Shown here: positions 1-35,888 of the stretch, piece by piece | How the letters are laid out: each line of letters starts with the position of its first letter | How positions within the stretch are numbered: the stretch's first letter is position 1 | Assembly (NCBI GenBank): GCA_028819435.1 | Contig: JAPPLK010000094.1 | Span: forward strand, 53,801-89,688 | Reading direction: 5' to 3' | Length of the DNA: 35,888 nt | From: Nitrospira sp. | Lineage (GTDB): Bacteria > Nitrospirota > Nitrospiria > Nitrospirales > UBA8639 | Program-made: the position numbers and the translations under genes | The notes under the pieces: generated by a model | What the model was told of the DNA's origin: nothing | The model's input: the letters and a program-made list of their open reading frames with translations, nothing else | Databases searched by the model: none

Positions 1-2308
1 AGGATTCGGCCGACGCACGCGGCAGGGGGCCATCCTTGGTAATATCCCGCACAAAGACCATCAGTTTCGAAATGGCCGTATTGAAACTCATCTCATCGAG
101 GTCCTGCATCACCCCCTGAATCGTCCTGGCAGTGAGCCGCGCCTGATCAGACGTTCCATTTCCCTCGACAATCGCGTCTTCGCCCGCTACGAGACGATAG
201 GCGCGCTGCAGGAGCCGCGCCACGCCCGGGATGGACTCGGACGACCAGGGTGCGCCCTTTTCCAACGGCCCCATGAACATTTCATACAGCCGCAACGCAT
301 CAGTCCCGTACTCGGCAATGATCTCATCCGGATTCACCACGTTGCCGCGGCTTTTCGACATCTTCTCCGTGACTTCCTCCAATACCAACCCGTCAAGCGC
401 CGGGTGCAACGGCGTCCCCTTTTCCCACCGCACGTCCTGAGAAGCCACCCAACGGGCTTTGACTTCCTCCCCCGTCTTGTTGTGGACCGGGGTTTCATGG
501 TCAAGACGCACCTCCGTTGCGGGATACGCTTGCGCCTCGAAGGCGGGGGCATCGGAGAGATTGTCGTCGAAATAGCGATAGCTGTGCCCCAGGATCATAC
601 CCGGGTTCAACAACTTCTGAAATGGTTCGGGCGTGTGCACCAGCCCGAGGTCATACAGCACCTTATGCCAAAACCGTGAATAGAGCAGGTGCAGGACCGC
701 GTGCTCGGCTCCGCCAACGTACAAATCCACCGGCATCCAATACTGTTCGGCGTCTTGGGACCATGGCTCGCGGGCATTCCGGGGATCGCAAAAGCGAAGG
801 TAATACCAACAACTGCCGGCCCACTGGGGCATGGTGTTGGTGTCACGGAGAGCCTTCTGCCGGGTCTGGGGATCCGTCACTTCCACCCAATCACGCACAC
901 GAGCCAGCGGGGGTTCGAACTCCCCGCTCGGGCGAAAATCCTCCAACTCGGGAAGTAACACCGGCAACTCGGATTCCGGAACGAGTGTCGTCGTACCGTC
1001 TTCCAGGTACAGCACGGGAAACGGTTCGCCCCAATACCGCTGCCGGCTGAAGAGCCAATCGCGCAGTTTGTAGTTCACGGTCTTCTCGCCCTTGCCGTGT
1101 TGCGCCAGCCACTCGCACATGCGGGTCTTGGCTTCGGGAGTGGACAAGCCGTCCAAAAACCCGGAATTCACGTTCGTGCCGTCGCCCGTATACGCTTCAA
1201 TGGAAACCTCGCCGCCGGACACGACTTCGACAATCGGTAACTGCATCTGCTTCGCAAAGGCATAATCCCGCGTATCGTGCGCCGGCACCGCCATAATCGC
1301 GCCGGTTCCATAGGTGGCCAACACGTAATCCGCAATCCAGATCGGGATAGGCTTACCCGTAACCGGATGCACGGCACACGCTCCGGTGAACACCCCGGTC
1401 TTCTCGCCCAGTTCGGCCACGCGCGCCCGTTCGCTCCGGCGGGAGACCTCTTCCACGTAGGCTTCCACCGCCGGACGCTGTTCAGGCGTCGTGATGGCCG
1501 TCACGAACGAATGCTCCGGGGCCAGGACCATGTACGTGGCCCCGAACAGGGTATCGGGACGGGTGGTAAACACCTCGATCAAGTGCTGCGCATGTCCTGC
1601 GACATCAAAGAAAATCTTCGCGCCCTCCGAACGGCCGACCCACTCCCGCTGCATCCGCTTGATGGATTCGGGCCAATCCACCAACTCCAGATCATCGATC
1701 AACCGCTCGGCATAGGCCGTGATGCGCAGCATCCACTGCCGCATGGGTACCCGCACCACCGGATGCCCGCCGATCTCGCTCTTCCCGTCGATCACTTCCT
1801 CGTTGGCCAGCACGGTGCCCAGGGCCGGGCACCAATTCACCGGGACTTCCGCCAGATACGCGAGCCCCTTTTCATAGAGCTTCCGGAAAATCCACTGCGT
1901 CCATCGCACGTATTGAGGGTCCGTGGTATCGAGTTCCCGTGACCAGTCGTAATCCATGCCCAGAGCCTGGAATTGCCGTTTGAAGTTTGCAATATTCCGC
2001 TTCGTGGTCTCACGCGGATGGGTTCCGGTTTTAATCGCGTATTGCTCCGCCGGCAGACCGAAGGCGTCCCATCCCATGGGGTGCAGCACGTTCCAGCCCC
2101 GCATCCGCTTGTAGCGGGCGATGATATCGGTCGCGATATAGCCTTTGGGATGACCGACGTGGAGTCCGGCCCCGGAAGGATACGGGAACATATCGAGGAC
2201 GTAAAACTTGGGCTTGGTCGGATCGATGTCAGAACGAAACGGCTGATGCTCGCGCCAGTAGGCTTGCCACTTCTTTTCAATGGCTTGGTGATTGTAGAAT
2301 TTGGACAT
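1..2308 (-). CDS. leuS: Leucyl-tRNA synthetase, 3' end cut by window
   Basis: Charges tRNA-Leu with leucine in the cytoplasm. The reading frame runs from the ATG at 2308 off the left window edge without a stop, so 769 codons are visible of a usual 820-880. The product starts [18 protein letters not shown], followed by the class I HIGH-type segment ([15 protein letters not shown]), the editing (CP1) region with its [12 protein letters not shown] motif, and a catalytic-core stretch ([18 protein letters not shown]). These are diagnostic of bacterial LeuRS. The start is fixed by homology; no strong ribosome-binding site precedes it. A 169-bp MITE lies 12 bp upstream of the ATG, so the original leader is interrupted. 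A decayed copy of the 5' end lies near 19.5 kb. Confidence 0.97.
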
Positions 2309-2320
2309 GGGCCGGATAAA

Positions 2321-2489
2321 GGAACCTCTGATTTAGTGCACTATCGGGCGCATGGCTGCGTTGTGTCCTCGCTCAACCCTCACCTATCTCTCTGATAAGC
2401 TTCGGGTTTCGCTCCGGGACGCCTTGCCCTGCATCCCGCTATCACACTAAACATGTCCTCGACGTTCTTAATCGGGGATCAGAGGTTCC
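2321..2489. mobile_element. 169-bp MITE-like insertion in the leuS leader
   Basis: A 169-bp segment has perfect 12-bp terminal inverted repeats (GGAACCTCTGAT at the left, its complement at the right). It is flanked by a 4-bp direct repeat TAAA (2317-2320 and 2490-2493), as expected for a target-site duplication. It has no coding capacity. The decayed leuS leader at 19.6 kb reads straight through the same site with a single TAAA, giving an empty-site comparison. The element is therefore a non-autonomous transposon inserted 12 bp before the leuS start. The parent IS family was not identified. Confidence 0.88.
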
Positions 2490-2677
2490 TAAACGCGCTC
2501 GGGCAATGTTCACCACGCGCCTAGGATGAAAAAATGTACCACAGCGACAGACGGCCGACAAGATAAGCGTCACCCTCGCACCGAGCGCCCCCACCATTCC
2601 CTGCGCTTGCAATCTCCGGTACAATTCCTCATGCAATACCAACCCGAGTGCCAAAGATGGTGGCCCCATACACGTGC

Positions 2678-2706
2678 TTGACACCTCCGCATGAAACGAA
2701 TAAGAT
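2678..2706 (+). promoter_or_regulatory. Sigma-70-type promoter for the secreted small protein
   Basis: TTGACA at 2678-2683 and TAAGAT at 2701-2706 are separated by 17 bp. This near-consensus promoter lies about 85 bp upstream of the ATG at 2792, leaving a long leader of unknown role. Confidence 0.7.
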
Positions 2707-2791
2707 TAGCTTTCTTTCTCCAGGGAAATGGTTTATTCGGGAATGCATGTCTTTATCGTCCATAACCTGTTTTAACAAAAGGAGCGGAATT

Positions 2792-3148
2792 ATGAAGAGT
2801 ATTCGCCTTCTTCTTATTGCGGTCGCGGGTACTGCCTTGATGGCGTCAATGGCGTATGCGAATCCAGGGATGTTGCCCGCACATCCGGGGTATCCCGCTA
2901 CGGATACCAAATCTCCGGTCGACGGGACGCGGACCAGCCATGATGCCGGCCAAGGGAATGCCGTTGGTTCAAAAGCCTCGATGGCCGCATCTTCAACCGC
3001 TGATGGCGCTGCCATGAACAATACGAGCGACCAAAATCGTGCTCGGGTGACGAAATCGCAAGGCGCCGGGCGTTTGCCGGAAGTTGAAGGGGCCTTGAAC
3101 ACGGTGGATATCAACCCGGGCGGTGCCACGTCGACGGTCATTAAGTAA
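2792..3148 (+). CDS. Small secreted protein of unknown function (118 aa)
   Basis: The product is not recognised. It begins with a typical Sec signal peptide (MKSIRLLLIAVAGTALMASMAYA, cleavage probably after AYA at about residue 22). A low-complexity mature part rich in Gly, Ala, Ser, Thr and Asn follows, with no cysteine and no membrane segment. The ATG at 2792 was chosen over upstream in-frame starts because an AAAAGGAGCG ribosome-binding site precedes it and it places the signal peptide at the N-terminus. The gene is a complete monocistronic unit, with a strong promoter at 2678-2706 and a strong hairpin terminator directly after the stop. It is probably an abundant periplasmic or exported protein, but this is inference. 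Confidence 0.8.
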   Translation: MKSIRLLLIAVAGTALMASMAYANPGMLPAHPGYPATDTKSPVDGTRTSHDAGQGNAVGSKASMAASSTADGAAMNNTSDQNRARVTKSQGAGRLPEVEGALNTVDINPGGATSTVIK

Positions 3149-3174
3149 ACGTTTTTGAATCGATGAAATCGCAA

Positions 3175-3208
3175 GGGAGGCTATCGGAGAGATAGCCTCC
3201 CTTTTTTT
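3175..3208 (+). terminator. Rho-independent terminator
   Basis: A perfect 11-bp stem (GGGAGGCTATC, 3175-3185, pairing with 3191-3201), a 5-nt loop and a run of seven T residues lie 26 bp after the stop of the 118-aa secreted protein gene. Confidence 0.93.
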
Positions 3209-3286
3209 CGCCGGGAACGCGGAACGTTCGTTCCTCGCCCGCGCCGCTATCCCTCCTCTGTCATCCCTGTATGGGCTCACTCATTC

Positions 3287-3320
3287 CCTTCGACTTCGCT
3301 TCGCTACGCTCAGGACAGGC
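3287..3320. repeat. REP-like intergenic repeat
   Basis: The motif CCTTCGACTTCGCTTCGCT, followed by ACGCTCAGGACAGGC, is a dispersed intergenic repeat type. A close relative lies inside uvrA at about 7088-7117, where it is translated. Confidence 0.6.
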
Positions 3321-3370
3321 GTTGACAGAATGTAGGGCTGGCCTCACCAGAATTATCATCCCTGTCTGTG

Positions 3371-4384
3371 TTAGCTGAACAGGTCAGGGTCGGTCTTGCT
3401 GCGGCCGAAGTGCCGGAAGGCTTTGGCAGTGAGTTGGCGGCCGCGGGCCGTGCGGTCCAGGTAGCCGGCCTGGAGGAGAAAGGGTTCGTATACGTCTTCG
3501 AGCGTAGCCTTTTCTTCCCGGACCGCGGTGGCCAAGGCTTCGACGCCCACGGGCCCGCCGTTGAATTTGTCGAGGATGGTCAGGAGGATTTTGCGGTCCA
3601 TTTCATCGAATCCTGCGTCGTCCACACCCAGCCAGTGCAGCGCGTCCTGCGCCACCTGGCGGGTAATCACGCCTTGGGCCTTAACGTCGGCGAAGTCCCG
3701 GACCCGCCGGATGAGCCGGTTGGCAATGCGCGGGGTCCCACGCGCGCGCTGGCTGATTTCCTCCGCGCCGCCGGGTTCGATGGTCACGTTCAACAGGCCG
3801 GCTGACCGGTTGACGATGGCTTCCAGTTCCTCCGCCGTATAGAAGTCGAGCCGGTACACCAGTCCGAACCGTTCCCTGAGCGGGGAGGTGAGCGCGCCCG
3901 CCTTGGTCGTGGCGCCCACCAGGGTGAACGGCGGCAGGTCCAGTTTCATGGTGCGGGTGGCCGGGCCCTGGCCAATGACGAGGTCGATCTGGAAGTCCTC
4001 CATGGCGGGGTACAGGGCTTCTTCCACGGCCGCGGGCAGGCGGTGGATTTCGTCGATGAACAGCACGTCGTGGTCCTGCAGGTTCGCCAGGATCGCAGCC
4101 AAGTCGCCGGCGTGGTTCAGGACAAGCCCGGAGGTTGACCGGATGCCGCCGCCCATTTCCCTGGCGATGACGTGCGCGATAGTGGTCTTGCCCAGGCCGG
4201 GCGGGCCGTAGAAGATGGCGTGATCCAGGGGTTCGCCGCGGCCTTTGGCCGCCTGGATGCAGACCCGCAACGATTCCTTCATGCGCTCCTGGCCGGTGTA
4301 TTCGTCCAGGGTCTGCGGGCGCAGGGTGCCTTCGGTGTTCTGTTCTTCTTCCAGGAGGTGGTCGGTGACGATGCGGTCTTCCAT
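3371..4384 (-). CDS. ruvB: Holliday junction branch-migration ATPase RuvB
   Basis: RuvB is the hexameric AAA+ motor that, with RuvA, drives branch migration of Holliday junctions. The 337-residue product has the usual family length. It shows Walker A (GPPGLGKT, about residues 60-67), Walker B with the RuvB signature (FIDEIHRL, about 110-117), the sensor stretch [20 protein letters not shown], and the C-terminal winged-helix DNA-binding domain ([30 protein letters not shown], shown only as a landmark near residue 280). The frame is open upstream to 4504, but that extension is low-complexity and overlaps REP-like palindromes at 4403-4484. The ATG at 4384, giving [10 protein letters not shown], therefore fits the family better. 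ruvA and ruvC are not adjacent. Confidence 0.95.
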
Positions 4385-4402
4385 GAACGAAGCGCCCGGA
4401 TT

Positions 4403-4484
4403 CGGGACGGCACAGGGGCCGTCCCCTACGATGCTCATGATGCCTTTGTCTTGTAGGGACAACCCCCTGTGGTTGCCCTCCGAC
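4403..4484. repeat. Pair of oppositely oriented REP-like palindromes
   Basis: Two related palindromes lie upstream of ruvB. One, at 4403-4429, has GGGACGGC pairing with GCCGTCCC. The other, at 4452-4478, is built on GTAGGGACAACCCCCTGTGG. A copy of the second lies at 8030-8056 after uvrA. The shared core and the head-to-head arrangement resemble bacterial REP pairs. Confidence 0.65.
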
Positions 4485-4573
4485 CACGGAATGTCCTGAA
4501 TCATTCGGGACGGCGCGGAGCATTGCCCGGGGGTGAGCGGTGCCTCACCCTGCAGTCGGTTTGCGGATGGGGA

Positions 4574-5110
4574 TTACGGGAGCGTGAATTCGACGTTGAT
4601 GTCCCGCCCCAGGTAATTCACGAGAAAGCCCTGATTCTGGTAGTTCAACATGGCGCCCATGACGTTTTCGTCCCCGAAGTCTTCGGGCCCCAGCAGTTCC
4701 CGGATTTCCTTCGCGCTCTGGGCCGTGAGCACGCGCCGGAAAATGCCCCGCGTCTTATGCACGAAGCGGTTGTTGATGAAGATCAGCGTGACGCGGCCAT
4801 CCATGATCTGCACGCCAGCCATGGCACCGGTGGGATTCGATTGATCCCACAGCAGCACGAAAACGCCTTCCTGTTCGGCGCGGACCCCGGAGATTTTTTC
4901 GTTGATCAGCATTTCCACGGCGTCGATTTCCGAATCTCCCAGCTTGACGCCGTACAGGGATACCAAGGTGCTATCGACGTTCTCGGGTTTCTGCACGTTG
5001 TTTCTCGTGAGTTCGTATTTCCTGGCCTTGGCCACGGCGTCGGGGGTAACGATCATGGTCCCCCCGAGGCCCACTAACAGGGCCAATGCGATCATTGACA
5101 GTATGCGCAT
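4574..5110 (-). CDS. Secreted hypothetical protein (178 aa)
   Basis: Function is not recognised. The N-terminus is a signal peptide (MRILSMIALALLVGLGGTMIV, cleavage probably after the VAKA-type site near residue 28). A soluble mixed alpha/beta domain follows, containing the stretches LYGVKLGDSEIDAVEMLI and VQIMDGRVTLIFINN. The segment around KLGDSEIDAVEML resembles small outer-membrane assembly-type repeats (BamE/SmpA-like KxGMS motif), but only weakly. The start at 5110 is supported by a very good GGGGGAGGAGAA ribosome-binding site; the frame stays open upstream but without signal-peptide character. The protein probably acts in the periplasm. It is transcribed divergently from uvrA. Confidence 0.8.
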   Translation of the reverse strand: MRILSMIALALLVGLGGTMIVTPDAVAKARKYELTRNNVQKPENVDSTLVSLYGVKLGDSEIDAVEMLINEKISGVRAEQEGVFVLLWDQSNPTGAMAGVQIMDGRVTLIFINNRFVHKTRGIFRRVLTAQSAKEIRELLGPEDFGDENVMGAMLNYQNQGFLVNYLGRDINVEFTLP

Positions 5111-5271
5111 GGAATTCTCCTCCCCCAGTCTGGTAAAAGACGCTCGCTTTCGTGATGAATGGGAATATGAATCACGAGTGCTGGATTCGCGTGTGCTGGC
5201 ACACCATGCCACCGCGACATTACTCTGATTGTAACGAACGGCCTGCATATAAGCAAATGGTCCGGTGTGGC

Positions 5272-5299
5272 ATGACAGAATAGCGCACTGTGGTATATT
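5272..5299 (+). promoter_or_regulatory. Candidate promoter of uvrA
   Basis: ATGACA (5272-5277) and TATATT (5294-5299) are separated by 16 bp, upstream of uvrA. No clear LexA-type palindrome is visible. Confidence 0.4.
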
Positions 5300-5366
5300 C
5301 TGTATATTTTAGCGGGCCTCTGTGCCCATGTTTCTCAGCCGACATGCGCAAGCCGCTACCGGACCC

Positions 5367-8015
5367 ATGAGCCAGACGATTCATATCAAAGGGGCGCGCG
5401 AGCATAACCTGAAGAACCTCGACGTGGTGCTGCCGCGCGATCAGTTGGTGGTGGTCACGGGGTTGAGCGGCTCCGGCAAGTCCTCGCTGAGTTTCGACAC
5501 GATTTATGCCGAGGGGCAGCGGCGGTACGTGGAATCGTTGTCGGCCTACGCGCGTCAGTTCCTCGAACAGATGGGCAAGCCCGACGTGGATTCCATCGAG
5601 GGCTTGTCGCCCGCCATTTCCATCGAGCAGAAGAGTACCAGCCACAATCCCCGGTCCACGGTGGGCACGGTGACGGAGATTTATGATTACCTGCGCCTGC
5701 TGTTCGCACGGGTGGGCCGGCCGTTTTGCGTGAACTGCGGACAGCCGATCACGGCGCAGACCGTACAGCAGATGGTGGATGCCATCGGCGCGTTGCCGGC
5801 GGGGTCTCGGTTTCAGATCCTGGCGCCCATCGTGCGCGGCCGCAAGGGCGAGTATCGCAAAGAGTTGGCCGACGCCCGGCGCGCGGGCTACGTGCGGGTC
5901 CGCATCGACGGCATGATCGTCGGGCTGGACGAGGCGATCTCGCTGGATAAGCAGCGGAAGCATACGATCGAGATCGTCGTGGATCGCCTGGTGATGAAGG
6001 ACGACGAGTCATTGCAACGGCGGCTGGCGGATTCGGTGGAGACGGCCCTGAAGTTGACCCAGGGCCTGGTCGGGGTGCTGGGGGAGACGGACGAGGTCAC
6101 GCTGTACAGCGAGGAGTTGGCGTGCATCACGTGCGGGGTGAGTTATCCGGAGCTGGCCCCGCGGGTGTTTTCGTTCAACAGCCCGCACGGCGCGTGTCCC
6201 GCGTGCGACGGGATCGGCTACGAGGTGTCCGCGTGCCCGGAGGGACAGGAGTATTCCGAGAGCTACCGCTGCCCGGTGTGCCGGGGGACGCGGCTGAAGG
6301 CAGAGAGCCTGGCCGTGAAGGTGGGCGATAAATCCATTGCCGAGGTCACGCAGTTGTCGATCCGCGAGGCCGTACCGTTTTTCGCGGACCTGGAGTTGAA
6401 CGAGCGGGAACGCATGATCGGCCGGCGAATCCTGAAGGAGATCCGGGAACGACTGGAGTTTCTCTTGAACGTGGGGTTGGATTACCTGACCCTGGACCGG
6501 GCGGCCGCGACCCTGTCGGGCGGGGAAGGGCAGCGCATCCGGCTGGCGACCCAGATCGGGTCCGGGCTGGTGGGGGTGTTGTACATCCTGGATGAGCCAA
6601 GCATCGGCCTGCACCAGCGTGACAATCATCGCCTGCTGCAAACCCTGCTACGGTTGCGCGACCTGGGCAACACCGTGCTGGTGGTGGAGCACGACGCCGA
6701 GACCATGCGCGTGGCGGATCATATCGTGGACATGGGGCCCGGCGCCGGCGTGTACGGCGGATCGATCGTGGCGCAGGGTTCGCCCGCGGAGGTGATGCGG
6801 CATCCCGATTCGCTCACCGGGCAGTACCTGCGCGGGGAGAAACGGGTAGCGTTGCCCGCGCGCGCGCGCCGGGCGAAAAAATTCCTCACCGTGGTCGGGG
6901 CTGACAAGCATAATCTTCAATCGGTGACCGCGAAGTTCCCGCTGGGATTGTTGACGTGCGTCACAGGCGTGTCCGGGTCCGGCAAGAGTACCCTGATGCT
7001 GGAGGTCCTGTTCCCGTCGCTGTCGTCGCGGCTGTCCCATAGGCCTGCCCTGGGCGTAGGGCGGCGGCGTGGAGGCGAAGGAAGCGTCCTTCGACTTCGC
7101 TCTCGCTACGCTCAGGATGAACGGGAGGAGAAGCCGTCGGCCCGACGCGGAGCCGAAGGGCCTGCCTTGGGCAAAGCCGAAGGGAAACCCCGGATGGAAG
7201 GCTGCCGGGCGCTGAACGGGGCCGACGCCCTGGACAAGGTGATCGATATCGATCAGTCACCGATCGGCCGCACGCCGCGCTCCAATCCCGCCACCTACAC
7301 GGGTGTGTTCACGTTTATCCGCGACCTGTTCGCCGGGCTGCCGGAGTCGCGCGTACGCGGGTACCGGCCCGGGCGCTACAGTTTCAACGTGAAGGGCGGC
7401 CGGTGCGAGGCCTGCCAGGGCGGCGGGTTGCTGAAAATCGAAATGCATTTTCTGCCGGACGTGTACGTGACCTGCGAGGCCTGCAAGGGGCGGCGGTACA
7501 ACCGCGAAACGCTGGACGTGCGGCATAAGGGCAAGAATATCGCGGACGTGTTGGACATGACCGTGGCGGAGGCGCAGGACTTTTTCGCGCACGTCCCGGC
7601 GATTTCCAGGAAACTGCAGACGCTGGCGGACGTGGGCTTGCACTACGTCAAGCTGGGGCAGTCCGCCACCACGTTGTCCGGGGGAGAGGCGCAACGCGTG
7701 AAACTGAGCCGCGAGCTATCCAAGCGGCCCACGGGCCGGACCCTGTACCTGTTGGACGAGCCGACGACCGGATTGCATTTTGCTGACGTGCAACGCCTGC
7801 TCGACGTGTTGAACCGGTTGGTGGAACACGGAAATACCGTGCTCGTGATCGAACACAACCTGGACGTGATCCGCAATGCGGACTGGATCCTGGACCTGGG
7901 GCCGGACGGCGGGAACGCCGGCGGGCGGATCGTGGATGAAGGCCCGCCGGCCGAATTGATCAAATCCGGCACTTCCTGGACCGCGCAAGTGCTGCGCGAC
8001 GACCAAGGCGCGTGA
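5367..8015 (+). CDS. uvrA: UvrA excinuclease subunit, with an internal deletion and a repeat-derived insertion
   Basis: UvrA is the DNA damage-sensing ABC ATPase of nucleotide excision repair, handing lesions to UvrB. Both ATPase halves are present: Walker [10 protein letters not shown] near residue 32 and GVSGSGKST near 534; signatures [13 protein letters not shown] and [13 protein letters not shown]; Walker [16 protein letters not shown] and [14 protein letters not shown]. The UvrB-binding region (about 120-245) is present, as is the zinc motif C253-C256...C277-C280. There are two oddities. Only 22 residues separate C280 from the next CPVC (C302), where family members usually have over 100. 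Residues about 555-615 are repeat-derived low-complexity sequence inserted between Walker A2 and [12 protein letters not shown]. The ATG at 5367 gives the canonical [17 protein letters not shown]; the frame is open to a GTG at 5322. Confidence 0.93.
7036..7200. repeat. Intergenic-type repeat embedded in frame in uvrA
   Basis: This stretch contains the CCTTCGACTTCGCTCTCGCT / ACGCTCAGGA repeat also found between genes at 3287-3320. Two near-identical GGCCTGCCCTGGGC-type units (about 7040 and 7158) bracket the inner part. It is translated as Arg/Gly-rich sequence with no counterpart in ordinary UvrA. Confidence 0.7.
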
Positions 8016-8029
8016 CGCTGCCTCCCTCC

Positions 8030-8058
8030 TGTAGGGACAACCCCCTGTGGTTGTCCGA
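8030..8058. repeat. REP-like palindrome after uvrA
   Basis: GTAGGGACAACCCCCTGTGG followed by TTGTCC forms a GGACAACC/GGTTGTCC palindrome. It is nearly identical to the copy at 4452-4478 and lies between the convergent uvrA and the gene at 8081. Confidence 0.65.
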
Positions 8059-8080
8059 CCCCAGCAAACAGCGCGCCGGC

Positions 8081-8416
8081 TCACACAAGACCAATGAGGG
8101 CCAACAGGACCAGCGTGCCGAGCATGTAGGGAATCATGCAGGCATACACGACCATTCGTAGCGGAGCGATGCCCGTAACGGCCGCATGGCGGGTTTGATG
8201 CTCTTTGTAGATGAATTCATAGACCAGGATGATGACCGCGCCGGTGAGGGTCACGACGCGACTCGACCGAGGCCACGTATAGATTCCACTGAGCAGGAAG
8301 TCCATCGTAAAGAACCCGCTCCAAGCCGACAGGAGCACGGCCAGCACGAGGCTGACTATCGCCGATAGGGGCAGTTTCCCGAATCCTGTGGCTCGTGCGT
8401 CCGGAATGGGGTTCAC
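8081..8416 (-). CDS. Small inner-membrane protein, three predicted TM helices (111 aa)
   Basis: The family is not recognised. After a short polar N-terminus there are three hydrophobic segments: about residues 17-40 (LSAIVSLVLAVLLSAWSGFF), 51-68 (VVTLTGAVIILVYEFIY) and 88-110 (VVYACMIPYMLGTLVLLALI). The middle loop (KEHQTRHAAVTGIAP) is basic. It starts at a GTG at 8416 without a strong ribosome-binding site. It lies 18 bp downstream of the zinc-finger gene at 8435 on the same strand, so the two may be co-transcribed. It is convergent with uvrA. Confidence 0.7.
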   Translation of the reverse strand: MNPIPDARATGFGKLPLSAIVSLVLAVLLSAWSGFFTMDFLLSGIYTWPRSSRVVTLTGAVIILVYEFIYKEHQTRHAAVTGIAPLRMVVYACMIPYMLGTLVLLALIGLV

Positions 8417-8434
8417 CGCTGTGGAGGTCTATGT

Positions 8435-8683
8435 CTATTGTGCGGATTTTGCGAGCGTGTGCTCGCAATTGAGACACACGCGGGGCCGTCGTTTGAGGTA
8501 TGACACCTTGCCGCTGACGAGACAGGCATAGTGGACAAATCGGTTGCAGACGGAACAGCGTTCCCAGCCCCCCTTGAGCATGGTGGTGTTGCGATACAGG
8601 ACCTGGTTGCACACCCCGCAGCGTTCAGGCTCGATGCCCAGGAGCAGGGATTCCCATTCGCCTGCGCGATTCCGGATACTCAT
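8435..8683 (-). CDS. Small multi-CxxC zinc-binding protein (82 aa)
   Basis: The family is not recognised. Three CxxC pairs (CGVC near residue 22, CSVC near 43, CLNC near 70) plus an HYAC at about 51-54 give enough ligands for two zinc sites. The spacing is like a treble-clef or RING/PHD-type cross-brace. The WERCSVCNRFVHYACL core especially resembles PHD/RING-like fingers, which bind proteins in other systems. No membrane segment is visible. It is upstream of, and probably co-transcribed with, the three-TM protein at 8081-8416. Function is unknown. Confidence 0.72.
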   Translation of the reverse strand: MSIRNRAGEWESLLLGIEPERCGVCNQVLYRNTTMLKGGWERCSVCNRFVHYACLVSGKVSYLKRRPRVCLNCEHTLAKSAQ

Positions 8684-8818
8684 GGCCGCGAAGTATAGCC
8701 GGAGGATCGAGATAATTACAAATGCCCTTGCTTCTTGCTATTCTTGTTTGACACCCCTCCGGGCCTTTGTTAGGTTCTGATTCCCCAGAACCAGTGTAAA
8801 GAAAGACACTCCATCCCC

Positions 8819-9709
8819 GTGGATATCAAATCCTACCTCGAAGAGAAGCGGAACGTCGTCGACCGGTACCTGGAGGCGCATCTTCCTGATCCGCAGACGC
8901 CCCCGGCGGTCCTGCACGAGGCGATCCGGTACAGCCTGTTGGCCGGGGGCAAACGCATCCGGCCCATCTTGACAATGGCCACGGCGGAGGCGATCGGGCC
9001 ATGCCCGGCCTCGCTGCTCCCCGTGGCCTGCGCGTTCGAGTTCATCCATACGTATTCGCTGATCCACGACGATTTGCCGTCGATGGATAACGATGATTTT
9101 CGTCGCGGGCGGCCCACGAACCATAAGGTCTATGGGGACGCCATCGCGATTCTGGCGGGCGACGGGTTGCACGCCATGGCCTTTGAATGGTGCAGCCGGG
9201 CCGATCTCGTGACGGACCTGGACCCGCAACGTCAGGTCCGGATCATCGCGGAGTTGTCCCTGGGGGCCGGGCACGCGGGCATGGTGGGTGGGCAGGTGCT
9301 GGATATTCAAGCCGAGAACCGGCAGGTGGACCTGGCGGAGTTGCAACAGATTCACGTGCACAAGACCGGCAAACTGATTCGCGCCGCGGTGCGGGTCGGG
9401 GCGTTGCTGGCTGGCGCCGGGATGACGCAGTTCGAGCACCTGACAGGGTATGCCGAGGACATCGGGCTGGCGTTTCAGATTACGGATGACGTGTTGAACG
9501 TAACGGGCACGCGGGAGGAGTTGGGGAAGGACGCCAACACGGACGACGAACGGGGTAAGCAGACGTATCCCGCGATTTACGGACTGGAAGGCGCGCAACG
9601 GCTCGCGCAGGACTGTGCCGCCCGGGCCATCGGCCGCCTCGACGGGTTTGACGAAAAGGCCGATCCGTTGCGGGGCATTGCCCGGTATATCGTGGACCGC
9701 AAGAATTGA
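8819..9709 (+). CDS. ispA: Polyprenyl (farnesyl/geranylgeranyl-type) diphosphate synthase
   Basis: It condenses isopentenyl diphosphate with allylic diphosphates to make C15-C20 prenyl chains, precursors of hopanoids, carotenoids and quinones. The 296-residue product has the family length. It shows LLAGGKRIRP (about 41-50), the first Asp-rich motif DDLPSMD (84-90) with the bacterial two-residue insertion, the GQVLDI motif, a lysine-Thr-Gly stretch KTGKLIRAAV, and the second Asp-rich region DDVLN (223-227). The last position of that second motif is Asn rather than the usual Asp. The start is a GTG at 8819. The gene heads an isoprenoid group with hpnA and a CruF-like gene. Confidence 0.93.
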   Translation: MDIKSYLEEKRNVVDRYLEAHLPDPQTPPAVLHEAIRYSLLAGGKRIRPILTMATAEAIGPCPASLLPVACAFEFIHTYSLIHDDLPSMDNDDFRRGRPTNHKVYGDAIAILAGDGLHAMAFEWCSRADLVTDLDPQRQVRIIAELSLGAGHAGMVGGQVLDIQAENRQVDLAELQQIHVHKTGKLIRAAVRVGALLAGAGMTQFEHLTGYAEDIGLAFQITDDVLNVTGTREELGKDANTDDERGKQTYPAIYGLEGAQRLAQDCAARAIGRLDGFDEKADPLRGIARYIVDRKN

Positions 9710-9726
9710 CGATTTCCTCCTCTGTC

Positions 9727-9820
9727 ATCCTCGACGTCTTTAATCGAGGATCCAGTGTCTTTTCTTTTTCCGCGGTTTTGTGAAGAGAAAGACGCTGGAT
9801 TCCCGCGTGCGCGGGAATGA
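9727..9820. repeat. Intergenic palindromic repeat cluster
   Basis: There are two palindromes. CCTCGA...TCGAGG lies around 9730-9750, and ATTCCCGC-GTGC-GCGGGAAT lies at 9799-9818. The second is a very common bacterial intergenic repeat type. The first resembles the right part of the MITE at 2321-2489. Confidence 0.65.
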
Positions 9821-9846
9821 CGGAAGGAGGCAGTGAATTTTGCATC

Positions 9847-10833
9847 ATGAAAGCCTTGGTCACAGGAGTCACGGGGTTTGTCGGGTCCGCGGTGGCGCGG
9901 GCCGTCGCGCAGGCCGGCATAGAGGTCAGGGGTTTGGTACGGCCCGGCGCGGACCGGCGGGCCCTGGACGGGCTGGCGATCGAAGCCGCGCCCGGCGATT
10001 TGACTGACGCGGCGTCGCTCCGGGCGGCGTTGCACGGCTGCCGGCAGGTATACCACGTGGCGGCGCATTATGCCCTGTGGGCGCGCGATCCTTCGGTGTT
10101 TTACAAGGCTAACGTCGATGGCACCAAAGCGTTGCTGAACGCGGCGCGCGAGTCTGGCGTGGACCGCGTGGTGTACACGAGCACGATCGGCGCGATCGGG
10201 CTACCCGAAGGCGGGGGGCTTGGCACCGAGGCGACTCCGGTGTCCCTGGCGCAGATGACCGGACATTATAAACGTTCCAAGTACCTGGCGGAACAGGAGG
10301 TCCTGAAAGCGGCGGACGCAGGAATGCCCGTGGTGATCGTGAATCCTTCGGCGCCGGTGGGGGTGCGTGACGTGAAGCCGACGCCCACGGGGCAGATCGT
10401 CGTGGATTACATGAAGGGGCGCATGGTGGCGTACGTGGAAACCGGCATGAATCTCATCGACGTGGATGACGTGGCCGTGGGCCACGTGCGCGCCATGGAG
10501 CGCGGTCGCACGGGCGAGCGGTACATCCTGGGGTGCCGCAACCTGTCGCTGAAAGAGGTATTCGAGATCCTGGCCGGGTTGACGGGCGTCAAGGCGCCCA
10601 AGGTGAAGTTGCCCCGGAGGTTGATCCTGCCCCTGGCCCACGTGGACAAGTGGCTGGCTGATTACGTGACGCATCGTCCCCCGCGCATTCCGCTCGACGG
10701 CGTCCGCATGGCCAAATACGTGATGCACTATGATTGCTCCAAGGCTGTCCGCGAGTTGGCGTTGCCCCAGACGCCGCCGGAGGTGGCCTTGGAAAAGGCA
10801 GTGCGCTGGTTCCGGGATCATGGGTACGCGTAA
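9847..10833 (+). CDS. hpnA: Hopanoid-associated NAD-dependent sugar epimerase HpnA
   Basis: This is an extended short-chain dehydrogenase/reductase, 328 residues. The Rossmann motif is TGVTGFVGSAV (about residues 6-16), and the catalytic YxxxK is YKRSK after the Ser/Thr-rich VVYTSTIGAIG. The sequence around VYHVAAHYALWARDP and the C-terminal VRWFRDHGY match the hopanoid-linked HpnA group, thought to act on the sugar side-chain of bacteriohopanepolyols. The start at 9847 follows GGAGG by an unusually long 16 nt; it is chosen because MKALVTGVTGFVG is the family start. Its position between ispA and a carotenoid-type gene supports an isoprenoid-lipid role. The exact substrate is unknown. Confidence 0.88.
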   Translation: MKALVTGVTGFVGSAVARAVAQAGIEVRGLVRPGADRRALDGLAIEAAPGDLTDAASLRAALHGCRQVYHVAAHYALWARDPSVFYKANVDGTKALLNAARESGVDRVVYTSTIGAIGLPEGGGLGTEATPVSLAQMTGHYKRSKYLAEQEVLKAADAGMPVVIVNPSAPVGVRDVKPTPTGQIVVDYMKGRMVAYVETGMNLIDVDDVAVGHVRAMERGRTGERYILGCRNLSLKEVFEILAGLTGVKAPKVKLPRRLILPLAHVDKWLADYVTHRPPRIPLDGVRMAKYVMHYDCSKAVRELALPQTPPEVALEKAVRWFRDHGYA

Positions 10834-10849
10834 CTGAGGAACCCTGCCC

Positions 10850-11653
10850 GTGGACGTTGTTCTGCTCCTGTGGAAGACCATCCTGCTTCGGCCCTATGTC
10901 TTTTTCTTCCTGGCCGTGGCGCTGGTCGCCTCGTTCCGTTTGTTGGGCCGGACGCACACCGGCGCGCTGTTCGGGATGACGTGGCTGACTGCGTTCCTCT
11001 GTGAAATATCCTCCACCCGCATCGGGTTCCCTTTCGGCGATTACTATTACACGGGGTCGAGCGTGGGCGAGGAATTGTACCTGTCCAACGTTCCGTTCAT
11101 GGATTCGTTGTCGTTCACGTTCCTGTTGTTTGCGAGTTACAGCCTGGCCCTCTGGCTGCTCCTGCCTGCCGAACCCGGGTCGCCGGACTCCGGCCGGGGC
11201 CGGCATTTGCTGACGAGGGAGTCGCTCTCCTGGCCGGCGACCGGCCTGACGTGCCTGTTGTTCATGTTGATCGACGTGGTGATCGATCCGGTGGCGTTAC
11301 GCGGAGACCGCTGGTTTTTGGGACAGATTTACGGGTATCCCGATCCCGGCGTGTATTTCGGCGTGCCCCTGGCCAACTTCGGCGGGTGGTTCGTCGTGGG
11401 GTTGATTGCGATGACGGGCTACCGGGTGCTGGACCGGCGGTGCGGCATGCTGCCCGCGTTTCCCCACGCGGTCGCGGCCCGGGAGGTGCTGCTCGGTTGT
11501 GGCCTGTATTACGGCGTGTTGCTGTTCAATCTGGCGCTGACGTTTTGGATCGGCGAATGGCTGCTGGGCCTGGTGGGGTGCCTGCTCTACGTGCCCGTGA
11601 CCGCCCTGGCGCTTTTGAGATTTCGGCGCTTGCCCTCTTTCACCTCCTCCTGA
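10850..11653 (+). CDS. CruF-like carotenoid-biosynthesis membrane protein
   Basis: A 267-residue integral membrane protein with about seven hydrophobic segments. Conserved stretches EISSTRIGFPFGDYYYTG, a DVVIDPVA motif near residue 145 and YFGVPLANFGGWFVVG are characteristic of the carotenoid biosynthesis (DUF422/CruF) family. Characterised members hydrate the C-1',2' double bond of acyclic carotenoid ends. The start is the GTG at 10850 with GAGGA upstream, 16 bp after hpnA, so it is probably in the same operon. The family call is good; the precise carotenoid reaction is inferred. Confidence 0.82.
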   Translation: MDVVLLLWKTILLRPYVFFFLAVALVASFRLLGRTHTGALFGMTWLTAFLCEISSTRIGFPFGDYYYTGSSVGEELYLSNVPFMDSLSFTFLLFASYSLALWLLLPAEPGSPDSGRGRHLLTRESLSWPATGLTCLLFMLIDVVIDPVALRGDRWFLGQIYGYPDPGVYFGVPLANFGGWFVVGLIAMTGYRVLDRRCGMLPAFPHAVAAREVLLGCGLYYGVLLFNLALTFWIGEWLLGLVGCLLYVPVTALALLRFRRLPSFTSS

Positions 11654-11654
11654 A

Positions 11655-11759
11655 CTCTACCTCCCCTGGCCCCTCCTTACAAAGGAGGGGAACCAGGAGA
11701 GCACGGCCGTTGTTATATGTTTTCCTCCCCTTTGTAAGGGGAGGATAGGTGGGGTAGAG
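11655..11759. repeat. Long inverted-repeat element (copy A)
   Basis: Two arms of about 36 bp (11655-11690 and 11724-11759) are inverted relative to each other. They end in CTCTACC and GGTAGAG-type tips and are centred on CTCCTTACAAAGGAG-like palindromes, with a 33-bp spacer. Copy C lies at 27379-27492 and a partial copy B at 25761-25797. The layout resembles a MITE or paired REP element. Confidence 0.75.
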
Positions 11760-11929
11760 ACCTCGTTGCGTGGGGGCGAAACCCCACGTTCCTCCCCGTG
11801 AACCGAATCAATGCTTGTATGAAACCGGCATGCCGGGTAAGATATAAGTACATGCCCCTTCGAGATGTCCCATTCCCCTGAACGATTGATGAAGGGCACC
11901 TTTCCCTTTCGGTCCAAAATAAAAACCTG

Positions 11930-13015
11930 ATGCCGGCAAGTCTAAAGAAAATTGCAGTGGCCGTGGTGCTGGCGCTTGCGGCGTGGTTCGGGAGCGGTAC
12001 CCTGGGCTTTCCGCACGTGTTTCAGGCGATGTTTGTGGCGTACGTGGCCTTGGGTTTGGTCGTGTTTCTCCTGTTGGATGCTCCGCCGATGAAGAGGTTG
12101 TCGGGGTGGACGGCCGCGGCGGCCCTGGTGGGCTTCTATCTCGTGCTGTCCGCGATGTATATCGGGGGAGCGTCGTCGTGGCCCCAATATGATCCGGAGG
12201 TGGAAAAGGGAAAGATCGAAAAGATTCTCAAACGCAAACGGGCTTTGGCCTTGGCCAAACAAAGCCAAGTGGATACCTTACTCGAACAGGTCCGGGTGCT
12301 CCAGGATGATTCGCAAACGGTGATGGCGCGACTGGGCCGGTTCGCCCCGGCCGCCGTGGTGGCGGAGGCTCCGCCGGAGCAGGGTGCCCTCACGGTGGTG
12401 GAACGCGGGGCCGAGGTCTATGATTTGTACGAGTGTTATAACTGCCACAAGATCGGGGGCAAGGGGAGCGTCAAGAAACGGGGGCCGATCCTGGACAACA
12501 TCGGCAGTTTTTTGACGGTCAACGATATCAAGCGAAAAATTTTCGACCCGACGTACCTGTATGCGGAAGGGTTCGAGAAGGAGCATAAGAAAGGCCGGAT
12601 GCCGGACAAATACAAGGATTTGATGACGGAGGAAGAGGTGACGACGCTCGCCACGTATTTGTCCACGTTAAAGGACCCCATGGCCAAGACCCCGAAACCC
12701 GTGTTCGTGAAATCCAACGTGGAGCATGGGTTTACGGTTTTCGGGTACGTTCGGGACAACTCGGGCCGGGCGTTGCCCGGGACTGAGGTGCATGCCGTGC
12801 CCCAGGTCAAGGGCGGGCATGGGGCCTCCGGCAAGACCAACGAGGCCGGGTATTATGAAATCTTCCTGCACATGCATAATGAAAACGCCGGCGCGACGGT
12901 CGAAGTCTCGGCTCAAGGCGCGAAGAAAACGTTTGTGGCTGACTATGATCCGAGTGATACAATAACCCGGCGGCAGCAGGCCCTGGATTTGACGGTGCCC
13001 GCGCCAAAAGGATAA
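11930..13015 (+). CDS. Membrane-anchored monoheme cytochrome c with C-terminal beta-sandwich domain
   Basis: An electron-transfer protein of 361 residues. Three N-terminal hydrophobic helices (about 5-25, 31-48, 58-80) anchor it. A basic coiled-coil-like stretch (about 95-135) follows, then a class I cytochrome c domain with heme-binding CYNCH (C169, C172, H173) and a likely axial Met in KKGRMPD near 224. From about 270 the sequence HGFTVFGYVRDNSGRALPGT, with GKTNEAGYYEIFLH, is a carboxypeptidase-regulatory/transthyretin-like beta-sandwich, an unusual fusion for a cytochrome. The start at 11930 gives MPASLKKIAVAVVLA. It probably faces the periplasm and takes part in respiration; the partner is unknown. 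The holin-family gene follows 11 bp later. Confidence 0.85.
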   Translation: MPASLKKIAVAVVLALAAWFGSGTLGFPHVFQAMFVAYVALGLVVFLLLDAPPMKRLSGWTAAAALVGFYLVLSAMYIGGASSWPQYDPEVEKGKIEKILKRKRALALAKQSQVDTLLEQVRVLQDDSQTVMARLGRFAPAAVVAEAPPEQGALTVVERGAEVYDLYECYNCHKIGGKGSVKKRGPILDNIGSFLTVNDIKRKIFDPTYLYAEGFEKEHKKGRMPDKYKDLMTEEEVTTLATYLSTLKDPMAKTPKPVFVKSNVEHGFTVFGYVRDNSGRALPGTEVHAVPQVKGGHGASGKTNEAGYYEIFLHMHNENAGATVEVSAQGAKKTFVADYDPSDTITRRQQALDLTVPAPKG

Positions 13016-13026
13016 GGCCAGGTCGT

Positions 13027-13428
13027 ATGAGAGGTTTTGCTCTTCGCTGTATCGTCACGGGAATCGCGGTGCTTGTCGCTGCACAGATTATTCCGGGCGT
13101 GACCATTGATTCGTTCGCCGCGGGCGTGGCCGGCGTGCTGGTCCTGGCCATCCTGAATGCCGTGGTCCGGCCGCTCCTGTACGTGCTCTCGGCGCCCTTC
13201 ATCGTCGTGACGCTCGGCTTGTTCATGATCGTGATCAATGCCTTCCTGTTGAACGTGGTCTCCGTCCTGGTCAAAGGGTTTCACGTGGACGGATTCTGGC
13301 CCGCGGTCGGAGGGGCCGTATTGATCGGCCTCGTCAGCGTCGTCGCGAACATGGTGTTGTCCGATCGCGGCCAAGTACAGGTGGTCGTGCCTCCGTCCCG
13401 GTCACGAAAGATTCGGCATATCAATTGA
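13027..13428 (+). CDS. Four-TM membrane protein of the phage-holin-4 / YvlD family
   Basis: A 133-residue protein with four hydrophobic helices and the family landmarks LVLAILNAVVRPLLYVLSAPF and TLGLFMIVINAFLLNVVS. This is the PF04020-type family (annotated as phage holin, but widespread as a chromosomal inner-membrane protein). The tail after the last helix is short and basic (RSRKIRHIN). It lies 11 bp after the cytochrome gene and probably shares its transcript. Function is unknown; there is no phage context. Confidence 0.85.
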   Translation: MRGFALRCIVTGIAVLVAAQIIPGVTIDSFAAGVAGVLVLAILNAVVRPLLYVLSAPFIVVTLGLFMIVINAFLLNVVSVLVKGFHVDGFWPAVGGAVLIGLVSVVANMVLSDRGQVQVVVPPSRSRKIRHIN

Positions 13429-13465
13429 ATGCGCCTCACCTTCATTTCCTTTAACGATTCCAACC

Positions 13466-15256
13466 ATGACTAAAAAGAAAACGCCAGAACCGGTTCGGAC
13501 TTCGAAGCAGACGACGCTTCAGCGCATTTTGACCACGACGGTCAATGACCTGGGCATGGATGCGACGGTAGCCATCATGAATCAACCCAAGGGGCCGTTG
13601 GTGTCGCAGGTATCCAAAGGGTTTTCGGCCCGTGAGATTCGCGCCGTCGTCCGGACCCTGTCCGGTGGAAACGGTCAGTCCCAAGGCCTGTTTAGGGGGG
13701 ACGGGCAGGAAGAGGCGAACGAGGCGATCGAACTGCGCATGGTGACGCCCGGTTCGAAAAACCTGTTGGCGAAGTTCCTCCGTGAGGAGAAAGTGACGTA
13801 TGGGGCGCTGGTCGTGGGTAAACAGGAGCGACGACCGTTTACGAAGCGGGAAAAAACCACCATCGACGCGACCGGACAGCGGATCACCAAGCAATTGCGG
13901 GAAGCCAAACTGTTCGATCATTCCGTGCTCCTGGCGCGTCCCTGGATTCTGGAGGAGCCTTCAAACGAAGAACCGGCGGCGAGCGGCGACGCGACAACGC
14001 GGACGTATACGTCGCCCCAGGCGCAGAAGCGCGTTGCCGAGTGTTTGACCGAGGCGCAGTCCCTGGTCCCATTCGACCGGGGATGGGTCACCTTGTATGA
14101 TCCGTTGGCTGCATCCCTGGAAGTGTTGGGTTGTCTGGCCGGACATAAGAAAGAACTGCTGCCGGGGCACCGCTTGTCACTGAACGAATCGGCGTCGGGG
14201 TGGACGGTGCGGCATCGCAAGCCGCGAATCGATCAGAACCTGGCCTCCACGCAAGGACGCTTTCAGGATTACAAACAATTGTACCGCGACCGGTTCCGGT
14301 GCACGCTCGTGGTTCCCTTTTTTGTCAGGGGCCGCGTCGCCGGGACGATCACCCTGGCGTCCAAGACAGCGGCGCAATACGAGCACACGGAAGCCGAGTC
14401 CGGAAAGCTCGCACCGGTGACGACGCAATTGGCGCAACTGTTTGATGAACCGTCCCTGAACGTCCAGGCGTCGCCGGGTGCAGCAGCCCCGTCGACACCG
14501 GAGGCGGCAGGCGGCGTCCCGGAACCGGTTATCCGGCGACAGGAACGCCAGGCGGCCTTGAATGAAGTCAGTTCGTTTCTCGCCACCGAGATTCGTGAAC
14601 CCATGGGCTACATCCGGGCGCAATTGGAGGAAGTGACGGGTGACGGGATACTCGACTTCGAAACTCAAACCTCCATCGAAGCGGCCATGCGGGATCTCAT
14701 GCGGATGGAAAGTATGTTGAACGACATTCTGGATTTCGCCAAGCCTCTCCAATTGGACCGGCGGCCTTGCCGCGTCACCGACTTGATCGAAGACGGGCTG
14801 GCGTTGGTCGCCACGGATTTTCGGGTCAACCGGATCGACGTTACCAAGGAATTTCCCTCGCGCCTGGGCCAGGTGCGATGGGATCGAGAGAAGATCCAGC
14901 ACGTCTTTCTCAGTATTTTTACGAATGCCCTGGAAGCCATGTCGCCGGGCGGGAATTTGCGAATCTCCGTGTCGCAGAAACGGGGTCGCCAGCCTGAAAT
15001 GGTCATTCGCATCCATAACGACGGCGCGCCGATTCCCGAAGAATTGAGCGAGAAAATTTTTGAGCCCTATTTTACCACGAAACGGTCGGGCACGGGGTTG
15101 GGCCTGCCAATGGTGAAAAAAATCGTGGACGAACACGAAGGCCACATTGCGATCGACAGCCGACCCCAGGAAGGGACGCTGGTCACCATCACCCTGCCTG
15201 CCATACGCCCCAGGCGACCCTATCGGGGGAAAGGGCGCCCGCCCAGGCGGCCCTAG
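13466..15256 (+). CDS. GAF-domain histidine kinase-like protein lacking the phospho-acceptor His
   Basis: A 596-residue soluble signalling protein. It has an N-terminal GAF-like region (about 20-150), a second clearer GAF domain (about 185-330, with VPFDRGWVTLYD and LVVPFFVRGRVAGTITLAS), a dimerisation segment (about 360-430) and a HATPase domain (about 460-585). The ATPase N box (FTNALEAM), G1 (IHNDGAPIPEE), F box (KIFEPYFTTK) and G2 (GTGLGLPMVKKIV) are intact. The H box reads SFLATEIREPMGYI, where active kinases have A-H-E-I-R: position 374 is Thr. It may therefore be a non-autophosphorylating sensor, or it may phosphorylate elsewhere. No response regulator is adjacent. The start is ATG 13466. 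Confidence 0.88.
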   Translation: MTKKKTPEPVRTSKQTTLQRILTTTVNDLGMDATVAIMNQPKGPLVSQVSKGFSAREIRAVVRTLSGGNGQSQGLFRGDGQEEANEAIELRMVTPGSKNLLAKFLREEKVTYGALVVGKQERRPFTKREKTTIDATGQRITKQLREAKLFDHSVLLARPWILEEPSNEEPAASGDATTRTYTSPQAQKRVAECLTEAQSLVPFDRGWVTLYDPLAASLEVLGCLAGHKKELLPGHRLSLNESASGWTVRHRKPRIDQNLASTQGRFQDYKQLYRDRFRCTLVVPFFVRGRVAGTITLASKTAAQYEHTEAESGKLAPVTTQLAQLFDEPSLNVQASPGAAAPSTPEAAGGVPEPVIRRQERQAALNEVSSFLATEIREPMGYIRAQLEEVTGDGILDFETQTSIEAAMRDLMRMESMLNDILDFAKPLQLDRRPCRVTDLIEDGLALVATDFRVNRIDVTKEFPSRLGQVRWDREKIQHVFLSIFTNALEAMSPGGNLRISVSQKRGRQPEMVIRIHNDGAPIPEELSEKIFEPYFTTKRSGTGLGLPMVKKIVDEHEGHIAIDSRPQEGTLVTITLPAIRPRRPYRGKGRPPRRP

Positions 15257-15291
15257 ATCAGAAATCCCACGAGTTTACAGGTGAACCCCAT

Positions 15292-16515
15292 TCAAGCGAT
15301 GGGGATCGTTTTCAGGTGGGCTTCAACGGCCTGAACAACTTCGGCAGCCAGAGGGAGGTTCGCCTTTTCGGCGTGCCAGTACTGGTGAAACAGCGCGACG
15401 GTTTCACGGGCAGTATCGAGAACGAGTTTTTCCGGCAGTCGAGCCTTGGCGGCAAGATGAGAGAGTTCGTCCTCTGAATACTCGGCGAAGATTTTGGTCC
15501 GGCTGAAATTCAGGGCGGCCTTGCCATCCGGGATGTACGTGATCGTAGAAACAAAGTCATAGGCCGGTGCCAAGGCGGCATGCCGCCGGTCCGGGTAAAT
15601 CAGCGACCAGTTCTTCAGGTGCATGTCGGCATTGCCAATCAACGTGTTGAAGGTCAGTCGCCGGATAAATTCGGCAACGTCCACTTCGCTGCCCTCGGCA
15701 CCAATAACCCTGCCAATGCTGCGTGCACTGGCGTTCTCATATTTGGCCTCGGGATAGACGCCAAATATCTGCGCGAAATCCTCCATGTGAACGGCACTTC
15801 CGTCCGGTAGCCGGTCAAAACGCTCAATCGCAAGCGCCTGCCCTTTAAGAGTGCCGATACCGTCCGGCAGATTCCGAATGGCATCGACATTGACAAGCCG
15901 CATCGCAGGCACGTCCATACCGATCAGCCGGGCCAGGGTCATCATCGAGAATTCGTTTTCAAGGATGCCGGTAAATTCGCGCGAGGGCAGTTTGACGATC
16001 CACGAACCGCCGATGCCCTTGGCCGGGATGGTTAGCCCGCTACCGGACTCATTGATGGCCGAGAATTTGAGTTGCACGCCGGCCAAGGAAAAGCGCAGGG
16101 CGTTATTACGGTCATCATCACGATCTCCATCGCCGGTGGTATCTTGATCAACAGGCGGCCACTCTTCGCCATCTGAAGGTTTGACTGTGATAGCACCCGG
16201 CAGGTCCAGACCGAATACCCAGAGCAGAAAAAACTCGCGTACGGGTTTCACGCCTGCACGCTCGGCGAGGTAGGTGCGCATATGCCCTTCGGGCAGCAGA
16301 TTAGAGAAGAACGGCATGAGCCGTGTCCGTGTGGGGCTGAAAGCGGTAATCAGCTCACCAAGTTGGTCCTTGAAACCCAACCCGAGCACGGGCCGATTCT
16401 CCTTCGCGACATAAGCATCCTTGAACGTAAAGAGAATCCGTTCGCCGTCAACGCGGGTAAGCGTGCCGATTGGCTCGTCGTGAAGCAGGACGTCGAGAAC
16501 GTGGACATCAGCCAT
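15292..16515 (-). CDS. hipA: HipA-family Ser/Thr kinase toxin
   Basis: A 407-residue HipA-type kinase. Characterised HipA proteins phosphorylate glutamyl-tRNA synthetase and induce growth arrest. The N-terminal HipA_N-like subdomain (VLDVLLHDEPIGTLTR...) is followed by the kinase core. Landmarks are FSLAGVQLKFSA, WIVKLPSREF, the catalytic loop GNADMHLKNWSLIY (N-x-D-x-H-x-K-N) and the DFG-like APAYDFVST. The frame is open to 16731, but ATG 16515 gives MADVHVLDVLL, which overlaps the antitoxin stop by 8 bp, the usual hipBA coupling. It is convergent with the histidine kinase gene. All key residues are present, so it is probably active. Confidence 0.92.
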   Translation of the reverse strand: MADVHVLDVLLHDEPIGTLTRVDGERILFTFKDAYVAKENRPVLGLGFKDQLGELITAFSPTRTRLMPFFSNLLPEGHMRTYLAERAGVKPVREFFLLWVFGLDLPGAITVKPSDGEEWPPVDQDTTGDGDRDDDRNNALRFSLAGVQLKFSAINESGSGLTIPAKGIGGSWIVKLPSREFTGILENEFSMMTLARLIGMDVPAMRLVNVDAIRNLPDGIGTLKGQALAIERFDRLPDGSAVHMEDFAQIFGVYPEAKYENASARSIGRVIGAEGSEVDVAEFIRRLTFNTLIGNADMHLKNWSLIYPDRRHAALAPAYDFVSTITYIPDGKAALNFSRTKIFAEYSEDELSHLAAKARLPEKLVLDTARETVALFHQYWHAEKANLPLAAEVVQAVEAHLKTIPIA

Positions 16516-16822
16516 GATCGTCCTCTTCGAGGCTGTAGGCCGGGCGCACAGACTCGGTGTCATCGTTGCCATCCTTCGAGGCACTGCCTGCAATCGACTG
16601 AACCGCCGGGACGAACTTGCGTGACACGAGCATCGGCTCGAGACCGAGGGCACGGGCAAGTGCAACCAAGCTCGAAACCCTGAGATCGACGGCATTATTC
16701 TCGATCTTCGAGATATGGCCCTGCGGCACACCTGATTTGGCGCTCAACTCGCGCTGGCTGAGGCCTCTGGCTTCACGCGCGATACGCAACGTACTGGCTA
16801 TATATTCAGTCTCGTAACTCAT
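16508..16822 (-). CDS. hipB: HipB-family XRE antitoxin
   Basis: A 104-residue DNA-binding antitoxin with an XRE helix-turn-helix at about residues 12-66 (LRIAREARGLSQRELSAKSG, then ISKIENNAVDLRVSSLVALARALGL). A charged C-terminal tail is typical of the toxin-binding end. It is first in the operon and overlaps hipA by 8 bp. The ATG at 16822 lies only 8 nt after a TATAAT hexamer, so the message may be leaderless. It probably binds the inverted repeat in its own promoter. Confidence 0.9.
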   Translation of the reverse strand: MSYETEYIASTLRIAREARGLSQRELSAKSGVPQGHISKIENNAVDLRVSSLVALARALGLEPMLVSRKFVPAVQSIAGSASKDGNDDTESVRPAYSLEEDDHG

Positions 16823-16830
16823 ATTGATAA

Positions 16831-16859
16831 ATTATAATATATCTAAATAAAATATAGAT
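16831..16859 (-). promoter_or_regulatory. hipBA promoter with candidate HipB operator
   Basis: On the minus strand a TATAAT box lies 8 nt before the hipB ATG. Overlapping the core promoter is an inverted repeat, ATCTA-N9-TAGAT (16841-16859), embedded in very A+T-rich DNA (16820-16920). Its spacing suits a dimeric XRE repressor. Confidence 0.55.
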
Positions 16860-16998
16860 GATTTTTTATGTATCATATGAGAAATATAAATACAATAATA
16901 TACGGACTTATCCGGAATAGTTGGCAATGCTTGTTTCACTTGCAAAACGCCTGGATTGATCGCAGTTTTAGCCTGGGACATGCAGTCTCTCTGTAGTT

Positions 16999-17068
16999 GT
17001 AGCTGCCGCATCTTATGCGGCTGAAGGGGCCGTCAAGAAAAAGAAGCGCCATAAGATGGCGCAGCTAC
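16999..17068. repeat. Paired REP-like palindromes
   Basis: A 23-bp unit at 16999-17021 (core CCGCATCTTATGCGG) and an inverted relative at 17046-17068 (core GCGCCATAAGATGGCGC) can pair with each other. Each is also a palindrome on its own, like a bacterial REP doublet (BIME). No REP-associated transposase is visible in the window. Confidence 0.7.
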
Positions 17069-17112
17069 ACATAAGAAGAGCTCGTTAACTATTCTTGATA
17101 GTTCCCATAGTT

Positions 17113-17155
17113 AAGGGGCTGTCCTAGCTAAGTAACCAATGAGGATAGCCCCTTA
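17113..17155. repeat. Stem-loop between hipB and vapB
   Basis: AAGGGGCTGTCCT (17113-17125) pairs with AGGATAGCCCCTT (17143-17155), allowing a G-U, with an intervening loop of 17 nt. There is no T-run, so it is not a standard terminator; it could be an IS-end relic. The rest of 16860-17188 shows no gene. Confidence 0.55.
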
Positions 17156-17188
17156 GCTTATTATGAACCCTCCATTTATGAATCGTTC

Positions 17189-17217
17189 TTGCCGCCATTC
17201 GCGCTTTGGTGTATGTT
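17189..17217 (+). promoter_or_regulatory. Promoter of the first vapBC pair
   Basis: TTGCCG (17189-17194) and TATGTT (17212-17217) are 17 bp apart. The vapB ATG at 17224 lies at the expected transcription start, implying a leaderless message. Confidence 0.5.
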
Positions 17218-17223
17218 AGGTGT

Positions 17224-17427
17224 ATGTCACGCACCAACGTAAACATCGACGATCAGGCGTGCGCCGAGGTGATGCGGCGTTATCAACTCAAGACCAAGCG
17301 TGAGGCCATTAACTTCGCGCTCCGGATGCTGGCGGCCGAACCCGTATCCGTCAACGAGGCTCGTGCGCTTCGTGGAGTCGGTTGGGGAGGAGACCTCGAC
17401 GCGATGCGTGCCAGCCGTTCGCTATGA
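17224..17427 (+). CDS. vapB: VapB-type antitoxin
   Basis: A 67-residue antitoxin (MSRTNVNIDDQACAEVMRRY...). The N-terminal ribbon-helix-helix and the KTKREAINFALRML stretch match the small VapB family (PF09957-like). The C-terminal tail (GVGWGGDLDAMRASR) is the usual toxin-groove-binding end. The ATG at 17224 is preferred over an upstream in-frame start because it gives the family N-terminus and lies right after the promoter. The stop overlaps the vapC start as ATGA, so translation is coupled. Confidence 0.9.
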   Translation: MSRTNVNIDDQACAEVMRRYQLKTKREAINFALRMLAAEPVSVNEARALRGVGWGGDLDAMRASRSL

Positions 17428-17873
17428 TCCTGGTCGATACCTCGGCGTGGATAGAGTTTCTGCGGAACACGGGGTCCACGGTCTGCAATCTCGTTGACGA
17501 ACTGCTGGCACGCGAGGTTGCCATCTGCGATGCCGTGCGGATGGAGGTGTTCGCCGGAGCGCAGGATGAATCACACCTGCTGAACCTTCGTCGACTGCTG
17601 GCCCGGGCAGCGGTGCTACCAACGCGGGCGACGGACTATGAAGATGCTGCCGGGCTCTACCGCCGCTGCCGACGGGAAGGGGAGACCGTTCGCAAGCTGA
17701 TCGACTGTCTCATTGCTTCCGTTGCCATACGAACCGGGACGCCGATTCTGCATAACGACGCCGACTTCGACGTGCTTGCGCGCCACACGGAGTTGCGAGT
17801 GCATGAAGCCAGCCCGGCCTCGTCCGACTTCAATGCCAGCGGGCCAACATCATCGACGTTTCAGGTCATGTGA
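17424..17873 (+). CDS. vapC: VapC PIN-domain ribonuclease toxin
   Basis: A 149-residue PIN-domain endoribonuclease; family members cleave tRNAs or rRNA. Acidic active-site positions are visible: D5 in MILVDTSAWIEFL, E in DAVRMEVFAG (about 38-47), D in KLIDCLIASVAI (about 93-104) and D in LHNDADFDVLA (about 111-121). The C-terminal 20 residues are Ser/Thr-rich and atypical. Translation is coupled to vapB by ATGA. All key residues are present, so it is probably functional. Confidence 0.92.
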   Translation: MILVDTSAWIEFLRNTGSTVCNLVDELLAREVAICDAVRMEVFAGAQDESHLLNLRRLLARAAVLPTRATDYEDAAGLYRRCRREGETVRKLIDCLIASVAIRTGTPILHNDADFDVLARHTELRVHEASPASSDFNASGPTSSTFQVM

Positions 17874-17912
17874 ATCAGGGTTTATCAGCCCTGACAGTGG
17901 AACATATGGCAG

Positions 17913-17941
17913 TTGCCTTGGAATGAAGGTATCATTATACT
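17913..17941 (+). promoter_or_regulatory. Promoter of the second vapBC pair
   Basis: TTGCCT (17913-17918) and TATACT (17936-17941) are 17 bp apart, and the ATG at 17948 lies 6 nt after the -10 box. This repeats the leaderless layout of the first pair. Confidence 0.6.
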
Positions 17942-17947
17942 ACCGGT

Positions 17948-18175
17948 ATGAGTTCGATACACATTAGAGAAATTGCTTCAGACACGCTTCATGCACTGAA
18001 ACGTCTGGCGCGCAGTCATCATCGGTCCCTGCAAGGCGAGTTGCATGCCATCCTTGAACGTGCCGCCAGAATGGCACCGCCAGAGGAGGATCGGATGCTC
18101 GATCTGGTGACGGTCAATACCGGCCACACGACATCGTGGAGCAGGGACGAGATCTATGACGCCGACGGTCGGTGA
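17948..18175 (+). CDS. FitA/VapB-like antitoxin
   Basis: A 75-residue antitoxin. The N-terminal ribbon-helix-helix SIHIREIASDTLHALKRLARSHHRSLQGELHAIL is of the FitA/Arc type (REIx...LKxxAxxxxRSLQxExxxIL). An acidic tail (SWSRDEIYDADGR) would bind the toxin. It overlaps the following PIN gene by 20 bp. No ribosome-binding site is visible, consistent with a leaderless start. Confidence 0.88.
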   Translation: MSSIHIREIASDTLHALKRLARSHHRSLQGELHAILERAARMAPPEEDRMLDLVTVNTGHTTSWSRDEIYDADGR

Positions 18176-18623
18176 CATCCTGTTCGTCGACACGAATGTG
18201 CTCTTGACTGCGACGGACGAATCATGTCCGCAGCACCAGGACGCGATACGGCTGCTCGCCGGGGCCGATTCCAGCGGCATGCACCTTGCGGCAAGTGGCC
18301 AGATTCTGCGCGAGTATCTGGTGGTGGCGACACGCCCCTTGGACGTCAACGGTCTTGGCCTGAGCGTGCGTGACGCAACGACAAACGTGAATGAGTTCCT
18401 GCGTCGGCTCCACGTGTACGACGAAACCGAAGACGTGGCCCGGCGGCTTCGTCAAATCGCCTTGGCCCATGGCCTGAGTGGCAAGCGGCTCCATGACGCC
18501 AACATTGTTGCCACGATGTCGACGCACGGCATTCCCACCTTGGTCACTCAGAACACAGAGGATTTTGCATGGTTCGACGAAATCGATCTTGTTGCAGTAA
18601 CCGATGTCGCTGTCGGAGGATGA
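18156..18623 (+). CDS. VapC-type PIN toxin (second pair)
   Basis: A 155-residue PIN-domain protein. Acidic positions: D in ILFVDTNVLLTA (near residue 12), E in ILREYLVVATRPL (about 50), D in KRLHDANIVATM (about 113) and D in TQNTEDFAWFDEI (about 132). This is the usual PIN set for an RNase toxin. It overlaps the FitA-like antitoxin by 20 bp, so the pair forms one module. The start at 18156 gives MTPTVGDILFVDTN; a slightly later in-frame start cannot be excluded. Confidence 0.88.
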   Translation: MTPTVGDILFVDTNVLLTATDESCPQHQDAIRLLAGADSSGMHLAASGQILREYLVVATRPLDVNGLGLSVRDATTNVNEFLRRLHVYDETEDVARRLRQIALAHGLSGKRLHDANIVATMSTHGIPTLVTQNTEDFAWFDEIDLVAVTDVAVGG

Positions 18624-18638
18624 GTCGAGAGGTCCCCG

Positions 18639-19099
18639 ATGCCGGCGACCCTTGACCGAGACAAGATCAAGAACCATCTGGAGAATTTCAATCTCCGCTC
18701 TTATCGCATCGAAGGGCAACCTCGACCTACTCGATAAAAGGTTGATCGGCTTCTTCTGTTCAGTGCGTTGCCCGGGCACACCATCCTCAAGACCTACGAT
18801 CTCGCGCGTGCGCTTCGAAATACAGACGTGACGCTCATTGGTGGGTTCCAGTCGCCAATGGAAAAAGATTTTCTGGACTTGGTGTTACGGGGCACCTCGT
18901 CCGTCGTCGTTTGCCCGGCACGCGGCCTCGACGCCATGCGGATTCCGAAAAGCTATGCAAAGACGCCCTGGCTCAAGACAAACGAGTATTCGTCCTGGAC
19001 TCCCCTGACAACGCCCACCTCATCGCACTCGGCGCCGTGCCGGCCCAAGCCGAACATCTCTCAAGCCTTGTTGCTGAGGAAAACAAATCTTCCAGTTGA
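18639..19099 (+). pseudogene. DprA-like (SMF-family Rossmann) gene, broken
   Basis: In frame from ATG 18639 the product reads MPATLDRDKIKNHLENFNLR and meets TAA at 18735. The same frame then continues with DRLLLFSALPGHTILKTYDLAR, TLIGGFQSPMEKDFLDLVLR and SSVVVCPARGLDAMRIPKSY. Near 18955 the homologous sequence moves to another frame (KDALAQDKRVFVLDSPDNAH...) and ends at 19099. The GGFQSPME/LRG/VVCPARGL/MRIP pattern matches short DprA/SMF-like Rossmann-fold proteins that bind single-stranded DNA or nucleotides. One nonsense change and one frameshift make it a pseudogene, unless sequencing errors are involved. Confidence 0.7.
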
Positions 19100-19127
19100 T
19101 TCTACCCAACCCGGGTATACGCCGATG

Positions 19128-19385
19128 TTACTTCAATGGACCGATTTTCTCAGGCGCAATGGGTAACGATGTCAGGTAGGTCATTGGCACTTGTATATTG
19201 GTTACCAGCCTGTCATCAATGTGAGCCGGATTTGGCACAAAATCAACGATATGCCGAAGACCCGCTGGGTTGGATCTAATCCAATTGATGCGCTGAATAT
19301 GCTTGTCTAACTCGTCCCTTGCTTCCCCACGAAAACGGCGACAAATGTCGGCAACGTCCGCAACGGTCAGGTTGAGTGGGACCAT
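19128..19385 (-). CDS. Hypothetical protein or gene remnant (85 aa)
   Basis: Not recognised. The frame MVPLNLTVADVADICRRFRG continues through RDELDKHIQRINWIRSNPAG to a stop at 19128. Composition looks protein-like (amphipathic N-terminal helix, DFVPNPAHIDDRLV segment), but there is no clear ribosome-binding site, and the neighbours on both sides are decayed. It may be the fragment of a larger gene. Confidence 0.35.
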   Translation of the reverse strand: MVPLNLTVADVADICRRFRGEARDELDKHIQRINWIRSNPAGLRHIVDFVPNPAHIDDRLVTNIQVPMTYLTSLPIAPEKIGPLK

Positions 19386-19489
19386 CTATGAATTTTGTCA
19401 AACTGTTTTATGGGGCCAAATTTTGGCCTATGCCATGTCATACCACAATTCTATATACATTATGTGATCAGTTACTGGAAATGTGCAGC

Positions 19490-19597
19490 TCAGAAAATCG
19501 GCTTGGCGGGGTCGATCTCAGAACGAAAGGGCTGGTGCTCGCGCCAGTAAGCCTGCCATTTCTGTTCGATGGCTTGGTGATCGTAGAATTTTGACAT
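19490..19597 (-). pseudogene. leuS (fragment): Decayed copy of the leuS 5' end
   Basis: Reads MSKFYDHQAIEQKWQAYW then [15 protein letters not shown], which matches the first 33 residues of LeuS at 2308 with few changes, and stops after 35 codons. The nucleotide match continues upstream (19598 to about 19683) into the leuS leader, with AAAAAATGTACCACAGCGG matching 2530-2548. At the position where the leader at 2.3 kb carries the MITE, this copy has a single TAAA. It cannot encode a synthetase. Confidence 0.88.
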
Positions 19598-19804
19598 GCG
19601 CCGGATAAACGCGGTCAGGCAATATTCGCCCAGCGCCTGGGATGAAGAAAAAATGTACCACAGCGGCAGACAGGCGACAAGAGAATGGAGGCAGACTACC
19701 GCAGCCGTCACCGGCTCTTGGCAGATTGCGTTTTATTATTTTCACCCCTTGGGTCGAACAGGCCCAATGACCGCTGCTGACGATCAGGTCAGTATGATCG
19801 ATTC

Positions 19805-19833
19805 TTGACTCTTTCGCCTTACTTATATAAGAT
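19805..19833 (+). promoter_or_regulatory. Promoter of the abrB-PIN module
   Basis: TTGACT (19805-19810) and TAAGAT (19828-19833) are 17 bp apart. AAGGAGA follows just upstream of ATG 19853. Confidence 0.6.
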
Positions 19834-19852
19834 TTTGGTAAGGAGAATCGCC

Positions 19853-20098
19853 ATGATCATCAAGATTACATCAAAACGCCAAGTCACCTTCCCGGCGAGG
19901 GTGTTGGAGACGATGGGCGTGGGACCCGGCGATAAGCTCGAACTTGTAGAAAGCCCCGACGGCTTCATTTTGCGACCCAGGCGGATCGACCTCTCCAAGC
20001 TCGGTTATCTACGGGACAAGATACCGCCTGGAACCCCGCCATTCGACATCCGAAAGTTTCGGGATGAGGGATATGATCCGGCGGCGTATCGGGATTGA
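19853..20098 (+). CDS. AbrB/MazE-like swapped-hairpin antitoxin
   Basis: An 81-residue protein whose N-terminal 45 residues (MIIKITSKRQVTFPARVLE, then GPGDKLELVESPDGFILRP) form the AbrB/MazE looped-hinge DNA-binding fold. The C-terminal tail (PGTPPFDIRKFRDEGYDPA) is the expected toxin-binding part. The start at 19853 has a good AAGGAGA ribosome-binding site, unlike the two vapB genes upstream. It overlaps the PIN gene by 26 bp, indicating a TA module with autoregulation. Confidence 0.9.
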   Translation: MIIKITSKRQVTFPARVLETMGVGPGDKLELVESPDGFILRPRRIDLSKLGYLRDKIPPGTPPFDIRKFRDEGYDPAAYRD

Positions 20099-20474
20099 TA
20101 CCTCTGTCCTAGTAAGGTTGGTTGCCCAAGACCCGGAAGAGACCTTCCAGCAATGTGTAAAAAGCCTTCGTACTTTGATCGAAGAACAGGGGTGTGAGGT
20201 CTATGCCTCGAACCAGGTCATTGGGGAAACCTACGCTGCTTTACAACATCATTACGGCGCATCCAAGAACGATGCTTGCACTGGATTGCTGCGGGCATTT
20301 GACAGCGGCCTAGTCGCCCCTCTGAATGGACCGGCCGTCACTGAAGCCCTTTCAGCATTAGGCGGTCCCGGCCTCTTCGACAGACTCATCGCCGATGACT
20401 ACTCACGGGCCGGGTTGGAGACCTTGACGCTGGACCGCAAGATGGTCACATTGTCCAACGTGCGGCGTCTGTAG
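20073..20474 (+). CDS. PIN-domain toxin paired with the AbrB-like antitoxin
   Basis: A 133-residue PIN-domain protein. Acidic positions: D in RRRIGIDTSVLVRLV (about residue 8), E in NQVIGETYAALQHHYG (about 51), D-D in FDRLIADDYSRAG (about 109-111) and D in LTLDRKMVTL (about 122). The family usually acts as an endoribonuclease. ATG 20073 was chosen because MIRRRIGIDTSVLV places the first Asp as in related proteins; an ATG at 20064 adds three residues. Confidence 0.88.
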   Translation: MIRRRIGIDTSVLVRLVAQDPEETFQQCVKSLRTLIEEQGCEVYASNQVIGETYAALQHHYGASKNDACTGLLRAFDSGLVAPLNGPAVTEALSALGGPGLFDRLIADDYSRAGLETLTLDRKMVTLSNVRRL

Positions 20475-20596
20475 ACAGCACCCTGAAACGCCAGGATCTT
20501 CCCCCTGCCTCCGACCCTCGTCGGAGATAACTTCTTAAAGTATCTGGAAAAGTCGAGCGGCACCAGCCATTAGCACGAAGCCGTCCACTAGAGTCG

Positions 20597-20760
20597 TCAC
20601 TTCCGATCCGTGTCACGGGCGCGGAGGATGCGGGACGGTGGGATCTGCGTTTTCGTTTCTGCCTTGCGGTTCCGAACGTCTTGCAGCCACCGCCAACGGG
20701 AGGGGGCCGGGACGCGATACGCTTCAGTTCGTGGCGGAGGAATTCCTGCATGGACTGGCG
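20597..20760 (-). pseudogene. FitA-like antitoxin remnant (copy 1), truncated and frameshifted
   Basis: The minus strand encodes QSMQEFLRHELKRIASRP in one frame and WLQDVRNRKAETKTQIPPSR, ILRARDTDRK in another, with the frame change near 20690. Together these match the C-terminal two thirds of a FitA-type antitoxin, and match copy 2 at 22690-22926. The N-terminal third is missing, replaced by the 3' end of higA. Confidence 0.75.
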
Positions 20761-21029
20761 TTGGCCACCCGTCTTGCCTCGACGGCCTTGGCCAAGTCAT
20801 ACGTCGCCTGCAAGTTTAGCCAAAACTTTGGCGAGGTCCCCAAGGTTTCGGCCAGATCGAGTGCCGCATCGGCGGTGATGCCTCGCTTGCCTCGTATCAA
20901 CTCATTCAGACGCGCCCGGCTCCAGCCGATCTTCTGCGCGAACACCGCCTGGCTCATTCCCATGGGCTCGAGAAATTCCTCAAGCAACATCTCGCCCGGA
21001 TGAAAAGGCTTTTTCGGTTGCTTGTCCAC
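20724..21029 (-). CDS. higA: HigA-family XRE antitoxin
   Basis: A 101-residue antitoxin starting at a GTG (MDKQPKKPFHPGEMLLEEFL). It has a HigA helix-turn-helix: MSQAVFAQKIGWSRARLNEL, IRGKRGITADAALDLAETLG, then SPKFWLNLQATYDLAKA. The N-terminal HPGEMLxEEFLxPxGxSQ motif is diagnostic. The last dozen residues (NASPCRNSSATN) come from out-of-frame FitA-remnant DNA, so the original C-terminus was replaced at a junction near 20760. The partner toxin HigB upstream is only a fragment, leaving this an orphan antitoxin. Confidence 0.85.
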   Translation of the reverse strand: MDKQPKKPFHPGEMLLEEFLEPMGMSQAVFAQKIGWSRARLNELIRGKRGITADAALDLAETLGTSPKFWLNLQATYDLAKAVEARRVANASPCRNSSATN

Positions 21030-21043
21030 GGTTTTTTGCTCCC

Positions 21044-21163
21044 CTAGTGATAGTCGATGATTTGCACGCCATAGGCATGGCCCCCGCTCCATTGAAACAC
21101 CAATCGCCATTGGTCATTAATCCTGATGGAATAGAACCCTATCCAGTTTCCTTGCACGTCAAG
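21044..21163 (-). pseudogene. HigB/RelE-like toxin remnant (C-terminal part)
   Basis: The frame reading LDVQGNWIGFYSIRINDQWR, LVFQWSGGHAYGVQIIDYH ends at a TAG 14 bp upstream of higA. The YSIRINDQWRxxFxW and VxIxDYH motifs are the C-terminal half of HigB toxins, and toxin-before-antitoxin is the normal higBA order. The N-terminal half is absent or unrecognisable. Confidence 0.8.
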
Positions 21164-21229
21164 ACTTCGGCAATCTAGGAGTCCTTTTCAGCCAACCGCT
21201 TACCTTCCTTGTGAAGTATTCATTCCTGT

Positions 21230-21391
21230 CTACGAACGGGGCGGGGTGATGACCTCACACGTGGGGCCGGTAGCACGGCCGAGCTTCCGGTCAAGTGTCA
21301 CCAGCGAGCAATCAGGTGCCTCAGCCAGTGCCACGTACCAGGCATCATAGCTGGTCAGATTGTCACGCAAAGGCCATATCCGTTCGGCAAG
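21230..21391 (-). pseudogene. VapC PIN toxin remnant, C-terminal half
   Basis: Reads LAERIWPLRDNLTSYDAWYV, ALAEAPDCSLVTLDRKLGRA then TGPTCEVITPP to a stop at 21230. The SYDAWYVALAE and LVTLDRKL motifs are the second half of PIN toxins. The N-terminal half of such a toxin lies 1.04 kb away on the same strand (22428-22676). Confidence 0.8.
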
Positions 21392-21556
21392 GGACTTATT
21401 GTTTTAACTTGGCAGATTACGTGGATGATTGAAGAAATCGTCCGGGTCCCAGGCCGTCCATGGAGACTCGATTTTCAGTGTCCGATCATACTTCCATACT
21501 TGGGTCGGCACCATCCCTTCAGTTAAGGACATCCCAAACTCTATGACACTTCGGCT

Positions 21557-21688
21557 TCAATCTGGGGCGACCAACTTTATCATGAAGGTGCCGTACTTTT
21601 CGCCTTGCTCAAACGAGCATCCTTGATTTTGAGCCCACTCAATGTATTGGCCGAGGGTTGGACACGTAAAAAACCAAGGGCCTTGCAT
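21557..21688 (-). CDS. 43-aa hypothetical protein following the HicB-like gene
   Basis: The product is MQGPWFFTCPTLGQYIEWAQ followed by NQGCSFEQGEKYGTFMIKLV and APD. It is unrecognised, but its codons continue the same strand 1 bp after the stop of the HicB-like gene (TGA-C-ATG), which suggests translational coupling. No signal peptide or membrane segment is visible. It could be a small partner of the gene before it, or a frameshifted tail of it. Confidence 0.45.
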   Translation of the reverse strand: MQGPWFFTCPTLGQYIEWAQNQGCSFEQGEKYGTFMIKLVAPD

Positions 21689-21689
21689 G

Positions 21690-22016
21690 TCATGGGGCAA
21701 GAGCCAAGGACATCGGCACGTCGTCGGAGGGTGCGGTGAAGAATTCTTGGCGGGAAGGCTGCATGTCGAGGATACGATCGTGCCACATTTTTTGGAACTG
21801 CTCAGGGGCGAGATCGACACATGCAAAGGCTCGACCATGACGCTGCAAACTATCTTGCTTGGTTTCGATGAGGGCAAGGGAAATATATTTAATCACATCG
21901 GGAATCGTCCTCGCTTGGGCTCGAACGTCATACTCCAAGCATTGGGCGACAAACCACCCCTGCTCTTGATAAATTAAGACGCGGAGTTTTTTCCGTGACC
22001 ACCATTTGCTGAACAT
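21690..22016 (-). CDS. HicB-like small protein (108 aa)
   Basis: The stretch KLRVLIYQEQGWFVAQCLEY, DVRAQARTIPDVIKYISLAL resembles the HicB-type partial RNase H fold (beta-strand VxxYQExGxxVAQCLExDxxAQGxTxxEA). The rest (CVDLAPEQFQKMWHDRIL) is not characteristic. No HicA toxin is adjacent, so an antitoxin role is uncertain. The start is ATG 22016; a GTG two codons upstream is possible, and there is no clear ribosome-binding site. It sits inside the region that separates the two halves of the broken vapC. Confidence 0.6.
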   Translation of the reverse strand: MFSKWWSRKKLRVLIYQEQGWFVAQCLEYDVRAQARTIPDVIKYISLALIETKQDSLQRHGRAFACVDLAPEQFQKMWHDRILDMQPSRQEFFTAPSDDVPMSLALAP

Positions 22017-22137
22017 AAGCACATCGTAACGAGGCAGCCGTTTTTCGTCAATGCCCCGACGCCTTGTATGAGGTCCAACCGCTGCCTTCTAGATTATGGG
22101 GCTTTGGGGCGCATCACATCCTTGCTACACTCCGAGC

Positions 22138-22410
22138 ATGAACCGCCCAATATCGTTTCACGATCTCATCCCGTATGCCGAACGCGGGTTGGTGCATCAA
22201 CCGTCAAAAAAGCCAATGACTTTCTATCAGTGCTTTCGTTGTCGTCTGCTTAACGAAGCGCGGTGGTTTGTGGGGGTCGCCTTCCGTTGGCGAAAAAACG
22301 TGGCGTGGCCGTATCCTGCATGGGGAATTTGCTGGAAATGTGCGACCGTCGAGGAACAGAACCAATCAGAGCAGTTACCGACGGCCTTGGAAGCCAGACG
22401 ACACCGGTAG
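22138..22410 (+). CDS. Hypothetical protein with two CxxC motifs (90 aa)
   Basis: Not recognised. ATG 22138 begins MNRPISFHDLIPYAERGLVH. Two cysteine pairs (CFRC near residue 32, CWKC near 66) bracket an aromatic-rich middle (RWFVGVAFRWRKNVAWPYPAW). This could form a single zinc ribbon. The C-terminal codons overlap, antisense, the end of the vapC remnant, so the 3' end may be a fusion. Coding status is uncertain. Confidence 0.42.
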   Translation: MNRPISFHDLIPYAERGLVHQPSKKPMTFYQCFRCRLLNEARWFVGVAFRWRKNVAWPYPAWGICWKCATVEEQNQSEQLPTALEARRHR

Positions 22411-22427
22411 CCCTCTGTCAACTTAAA

Positions 22428-22676
22428 AGGATAAATCCCTTCGGCAAAGGGCGCGAAGGGGAACAACTCCACGTCGAGTCGCAGCAGGTCACCGTGCGTG
22501 CTTTCAGCCTCAACGCGTGAGATCCGGCCGGTTCGTTCCAACCGACGCAGAATGTTACTGGCTTCGGCCAAAGCCAATTCCAGACTAACCAGGCAGCCTT
22601 CAGTAACCACAGACTCACCCCTCTAGCCTTCACGGCCCGAGACGACCAAGGCCGCAACCAGCACAGGGCCGTCCAC
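22428..22676 (-). pseudogene. VapC PIN toxin remnant, N-terminal half with nonsense codon
   Basis: The frame reads VDGPVLVAALVVSGREG, then a TAG, then RGESVVTEGCLVSLELALAE, ASNILRRLERTGRISRVEAE and LLRLDVELFPFAPFAEGIYP. It follows the FitA-like remnant and matches the first 80 or so residues of FitB/VapC toxins. The TAG stands where relatives have Trp (G-x-W-A-E-type motif), a single-base change. The C-terminal half is missing here and found at 21230-21391. Confidence 0.78.
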
Positions 22677-22689
22677 TATATGTTAGTCA

Positions 22690-22926
22690 TCACGTCCGGT
22701 CCGCGTCACGGGCGCGGAGGATCAGAGACGGGGGAACCCGTGTTTTCGTTCCTGCCTTCCGGTTGCGAACGCCTTGCAGTCACGCGCCAACAGAAGGCCT
22801 CGACGAAATACGCTCCAGTTCGCAACGGAGGAATTCCTGCATGGACTGTTGTTGAAGTGCCGCGCGCATTGCGAGTTCATCTCGGACTTTCTCAGGCACA
22901 CCCCTGATAGTGATCTGTAACGGCAT
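22690..22926 (-). pseudogene. FitA-like antitoxin with an internal stop (copy 2)
   Basis: From ATG 22926 it reads MPLQITIRGVPEKVRDELAM, RAALQQQSMQEFLRCELERI, SSRPSVGA, then TGA, then in the same frame LQGVRNRKAGTKTRVPPSLI, LRARDADRT to a stop at 22690. The total of 78 codons is the normal FitA length, and copy 1 at 20.6 kb has Trp at the stop position (RWLQDVRN). The TGA is therefore a TGG-to-TGA nonsense mutation. The ribbon-helix-helix N-terminus could still be made as a 48-aa peptide. Confidence 0.82.
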
Positions 22927-23175
22927 GAATGCATTATGCCCTCGTTGACAGCATTCAGCAATCAACTTGCTTAGAATTTTGGGGAAGCATTCTCCAATCA
23001 TTTCGCCTGACACCCGCGGTGACGCATTTGTCAACCTCCGCCATGATGAACTCGACGGCTGCACGACTGCTGACCGAAGCACGAGATAGAACTTGCGGAG
23101 AGGCAGTGCGAAGCCTACAATTTTCTGGCATCCTGATCCGACAGGGTCGAGACAAGGGAAGTCGATCTAAACGTC
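22927..23175. other. No gene seen
   Basis: A 249-bp stretch between the divergent FitA remnant and the NYN gene. Short open frames exist on both strands, but none resembles a known family or has a convincing ribosome-binding site. It probably carries the promoters of both neighbours. Confidence 0.4.
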
Positions 23176-23853
23176 ATGAATGCATCAACTGAAGATCACC
23201 TCGCGGCTCATGGCGGTGAAGATACAATGGAGCGCGTCTTCATCTACTGGGACAACTCCAACATTTTCCTGGAGGCCCAACGTCTCGCAGAAGAACGCAA
23301 CGAGGGACCAGCCTCCCGTTACCGTATTCGTATCAACTTCGATAACCTGTTGCGCCTGGCCCATGCCAACAGGCCGGTAGAGCGGGCGTTTGCCGCTGGG
23401 TCCGTACCCCCGGAAATGCGCCATCTATGGAACCGCATGGAAAGCAACGGGATTCAAGTCCAACTGTTCGACAGGGGCAACCCGGGGAGTCGAGAACAGG
23501 AAGTCCCCGACAAATTTTTGCAGTTGCGTATGCTGGAAGACGCCTTGGATTACAACGGCACTCCGGGTATCGTGGTCTTGCTGACAGGAGACGGCGCGGG
23601 CTATCTCGAAGGATCGGGTTTCCACAGCACCTTGGAACGGATGCACAACCGCAAGTGGCGAGTGGAAATCCTGTCGTGGGCACATTCCTGCAACCAGCGG
23701 ATGCGACGATGGGCGGAAGAGAATGGCGTATTCATCGCATTGGACGACTTCTATGAGTCGATTACCTTCATGGAGCCGTCCAGACCCGGTTTTGAATTTG
23801 CGCCTGCCCGAGATTCCTTGGAGCCGGATCTGTCGCGCAGGCAGACGACCTGA
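23176..23853 (+). CDS. NYN-domain (PIN-like) putative ribonuclease
   Basis: A 225-residue protein with a LabA/NYN-type PIN-like fold. An Asp-rich first strand YWDNSNIFLEAQ (about 25-36) is followed by the central LVxLTGDGxGYLE-type motif (VVLLTGDGAGYLEGSG, about 135-150), WRVEILSWAHSCN and NGVFIALDDFYESI. Conserved Asp residues on these strands would bind metal for RNA cleavage. ATG 23176 gives 17 extra residues ahead of MERVFIYWDN; the second ATG at 23227 is equally plausible. There is no partner antitoxin next to it. It may act in RNA turnover or defence; the target is unknown. Confidence 0.82.
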   Translation: MNASTEDHLAAHGGEDTMERVFIYWDNSNIFLEAQRLAEERNEGPASRYRIRINFDNLLRLAHANRPVERAFAAGSVPPEMRHLWNRMESNGIQVQLFDRGNPGSREQEVPDKFLQLRMLEDALDYNGTPGIVVLLTGDGAGYLEGSGFHSTLERMHNRKWRVEILSWAHSCNQRMRRWAEENGVFIALDDFYESITFMEPSRPGFEFAPARDSLEPDLSRRQTT

Positions 23854-23882
23854 TTGCATCAATCTACACCGGCTATCCGCAG

Positions 23883-23966
23883 TTAAGATCGCCCTCGCTG
23901 ACACACGGCATGTACAATTTTCCGCTCTTCGTATTAGCCTGGGCATCCCTCAATACTGCATTTCAT
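23883..23966 (-). pseudogene. MqsA/YgiT-type zinc-finger antitoxin remnant
   Basis: A good AAGGAG ribosome-binding site precedes ATG 23966. The frame reads MKCSIEGCPG, TAA, YEERKIVHAVCQRGRS and stops at 23883. The MKCxxxGCxGxYE start and IVHxVxxRG segment fit the N-terminus of YgiT-type zinc-finger antitoxins. The TAA replaces what is normally Glu (GAA). The remaining helix-turn-helix part is missing. This short remnant lies directly beside the truncated 3' end of uvrC. Confidence 0.55.
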
Positions 23967-24009
23967 ATCGAACAACTCCTTTAAATTTTGCTGTGAGGCA
24001 TGGCTTCGT

Positions 24010-25725
24010 TCATGAATGCTCTTCGCTCACAAGGCGTCGTCCCACGGATTTCGTCGATGGCACGATCAAGGCCTGGCCGCGGAGTTTGCGATGGTAGGTG
24101 ATGGCGAAGCGGTGCGCTTCGTCACGGATGCGTTGGACCAGGCGGGAGACGTGGGACGTGGGGGACAGGATGAGCGGGTCGCGATGCCCGGGTGCGTAGA
24201 TTCGCTCTTCTTTCTCGCCTTTGGCTTTGGCTAATCCAACGACGGGCAAATGACCGAGACCAAGAACGCGCAACGCGTCCACCGCGGCACCCAACTGCCC
24301 GGCTCCCCCATCGATCAGGATGAGATCGGGAAGCGGCAGCATCGTATTGGCTTTGGTGCCAAGAGTCCCGCCGTACCGGCGAGTAACGACTTCCTCCATG
24401 CTCGCAAAGTCGTTCGCCCCCTCGACGGTCTTGATGCGGAATCGCCGGTAATCCGACTTTTTCATTTTGCCGTCTTCCCACACCACCATCGAAGCCACGG
24501 AATGGGTGCCCATGGTGTTGGAAATGTCAAACCCTTCCACCCTACCCGGCGTCTTCGGCAACCCAAGGAGCCGCTGCAACTCCTCGGCCTCCTGGTGTTC
24601 CACCGCGGTGTTGCGCAAATGCTCCGCGATGGCCGCGGCGGCATTCTCTTCGGCTAATTGGAGCAGTTGACGTTTTGCCCCTCGCTCGGGAGTCAGGATC
24701 CGCACCCGCCGGCCTTTTTTGGAACTCAGCCAGTCTTGAAGCAATTCCCGGTCGGACAGCGTTTCGGAGACCAACAGCTCCTTGGGGGGCAAGGTGTCCT
24801 TGTTATAGAACTGCTCAATGGCCGACCGGATCAACTCCTCATCGGCAGCCTCTTTCGCATCCGCCCAGAAAAAGTCCTTGCGGCCGATCAACAGACCGCC
24901 GCGCACAAACAACAGTTGCAGGTCCGCCGCCGGTCCCATCCTGGCCAAGCCGATGATATCCTGATCCATGGGCCCGATTTGCGCCACGCGCTGTTTTTCC
25001 AACGTCCTGGCAATGCTTGCCATCCGATCCCGAAGCCGCGCCGCTTCTTCAAATTCTTCACGGTCGGCGGCCGCTTCCATCTCCTTGCGCAACCCGTCCA
25101 GCAATTCCTTGTCCCGCCCCTCCAGAAAACAGCGAACCTGTTCGACGATACGATGATAGTCTTCCTGTGACTGGTTGCCGGTACAGGGCGCCATGCAGCG
25201 TTTGATTTCAAATTCCAGACAGGCGCGATCGGCCGTCCCGTCGATGTCGATCTTGCACGTGGCCAGCGGGAACACCTTCTTGATGACCTTCAGCGTTTCC
25301 CGAAGCGCGCCCGCGGGCACGTAGGGTCCGAAATACAGGGCGCCATCGTTCTTCACGCGACGCACGATTGAGAGACGCGGGAAATTCTCCTTCACCGGCA
25401 GGCGAAGAAACGGGTAATGCTTGTCATCGCGCAGCACCACGTTGAACCGGGGGCGATGACGTTTGACCAGGTTGCTTTCGAGCAGGAGGGCTTCCAATTC
25501 GGAGCGCGTGACTATCGTTTCGATGTCCCGAACCAGGGACGTCAGCACGCGAGTCTTGGGGCTCGGGTCGTGCCCTTTCTGAAAATATGAACGGACCCGG
25601 TCCGCCAACACCCGGGCTTTTCCGATGTAGAGGATTTCACCGCCCTTCCCTTTCAGCAGGTACACGCCGGGCTGGTTGGGCAGGTGCGCCAGGGTCGATT
25701 CGAGCGGTAATTCTTTGATGACCAT
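24010..25725 (-). CDS. uvrC: UvrC excinuclease subunit lacking the C-terminal HhH domain
   Basis: UvrC makes both incisions in nucleotide excision repair. The 571-residue product has the N-terminal GIY-YIG nuclease (PGVYLLKGKGGEILYIGKAR, about 19-38), the Cys-rich segment (CLEFEIKRCMAPCTG), the UVR UvrB-binding motif (EEFEEAARLRDRMASI, about 220) and the RNase H-like 5' nuclease with its acidic/His set: GFDISNTMG, LILIDGGAGQL, RDEAHRFAITYHRKLR. After RKLRGQAL it ends in 18 unrelated residues (IVPSTKSVGRRLVSEEHS) where UvrC proteins normally have tandem helix-hairpin-helix motifs of about 50-60 residues. The truncated end abuts the toxin-antitoxin tract. The start is ATG 25725. Confidence 0.94.
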   Translation of the reverse strand: MVIKELPLESTLAHLPNQPGVYLLKGKGGEILYIGKARVLADRVRSYFQKGHDPSPKTRVLTSLVRDIETIVTRSELEALLLESNLVKRHRPRFNVVLRDDKHYPFLRLPVKENFPRLSIVRRVKNDGALYFGPYVPAGALRETLKVIKKVFPLATCKIDIDGTADRACLEFEIKRCMAPCTGNQSQEDYHRIVEQVRCFLEGRDKELLDGLRKEMEAAADREEFEEAARLRDRMASIARTLEKQRVAQIGPMDQDIIGLARMGPAADLQLLFVRGGLLIGRKDFFWADAKEAADEELIRSAIEQFYNKDTLPPKELLVSETLSDRELLQDWLSSKKGRRVRILTPERGAKRQLLQLAEENAAAAIAEHLRNTAVEHQEAEELQRLLGLPKTPGRVEGFDISNTMGTHSVASMVVWEDGKMKKSDYRRFRIKTVEGANDFASMEEVVTRRYGGTLGTKANTMLPLPDLILIDGGAGQLGAAVDALRVLGLGHLPVVGLAKAKGEKEERIYAPGHRDPLILSPTSHVSRLVQRIRDEAHRFAITYHRKLRGQALIVPSTKSVGRRLVSEEHS

Positions 25726-25760
25726 TGTCTGTCATGCTCCGGCCAGAGATATTGCCCTTT

Positions 25761-25797
25761 TCTACCTCCCCTTCACCCCTCCTTACAAAGGAGGGGA
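25761..25797. repeat. Inverted-repeat element, single arm (copy B)
   Basis: Matches the left arms of the elements at 11655 and 27379 (CTACCTCCCCTTCACCCCTC then CTTACAAAGGAGGGG). The right arm is missing. The preceding CCAGAGATATTGCCCTTT resembles the spacer of copy C, so a rearrangement is likely. Confidence 0.65.
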
Positions 25798-25876
25798 ATG
25801 ATGGTTGGCACCTCTACAACAGTAGTGTACTGCACCACACGGCGATCAACAATATTGCCTTCCCTTTTTCATCGAC

Positions 25877-25905
25877 TTGAAGTATAGTAGACCAAACGAT
25901 ATAAT
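25877..25905 (+). promoter_or_regulatory. Sigma-70-type promoter of the FadL-like gene
   Basis: TTGAAG (25877-25882) and a perfect TATAAT (25900-25905) are 17 bp apart. The predicted start lies about 29 nt before ATG 25941. Confidence 0.72.
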
Positions 25906-25940
25906 AACCTCAGAAAGCGAACCACGCTCCACTATTTCCC

Positions 25941-27371
25941 ATGATTCAGCACGACAACCATTCCCGCCCTTCTTTGTTTGCCCCGCTACTTGTGACCTTT
26001 TTGGCCATTGTCGCGACAACCAGCTTTTCTCACCAGGCTTTTGGCGAAGGCTTCAGAATCCTGGACCAAAGCGCGTCGGCCACGGCTCAAGGCGGAGCAT
26101 TCGCCGCCCAGGCCGATGACCCGTCGGCCGTGCATTACAATCCTGCTGCCATCACGGAGCTGCCGGGCCTGCAAATGACGGTAGGAACGCTCCTCGTAAA
26201 CGGAGCCATTGAGTTCAGGCCATTTTCCGGATCGGCCATTGAAGGTGACTTCGGCGGCACCTTTGCCAATCCTCCGCCCAGCAGTTTTTTCGTGAGCGCC
26301 AAACTCGGCGATTTGGGGTGGCCTTCATTCGACTCGTTGACGCTGGGGCTGGGAGTCTATTCGCCCTTCGGCAACATCACGCGCTATCCCCGGACGTCCG
26401 GCCTCGCCCCTATCCTCACAAAAGCGGCTTCCCCGATCCTGGACGTGATCCCGACCGTCGCGTTCAGGGCAAATCCCATGTTGGCACTCGGCACCGGGTT
26501 GGATATTTATACGTTTTCCGACGCATTCGGCGAGGGTCACGTTGAGATACAGCAAACCGCTGCGGACCTGGCGCGTGCCGGGTTCCCGTTTGCCCCGGAC
26601 GACGATATCGAACTGAACGGCCGGGATACGGCCCTTGGGTATCATGCCGGATTGCTCTGGACGCCTTTGCGCAACGAGCGAGAGCAACCCCTGGTCAACG
26701 TCGCGTTGGTCTATCGAAGCCGGGCGACGTTGAACTTGACGGGACAATTTTTGAACAAGAGTCGAGGGTTCGCGTTGGGAGCAAAGGCCGATCTCGACCT
26801 GCCGCAGGTTGTCACGGCCGGCCTTGCCGTGTGGCCGATACGGGATACCCGACGCGAGTGGAAGCTGGAAATCGACGTGGATTACGCGGATTGGACCTCG
26901 TTCGATCACCTGGACGTGACCCTGTCCAATGGCGCGGTGCTTCCCAACCCCCGAAACTGGCAGAGTTCATACGTCGTGATGGCCGGCACTGAATACAAGT
27001 TCATCAGTCCGGCTCTGTTGCCGTCCTGGGACGTATCCATCCGGGGTGGGTACGTGTTTGCCGACAGCCCGGTGCCGGAACGGACGTTCAAGCCTGACGT
27101 TCCGGATTCCAATTCACATTCATATTCCGCCGGGATCGGGTTTCTGTGTCAGCGCGGCGGGACCTTTCTGGGCGCGGTTCCCTGCGGCACTGGTCAGGAA
27201 GGTTTCGGCGTAGCCGCCATAGGGATCGACGTGGCCTACCAAGGCATTTTCTATCAATCACGCGGCATTTCAAACAATCAGGATCCTCGGGTCCACGGAG
27301 TATGGGACACCACCATCCACGTGGTTTCCGTGAATCTCCGCATGAATTTCGACGCATCCCGGTCGTTCTGA
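25941..27371 (+). CDS. Outer-membrane FadL/OmpP1-type transporter
   Basis: A 476-residue outer-membrane beta-barrel for uptake of hydrophobic compounds. A signal peptide spans about residues 1-36 (hydrophobic FAPLLVTFLAIVATTSF, cleaved near AFGEGF). The mature start GFRILDQSASATAQGGAFAA and the DDPSAVHYNPAAITELPG segment are the N-terminal hatch of FadL proteins, including the NPA motif. Alternating beta-strand pattern and a C-terminal aromatic (NLRMNFDASRSF) fit a 14-strand barrel. It has its own promoter and is flanked on both sides by inverted-repeat elements (copies B and C). The substrate is unknown. Confidence 0.88.
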   Translation: MIQHDNHSRPSLFAPLLVTFLAIVATTSFSHQAFGEGFRILDQSASATAQGGAFAAQADDPSAVHYNPAAITELPGLQMTVGTLLVNGAIEFRPFSGSAIEGDFGGTFANPPPSSFFVSAKLGDLGWPSFDSLTLGLGVYSPFGNITRYPRTSGLAPILTKAASPILDVIPTVAFRANPMLALGTGLDIYTFSDAFGEGHVEIQQTAADLARAGFPFAPDDDIELNGRDTALGYHAGLLWTPLRNEREQPLVNVALVYRSRATLNLTGQFLNKSRGFALGAKADLDLPQVVTAGLAVWPIRDTRREWKLEIDVDYADWTSFDHLDVTLSNGAVLPNPRNWQSSYVVMAGTEYKFISPALLPSWDVSIRGGYVFADSPVPERTFKPDVPDSNSHSYSAGIGFLCQRGGTFLGAVPCGTGQEGFGVAAIGIDVAYQGIFYQSRGISNNQDPRVHGVWDTTIHVVSVNLRMNFDASRSF

Positions 27372-27378
27372 TGAAACC

Positions 27379-27492
27379 CTCTACCTCCCCTCACCCCTCC
27401 TTACAAAAGAGGGGGACTGAAGGCATGAGGACGATACCAGAGACATTGCCTTTTTCCTCCCCTTTGTAAGGGGAGGCGAAGGTGGGGTAGAG
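27379..27492. repeat. Long inverted-repeat element (copy C)
   Basis: Arms 27379-27415 and 27456-27492 are inverted relative to each other, with CTCTACC/GGTAGAG tips as in copy A at 11655-11759. The spacer is 40 bp. It lies between the FadL-like gene and aroE and may also act as a two-way terminator. Confidence 0.75.
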
Positions 27493-27556
27493 TTACAAAG
27501 GAGGTTAACTGACGGCATGAAATATGTCCCCGACTTGATCTGATGAAGGAGCCTTC

Positions 27557-28477
27557 ATGGAAATCAATACCGACACCCAATTATGCGGCGTCCTCGGCCA
27601 TCCGGTGAAACATTCGCTTTCCCCGGCCATTCACAATGCCGCGTTTCAGCACTTGGGACTGAATTACGTGTACCTCGCGTTTCCCGTTGAAGACGTGCCC
27701 CATGCCATTCATGGAATCCGCGCGTTGGGCAACCTCAGGGGGTTCAGCGTGACGATTCCGCATAAAGTGTCGGTCATGGCTCACCTGGATACGATCGAAC
27801 CCACGGCCCGGCACATCGGAGCCGTCAACACCATCGTGAAAGAGGAGCAAACCCTGTCCGGCTATAATACGGACGCCTCCGGCGCCCTCTTGGCGTTACA
27901 GCATGCAAGCGTGGCACTCGACGGGAAACACGTGGTCATGATCGGCTCCGGCGGAGCCGCACGGGCCATTGCATTCGGGCTCGCGCTGGAAACCCCCATC
28001 AACAAACTCACGATCCTGGGGGTCGAAGAGGATGAGCGTCAAACCCTGGCTCGCAACCTCCATGAAGGCACGACGCTTCACGTTGAAGACCACCCGCTCA
28101 ACGCGGACACCCTGGAACCGGCCCTGGATCAGGCGCAGGTCCTGATTCACTGTACCCCCGTGGGCATGGATCCCCACGTCGATCAGACCTGCGTGCCTCA
28201 GCAATTTTTCCATCCCGACCTGACGGTCATGGACATCGTGTACAACCCATTGGAGACGCGATTGCTGAAGGAAGCTCGAAACGCCGGATCCCCCACGATC
28301 CGCGGATTGGAAATGTTCCTGCACCAGGCCGTCGCGCAATTCGAGTTGTGGACGGGCCAACCCGCCCCAGTCCCCGTCATGCGTCAAGTCCTGGAGTCCC
28401 GCTTTTCATCTCCCCCTGTGGCTCCCTCTCCCCCCGGGAGAGAGCCTGCCCCGGACTCGATCCGGGGGTCGGGGTGA
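27557..28477 (+). CDS. aroE: Shikimate dehydrogenase
   Basis: Reduces 3-dehydroshikimate to shikimate with NADPH in aromatic amino-acid synthesis. Landmarks: GHPVKHSLSPAIHNAAF (about 14-30, substrate site), VTIPHKVSVM with the catalytic Lys (about 65), GAVNTIV (about 94-100), GYNTDASG with the catalytic Asp (about 107-114), the NADP-binding GSGGAARAIAF (about 130) and C-terminal GLEMFLHQAVAQFELWTG. A good AAGGAG ribosome-binding site precedes ATG 27557. The last 25 or so residues (PPVAPSPPGREPAPDSIRGS) come from a palindromic repeat rather than conserved protein. aroK starts 5 bp after the stop, so the two form an operon. Confidence 0.95.
   Translation: MEINTDTQLCGVLGHPVKHSLSPAIHNAAFQHLGLNYVYLAFPVEDVPHAIHGIRALGNLRGFSVTIPHKVSVMAHLDTIEPTARHIGAVNTIVKEEQTLSGYNTDASGALLALQHASVALDGKHVVMIGSGGAARAIAFGLALETPINKLTILGVEEDERQTLARNLHEGTTLHVEDHPLNADTLEPALDQAQVLIHCTPVGMDPHVDQTCVPQQFFHPDLTVMDIVYNPLETRLLKEARNAGSPTIRGLEMFLHQAVAQFELWTGQPAPVPVMRQVLESRFSSPPVAPSPPGREPAPDSIRGSG
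28415..28476. repeat. Palindromic repeat at the aroE-aroK junction
   Basis: Palindromes CTCTCCCCCCGGGAGAG and CCCCGGACTCGATCCGGGG, with GGTCGGGGTGAGGG after them, are a common intergenic repeat type. Here the repeat is read through as the aroE C-terminus. Confidence 0.65.
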
Positions 28478-28482
28478 GGGCC

Positions 28483-29001
28483 ATGAATCTGGCACTCATC
28501 GGCTACCGGGGCACGGGAAAAAGCACCGTCGCGGAACTCCTCGCGACGCGACTGGGGTGGAAGGCGGTTTCCACGGACGCACAAATCGTCGAAAAAGCGC
28601 AAATGAAAATTCCGGACATTGTGGCCCGCAACGGATGGGACCACTTCCGCAATCTCGAAACCGAGGTGTGCCTCGCGCTCAAAAACCAGGACCGCTTGGT
28701 CATCGATACCGGCGGGGGGCTGATCCTGCGACCGGAGAACGTGGAAGCGTTAAAGCCCAATAGCCTGATCTTCTGGCTGACCGCCACGGTCTCGACGATT
28801 ACCCTTCGGATTTCAGATGACACGCAACGCCCGGCACTCACCGCCGGGAAAACGTTTGTCGAGGAAATCCAGGAAGTCCTGACCGAACGAACGCCCAAAT
28901 ACCAAGCCGCAGCCGATCACACCATTGCAACCGACGACCTCTCACCGGAGGAAATCACTAATCAGATCCTGACCATTGCCCACAGCCACGGCATCGATTA
29001 A
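28483..29001 (+). CDS. aroK: Shikimate kinase
   Basis: Phosphorylates shikimate at O3 using ATP, the step after AroE. The 172-residue product has the family length. Landmarks: Walker A GYRGTGKST (about 7-15), the shikimate-binding DAQI near 33 (usual D-x-x-I/E-x form), FRNLETEV (about 57-64), the GGGLIL loop (about 80-85) and RPAL in the lid (about 115). ATG 28483 follows GTGAGGG and lies 5 bp after aroE. The final 33 codons and 33 bp beyond are repeated, diverged, at 34969-35100. Confidence 0.95.
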   Translation: MNLALIGYRGTGKSTVAELLATRLGWKAVSTDAQIVEKAQMKIPDIVARNGWDHFRNLETEVCLALKNQDRLVIDTGGGLILRPENVEALKPNSLIFWLTATVSTITLRISDDTQRPALTAGKTFVEEIQEVLTERTPKYQAAADHTIATDDLSPEEITNQILTIAHSHGID

Positions 29002-29034
29002 TCGCGCTAGCCGCATCGTGGGTCTTCTTGATAC
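28903..29034 (+). repeat. Left copy of the aroK 3'-end direct repeat
   Basis: A 132-bp segment covering the end of aroK plus the first bases after it. It matches 34969-35100 without gaps at roughly 80 percent by eye. Identical tracts include GAAATCA, ATCCTGACCATTGC and GGTCTTCTTGATAC. Together the two copies bracket the 6-kb accessory island. Confidence 0.88.
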
Positions 29035-29052
29035 GGATGTCTTGAATCCGAG

Positions 29053-30024
29053 TCAGAGCAATCGCAGGCCATGATGAAAAATTTCCTGTGTGAATTCTTC
29101 CCACTTTTCGGGATCGTTTATAATCTCGGAAAGATCAAATATCTGTTCGAGTCGAAATCCCAAGGCCTTCAAACGCTTTCCCATCTCTGCCGTACAAACT
29201 CCCACAATCAAATAATCCTTTGATGTGTTGGGTGTTTCTCCCGCACTCTTTTGAAACGCCCCAAGCCGTTCAAGTGCCCCGGCTGGGTCCGTTCCGGCCT
29301 TGATTTCAATCGTTGCGACAATCTGCCATTCCCCATTTCGCGCTTTCCTTTTGAACGCAATGTCCGGGTCGATACCGAAAATCATCCGCACCTCGTTTGA
29401 TAACATCCAATCCTTCGTCGTTTCCATCGCATCTGTTCCGGTGTAGGGGCGCAGATCAATCCGACTCTGCGTTTGGAGCCACGCAACCAATGCGTCCTGA
29501 ACCGCCTTTTCCCCCTCTCGTCCGATGATATTCCGAATCGAACCATCCGCCGTAATACCTATCGTTGCCAAAACATTCCGGTATCCGTTTTCCAATACCC
29601 AATCGTCTGCATCCATAATAATTGATGAGATAATCGAGTTGTACAATCGTGCGATCTTTTGACATTTTTCCGTTGTCGGACGGCGGTTTTTTGGCCATGA
29701 CCCGTCTTCCCAGGAAACCACACTTCCTGCAATTGCCTGAACCCGTTTCAGCGATAAAAGGGCTATCCCCCGATAGTGCAATGATACATCTGGGCTCTGC
29801 TGCAACATAATCGGATGGACAAAGACAAACTTCGGGTCTATCCCTGAAGAAATGACGTGCTGCCAAGCCTCTTGCACGATTGCCAGTTCCACAAGGTCTC
29901 GTTCGTAATCTGACGCGCTCAAGGCAAACGAGTCGATTTTCTTCCTCGCCTTTAGTTCAGCACGTTCCCGTATTCGGCGAGAAATGATAGTGGCACGGGT
30001 TTTTGACTCTTGCAGTTTATCCAT
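29053..30024 (-). CDS. XcyI-family type II restriction endonuclease
   Basis: A 323-residue protein resembling the XcyI family (enzymes recognising CCCGGG). Landmarks are an N-terminal helical stretch (MDKLQESKTRATIISRRIRE), the middle SIIMDADDWVLENGYRNVLA, and a PD-(D/E)xK core reading GIDPDIAFKRKARNGEW followed by ATIEIKAGTDPAGALERLG (Asp, then E-x-K). ATG 30024 overlaps the methylase stop by 8 bp; the longer open frame upstream runs inside the methylase gene and was rejected. The methylase-then-endonuclease order lets protection come first. Specificity for CCCGGG is inferred from family resemblance. Confidence 0.82.
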   Translation of the reverse strand: MDKLQESKTRATIISRRIRERAELKARKKIDSFALSASDYERDLVELAIVQEAWQHVISSGIDPKFVFVHPIMLQQSPDVSLHYRGIALLSLKRVQAIAGSVVSWEDGSWPKNRRPTTEKCQKIARLYNSIISSIIMDADDWVLENGYRNVLATIGITADGSIRNIIGREGEKAVQDALVAWLQTQSRIDLRPYTGTDAMETTKDWMLSNEVRMIFGIDPDIAFKRKARNGEWQIVATIEIKAGTDPAGALERLGAFQKSAGETPNTSKDYLIVGVCTAEMGKRLKALGFRLEQIFDLSEIINDPEKWEEFTQEIFHHGLRLL

Positions 30025-31492
30025 CAGGCTTTTTCCAATGATAGACGCATTTGCGTATTTCGTGCCTCCCGAACCGCCCCATCTGCTGACTGGAATTGCC
30101 TTTTCCGCGCTCAAGCATCCGAATGGTCTGACACCGGAAACCGGATTGCTCTGCAAAATCTGATAAAATCAGGTCAACCGGAACCTCCTCCCCATGATAC
30201 CGAACGTTGTCATTCACCATGAAGACGCTTCCACCCGGTCTGACCACCCGACCCAACTCCCTTATGACAACAGCCATCTCCGTAAAATAATTTTTCACAA
30301 GTCGGATCACGTTGCGATTGCTCAATTCGTGGGCTTGTTCAGTCAGATTGCCGAGAATTTCTTGAAGGGCGGGCTGCGCATCAGCCATCCGAAATGCTTC
30401 CTTTGCGAGTGAGTCCTCACCGTAGTCTTTCTCGATAGACGTGCGTTTTGAGCCGTTCTCTACGGTTGCCGACAACAACGACTGCCGTAACGCTTTCAAC
30501 TGTTCGTGTCCGTAGCCAAGATATTCCAACTCCAACGCATACGTCCGCGTGTAGTCATATCGGTTGGCATAGGGCGGCGACGTGACAACGGCGTCTATCG
30601 AGTTTGCCCGTAGCTTTTTGAGTTCGTTGAGACTCGATCCATTAACAAGAGTAGGGATATGACCGGCATATGTCCTCTCCAGTATGGGGACGTCCGCAAT
30701 GATTTCGGACAGACGCTTTCCCAAGGCTTCCCTAACGGTCGGAAGCGATCCTTTATCCAACTTGGGGCTCACGACCCGTCCGGATTGAGGGTCCCATCGA
30801 AGAAACTGGCCGTCTTTCCGCGTATAACTCACGTCCTCCAAAATACTGACACAAGCAAGCGTCAAGACAGTTGCAATTGCCGGATCGTCAATTTTTGAGA
30901 TGAACATCTGCGCCCGCATCAATGCAGATTCGGTCTTCCGGGGATACGCGCCTTGCGTAATCGGCATCTGCTCCATGCGGTTCCCTGTACCGCGAACACT
31001 ATACCGGACAAGAGCTTTCGCTTGTTTTTCCAGGCAACCCTTATCTATTCCATTCGACGCATACGCCACCGCCATGGCAGCCAGATTCCCGACTGGCATA
31101 ATTTCAATCCCTGTCCCAACGTGTCCGAGGCCAGCAGCAGCCACAACCGTCGTCCCTACCCCAGAAAATGGATCGAGAACATGAGTTTCTTGTTGTTGGG
31201 GGAGAAGCGTCCGAACAAGGGACCTGGAAAAACCTTCCTTGTATTTGAACCACCGGAATCCTGGTTCATGCTTATTTCCTTGATAGGACACCAGTTTCCG
31301 GTTGAGACCGACATCTACCAGCATCCGATCACAGAATCGACGAAACAAGTCGTTCCGCTCCTGGGTCTTTTTTCCATTAGAGGACAAGACGACAGGTAGC
31401 GGAAAAGCCCTCTGCAAAGAGCCATCTAACCTGACGTCTCTCCCTATCTGATCAAAGCCAAACTCCTGTTGCTGTAGAAGCCCGTCCTTCAT
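30017..31492 (-). CDS. DNA methyltransferase of the XcyI-like R-M pair (SPPY type)
   Basis: A 491-residue SAM-dependent methylase. The SAM-binding motif I is HVLDPFSGVGTTVVAAAGLG (about residues 105-124) and the catalytic motif IV is VVTSPPYANRYDYTRTYALE (about 305-325). SPPY is typical of N4-cytosine (and some N6-adenine) methylases, as in the SmaI/XcyI group. Motif I precedes motif IV. ATG 31492 was chosen over a TTG four codons upstream because GGGGAAGGG immediately precedes it. It is the first gene of the pair and overlaps the endonuclease by 8 bp. Confidence 0.88.
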   Translation of the reverse strand: MKDGLLQQQEFGFDQIGRDVRLDGSLQRAFPLPVVLSSNGKKTQERNDLFRRFCDRMLVDVGLNRKLVSYQGNKHEPGFRWFKYKEGFSRSLVRTLLPQQQETHVLDPFSGVGTTVVAAAGLGHVGTGIEIMPVGNLAAMAVAYASNGIDKGCLEKQAKALVRYSVRGTGNRMEQMPITQGAYPRKTESALMRAQMFISKIDDPAIATVLTLACVSILEDVSYTRKDGQFLRWDPQSGRVVSPKLDKGSLPTVREALGKRLSEIIADVPILERTYAGHIPTLVNGSSLNELKKLRANSIDAVVTSPPYANRYDYTRTYALELEYLGYGHEQLKALRQSLLSATVENGSKRTSIEKDYGEDSLAKEAFRMADAQPALQEILGNLTEQAHELSNRNVIRLVKNYFTEMAVVIRELGRVVRPGGSVFMVNDNVRYHGEEVPVDLILSDFAEQSGFRCQTIRMLERGKGNSSQQMGRFGRHEIRKCVYHWKKPDG

Positions 31493-31579
31493 GCCCTTCC
31501 CCAAATTCCTGTCTGCTGTACTACACTATCAGTTCCTAATAAGGAAAACGTTTCCCCTTCATCTTTCTAACACAAACTG

Positions 31580-32149
31580 TCAATACGACCTACTTCTTCT
31601 GTTCTTGGCCCATGCCTTCGCATTTGTAATGCGAATTCTGTATTTCAATAAATCTTGACTCACACCATAGTATTCGGCCGCATCTCGTAGACTAGAGAAC
31701 CCTTCGATCGCATAAAGCGCTGCTACATTCGGAACCAATAATGTAAACCCAAGTTCATTTGCCTCTTGTTCACGGATTGGATCGAAGTTCCTACAACTGC
31801 CATTCAACAATGGAGGTCTAGGCGGATGATATAAGATAATGTGAGCTAATTCGTGACTAATGTTTGAGTGTTGACGGTTTGGATGTTGGGAATCATTGTG
31901 GATGATTTCATTGTATATGCCATCCACCAGTGTAAAGGCAGAGAATGTGGAATTTCCTTCCTCTTGGAAATGCCGTTTTATATCGCGGGGAATTGTTGGA
32001 TGTTCGGAGAGAGCATGAATCGGTACAGCAAGGTGTTCAGCCAAACGAAAGGGGTTGAGAGGCTCTTGCTCCTCAAGGCCAAGTTCTTCTCGGAATTCTA
32101 GAGCATATTCCTCGGCTTCTTTGCGAAAACCACGTCTAAGTCTTACCAC
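31580..32149 (-). CDS. ImmA/IrrE-type zinc metallopeptidase
   Basis: A 189-residue soluble protein with the HExxH zinc motif in NISHELAHIILYH (about residues 98-110) and a downstream Glu in REQEANELGFTLLVP, the typical ImmA/IrrE arrangement (H-E-x-x-H...E-x-E-A). Family members cleave or inactivate a partner XRE repressor on a stress or phage signal. It starts at GTG 32149 with GAGGAAAGG upstream and overlaps the XRE gene by 14 bp, so the two are coupled. It most plausibly relieves repression of the divergent ubiquitin-like operon. Confidence 0.88.
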   Translation of the reverse strand: MVRLRRGFRKEAEEYALEFREELGLEEQEPLNPFRLAEHLAVPIHALSEHPTIPRDIKRHFQEEGNSTFSAFTLVDGIYNEIIHNDSQHPNRQHSNISHELAHIILYHPPRPPLLNGSCRNFDPIREQEANELGFTLLVPNVAALYAIEGFSSLRDAAEYYGVSQDLLKYRIRITNAKAWAKNRRSRSY

Positions 32150-32501
32150 GACCTTTCCTCATATGTTTGTAAGCCGACTTGAGCATCGTGTCCAAGGCTT
32201 TGGCGCTTTCTTCGCTCAGATTGCGGTCAGCACGAAGAAGTGCTGTGATTTCCGCCAGCGGTTCAGCTTTAGGCCGCCCTTCTTCAGCAGGCCTATAGAA
32301 CTTCTTGACATCAACACCCGACCAACTCGCCAGAGCTGCCAGACCATCTATGTCTGGTCGTTTCCCTTGTCGCATCCGTGTGAGTGTGGATGCTGCGACC
32401 CCGGATTTCTTCGCTACCTGCTTCCAAGTCAGATTTTTGGCCTCCCTGGTGCCATCCAACGCTGCGTAGAAGCCTTCCGTATCAAATCGTTGATTTGACA
32501 T
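32136..32501 (-). CDS. XRE-family repressor paired with the ImmA-type protease
   Basis: A 121-residue regulator with an XRE helix-turn-helix at about 12-72 (LTWKQVAKKSGVAASTLTRM, RQGKRPDIDGLAALASWSGV). A C-terminal helical part (EITALLRADRNLSEESAKAL) probably dimerises or is the protease target. It is divergent from the ubiquitin-like operon, with 104 bp between the start codons. It is likely to bind the GCAAT/ATTGC sites in that gap. It overlaps the metalloprotease gene downstream by 14 bp. Confidence 0.88.
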   Translation of the reverse strand: MSNQRFDTEGFYAALDGTREAKNLTWKQVAKKSGVAASTLTRMRQGKRPDIDGLAALASWSGVDVKKFYRPAEEGRPKAEPLAEITALLRADRNLSEESAKALDTMLKSAYKHMRKGRGKT

Positions 32502-32605
32502 AGAACCTCCGATTTTATTCTTGCAATTTGTATTGCGATGCGGTTTAATGGCACATGATTGCGATATAGGAATTGACGTGCAACTTTACAACACAGGAGG
32601 GCAAC
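32502..32605. promoter_or_regulatory. Divergent control region with TCGCAAT-type half-sites
   Basis: The gap between the XRE gene and the ubiquitin-like operon contains GCAAT-TTGT-ATTGC (32523-32536), a perfect 5-bp inverted repeat. A further ATTGCGA half-site lies at 32555-32561. These are good candidates for XRE operator sites controlling both directions. ACAGGAGGG ahead of ATG 32606 is the ribosome-binding site of the operon. Confidence 0.6.
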
Positions 32606-33262
32606 ATGTCAAAGCAAAATCCCGATGGCTCTTTCGAACTTGAGGTTAACGGGACCGTCGTCACTTTCAAAGATCCAGTGCCGACGGCCAGTCAAATCCT
32701 ACGAGAAGGCGGGTTCACCCCAACGGATGAGCACATTTTAATCCGACTGCAGAAAGGATCGTCAAATGCGTTGGGTTTGAATGAGCCAATAGACCTCCGC
32801 AATGGAGAATCTGCGAAGTTCCGGGCATTCAGGAGTGATCGAGTTTTCCGGTTGACCCTAGACGGCGGTGGTTTCGAGTGGGGTGAAGGCACCATAAGCG
32901 AGTCGGAACTTCGCAAATTGGCTGCGGTCGGCGATGACAAAGTTCTAGTCCTGGAACGTCGAGACGAACCAGATCGCGAACTTAATTACAACGACCAAGT
33001 CGCATTGATGGATGCTGGTACGGAACACATTCGAACCATCAAAAAGCTGATCGTCGTTGTTATAGATGGAGTCGAAAAACAGATTGATCGTGGCACCTAT
33101 AAAACCGAGCAATTGCTTGCCATTCTCGGCGTCGAGACTGGTTATCTACTCAACGTGCTGAGTGACGATGGACAACTCAAAACGTTGAATTCCGGCGACC
33201 ACGTGTCTGTCAGGGAGGGCATGAAATTCTTTAGCCAAGTGCCTTGTGGAGGATCTGCATGA
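32606..33262 (+). CDS. Multi-ubiquitin-like protein, three beta-grasp units, Gly-Gly near the C-terminus
   Basis: A 218-residue protein of three successive ubiquitin-like (beta-grasp) units. Unit 1 is about 8-66 (FELEVNGTVVTFKDPVPTAS...). Unit 2 is about 68-135 (VFRLTLDGGGFEWGEGTISE...). Unit 3 is about 137-214 (KKLIVVVIDGVEKQIDRGTY...). It matches the architecture of Multi_ubiq proteins (PF14452 as I recall it), which occur with E1, E2 and JAB genes. The last residues are VPCGG-SA: a Gly-Gly that would be exposed by removing two residues, as the neighbouring JAB peptidase could do. ATG 32606 has a strong AGGAGGG site. It is coupled to the E2-like gene by ATGA. Confidence 0.87.
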   Translation: MSKQNPDGSFELEVNGTVVTFKDPVPTASQILREGGFTPTDEHILIRLQKGSSNALGLNEPIDLRNGESAKFRAFRSDRVFRLTLDGGGFEWGEGTISESELRKLAAVGDDKVLVLERRDEPDRELNYNDQVALMDAGTEHIRTIKKLIVVVIDGVEKQIDRGTYKTEQLLAILGVETGYLLNVLSDDGQLKTLNSGDHVSVREGMKFFSQVPCGGSA

Positions 33263-33591
33263 CCAACACGGACGACGAATATAAAAAGATCAAGAGTCTC
33301 CATGAATCGGCCAAACTGACTCGGGAGGGCGGCAATCCAATCGTCCTCCTGCCGCAAGCGAGGTTTCAGTCTGCTGGGCGCGAGATCCAGATGGATTTGC
33401 TCCTCTACCCTGCCGCCCATGGCGGCTATCCAACCAGGCTCTTTTTTGAGCGTCAGATTGAAGGGCGGGGAAATAACTGGAAACAATATTGTGTTGTTGG
33501 TAGACACTGGTGGGCCTGTTCTTGGGGCGGCATTGAAGCCGACATGAGCTGGCCAGGCATGCTATGTGCGCATCTAAGAGCTGTCGAATGA
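33259..33591 (+). CDS. E2-like (ubiquitin-conjugating fold) protein
   Basis: A 110-residue protein. Position and pattern match the prokaryotic E2 family found in multi-ubiquitin operons (Prok-E2_E-like). A beta-meander (REIQMDLLLYPAAHGGYPTR, LFFERQI) is followed by WKQYCVVGRHWWACSWGGI and a helix SWPGMLCAHLRAVE. Cysteines at 78, 87 and 103 are the only thiols. C78 or C87 is the most likely site for the thioester with the ubiquitin-like protein, but which one is not decidable here. It overlaps both neighbours by ATGA. It is small for an E2, so the assignment rests partly on context. Confidence 0.75.
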   Translation: MTNTDDEYKKIKSLHESAKLTREGGNPIVLLPQARFQSAGREIQMDLLLYPAAHGGYPTRLFFERQIEGRGNNWKQYCVVGRHWWACSWGGIEADMSWPGMLCAHLRAVE

Positions 33592-34091
33592 AGACGCGAT
33601 TCAAAATTACCCGTGCGCTTCTCGCATCAATTCGACGCGACCTCGACCGCCCACACCCATTCGCATACGAACGCGTGGGCTTTATCTCGGCAGGGCTTGC
33701 TACCGCAGGTGACAATCTTCTGATCCTGGCACGCAACTATCGGCCTCTGATGGATCATGAGTATCTGCCGAATATTTCGGTTGGCGCGATGATGGGACCT
33801 GATGCAATCCGAAGCGCTCTGCAGTGGGCACTGGAAACTGGCGGAGCAATGTTCCACGTGCATACGCATGGCGGCTTCGGTGTGCCCAGTTTTAGTACGA
33901 TAGACATTTGCGAAAACGCCAAGTTTGTACTCGATTTCTTCAAAGTCGCGTCATATGCGGCTCATGGTGCAATCGTGCTCAGCAACGATGCCGTGAGCGG
34001 ACAAGTATGGTGCAACAGAAATGAGCCCTACGAATTCATTCAGGATTTTGTCGAGGTTGGTGTCCCGATTCGGAAGTGGAGGGGAACATGA
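33588..34091 (+). CDS. JAB/JAMM metalloprotease (deubiquitinase-like)
   Basis: A 167-residue Mov34/JAB-domain peptidase. JAMM residues are visible: Glu28 (FAYERVGFISAG), His92-x-His94 in FHVHTHGGFG, then Ser103 and Asp106 in VPSFSTID. This gives H-x-H-x8-S-x2-D, one residue longer than the textbook x7 spacing. The NISVGAMMGPDAIRSALQWA stretch is the following helix. In such operons the enzyme is expected to trim the ubiquitin-like precursor after Gly-Gly and to remove it from targets. It overlaps both neighbours by ATGA. Confidence 0.88.
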   Translation: MKTRFKITRALLASIRRDLDRPHPFAYERVGFISAGLATAGDNLLILARNYRPLMDHEYLPNISVGAMMGPDAIRSALQWALETGGAMFHVHTHGGFGVPSFSTIDICENAKFVLDFFKVASYAAHGAIVLSNDAVSGQVWCNRNEPYEFIQDFVEVGVPIRKWRGT

Positions 34092-35038
34092 GTCGCTTTG
34101 TTCGCCAGAGTTTCTTGGGAGTCAACAGCGAGGCTGTTCTGGACGCTACCACTGTAGGCCTTGTAGGCCTCGGCGGTGGTGGTTCACATATCGTTCAGCA
34201 ATTCGCGCACATCGGCATTGGCAGATATGTCCTTGCGGATCACGACCGAATCGATTTCACGAATACGACACGTCTCGTTGGCGGAACACTGAAAGACATC
34301 AAAAACAAGATGTGGAAAACTGAGATTGCGGCGCGACTGATCCGGAGTTTGCAACCGAATGCAGCTATCATTCAGATCCGCGATAAATGGCAGACCGCAA
34401 CGGATCAACTCAAGGGCTGCGATCTAATCCTAGGAGCGGTAGACTCTTTCGTGGAACGTGACCAGCTAGAGCGTTTCGCCCGAAGGCATCTCATCCCGTA
34501 CATCGACATTGGAATGGATGTGCATGATCTAAGGGAGAACGGTTTTCTCATCTCCGGCCAAGTGATCTTGTCAACTCCCGGCAACCCATGTTTGTGGTGT
34601 TGTGGACTTATTACTGATAAACAGCTCAAGCAAGAGGCTACCCAATATGGATTGGCCGGTGGTCGCCCTCAGGTTATCTGGCCGAACGGTATCCTGGCAT
34701 CGACAGCCGTGGGACTCGCGATACAAGTGATTACCCCGTGGTTCAAGAATCCTCCAGAATTTGCGTATGTTGAGTATGATGGGAACAAAGGAATAGTCTC
34801 CACTAGTGCCCGGATTAAAATATTAAAAAACCAAACATGCAAACACCATCCTGCAGACGAGGTTGGTGATCCATTTTTCAATATAAGTGTCCACCGGCAG
34901 CGACTTGCTGAGCAAAGAGCTAAAAGCCATCGTTGGTGGAAAATCATTCTTCGTAGGTTATTGGGCAGCAAGCCACGGCCGATCACGCTATTGCAACCGA
35001 CGACCACTCACCGAAGGAAATCATCTCTCAAATCCTGA
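34088..35038 (+). CDS. ThiF/E1-like activating enzyme
   Basis: A 316-residue E1-type adenylating enzyme. Landmarks: nucleotide loop GLVGLGGGGSHIV (24-36), DHDRIDFTNTTR (51-62) with the ribose-binding Asp and Arg finger, catalytic Lys77 in KNKMWKTEIAARL, GAVDS with the Mg-binding Asp119, and a CxxCC at 168-172 (PCLWCCG) that may hold zinc or the catalytic Cys. A later TCKHHP near 262 may complete a zinc site. The enzyme would adenylate the exposed Gly-Gly end. The last 20 or so residues (PRPITLLQPTTTHRRKSSLK) are encoded out of frame within the duplicated aroK end, so the original C-terminus was probably altered. Confidence 0.9.
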   Translation: MSRFVRQSFLGVNSEAVLDATTVGLVGLGGGGSHIVQQFAHIGIGRYVLADHDRIDFTNTTRLVGGTLKDIKNKMWKTEIAARLIRSLQPNAAIIQIRDKWQTATDQLKGCDLILGAVDSFVERDQLERFARRHLIPYIDIGMDVHDLRENGFLISGQVILSTPGNPCLWCCGLITDKQLKQEATQYGLAGGRPQVIWPNGILASTAVGLAIQVITPWFKNPPEFAYVEYDGNKGIVSTSARIKILKNQTCKHHPADEVGDPFFNISVHRQRLAEQRAKSHRWWKIILRRLLGSKPRPITLLQPTTTHRRKSSLKS

Positions 35039-35100
35039 CCATTGCTCGCAACCACGGTCTCAAGCAACCGGGCTAGCCTCATCGCAGGTCTTCTTGATAC
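34969..35100 (+). repeat. Right copy of the aroK 3'-end direct repeat
   Basis: A diverged 132-bp match to 28903-29034. In the aroK frame it reads QATADHAIATDDHSPKEIIS, QILTIARNHGLKQPG, stop, closely parallel to the AroK C-terminus. It starts inside the E1 gene and ends 62 bp after its stop. Confidence 0.88.
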
Positions 35101-35240
35101 ATTGCATCAATCGCCTCTGCTCTACCCACACACTGAGGATATAGGCTGTCAGCCTCACAACATCCCCATGCGGATAATGAAACACACGTTATATCGGCAA
35201 ATGAGGGGAGCAATTTTGGAAAACTGGACAAAGGGTTAAA

Positions 35241-35771
35241 ATGACGTTTGAGCAGAAGATGCAGCTTTGGGCAGTAATTGGAACTTGGGTTGCCGGAATT
35301 GCGACGATTTTTGTTGCCGTTGTGGCATTGCTTCTTGCCCGCCGCTCAGAGAAAGTGCGATTGAAGGCGAATGTTGGACTTCGGCTCGCGATCACTCCTG
35401 GTATCTCCAAGGAAGAATGTTTAAAATTCACAGTGACAAATGTCGGAGAACGTCAAGTGACCATCGACAGCATAGGCTGGCGCATCGGCAAACGTAAAAA
35501 CAAACGATTCGCCTTACAAATCGTATCAACACTATCACCGCATAACTATCCAAGAAAAATCGAGCACGGGGAAACAGCCCAATTTTTGGTTTATTTTAGC
35601 GAGTCGCCAAATTGGATGAGAGATTTTGTTGCGGACTTCGTGCAAGATGTTTCGGACAAATCAATCAATACACTTCGAGCACAGGTACACACATCTGTGG
35701 ACCATACTGTTGATATCGTCCCAGAACAAAGCTTGCTAGAAAAGCTTAAAAGTGTTGGTGACGGAAATTGA
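35241..35771 (+). CDS. Single-pass membrane protein of unknown function (176 aa)
   Basis: Not recognised. One N-terminal hydrophobic segment (LWAVIGTWVAGIATIFVAVVALLLA, about residues 9-32, shown as landmark) is followed by a positively charged stop-transfer (RRSEKVRLKA). A beta-rich soluble domain then follows (LKFTVTNVGERQVTIDSIGWRI...). The TNVGERQVTI pattern is typical of small immunoglobulin-like accessory membrane proteins common in defence islands. ATG 35241 follows AAAGGGTT. Composition is lower in GC than the core genes, in line with acquired DNA. Confidence 0.72.
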   Translation: MTFEQKMQLWAVIGTWVAGIATIFVAVVALLLARRSEKVRLKANVGLRLAITPGISKEECLKFTVTNVGERQVTIDSIGWRIGKRKNKRFALQIVSTLSPHNYPRKIEHGETAQFLVYFSESPNWMRDFVADFVQDVSDKSINTLRAQVHTSVDHTVDIVPEQSLLEKLKSVGDGN

Positions 35772-35834
35772 CAGCAGAAGATGGCGGACCCATCAACCTG
35801 AAGAGCAAGATTACGAAGAAGCGCGAGGGCATGA

Positions 35835-35888
35835 ATGAGTATTGAAAAGAATTTCGATGTTTCTTTGATTGCCGGAATGGCACTTAAG
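35835..35888 (+). CDS. Start of a further gene, cut by the window edge
   Basis: The frame MSIEKNFDVSLIAGMALK runs off the window end after a GCGAGGG site. An opening of this kind (KNFDVxxIAxxALxE) occurs, from memory, at the start of large DUF1156-like or adenine-methylase-type proteins of accessory islands. Eighteen residues are too few to decide. Confidence 0.4.
   Translation, partial: MSIEKNFDVSLIAGMALK

Follow-up and report, generated by a model that had tools for sequence, protein, structure and literature searches.

A probable Bub-type ubiquitin-like modification operon of Nitrospira with separate JAB and E1 genes

The window analyzed here, a 35,888-nucleotide stretch of a contig from Nitrospira sp., carries an operon of four genes, which we consider rather likely to constitute a Bub-type modification module centered on a ubiquitin-like protein (Ubl). 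This module would represent a distinct and widespread sister clade, act through a four-step cycle that includes an oxygen relay, and be placed under the control of CapH/CapP-like regulators. The nearest characterized system is Bub (bacterial ubiquitination-like), a polyUbl operon of the 'type 6e' predicted in 2006, and not Bil, to which a preliminary description of the locus had related it; the best matches of all four parts in the PDB are Bub proteins. Translation of the open reading frames shows that positions 32606-35038 hold four intact genes, for the Ubl, an E2-like protein, a JAB peptidase and an E1. The genes and their key residues are as follows:

32606..33262, + strand: Ubl gene, BubA-like, 218 aa, with three beta-grasp (Multi_ubiq) domains (Pfam, PDB profile match)
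33248..33259, + strand: Ubl C-terminal tail Gly215-Gly216-Ser217-Ala218 (conserved Gly at -4; end of the BubA construct)
33259..33591, + strand: E2-fold gene, BubB-like, 110 aa, without a conserved Cys (AF2 model, conservation)
33517-33519, + strand: codon of E2 Cys87, not conserved, preceding Ser88 within WWACSW
33520..33522, + strand: E2 Ser88, candidate acyl acceptor, invariant in 78 sequences (conservation, alignment)
33588..34091, + strand: JAB/JAMM peptidase gene, BubC-like, 167 aa (AF2 model, PDB match)
33855..33905, + strand: JAMM motif HVHTHGGFGVPSFSTID (His90, His92, His94, Ser103, Asp106; 99-100% conserved, together with Glu28)
34088..35038, + strand: E1 (ThiF-fold) gene, BubD-like, 316 aa, without a Cys domain (Pfam ThiF, PDB match, hhalign)
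34646..34648, + strand: E1 Tyr187, near-invariant (82/83), aligned with Bub Tyr370 (hhalign)

All three junctions are ATGA overlaps (33259-33262, 33588-33591 and 34088-34091), and a good Shine-Dalgarno sequence, GGAGG, lies directly 5' of the Ubl start codon, ATG. The earlier account of an overlapping, translationally coupled Ubl-E2-JAB-E1 operon thus stands. Scans for promoters and terminators returned results at chance level.

A scan with an alignment of the E1 recovered at least 141 loci encoding relatives of the window E1 in GTDB species genomes, of which 80 were kept. These relatives are found in Proteobacteria, Acidobacteriota, Verrucomicrobiota, Bacteroidota, Planctomycetota, Melainabacteria and other phyla. 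Further, tblastn searches showed that alphaproteobacterial plasmids carry the same four genes, with E2s 26-52% identical to that of the window; the E1s of Methylovirgula and Bradyrhizobium show 60-61% identity to the window E1. No relative was detected in viral contigs scanned with the E1, nor any match in phage records searched with the Ubl. Profile searches of 89 clade loci detected all four genes in 83, and every one of these 83 has the order Ubl-E2-JAB-E1; a chance origin of the gene arrangement is therefore excluded. Exact 4-nucleotide overlaps in the four-gene loci are most common between E2 and JAB (78), followed by Ubl and E2 (63) and by JAB and E1 (45). Fusion of JAB to E1 is seen in just 4 of the 83, along with a few loci in which no Ubl was detected, and within the clade is limited to Bacteroidota and some members of Melainabacteria. 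In the E1 tree the fused Bub E1s and the clade are separated, the clade forming a branch of its own (SH-aLRT 93, moderate support) inside which its fused JAB-E1 members nest. Given this tree and the prevalence of split genes in the clade, the separate JAB and E1 genes of the window are not the product of a frameshift.

Pfam recognizes Multi_ubiq in the Ubl and ThiF in the E1 but nothing in the window E2 or JAB, which were therefore assigned by means of profiles and structure. The Ubl contains three Multi_ubiq stretches (E 7.6e-21), and the clade Ubl profile matches Citrobacter BubA (PDB 9d59) along the full sequence at 7.9e-43, placing the 218-aa product inside the beta-grasp fold and bearing out its description as a three-unit ubiquitin-like protein. 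At the fourth-last position a glycine is present in 82/83 relatives; the residue after it is variable (Gly in 33/83), and the final two residues are nearly always Ser-Ser, giving a conserved tail of the form G-x-S-S. The last residue of the Citrobacter BubA construct in the PDB is Gly229, corresponding to the G of the DVNNG found before the fused E2 in the Citrobacter homologue L175. Based on this construct end and the conserved glycine of the tail, a cut is expected after Gly215, which, by likeness to BubA, should be the mature C-terminus of the Ubl. The Gly-Gly adducts that had been suggested as a mass-spectrometric signature would consequently not necessarily be left by such a single-glycine end; if the cut falls after Gly215, the predicted tryptic remnant on a target is FFSQVPCG.

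The E1 matches Pfam ThiF at E 3e-25, with one ThiF domain in its 316 aa. Its best PDB match is BubCD (5.2e-20), and the clade E1s align with ten Bub E1s at an hhalign value of 2.6e-41, in agreement with its earlier identification as an adenylating enzyme. R62, K77, N59 and D119 are 99-100% conserved, indicating that the adenylation site is intact; the glycine-rich loop, K77 and D119 had been correctly numbered, and the glycines of the loop are 88-100% conserved. Cys168, Cys171, Cys251 and His253 (99% conserved) are the probable ligands of a zinc site. Beyond these, just one more cysteine is widely retained, Cys111 (94%); its conservation speaks against an oxygen relay, but a catalytic role is unlikely because it is located in the Rossmann core, and no further candidate for a catalytic Cys was found in the E1. 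Tyr187 aligns with the loop Tyr370 of Bub, which is invariant in the ten aligned Bub E1s. In the Citrobacter homologue L175 the loop Tyr is residue 370 and the JAMM Asp is residue 104, and these are the two residues mutated in PDB 9eav, whose title reads BubCD(D104A/Y370F)-BubB-BubA(155-229); we conclude from this mutation no more than that the depositors attached importance to Tyr370. PADLOC also reports 'E1-E2' matches of CBASS type II, an assignment that we rejected as these matches span the E1 domain only.

The JAB had been proposed as a JAMM peptidase to be verified with the corresponding Pfam family, which has no match in the window protein, and a search of PDB sequences with the JAB alone gave a chance match only. 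Its identity was settled by the AF2 model (pLDDT 93.1), the best PDB match of which is the JAB part of BubCD in 9ea4 (Foldseek 1.3e-9, Z 19.1), followed by BRCC36, archaeal JAMM1 and Rpn11; as a negative control, the JAB gave no hhalign match to the E1 part of Bub, as expected. Across 78 sequences, conservation of E28, H90, H92, H94, S103 and D106 is 99-100%; all of these residues except H90 had been pointed out earlier with the right numbering. Likewise, none of 63 members of the E2 family matches Pfam Prok-E2_E at E 0.01, the profile by which the 110-aa protein was to have been checked, and neither the single sequence nor the profile finds a match among PDB sequences; it was placed by the fold search alone. 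The AlphaFold2 model of the E2, made with 57 sequences (pLDDT 94.6), supports its proposed E2 fold, the top PDB match being Citrobacter BubB in complex with BubCD (9eae_C, Z 9.8, 107 residues, rmsd 3.4). TSG101 UEV domains come next (Z 7.5), and then Atg3 and ordinary E2s; the nearness of the model to the catalytically inactive UEV domains counts against an oxygen relay. By hhalign the clade E2 is a distant relative of the BubB family and the Prok-E2_E family (E 9e-6). Tyr57, Arg60, Trp74, Trp84 and Ser88 are 100% conserved in 78 sequences and His105 is retained in 97%; in the hhalign alignment Ser88 falls on the Ser of WSRH, a motif of BubB-family proteins. No cysteine is conserved among the same 78 sequences, contrary to the classical Cys-based E1-E2 cascade implied earlier.

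Taken together, we propose the following cycle for the Bub-type reading. The JAB zinc peptidase would trim the three residues after Gly215 of the Ubl and later take the tag off targets, and the E1 would adenylate Gly215 through its ThiF-type active site; these two steps are suggested because both enzymes belong to well-known families. The activated Ubl would then pass to oxygen nucleophiles, most likely Tyr187 of the E1 and Ser88 of the E2 (with His105), and on to a target residue, a passage proposed because neither the E1 nor the E2 has a conserved catalytic Cys. Alternatively, this third step would be a direct transfer of the Ubl to the target, guided by the E2-like protein. Finally, the CapH/CapP-like regulators would hold the operon off until stress. 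Judging from the sequences, a cysteine-free relay is likely. Ser88 and Tyr187 are candidates for catalysis, as suggested by conservation and alignment, and conserved Ser, Tyr and His can also be structural. The strict form of this scheme is a fully Cys-free cascade, in which the Ubl adenylate would give an oxyester on E1 Tyr187, then one on E2 Ser88, and lastly the target conjugate, by means of four separate genes in many phyla. We advance this form tentatively, at less than even confidence, and part of it may already have been published for Bub. With its small separate proteins and the strong conservation of the tail, of Ser88 and of Tyr187, this clade makes the question of a Cys-free Ubl cascade directly testable.

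The most serious alternative, which we hold to be unlikely, though less so than any of those below, is that the E2-like protein is a non-catalytic adaptor of the UEV/RWD type and that the E1 hands the Ubl directly to a target presented by it. The lack of a conserved Cys in the E2 and the position of the TSG101 UEV domains just under BubB in the ranking of its model are consistent with this, and Iyer et al. 2006 termed the E2-like proteins of type 6e inactive (PMC1779556). Against it, Ser88, His105, Tyr57 and Arg60 are 97-100% conserved, which is beyond the obvious needs of an adaptor. A second, improbable alternative holds that there is no protein conjugation at all: the Ubl would be a sulfur carrier, a partner in small-molecule synthesis or a self-assembling scaffold, and the E1 would only adenylate. 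Compatible with this alternative are the membership of the E1 in the ThiF superfamily and the filaments that triple beta-grasp bacterial Ubls reportedly form (Gong et al. 2025). This reading is at odds with the JAMM peptidase and E2 fold that accompany the E1 across the clade, and also with Bub itself, which is said to be a protein-conjugating pathway in the title of Ye et al. 2026.

A classical cascade with a thioester on Cys87 of the window E2 (WWACSW) appears more improbable still. Cys87 adjoins the invariant Ser88 and lies near the Cys position of Atg3-type E2s, as deduced from the order of the fold, but just 9/78 relatives have a Cys there, Pro, Met and Trp being commonest, and, zinc ligands and Cys111 aside, the E1 offers no Cys as a catalytic candidate. 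To a comparable degree we doubt that the operon of the window has lost its function and is merely a remnant in decay, a question on which the genomic setting of the operon bears directly. It resides in an island with the following further features:

28903..29034, + strand: aroK 3' end, left copy of a 132-bp direct repeat (82% identity to 34969-35100)
29053..30156, - strand: XcyI-type restriction endonuclease, same island (Pfam RE_XcyI 1.4e-12)
30017..31504, - strand: type II DNA methyltransferase, same island (PADLOC MTase_II 1.7e-123)
31580..32149, - strand: ImmA/IrrE-type M78 metallopeptidase, CapP-like (Peptidase_M78 4.3e-13; PADLOC capP 1.3e-8)
32136..32501, - strand: divergent HTH repressor, CapH-like (HTH_3 1.6e-7; PADLOC capH 5.2e-5)
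34969..35100, + strand: aroK 3' end, right copy, which provides the last E1 codons (repeat comparison)

The island, which follows aroK, has a GC content of 45-51% as against 58% in the remaining window. Two congeners have, immediately after aroK, the gene that begins at 35838 in the window, and this uninterrupted junction delimits an insert of ~29.04-35.81 kb. Another congener keeps the restriction-modification genes alone in the island. In the sister genome G173 the same island retains these genes and capH with only scraps of the operon, most of the Ubl, E2, JAB and E1 being deleted; this argues for decay, as does the derivation of the last ~22 E1 codons from the duplicated aroK 3' end starting at 34969. 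On the other side, the four frames of the window copy are open, every motif residue is intact, differences from relatives are concentrated at third codon positions, and the replaced E1 tail lies outside the conserved core.

The operon of the window, like many related ones, is bordered by CapH/CapP-like genes; in Bub, CapW or CapH+CapP adjoin 219/544 operons (PMC13373217). The window pair resembles CapH+CapP in comprising a divergent HTH repressor and an M78 metallopeptidase beside an immune-type operon. It differs in its CapP: at 189 aa this protein is short, and its match to the profile is confined to the first 143 of 242 positions (the PADLOC capP alignment covers 4-143). With ~140 of 242 positions matched, DNA-damage sensing is uncertain. 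In the region from capH to the Ubl gene we looked for a palindromic operator in common with the relic locus L028 and found only weak repeats.

With respect to known systems, identity with the Bil (ISG15-like) antiphage system is highly improbable: a Ubl, E2, JAB and E1 are likewise united in one operon, and the PDB chain 8u38, named Ubl-BilA, matches the window Ubl, but the E1 and E2 architectures are unlike those published for Bil (PMC11354881), and the plasmid homologues of 8u38 that we examined (43-53% identity) belong to Ubl-E2-ThiF-DUF6527 operons of the Bub type. The BilD E1 combines inactive and active adenylation domains with a Cys domain, the catalytic Cys of BilB belongs to a CEHH motif, and BilA has two Ubl domains (PMC11354881), whereas the window has an E1 with one ThiF domain and no Cys domain, an E2 without a conserved Cys, and a Ubl of three domains. 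Gene order, which had been held to set the system apart from bilABCD, does not serve this purpose: Citrobacter BubCD has JAB and then E1, the same order as in the window, and the Bil letters (A for Ubl, B for E2, C for DUB, D for E1) give the same order too, by letters alone (PMC11354881).

The type 6e operons of Iyer, Burroughs and Aravind (2006) comprise a polyUbl of one to three domains, a Cys-less E2-like protein, a JAB and an E1 (PMC1779556), all of which have counterparts in the clade. They usually show a JAB-E1 fusion and a Zn-finger protein with the pattern C-x3-C...H-x2-C (PMC1779556), which fits DUF6527; the window operon, in contrast, has neither the fusion nor the metal-binding Y protein. 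The comparison with Bub was made via annotated loci and the PDB entries of Citrobacter BubA-BubB-BubCD (9ea4, 9ea5, 9ea8, 9eae and 9eav). Both share a triple beta-grasp Ubl, an E2 fold that has a conserved Ser and no Cys, a JAMM peptidase, a single-domain E1 with a loop Tyr instead of Cys, the order A-B-C-D and regulators of the CapH/CapP type. They differ in that most of the clade encodes JAB and E1 separately while the two are fused in Citrobacter BubCD, a fusion that is not known to belong to the formal definition, and in that DUF6527, present in annotated canonical Bub loci and likewise not known to belong to the definition, is found in 0/89 clade loci. The clade is also set apart by its G-x-S-S tail, by E2 and JAB proteins outside the Pfam models and by its own E1 branch. 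We regard it as a variant of the Bub kind rather than as a formal member of Bub. General domain libraries miss two of its four genes, as Pfam finds none of the E2s and very few of the JABs. While the general kind is known, having been predicted in 2006 (PMC1779556) and defined as Bub in 2025-2026, the unfused, DUF6527-less clade with the G-x-S-S tail may be a new form of it, and it reveals that the Bub/polyUbl type includes a broad branch in which JAB and E1 are separable proteins.

The 3' end of aroK, 132 bp in length, is present twice in the window (28903-29034 and 34969-35100, 82% identical), with the second copy lying at the right edge of the Ubl-E2-JAB-E1 operon. In two congeners (L166 and L167) the site is empty, without the insert comprising the restriction-modification (R-M) pair, capH/capP and the operon. 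Sequence downstream of aroK thus seems to be a hotspot for insertions. No integrase was seen within the insert. Another genome of the same genus, G173, carries a relic of this island (L028 4599-9009) that retains the R-M genes and capH along with only a fragment of capP, the Ubl, E2, JAB and E1 genes being mostly deleted. Near the right end of the window lies a 176-aa ORF (35241-35771) that matches no family and carries a hydrophobic stretch at its N terminus; it sits between the right-hand aroK copy and a DNA methylase-like gene truncated by the contig end.

Among the relatives, several other genes recur at the operon loci. An exonuclease I-like gene (Exonuc_X-T_C) follows capH and capP, divergent from the operon, in L053 (4046-6290) and 17 other loci; this arrangement is notable because single-stranded DNA has been reported as an activator of CapP. 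In L056 (5212-6308) and eight other loci, capH/capP is replaced by a pair encoding an Xre/MbcA antitoxin and a RES-type NAD+ phosphorylase. Also recurrent is an AAA ATPase and S8 (subtilisin-like) peptidase pair, found immediately downstream of the operon in L051 (9074-12441) and L052, and present in nine further loci.

Two other types of Ubl operon were observed, one in the window's own genome (G000) and the other, a different Multi_ubiq type with similar operons in L029, L030 and L031, in its phylum:

L025 563-3475 (G000, contig C66): second operon of that genome, of canonical Bub type; Ubl, Prok-E2_E, JAB-E1 fusion, DUF6527
L034 8262-10160: single Ubl, E1 carrying DUF6791 in place of JAB at its N terminus, DUF6527

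Several relatives (L104, L111, L121, L124, L130 and L131) encode Ubls of about 90 aa with one beta-grasp domain, and three such domains are therefore not obligatory. In some Bub operons, namely those of a Citrobacter plasmid (L175 3325-6121) and a congener (L026 7231-8346), the Ubl and E2 are fused in a single chain; therefore, the JAB peptidase must cleave within a polyprotein in these systems.

Follow-up and report, generated by a model that had tools for sequence, protein, structure and literature searches.

Which end does a ubiquitin-like protein (Ubl) offer for activation when its Gly-Gly is followed by two further residues, and is it trimmed before use? The question is raised by a 35,888-nucleotide stretch of DNA from Nitrospira sp., referred to here as the window (assembly GCA_028819435.1, contig JAPPLK010000094.1, positions 53,801 to 89,688). 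It encodes a multi-Ubl protein of 218 aa (32606..33262, forward strand) that ends, as originally predicted, in Cys-Gly-Gly-Ser-Ala; the codons TGT GGA GGA TCT GCA TGA occupy 33245-33262, those of Cys214-Gly215-Gly216-Ser217-Ala218 being 33245..33259. The original prediction took Gly-Gly for the mature end and Ser-Ala for throw-away residues, which a JAB protease would remove before activation.

The Operon and Its Surroundings

The multi-Ubl protein shares an operon with E1, E2-like and JAB proteins, and all four genes are found in the window. They lie on the forward strand in the order Ubl, E2-like, JAB, E1, and consecutive genes share 4-base overlaps. The start of the E2-like gene (33259..33591; UBC fold, 110 aa) overlaps the Ubl stop as ATGA. 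It is followed by a JAB/JAMM metalloprotease of 167 aa (33588..34091), which sits at the predicted place two genes downstream of the Ubl and has intact JAMM catalytic residues, and by an E1-like ThiF adenylyltransferase of 316 aa (34088..35038).

Two divergent genes lie upstream on the reverse strand: an HTH regulator, candidate CapH (32136..32501; HTH_3 E 1.6e-7), and an ImmA/M78 metallopeptidase, candidate CapP (31580..32149; PF06114 E 4.3e-13). Of 70 homologous loci, 31 have both genes in this position, and Bub operons are reportedly under DNA-damage control by such HTH and peptidase pairs (CapH and CapP) (PMC13373217). A type II restriction-modification pair (29053-31504, reverse strand) adjoins the Ubl operon; in it an N6/N4 DNA methylase lies next to a restriction endonuclease of the XcyI type (PF09571 E 1.4e-12). 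The regulators upstream, together with the XcyI-type enzyme and methylase next door, suggest that the operon may be part of a stress or defence island.

Domain Structure of the Ubl

Three matches of Pfam Multi_ubiq (PF14452; E 7.6e-21, above the cut-off) cover the Ubl, and an AlphaFold2 model built from 49 homologues (pLDDT 94) folds into three beta-grasp units, at about residues 8-78, 79-147 and 148-211, followed by the tail. The best PDB matches of the model are the multi-ubiquitin proteins 9cd2, 9d59 and 8u38 (Z 16.9-18.5); units 1 and 2 match solved multi-ubiquitin proteins, 9d59 and 9d5b among them, and the third unit (148-217) resembles ubiquitin, NEDD8 and ThiS when the predicted model is compared with known structures. 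In profile comparisons, the nearest relative of unit 2 is the last BubA unit (E 1.2e-18), and that of unit 3 is the last unit found in operons that combine a Ubl with a DUF6791-E1 and DUF6527 (hhalign E 3.4e-11, against 3.6e-6 for BubA).

Which of the three units is conjugated? Polyubiquitin-like processing between units was considered and rejected on inspection of the sequence, as the unit junctions are without Gly-Gly. Among 68 operons, the 11 single-unit Ubls, whose lengths range from 85 to 126 aa, have the same end pattern as the 53 three-unit Ubls. Because a free and conserved C-terminal tail is found on the last unit alone, and because the single-unit homologues keep that tail, the last unit is likely to be the one conjugated.

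The C-Terminal Tail

How well is Gly-Gly conserved at the end of the homologues? Residues were counted from the C-terminus in 68 non-redundant homologous operons, including that of the window, where the full end reads Gln-Val-Pro-Cys-Gly-Gly-Ser-Ala. Position -4 is Gly in 68 of 68. Position -3 is Gly in 31, Gln in 16, Ala in 10, Ser in 6, His in 2, Thr in 2 and Asn in one; position -2 is Ser in 65 and Ala in 3, and position -1 is Ser in 63 and Ala in 5. The conserved end is therefore Gly(-4)-x-Ser(-2)-Ser/Ala(-1). Three homologues have one or two extra residues, always after Ser-Ser (GGSS-K, GGSS-WA and GGSS-WR); these additions were left out of the count. In the 49-sequence Ubl alignment no column of the whole protein but G215 is invariant, and the columns of S217 and A218 are more than 90% Ser, which that of G216 is not. 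The conservation of Gly(-4) and Ser(-2) makes the tail clearly non-random.

Aligning homologous C-termini had been named beforehand as the test that could refute the Gly-Gly precursor. The alignment has Gly-Gly in only 31 of 68 sequences; the second Gly is absent in the other 37, which is the refuting outcome that had been specified, and the conserved C-terminal Gly-Gly of a ubiquitin- or SUMO-type precursor is not found in this set. Nor do the supposed throw-away residues behave as such, Ser-Ser/Ala being better conserved than the second Gly.

The two GGA codons also contain GGAGG (33248..33252, forward strand), the Shine-Dalgarno sequence of the E2-like gene, 6 nt before its ATG (33259). Gly-Gly is found in 30 of 60 loci with overlapping genes versus one of 8 with non-overlapping genes, a difference that is suggestive (Fisher p 0.06) and not independent of phylogeny, which was not removed; an overlap-driven Gly-Gly was not adopted on these numbers. 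The 8 loci with non-overlapping genes retain Gly(-4) and Ser(-2), residues that are therefore evidently maintained for the sake of the protein.

The Associated Enzymes

The predicted model of the E2-like protein (pLDDT 94) has BubB (9eae_C) as its best fold match, with Z 9.7 over 107 of 110 residues; TSG101 UEV and E2 enzymes match at lower Z. Y57, R60, W74, W84 and S88 are invariant in 70 sequences (Ser88 in 70 of 70). A conserved catalytic Cys was sought in the same 70 sequences, and no Cys column reaches 50%, the best being position 50 with 31 of 70. Cys87, adjacent to Ser88, was rejected as a catalytic candidate, since relatives have Pro, Phe, Met or Ile there. Profile alignment to Prok-E2_E (hhalign E 5e-6) places S88 on the Ser of WQRWSRH. 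The Ser of the WxRWSRH motif thus has a counterpart, the RH part is absent, and PF14462 has no match on the window protein and matches one of 66 family members, at E 0.14.

The JAB residues E28, H92, H94, S103 and D106 are conserved in 70-71 of 71 homologues. In the E1, the CxxC...CxH pattern (C168, C171, C251, H253) is the only site of invariant Cys and looks like a zinc-binding site; therefore no Cys relay is apparent in this enzyme. An E1 with conserved adenylation-domain residues stands beside the Ubl in all loci examined, and its profile matches BubCD (E 6e-19).

Relation to Bub and Other Systems

What kind of system is this? It has in common with Bub and class 6e a Multi_ubiq Ubl, a JAB, a related E1, regulators of the HTH and peptidase kind, and a UBC-fold E2-like protein without Cys and with a conserved Ser. 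The Bub reference used here comprises a BubA-BubB fusion, the JAB-E1 fusion BubCD, and DUF6527 (PDB 9ea4/9ea5/9ea8/9eae/9eav). In contrast to these fusions, the window operon has four separate genes. A DUF6527 gene is found neither in the window nor in any of 88 loci of its branch, and is present in 18 Bub or JAB-less loci. Pfam does not match the window's E2-like protein, and the last Ubl unit is of another type than that of Bub. The kind itself, class 6e / Bub, is known; the window's branch, with its four genes, its lack of DUF6527 and an E2 unrecognised by Pfam, is a variant of it. Bub conjugation reportedly runs through oxyesters. The invariant Ser88 fits this chemistry and provides a lead by analogy. 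For class 6e, E2-like domains that lack Cys were considered inactive by Iyer et al. (2006; PMC1779556).

The Ubl ends differ as well: G-x-S-S in the window's branch, where the invariant Gly is followed by three residues, two of them conserved, and a single Gly before the E2 in Bub. The Bub Ubl and E2 may be fused, as in an Enterobacter plasmid protein (..LTPKDVNNG-EESPAKRR..). In the solved Bub complexes the Citrobacter construct BubA 155-229 ends ..DVNNG at Gly229, directly before the fused E2, and BubCD is the JAB-dead D104A enzyme, Asp104 being the Asp of the JAMM SxxD motif. A Synechocystis Ubl ends TTTEG, and a fused Ubl-E2 of Methylomagnum has TTEG at the equivalent place. When the window's tail is structurally aligned with ubiquitin Gly76 or BubA Gly229, its register varies by a residue or two, and tail length was set aside as evidence. 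The genome of the window carries a second multi-Ubl operon, of the standard Bub kind, with a Ubl ending TAQQGR, a Prok-E2_E protein with WQRWSRH, and a JAB-E1 fusion.

The operons of Ubl, DUF6791-E1 and DUF6527 are a subset of class 6e (in Acinetobacter, Rhizobium and others) whose last Ubl unit is homologous to that of the window. They have no adjacent E2-like or JAB gene, and a search for JAB homologues beside the Ubl in these loci found none; DUF6791, fused to their E1, has been speculated to be a JAB substitute (PMC1779556). All 13 of the Ubls sampled, from proteobacteria, cyanobacteria, Bacteroidota, actinobacteria and one member of the window's order, end in Ser without Gly-Gly; their tail, x-[KQRE]-Ser, does not have the conserved Gly of the window's branch. 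In the sequences compared, a Ser end is common to the JAB-containing operons and to this related JAB-less class. In most of the 12 JAB-less loci inspected for gene layout, about 26 bases belong to both the Ubl and the E1 gene, read in different frames, and this overlap covers the conserved Ser end.

Type II Bil, CBASS Cap2 and archaeal Ub-Rpn11 follow the same E1-E2-JAB logic as the window operon and use a Cys-based E1 and E2. No such catalytic Cys is conserved in the window's family. The multi-ubiquitin filament proteins (9d59, 9d5b, 9cd2 and 8u38; Gong et al. 2025) are like the window Ubl in the fold and sequence of units 1 and 2 and differ in the last unit and C-terminus.

Activation with or without Trimming

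Is the modifier cut before it is activated? The chances are about even that the operon encodes a diverged Bub-type, Cys-free four-gene conjugation pathway that activates its last unit untrimmed and passes it through S88, with JAB as a deconjugase. The E1 would adenylate the C-terminus of the third unit as made, at G-x-S-[S/A], with no prior trimming to Gly-Gly. Next, the UBC-fold E2-like protein would take over the Ubl on its invariant Ser88, as an oxyester, and hand it on to the target. JAB would remove the Ubl from targets and might also trim the rare homologues with one or two extra residues. Units 1 and 2 would not be released; in solved relatives, units of this kind form dimers and filaments. 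Every one of these reaction steps we infer from gene content, conserved residues, predicted folds and the C-terminal pattern. The more far-reaching claim, of a pathway free of both Cys catalysis and a Gly-terminated modifier, with Ser-Ser/Ala as the activated end and an E2 carrying the Ubl on Ser, is tentative and falls somewhat short of an even chance. If the E1 does activate the Ser-terminated form, then the Gly terminus thought to be essential for ubiquitin-type modifiers would not be general.

Several points count against activation without trimming. JAB might recognise the strict Ser-Ser as a motif, and DUF6791 might take the place of JAB in the JAB-less operons (PMC1779556). Moreover, the solved Bub Ubl construct stops at a single Gly in the presence of the JAB-dead enzyme, and a cut after Gly215 is therefore a real alternative. 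JAB would then discard x-Ser-Ser/Ala to leave ...Pro-Cys-Gly as the mature end, like the single-Gly Bub Ubls; the invariance of Gly(-4), the Citrobacter, Synechocystis and Methylomagnum ends and the intact JAB active site all agree with this. The published constructs make it a serious rival by analogy, if on the whole an unlikely one: the tail is nearly fixed in length and sequence, unlike a discarded propeptide, and the JAB-less sister Ubls, which are of the same unit type, have a terminal Ser and no Gly-Gly at all. The same sisters speak against the original prediction that JAB removes Ser-Ala and exposes Gly-Gly. The window and 30 of 67 other relatives do have Gly-Gly plus at least two residues, JAB is present and intact, and archaeal Rpn11 cleaves its Ub precursor exactly after Gly-Gly (PMC6043591). 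However, 37 of the 68 homologues would end Gly-Gln, Gly-Ala, Gly-Ser, Gly-His, Gly-Thr or Gly-Asn after such a cut, and the Gly-Gly codons of the window double as a Shine-Dalgarno sequence. A discarded end that is more conserved than the second Gly, together with JAB-less sisters ending in Ser, argues against trimming to Gly-Gly, which appears improbable.

It is still less probable that the Ubl is left unconjugated, as a filament-forming scaffold or signal with the tail as a docking peptide for an E1/E2/JAB complex. The likeness of units 1 and 2 to the filament-forming 9d59 and 9d5b would suit such a role, but tail and operon are unchanged in the homologues with a single unit (11 of 68), and every locus examined pairs the Ubl with an E1 that retains its adenylation-domain residues. 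Least credible of all is a functional Cys214. The original prediction rightly placed a Cys directly before Gly-Gly and envisaged a thioester, disulfide or cross-link. Cys is found there in 22 of 68 homologues, replaced elsewhere by V, Q, G, D, A, T, R, K, S or E; so sporadic a residue is unlikely to serve generally in a thioester or disulfide, and Cys214 was set aside as a conserved catalytic or cross-linking residue. It does tend to co-occur with an extra Cys beside the E1 CxxC (15 of 22 versus 6 of 45), but this association tracks one E1 clade and is not independent; the E1 Cys was rejected as a partner of Cys214 because it follows that clade.

Distribution and Neighbouring Genes

A single search of 84,980 genomes, made with an alignment of E1, yielded 80 loci, nearly all of which keep the order Ubl, E2-like, JAB, E1. 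The hosts are Alpha-, Beta- and Gammaproteobacteria, Acidobacteria, Verrucomicrobia, Bacteroidota and others, and further operons are found on plasmids. The E2-like protein had no match in phages, and no Ubl or E1 relative was found in viral_contigs. A full-scoring E1 of this branch is present in only one of 14 genomes of the genus searched, that of the window; therefore, the operon is accessory. A close relative in the same genus has the same regulator and methylase neighbours, and its Ubl is truncated after unit 1 and runs into a remnant of the E1 start (positions 1501-1803 of its locus), the trace of an internal operon deletion.

JAB and E1 are fused in six loci from Bacteroidota and Melainabacteria; these fusions within the four-gene branch link it to BubCD. 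An AAA ATPase and/or an S8 subtilase, neither of which was seen downstream in the window, directly follows the E1 in ten loci (of the 69 loci with enough sequence downstream, 8 have S8 and 6 have AAA), and these genes are possibly an unfolding and degradation partner. The S8/AAA loci mainly have Cys-Gly-Gly or Cys-Gly-Ala ends, and they include two annotated plasmids.
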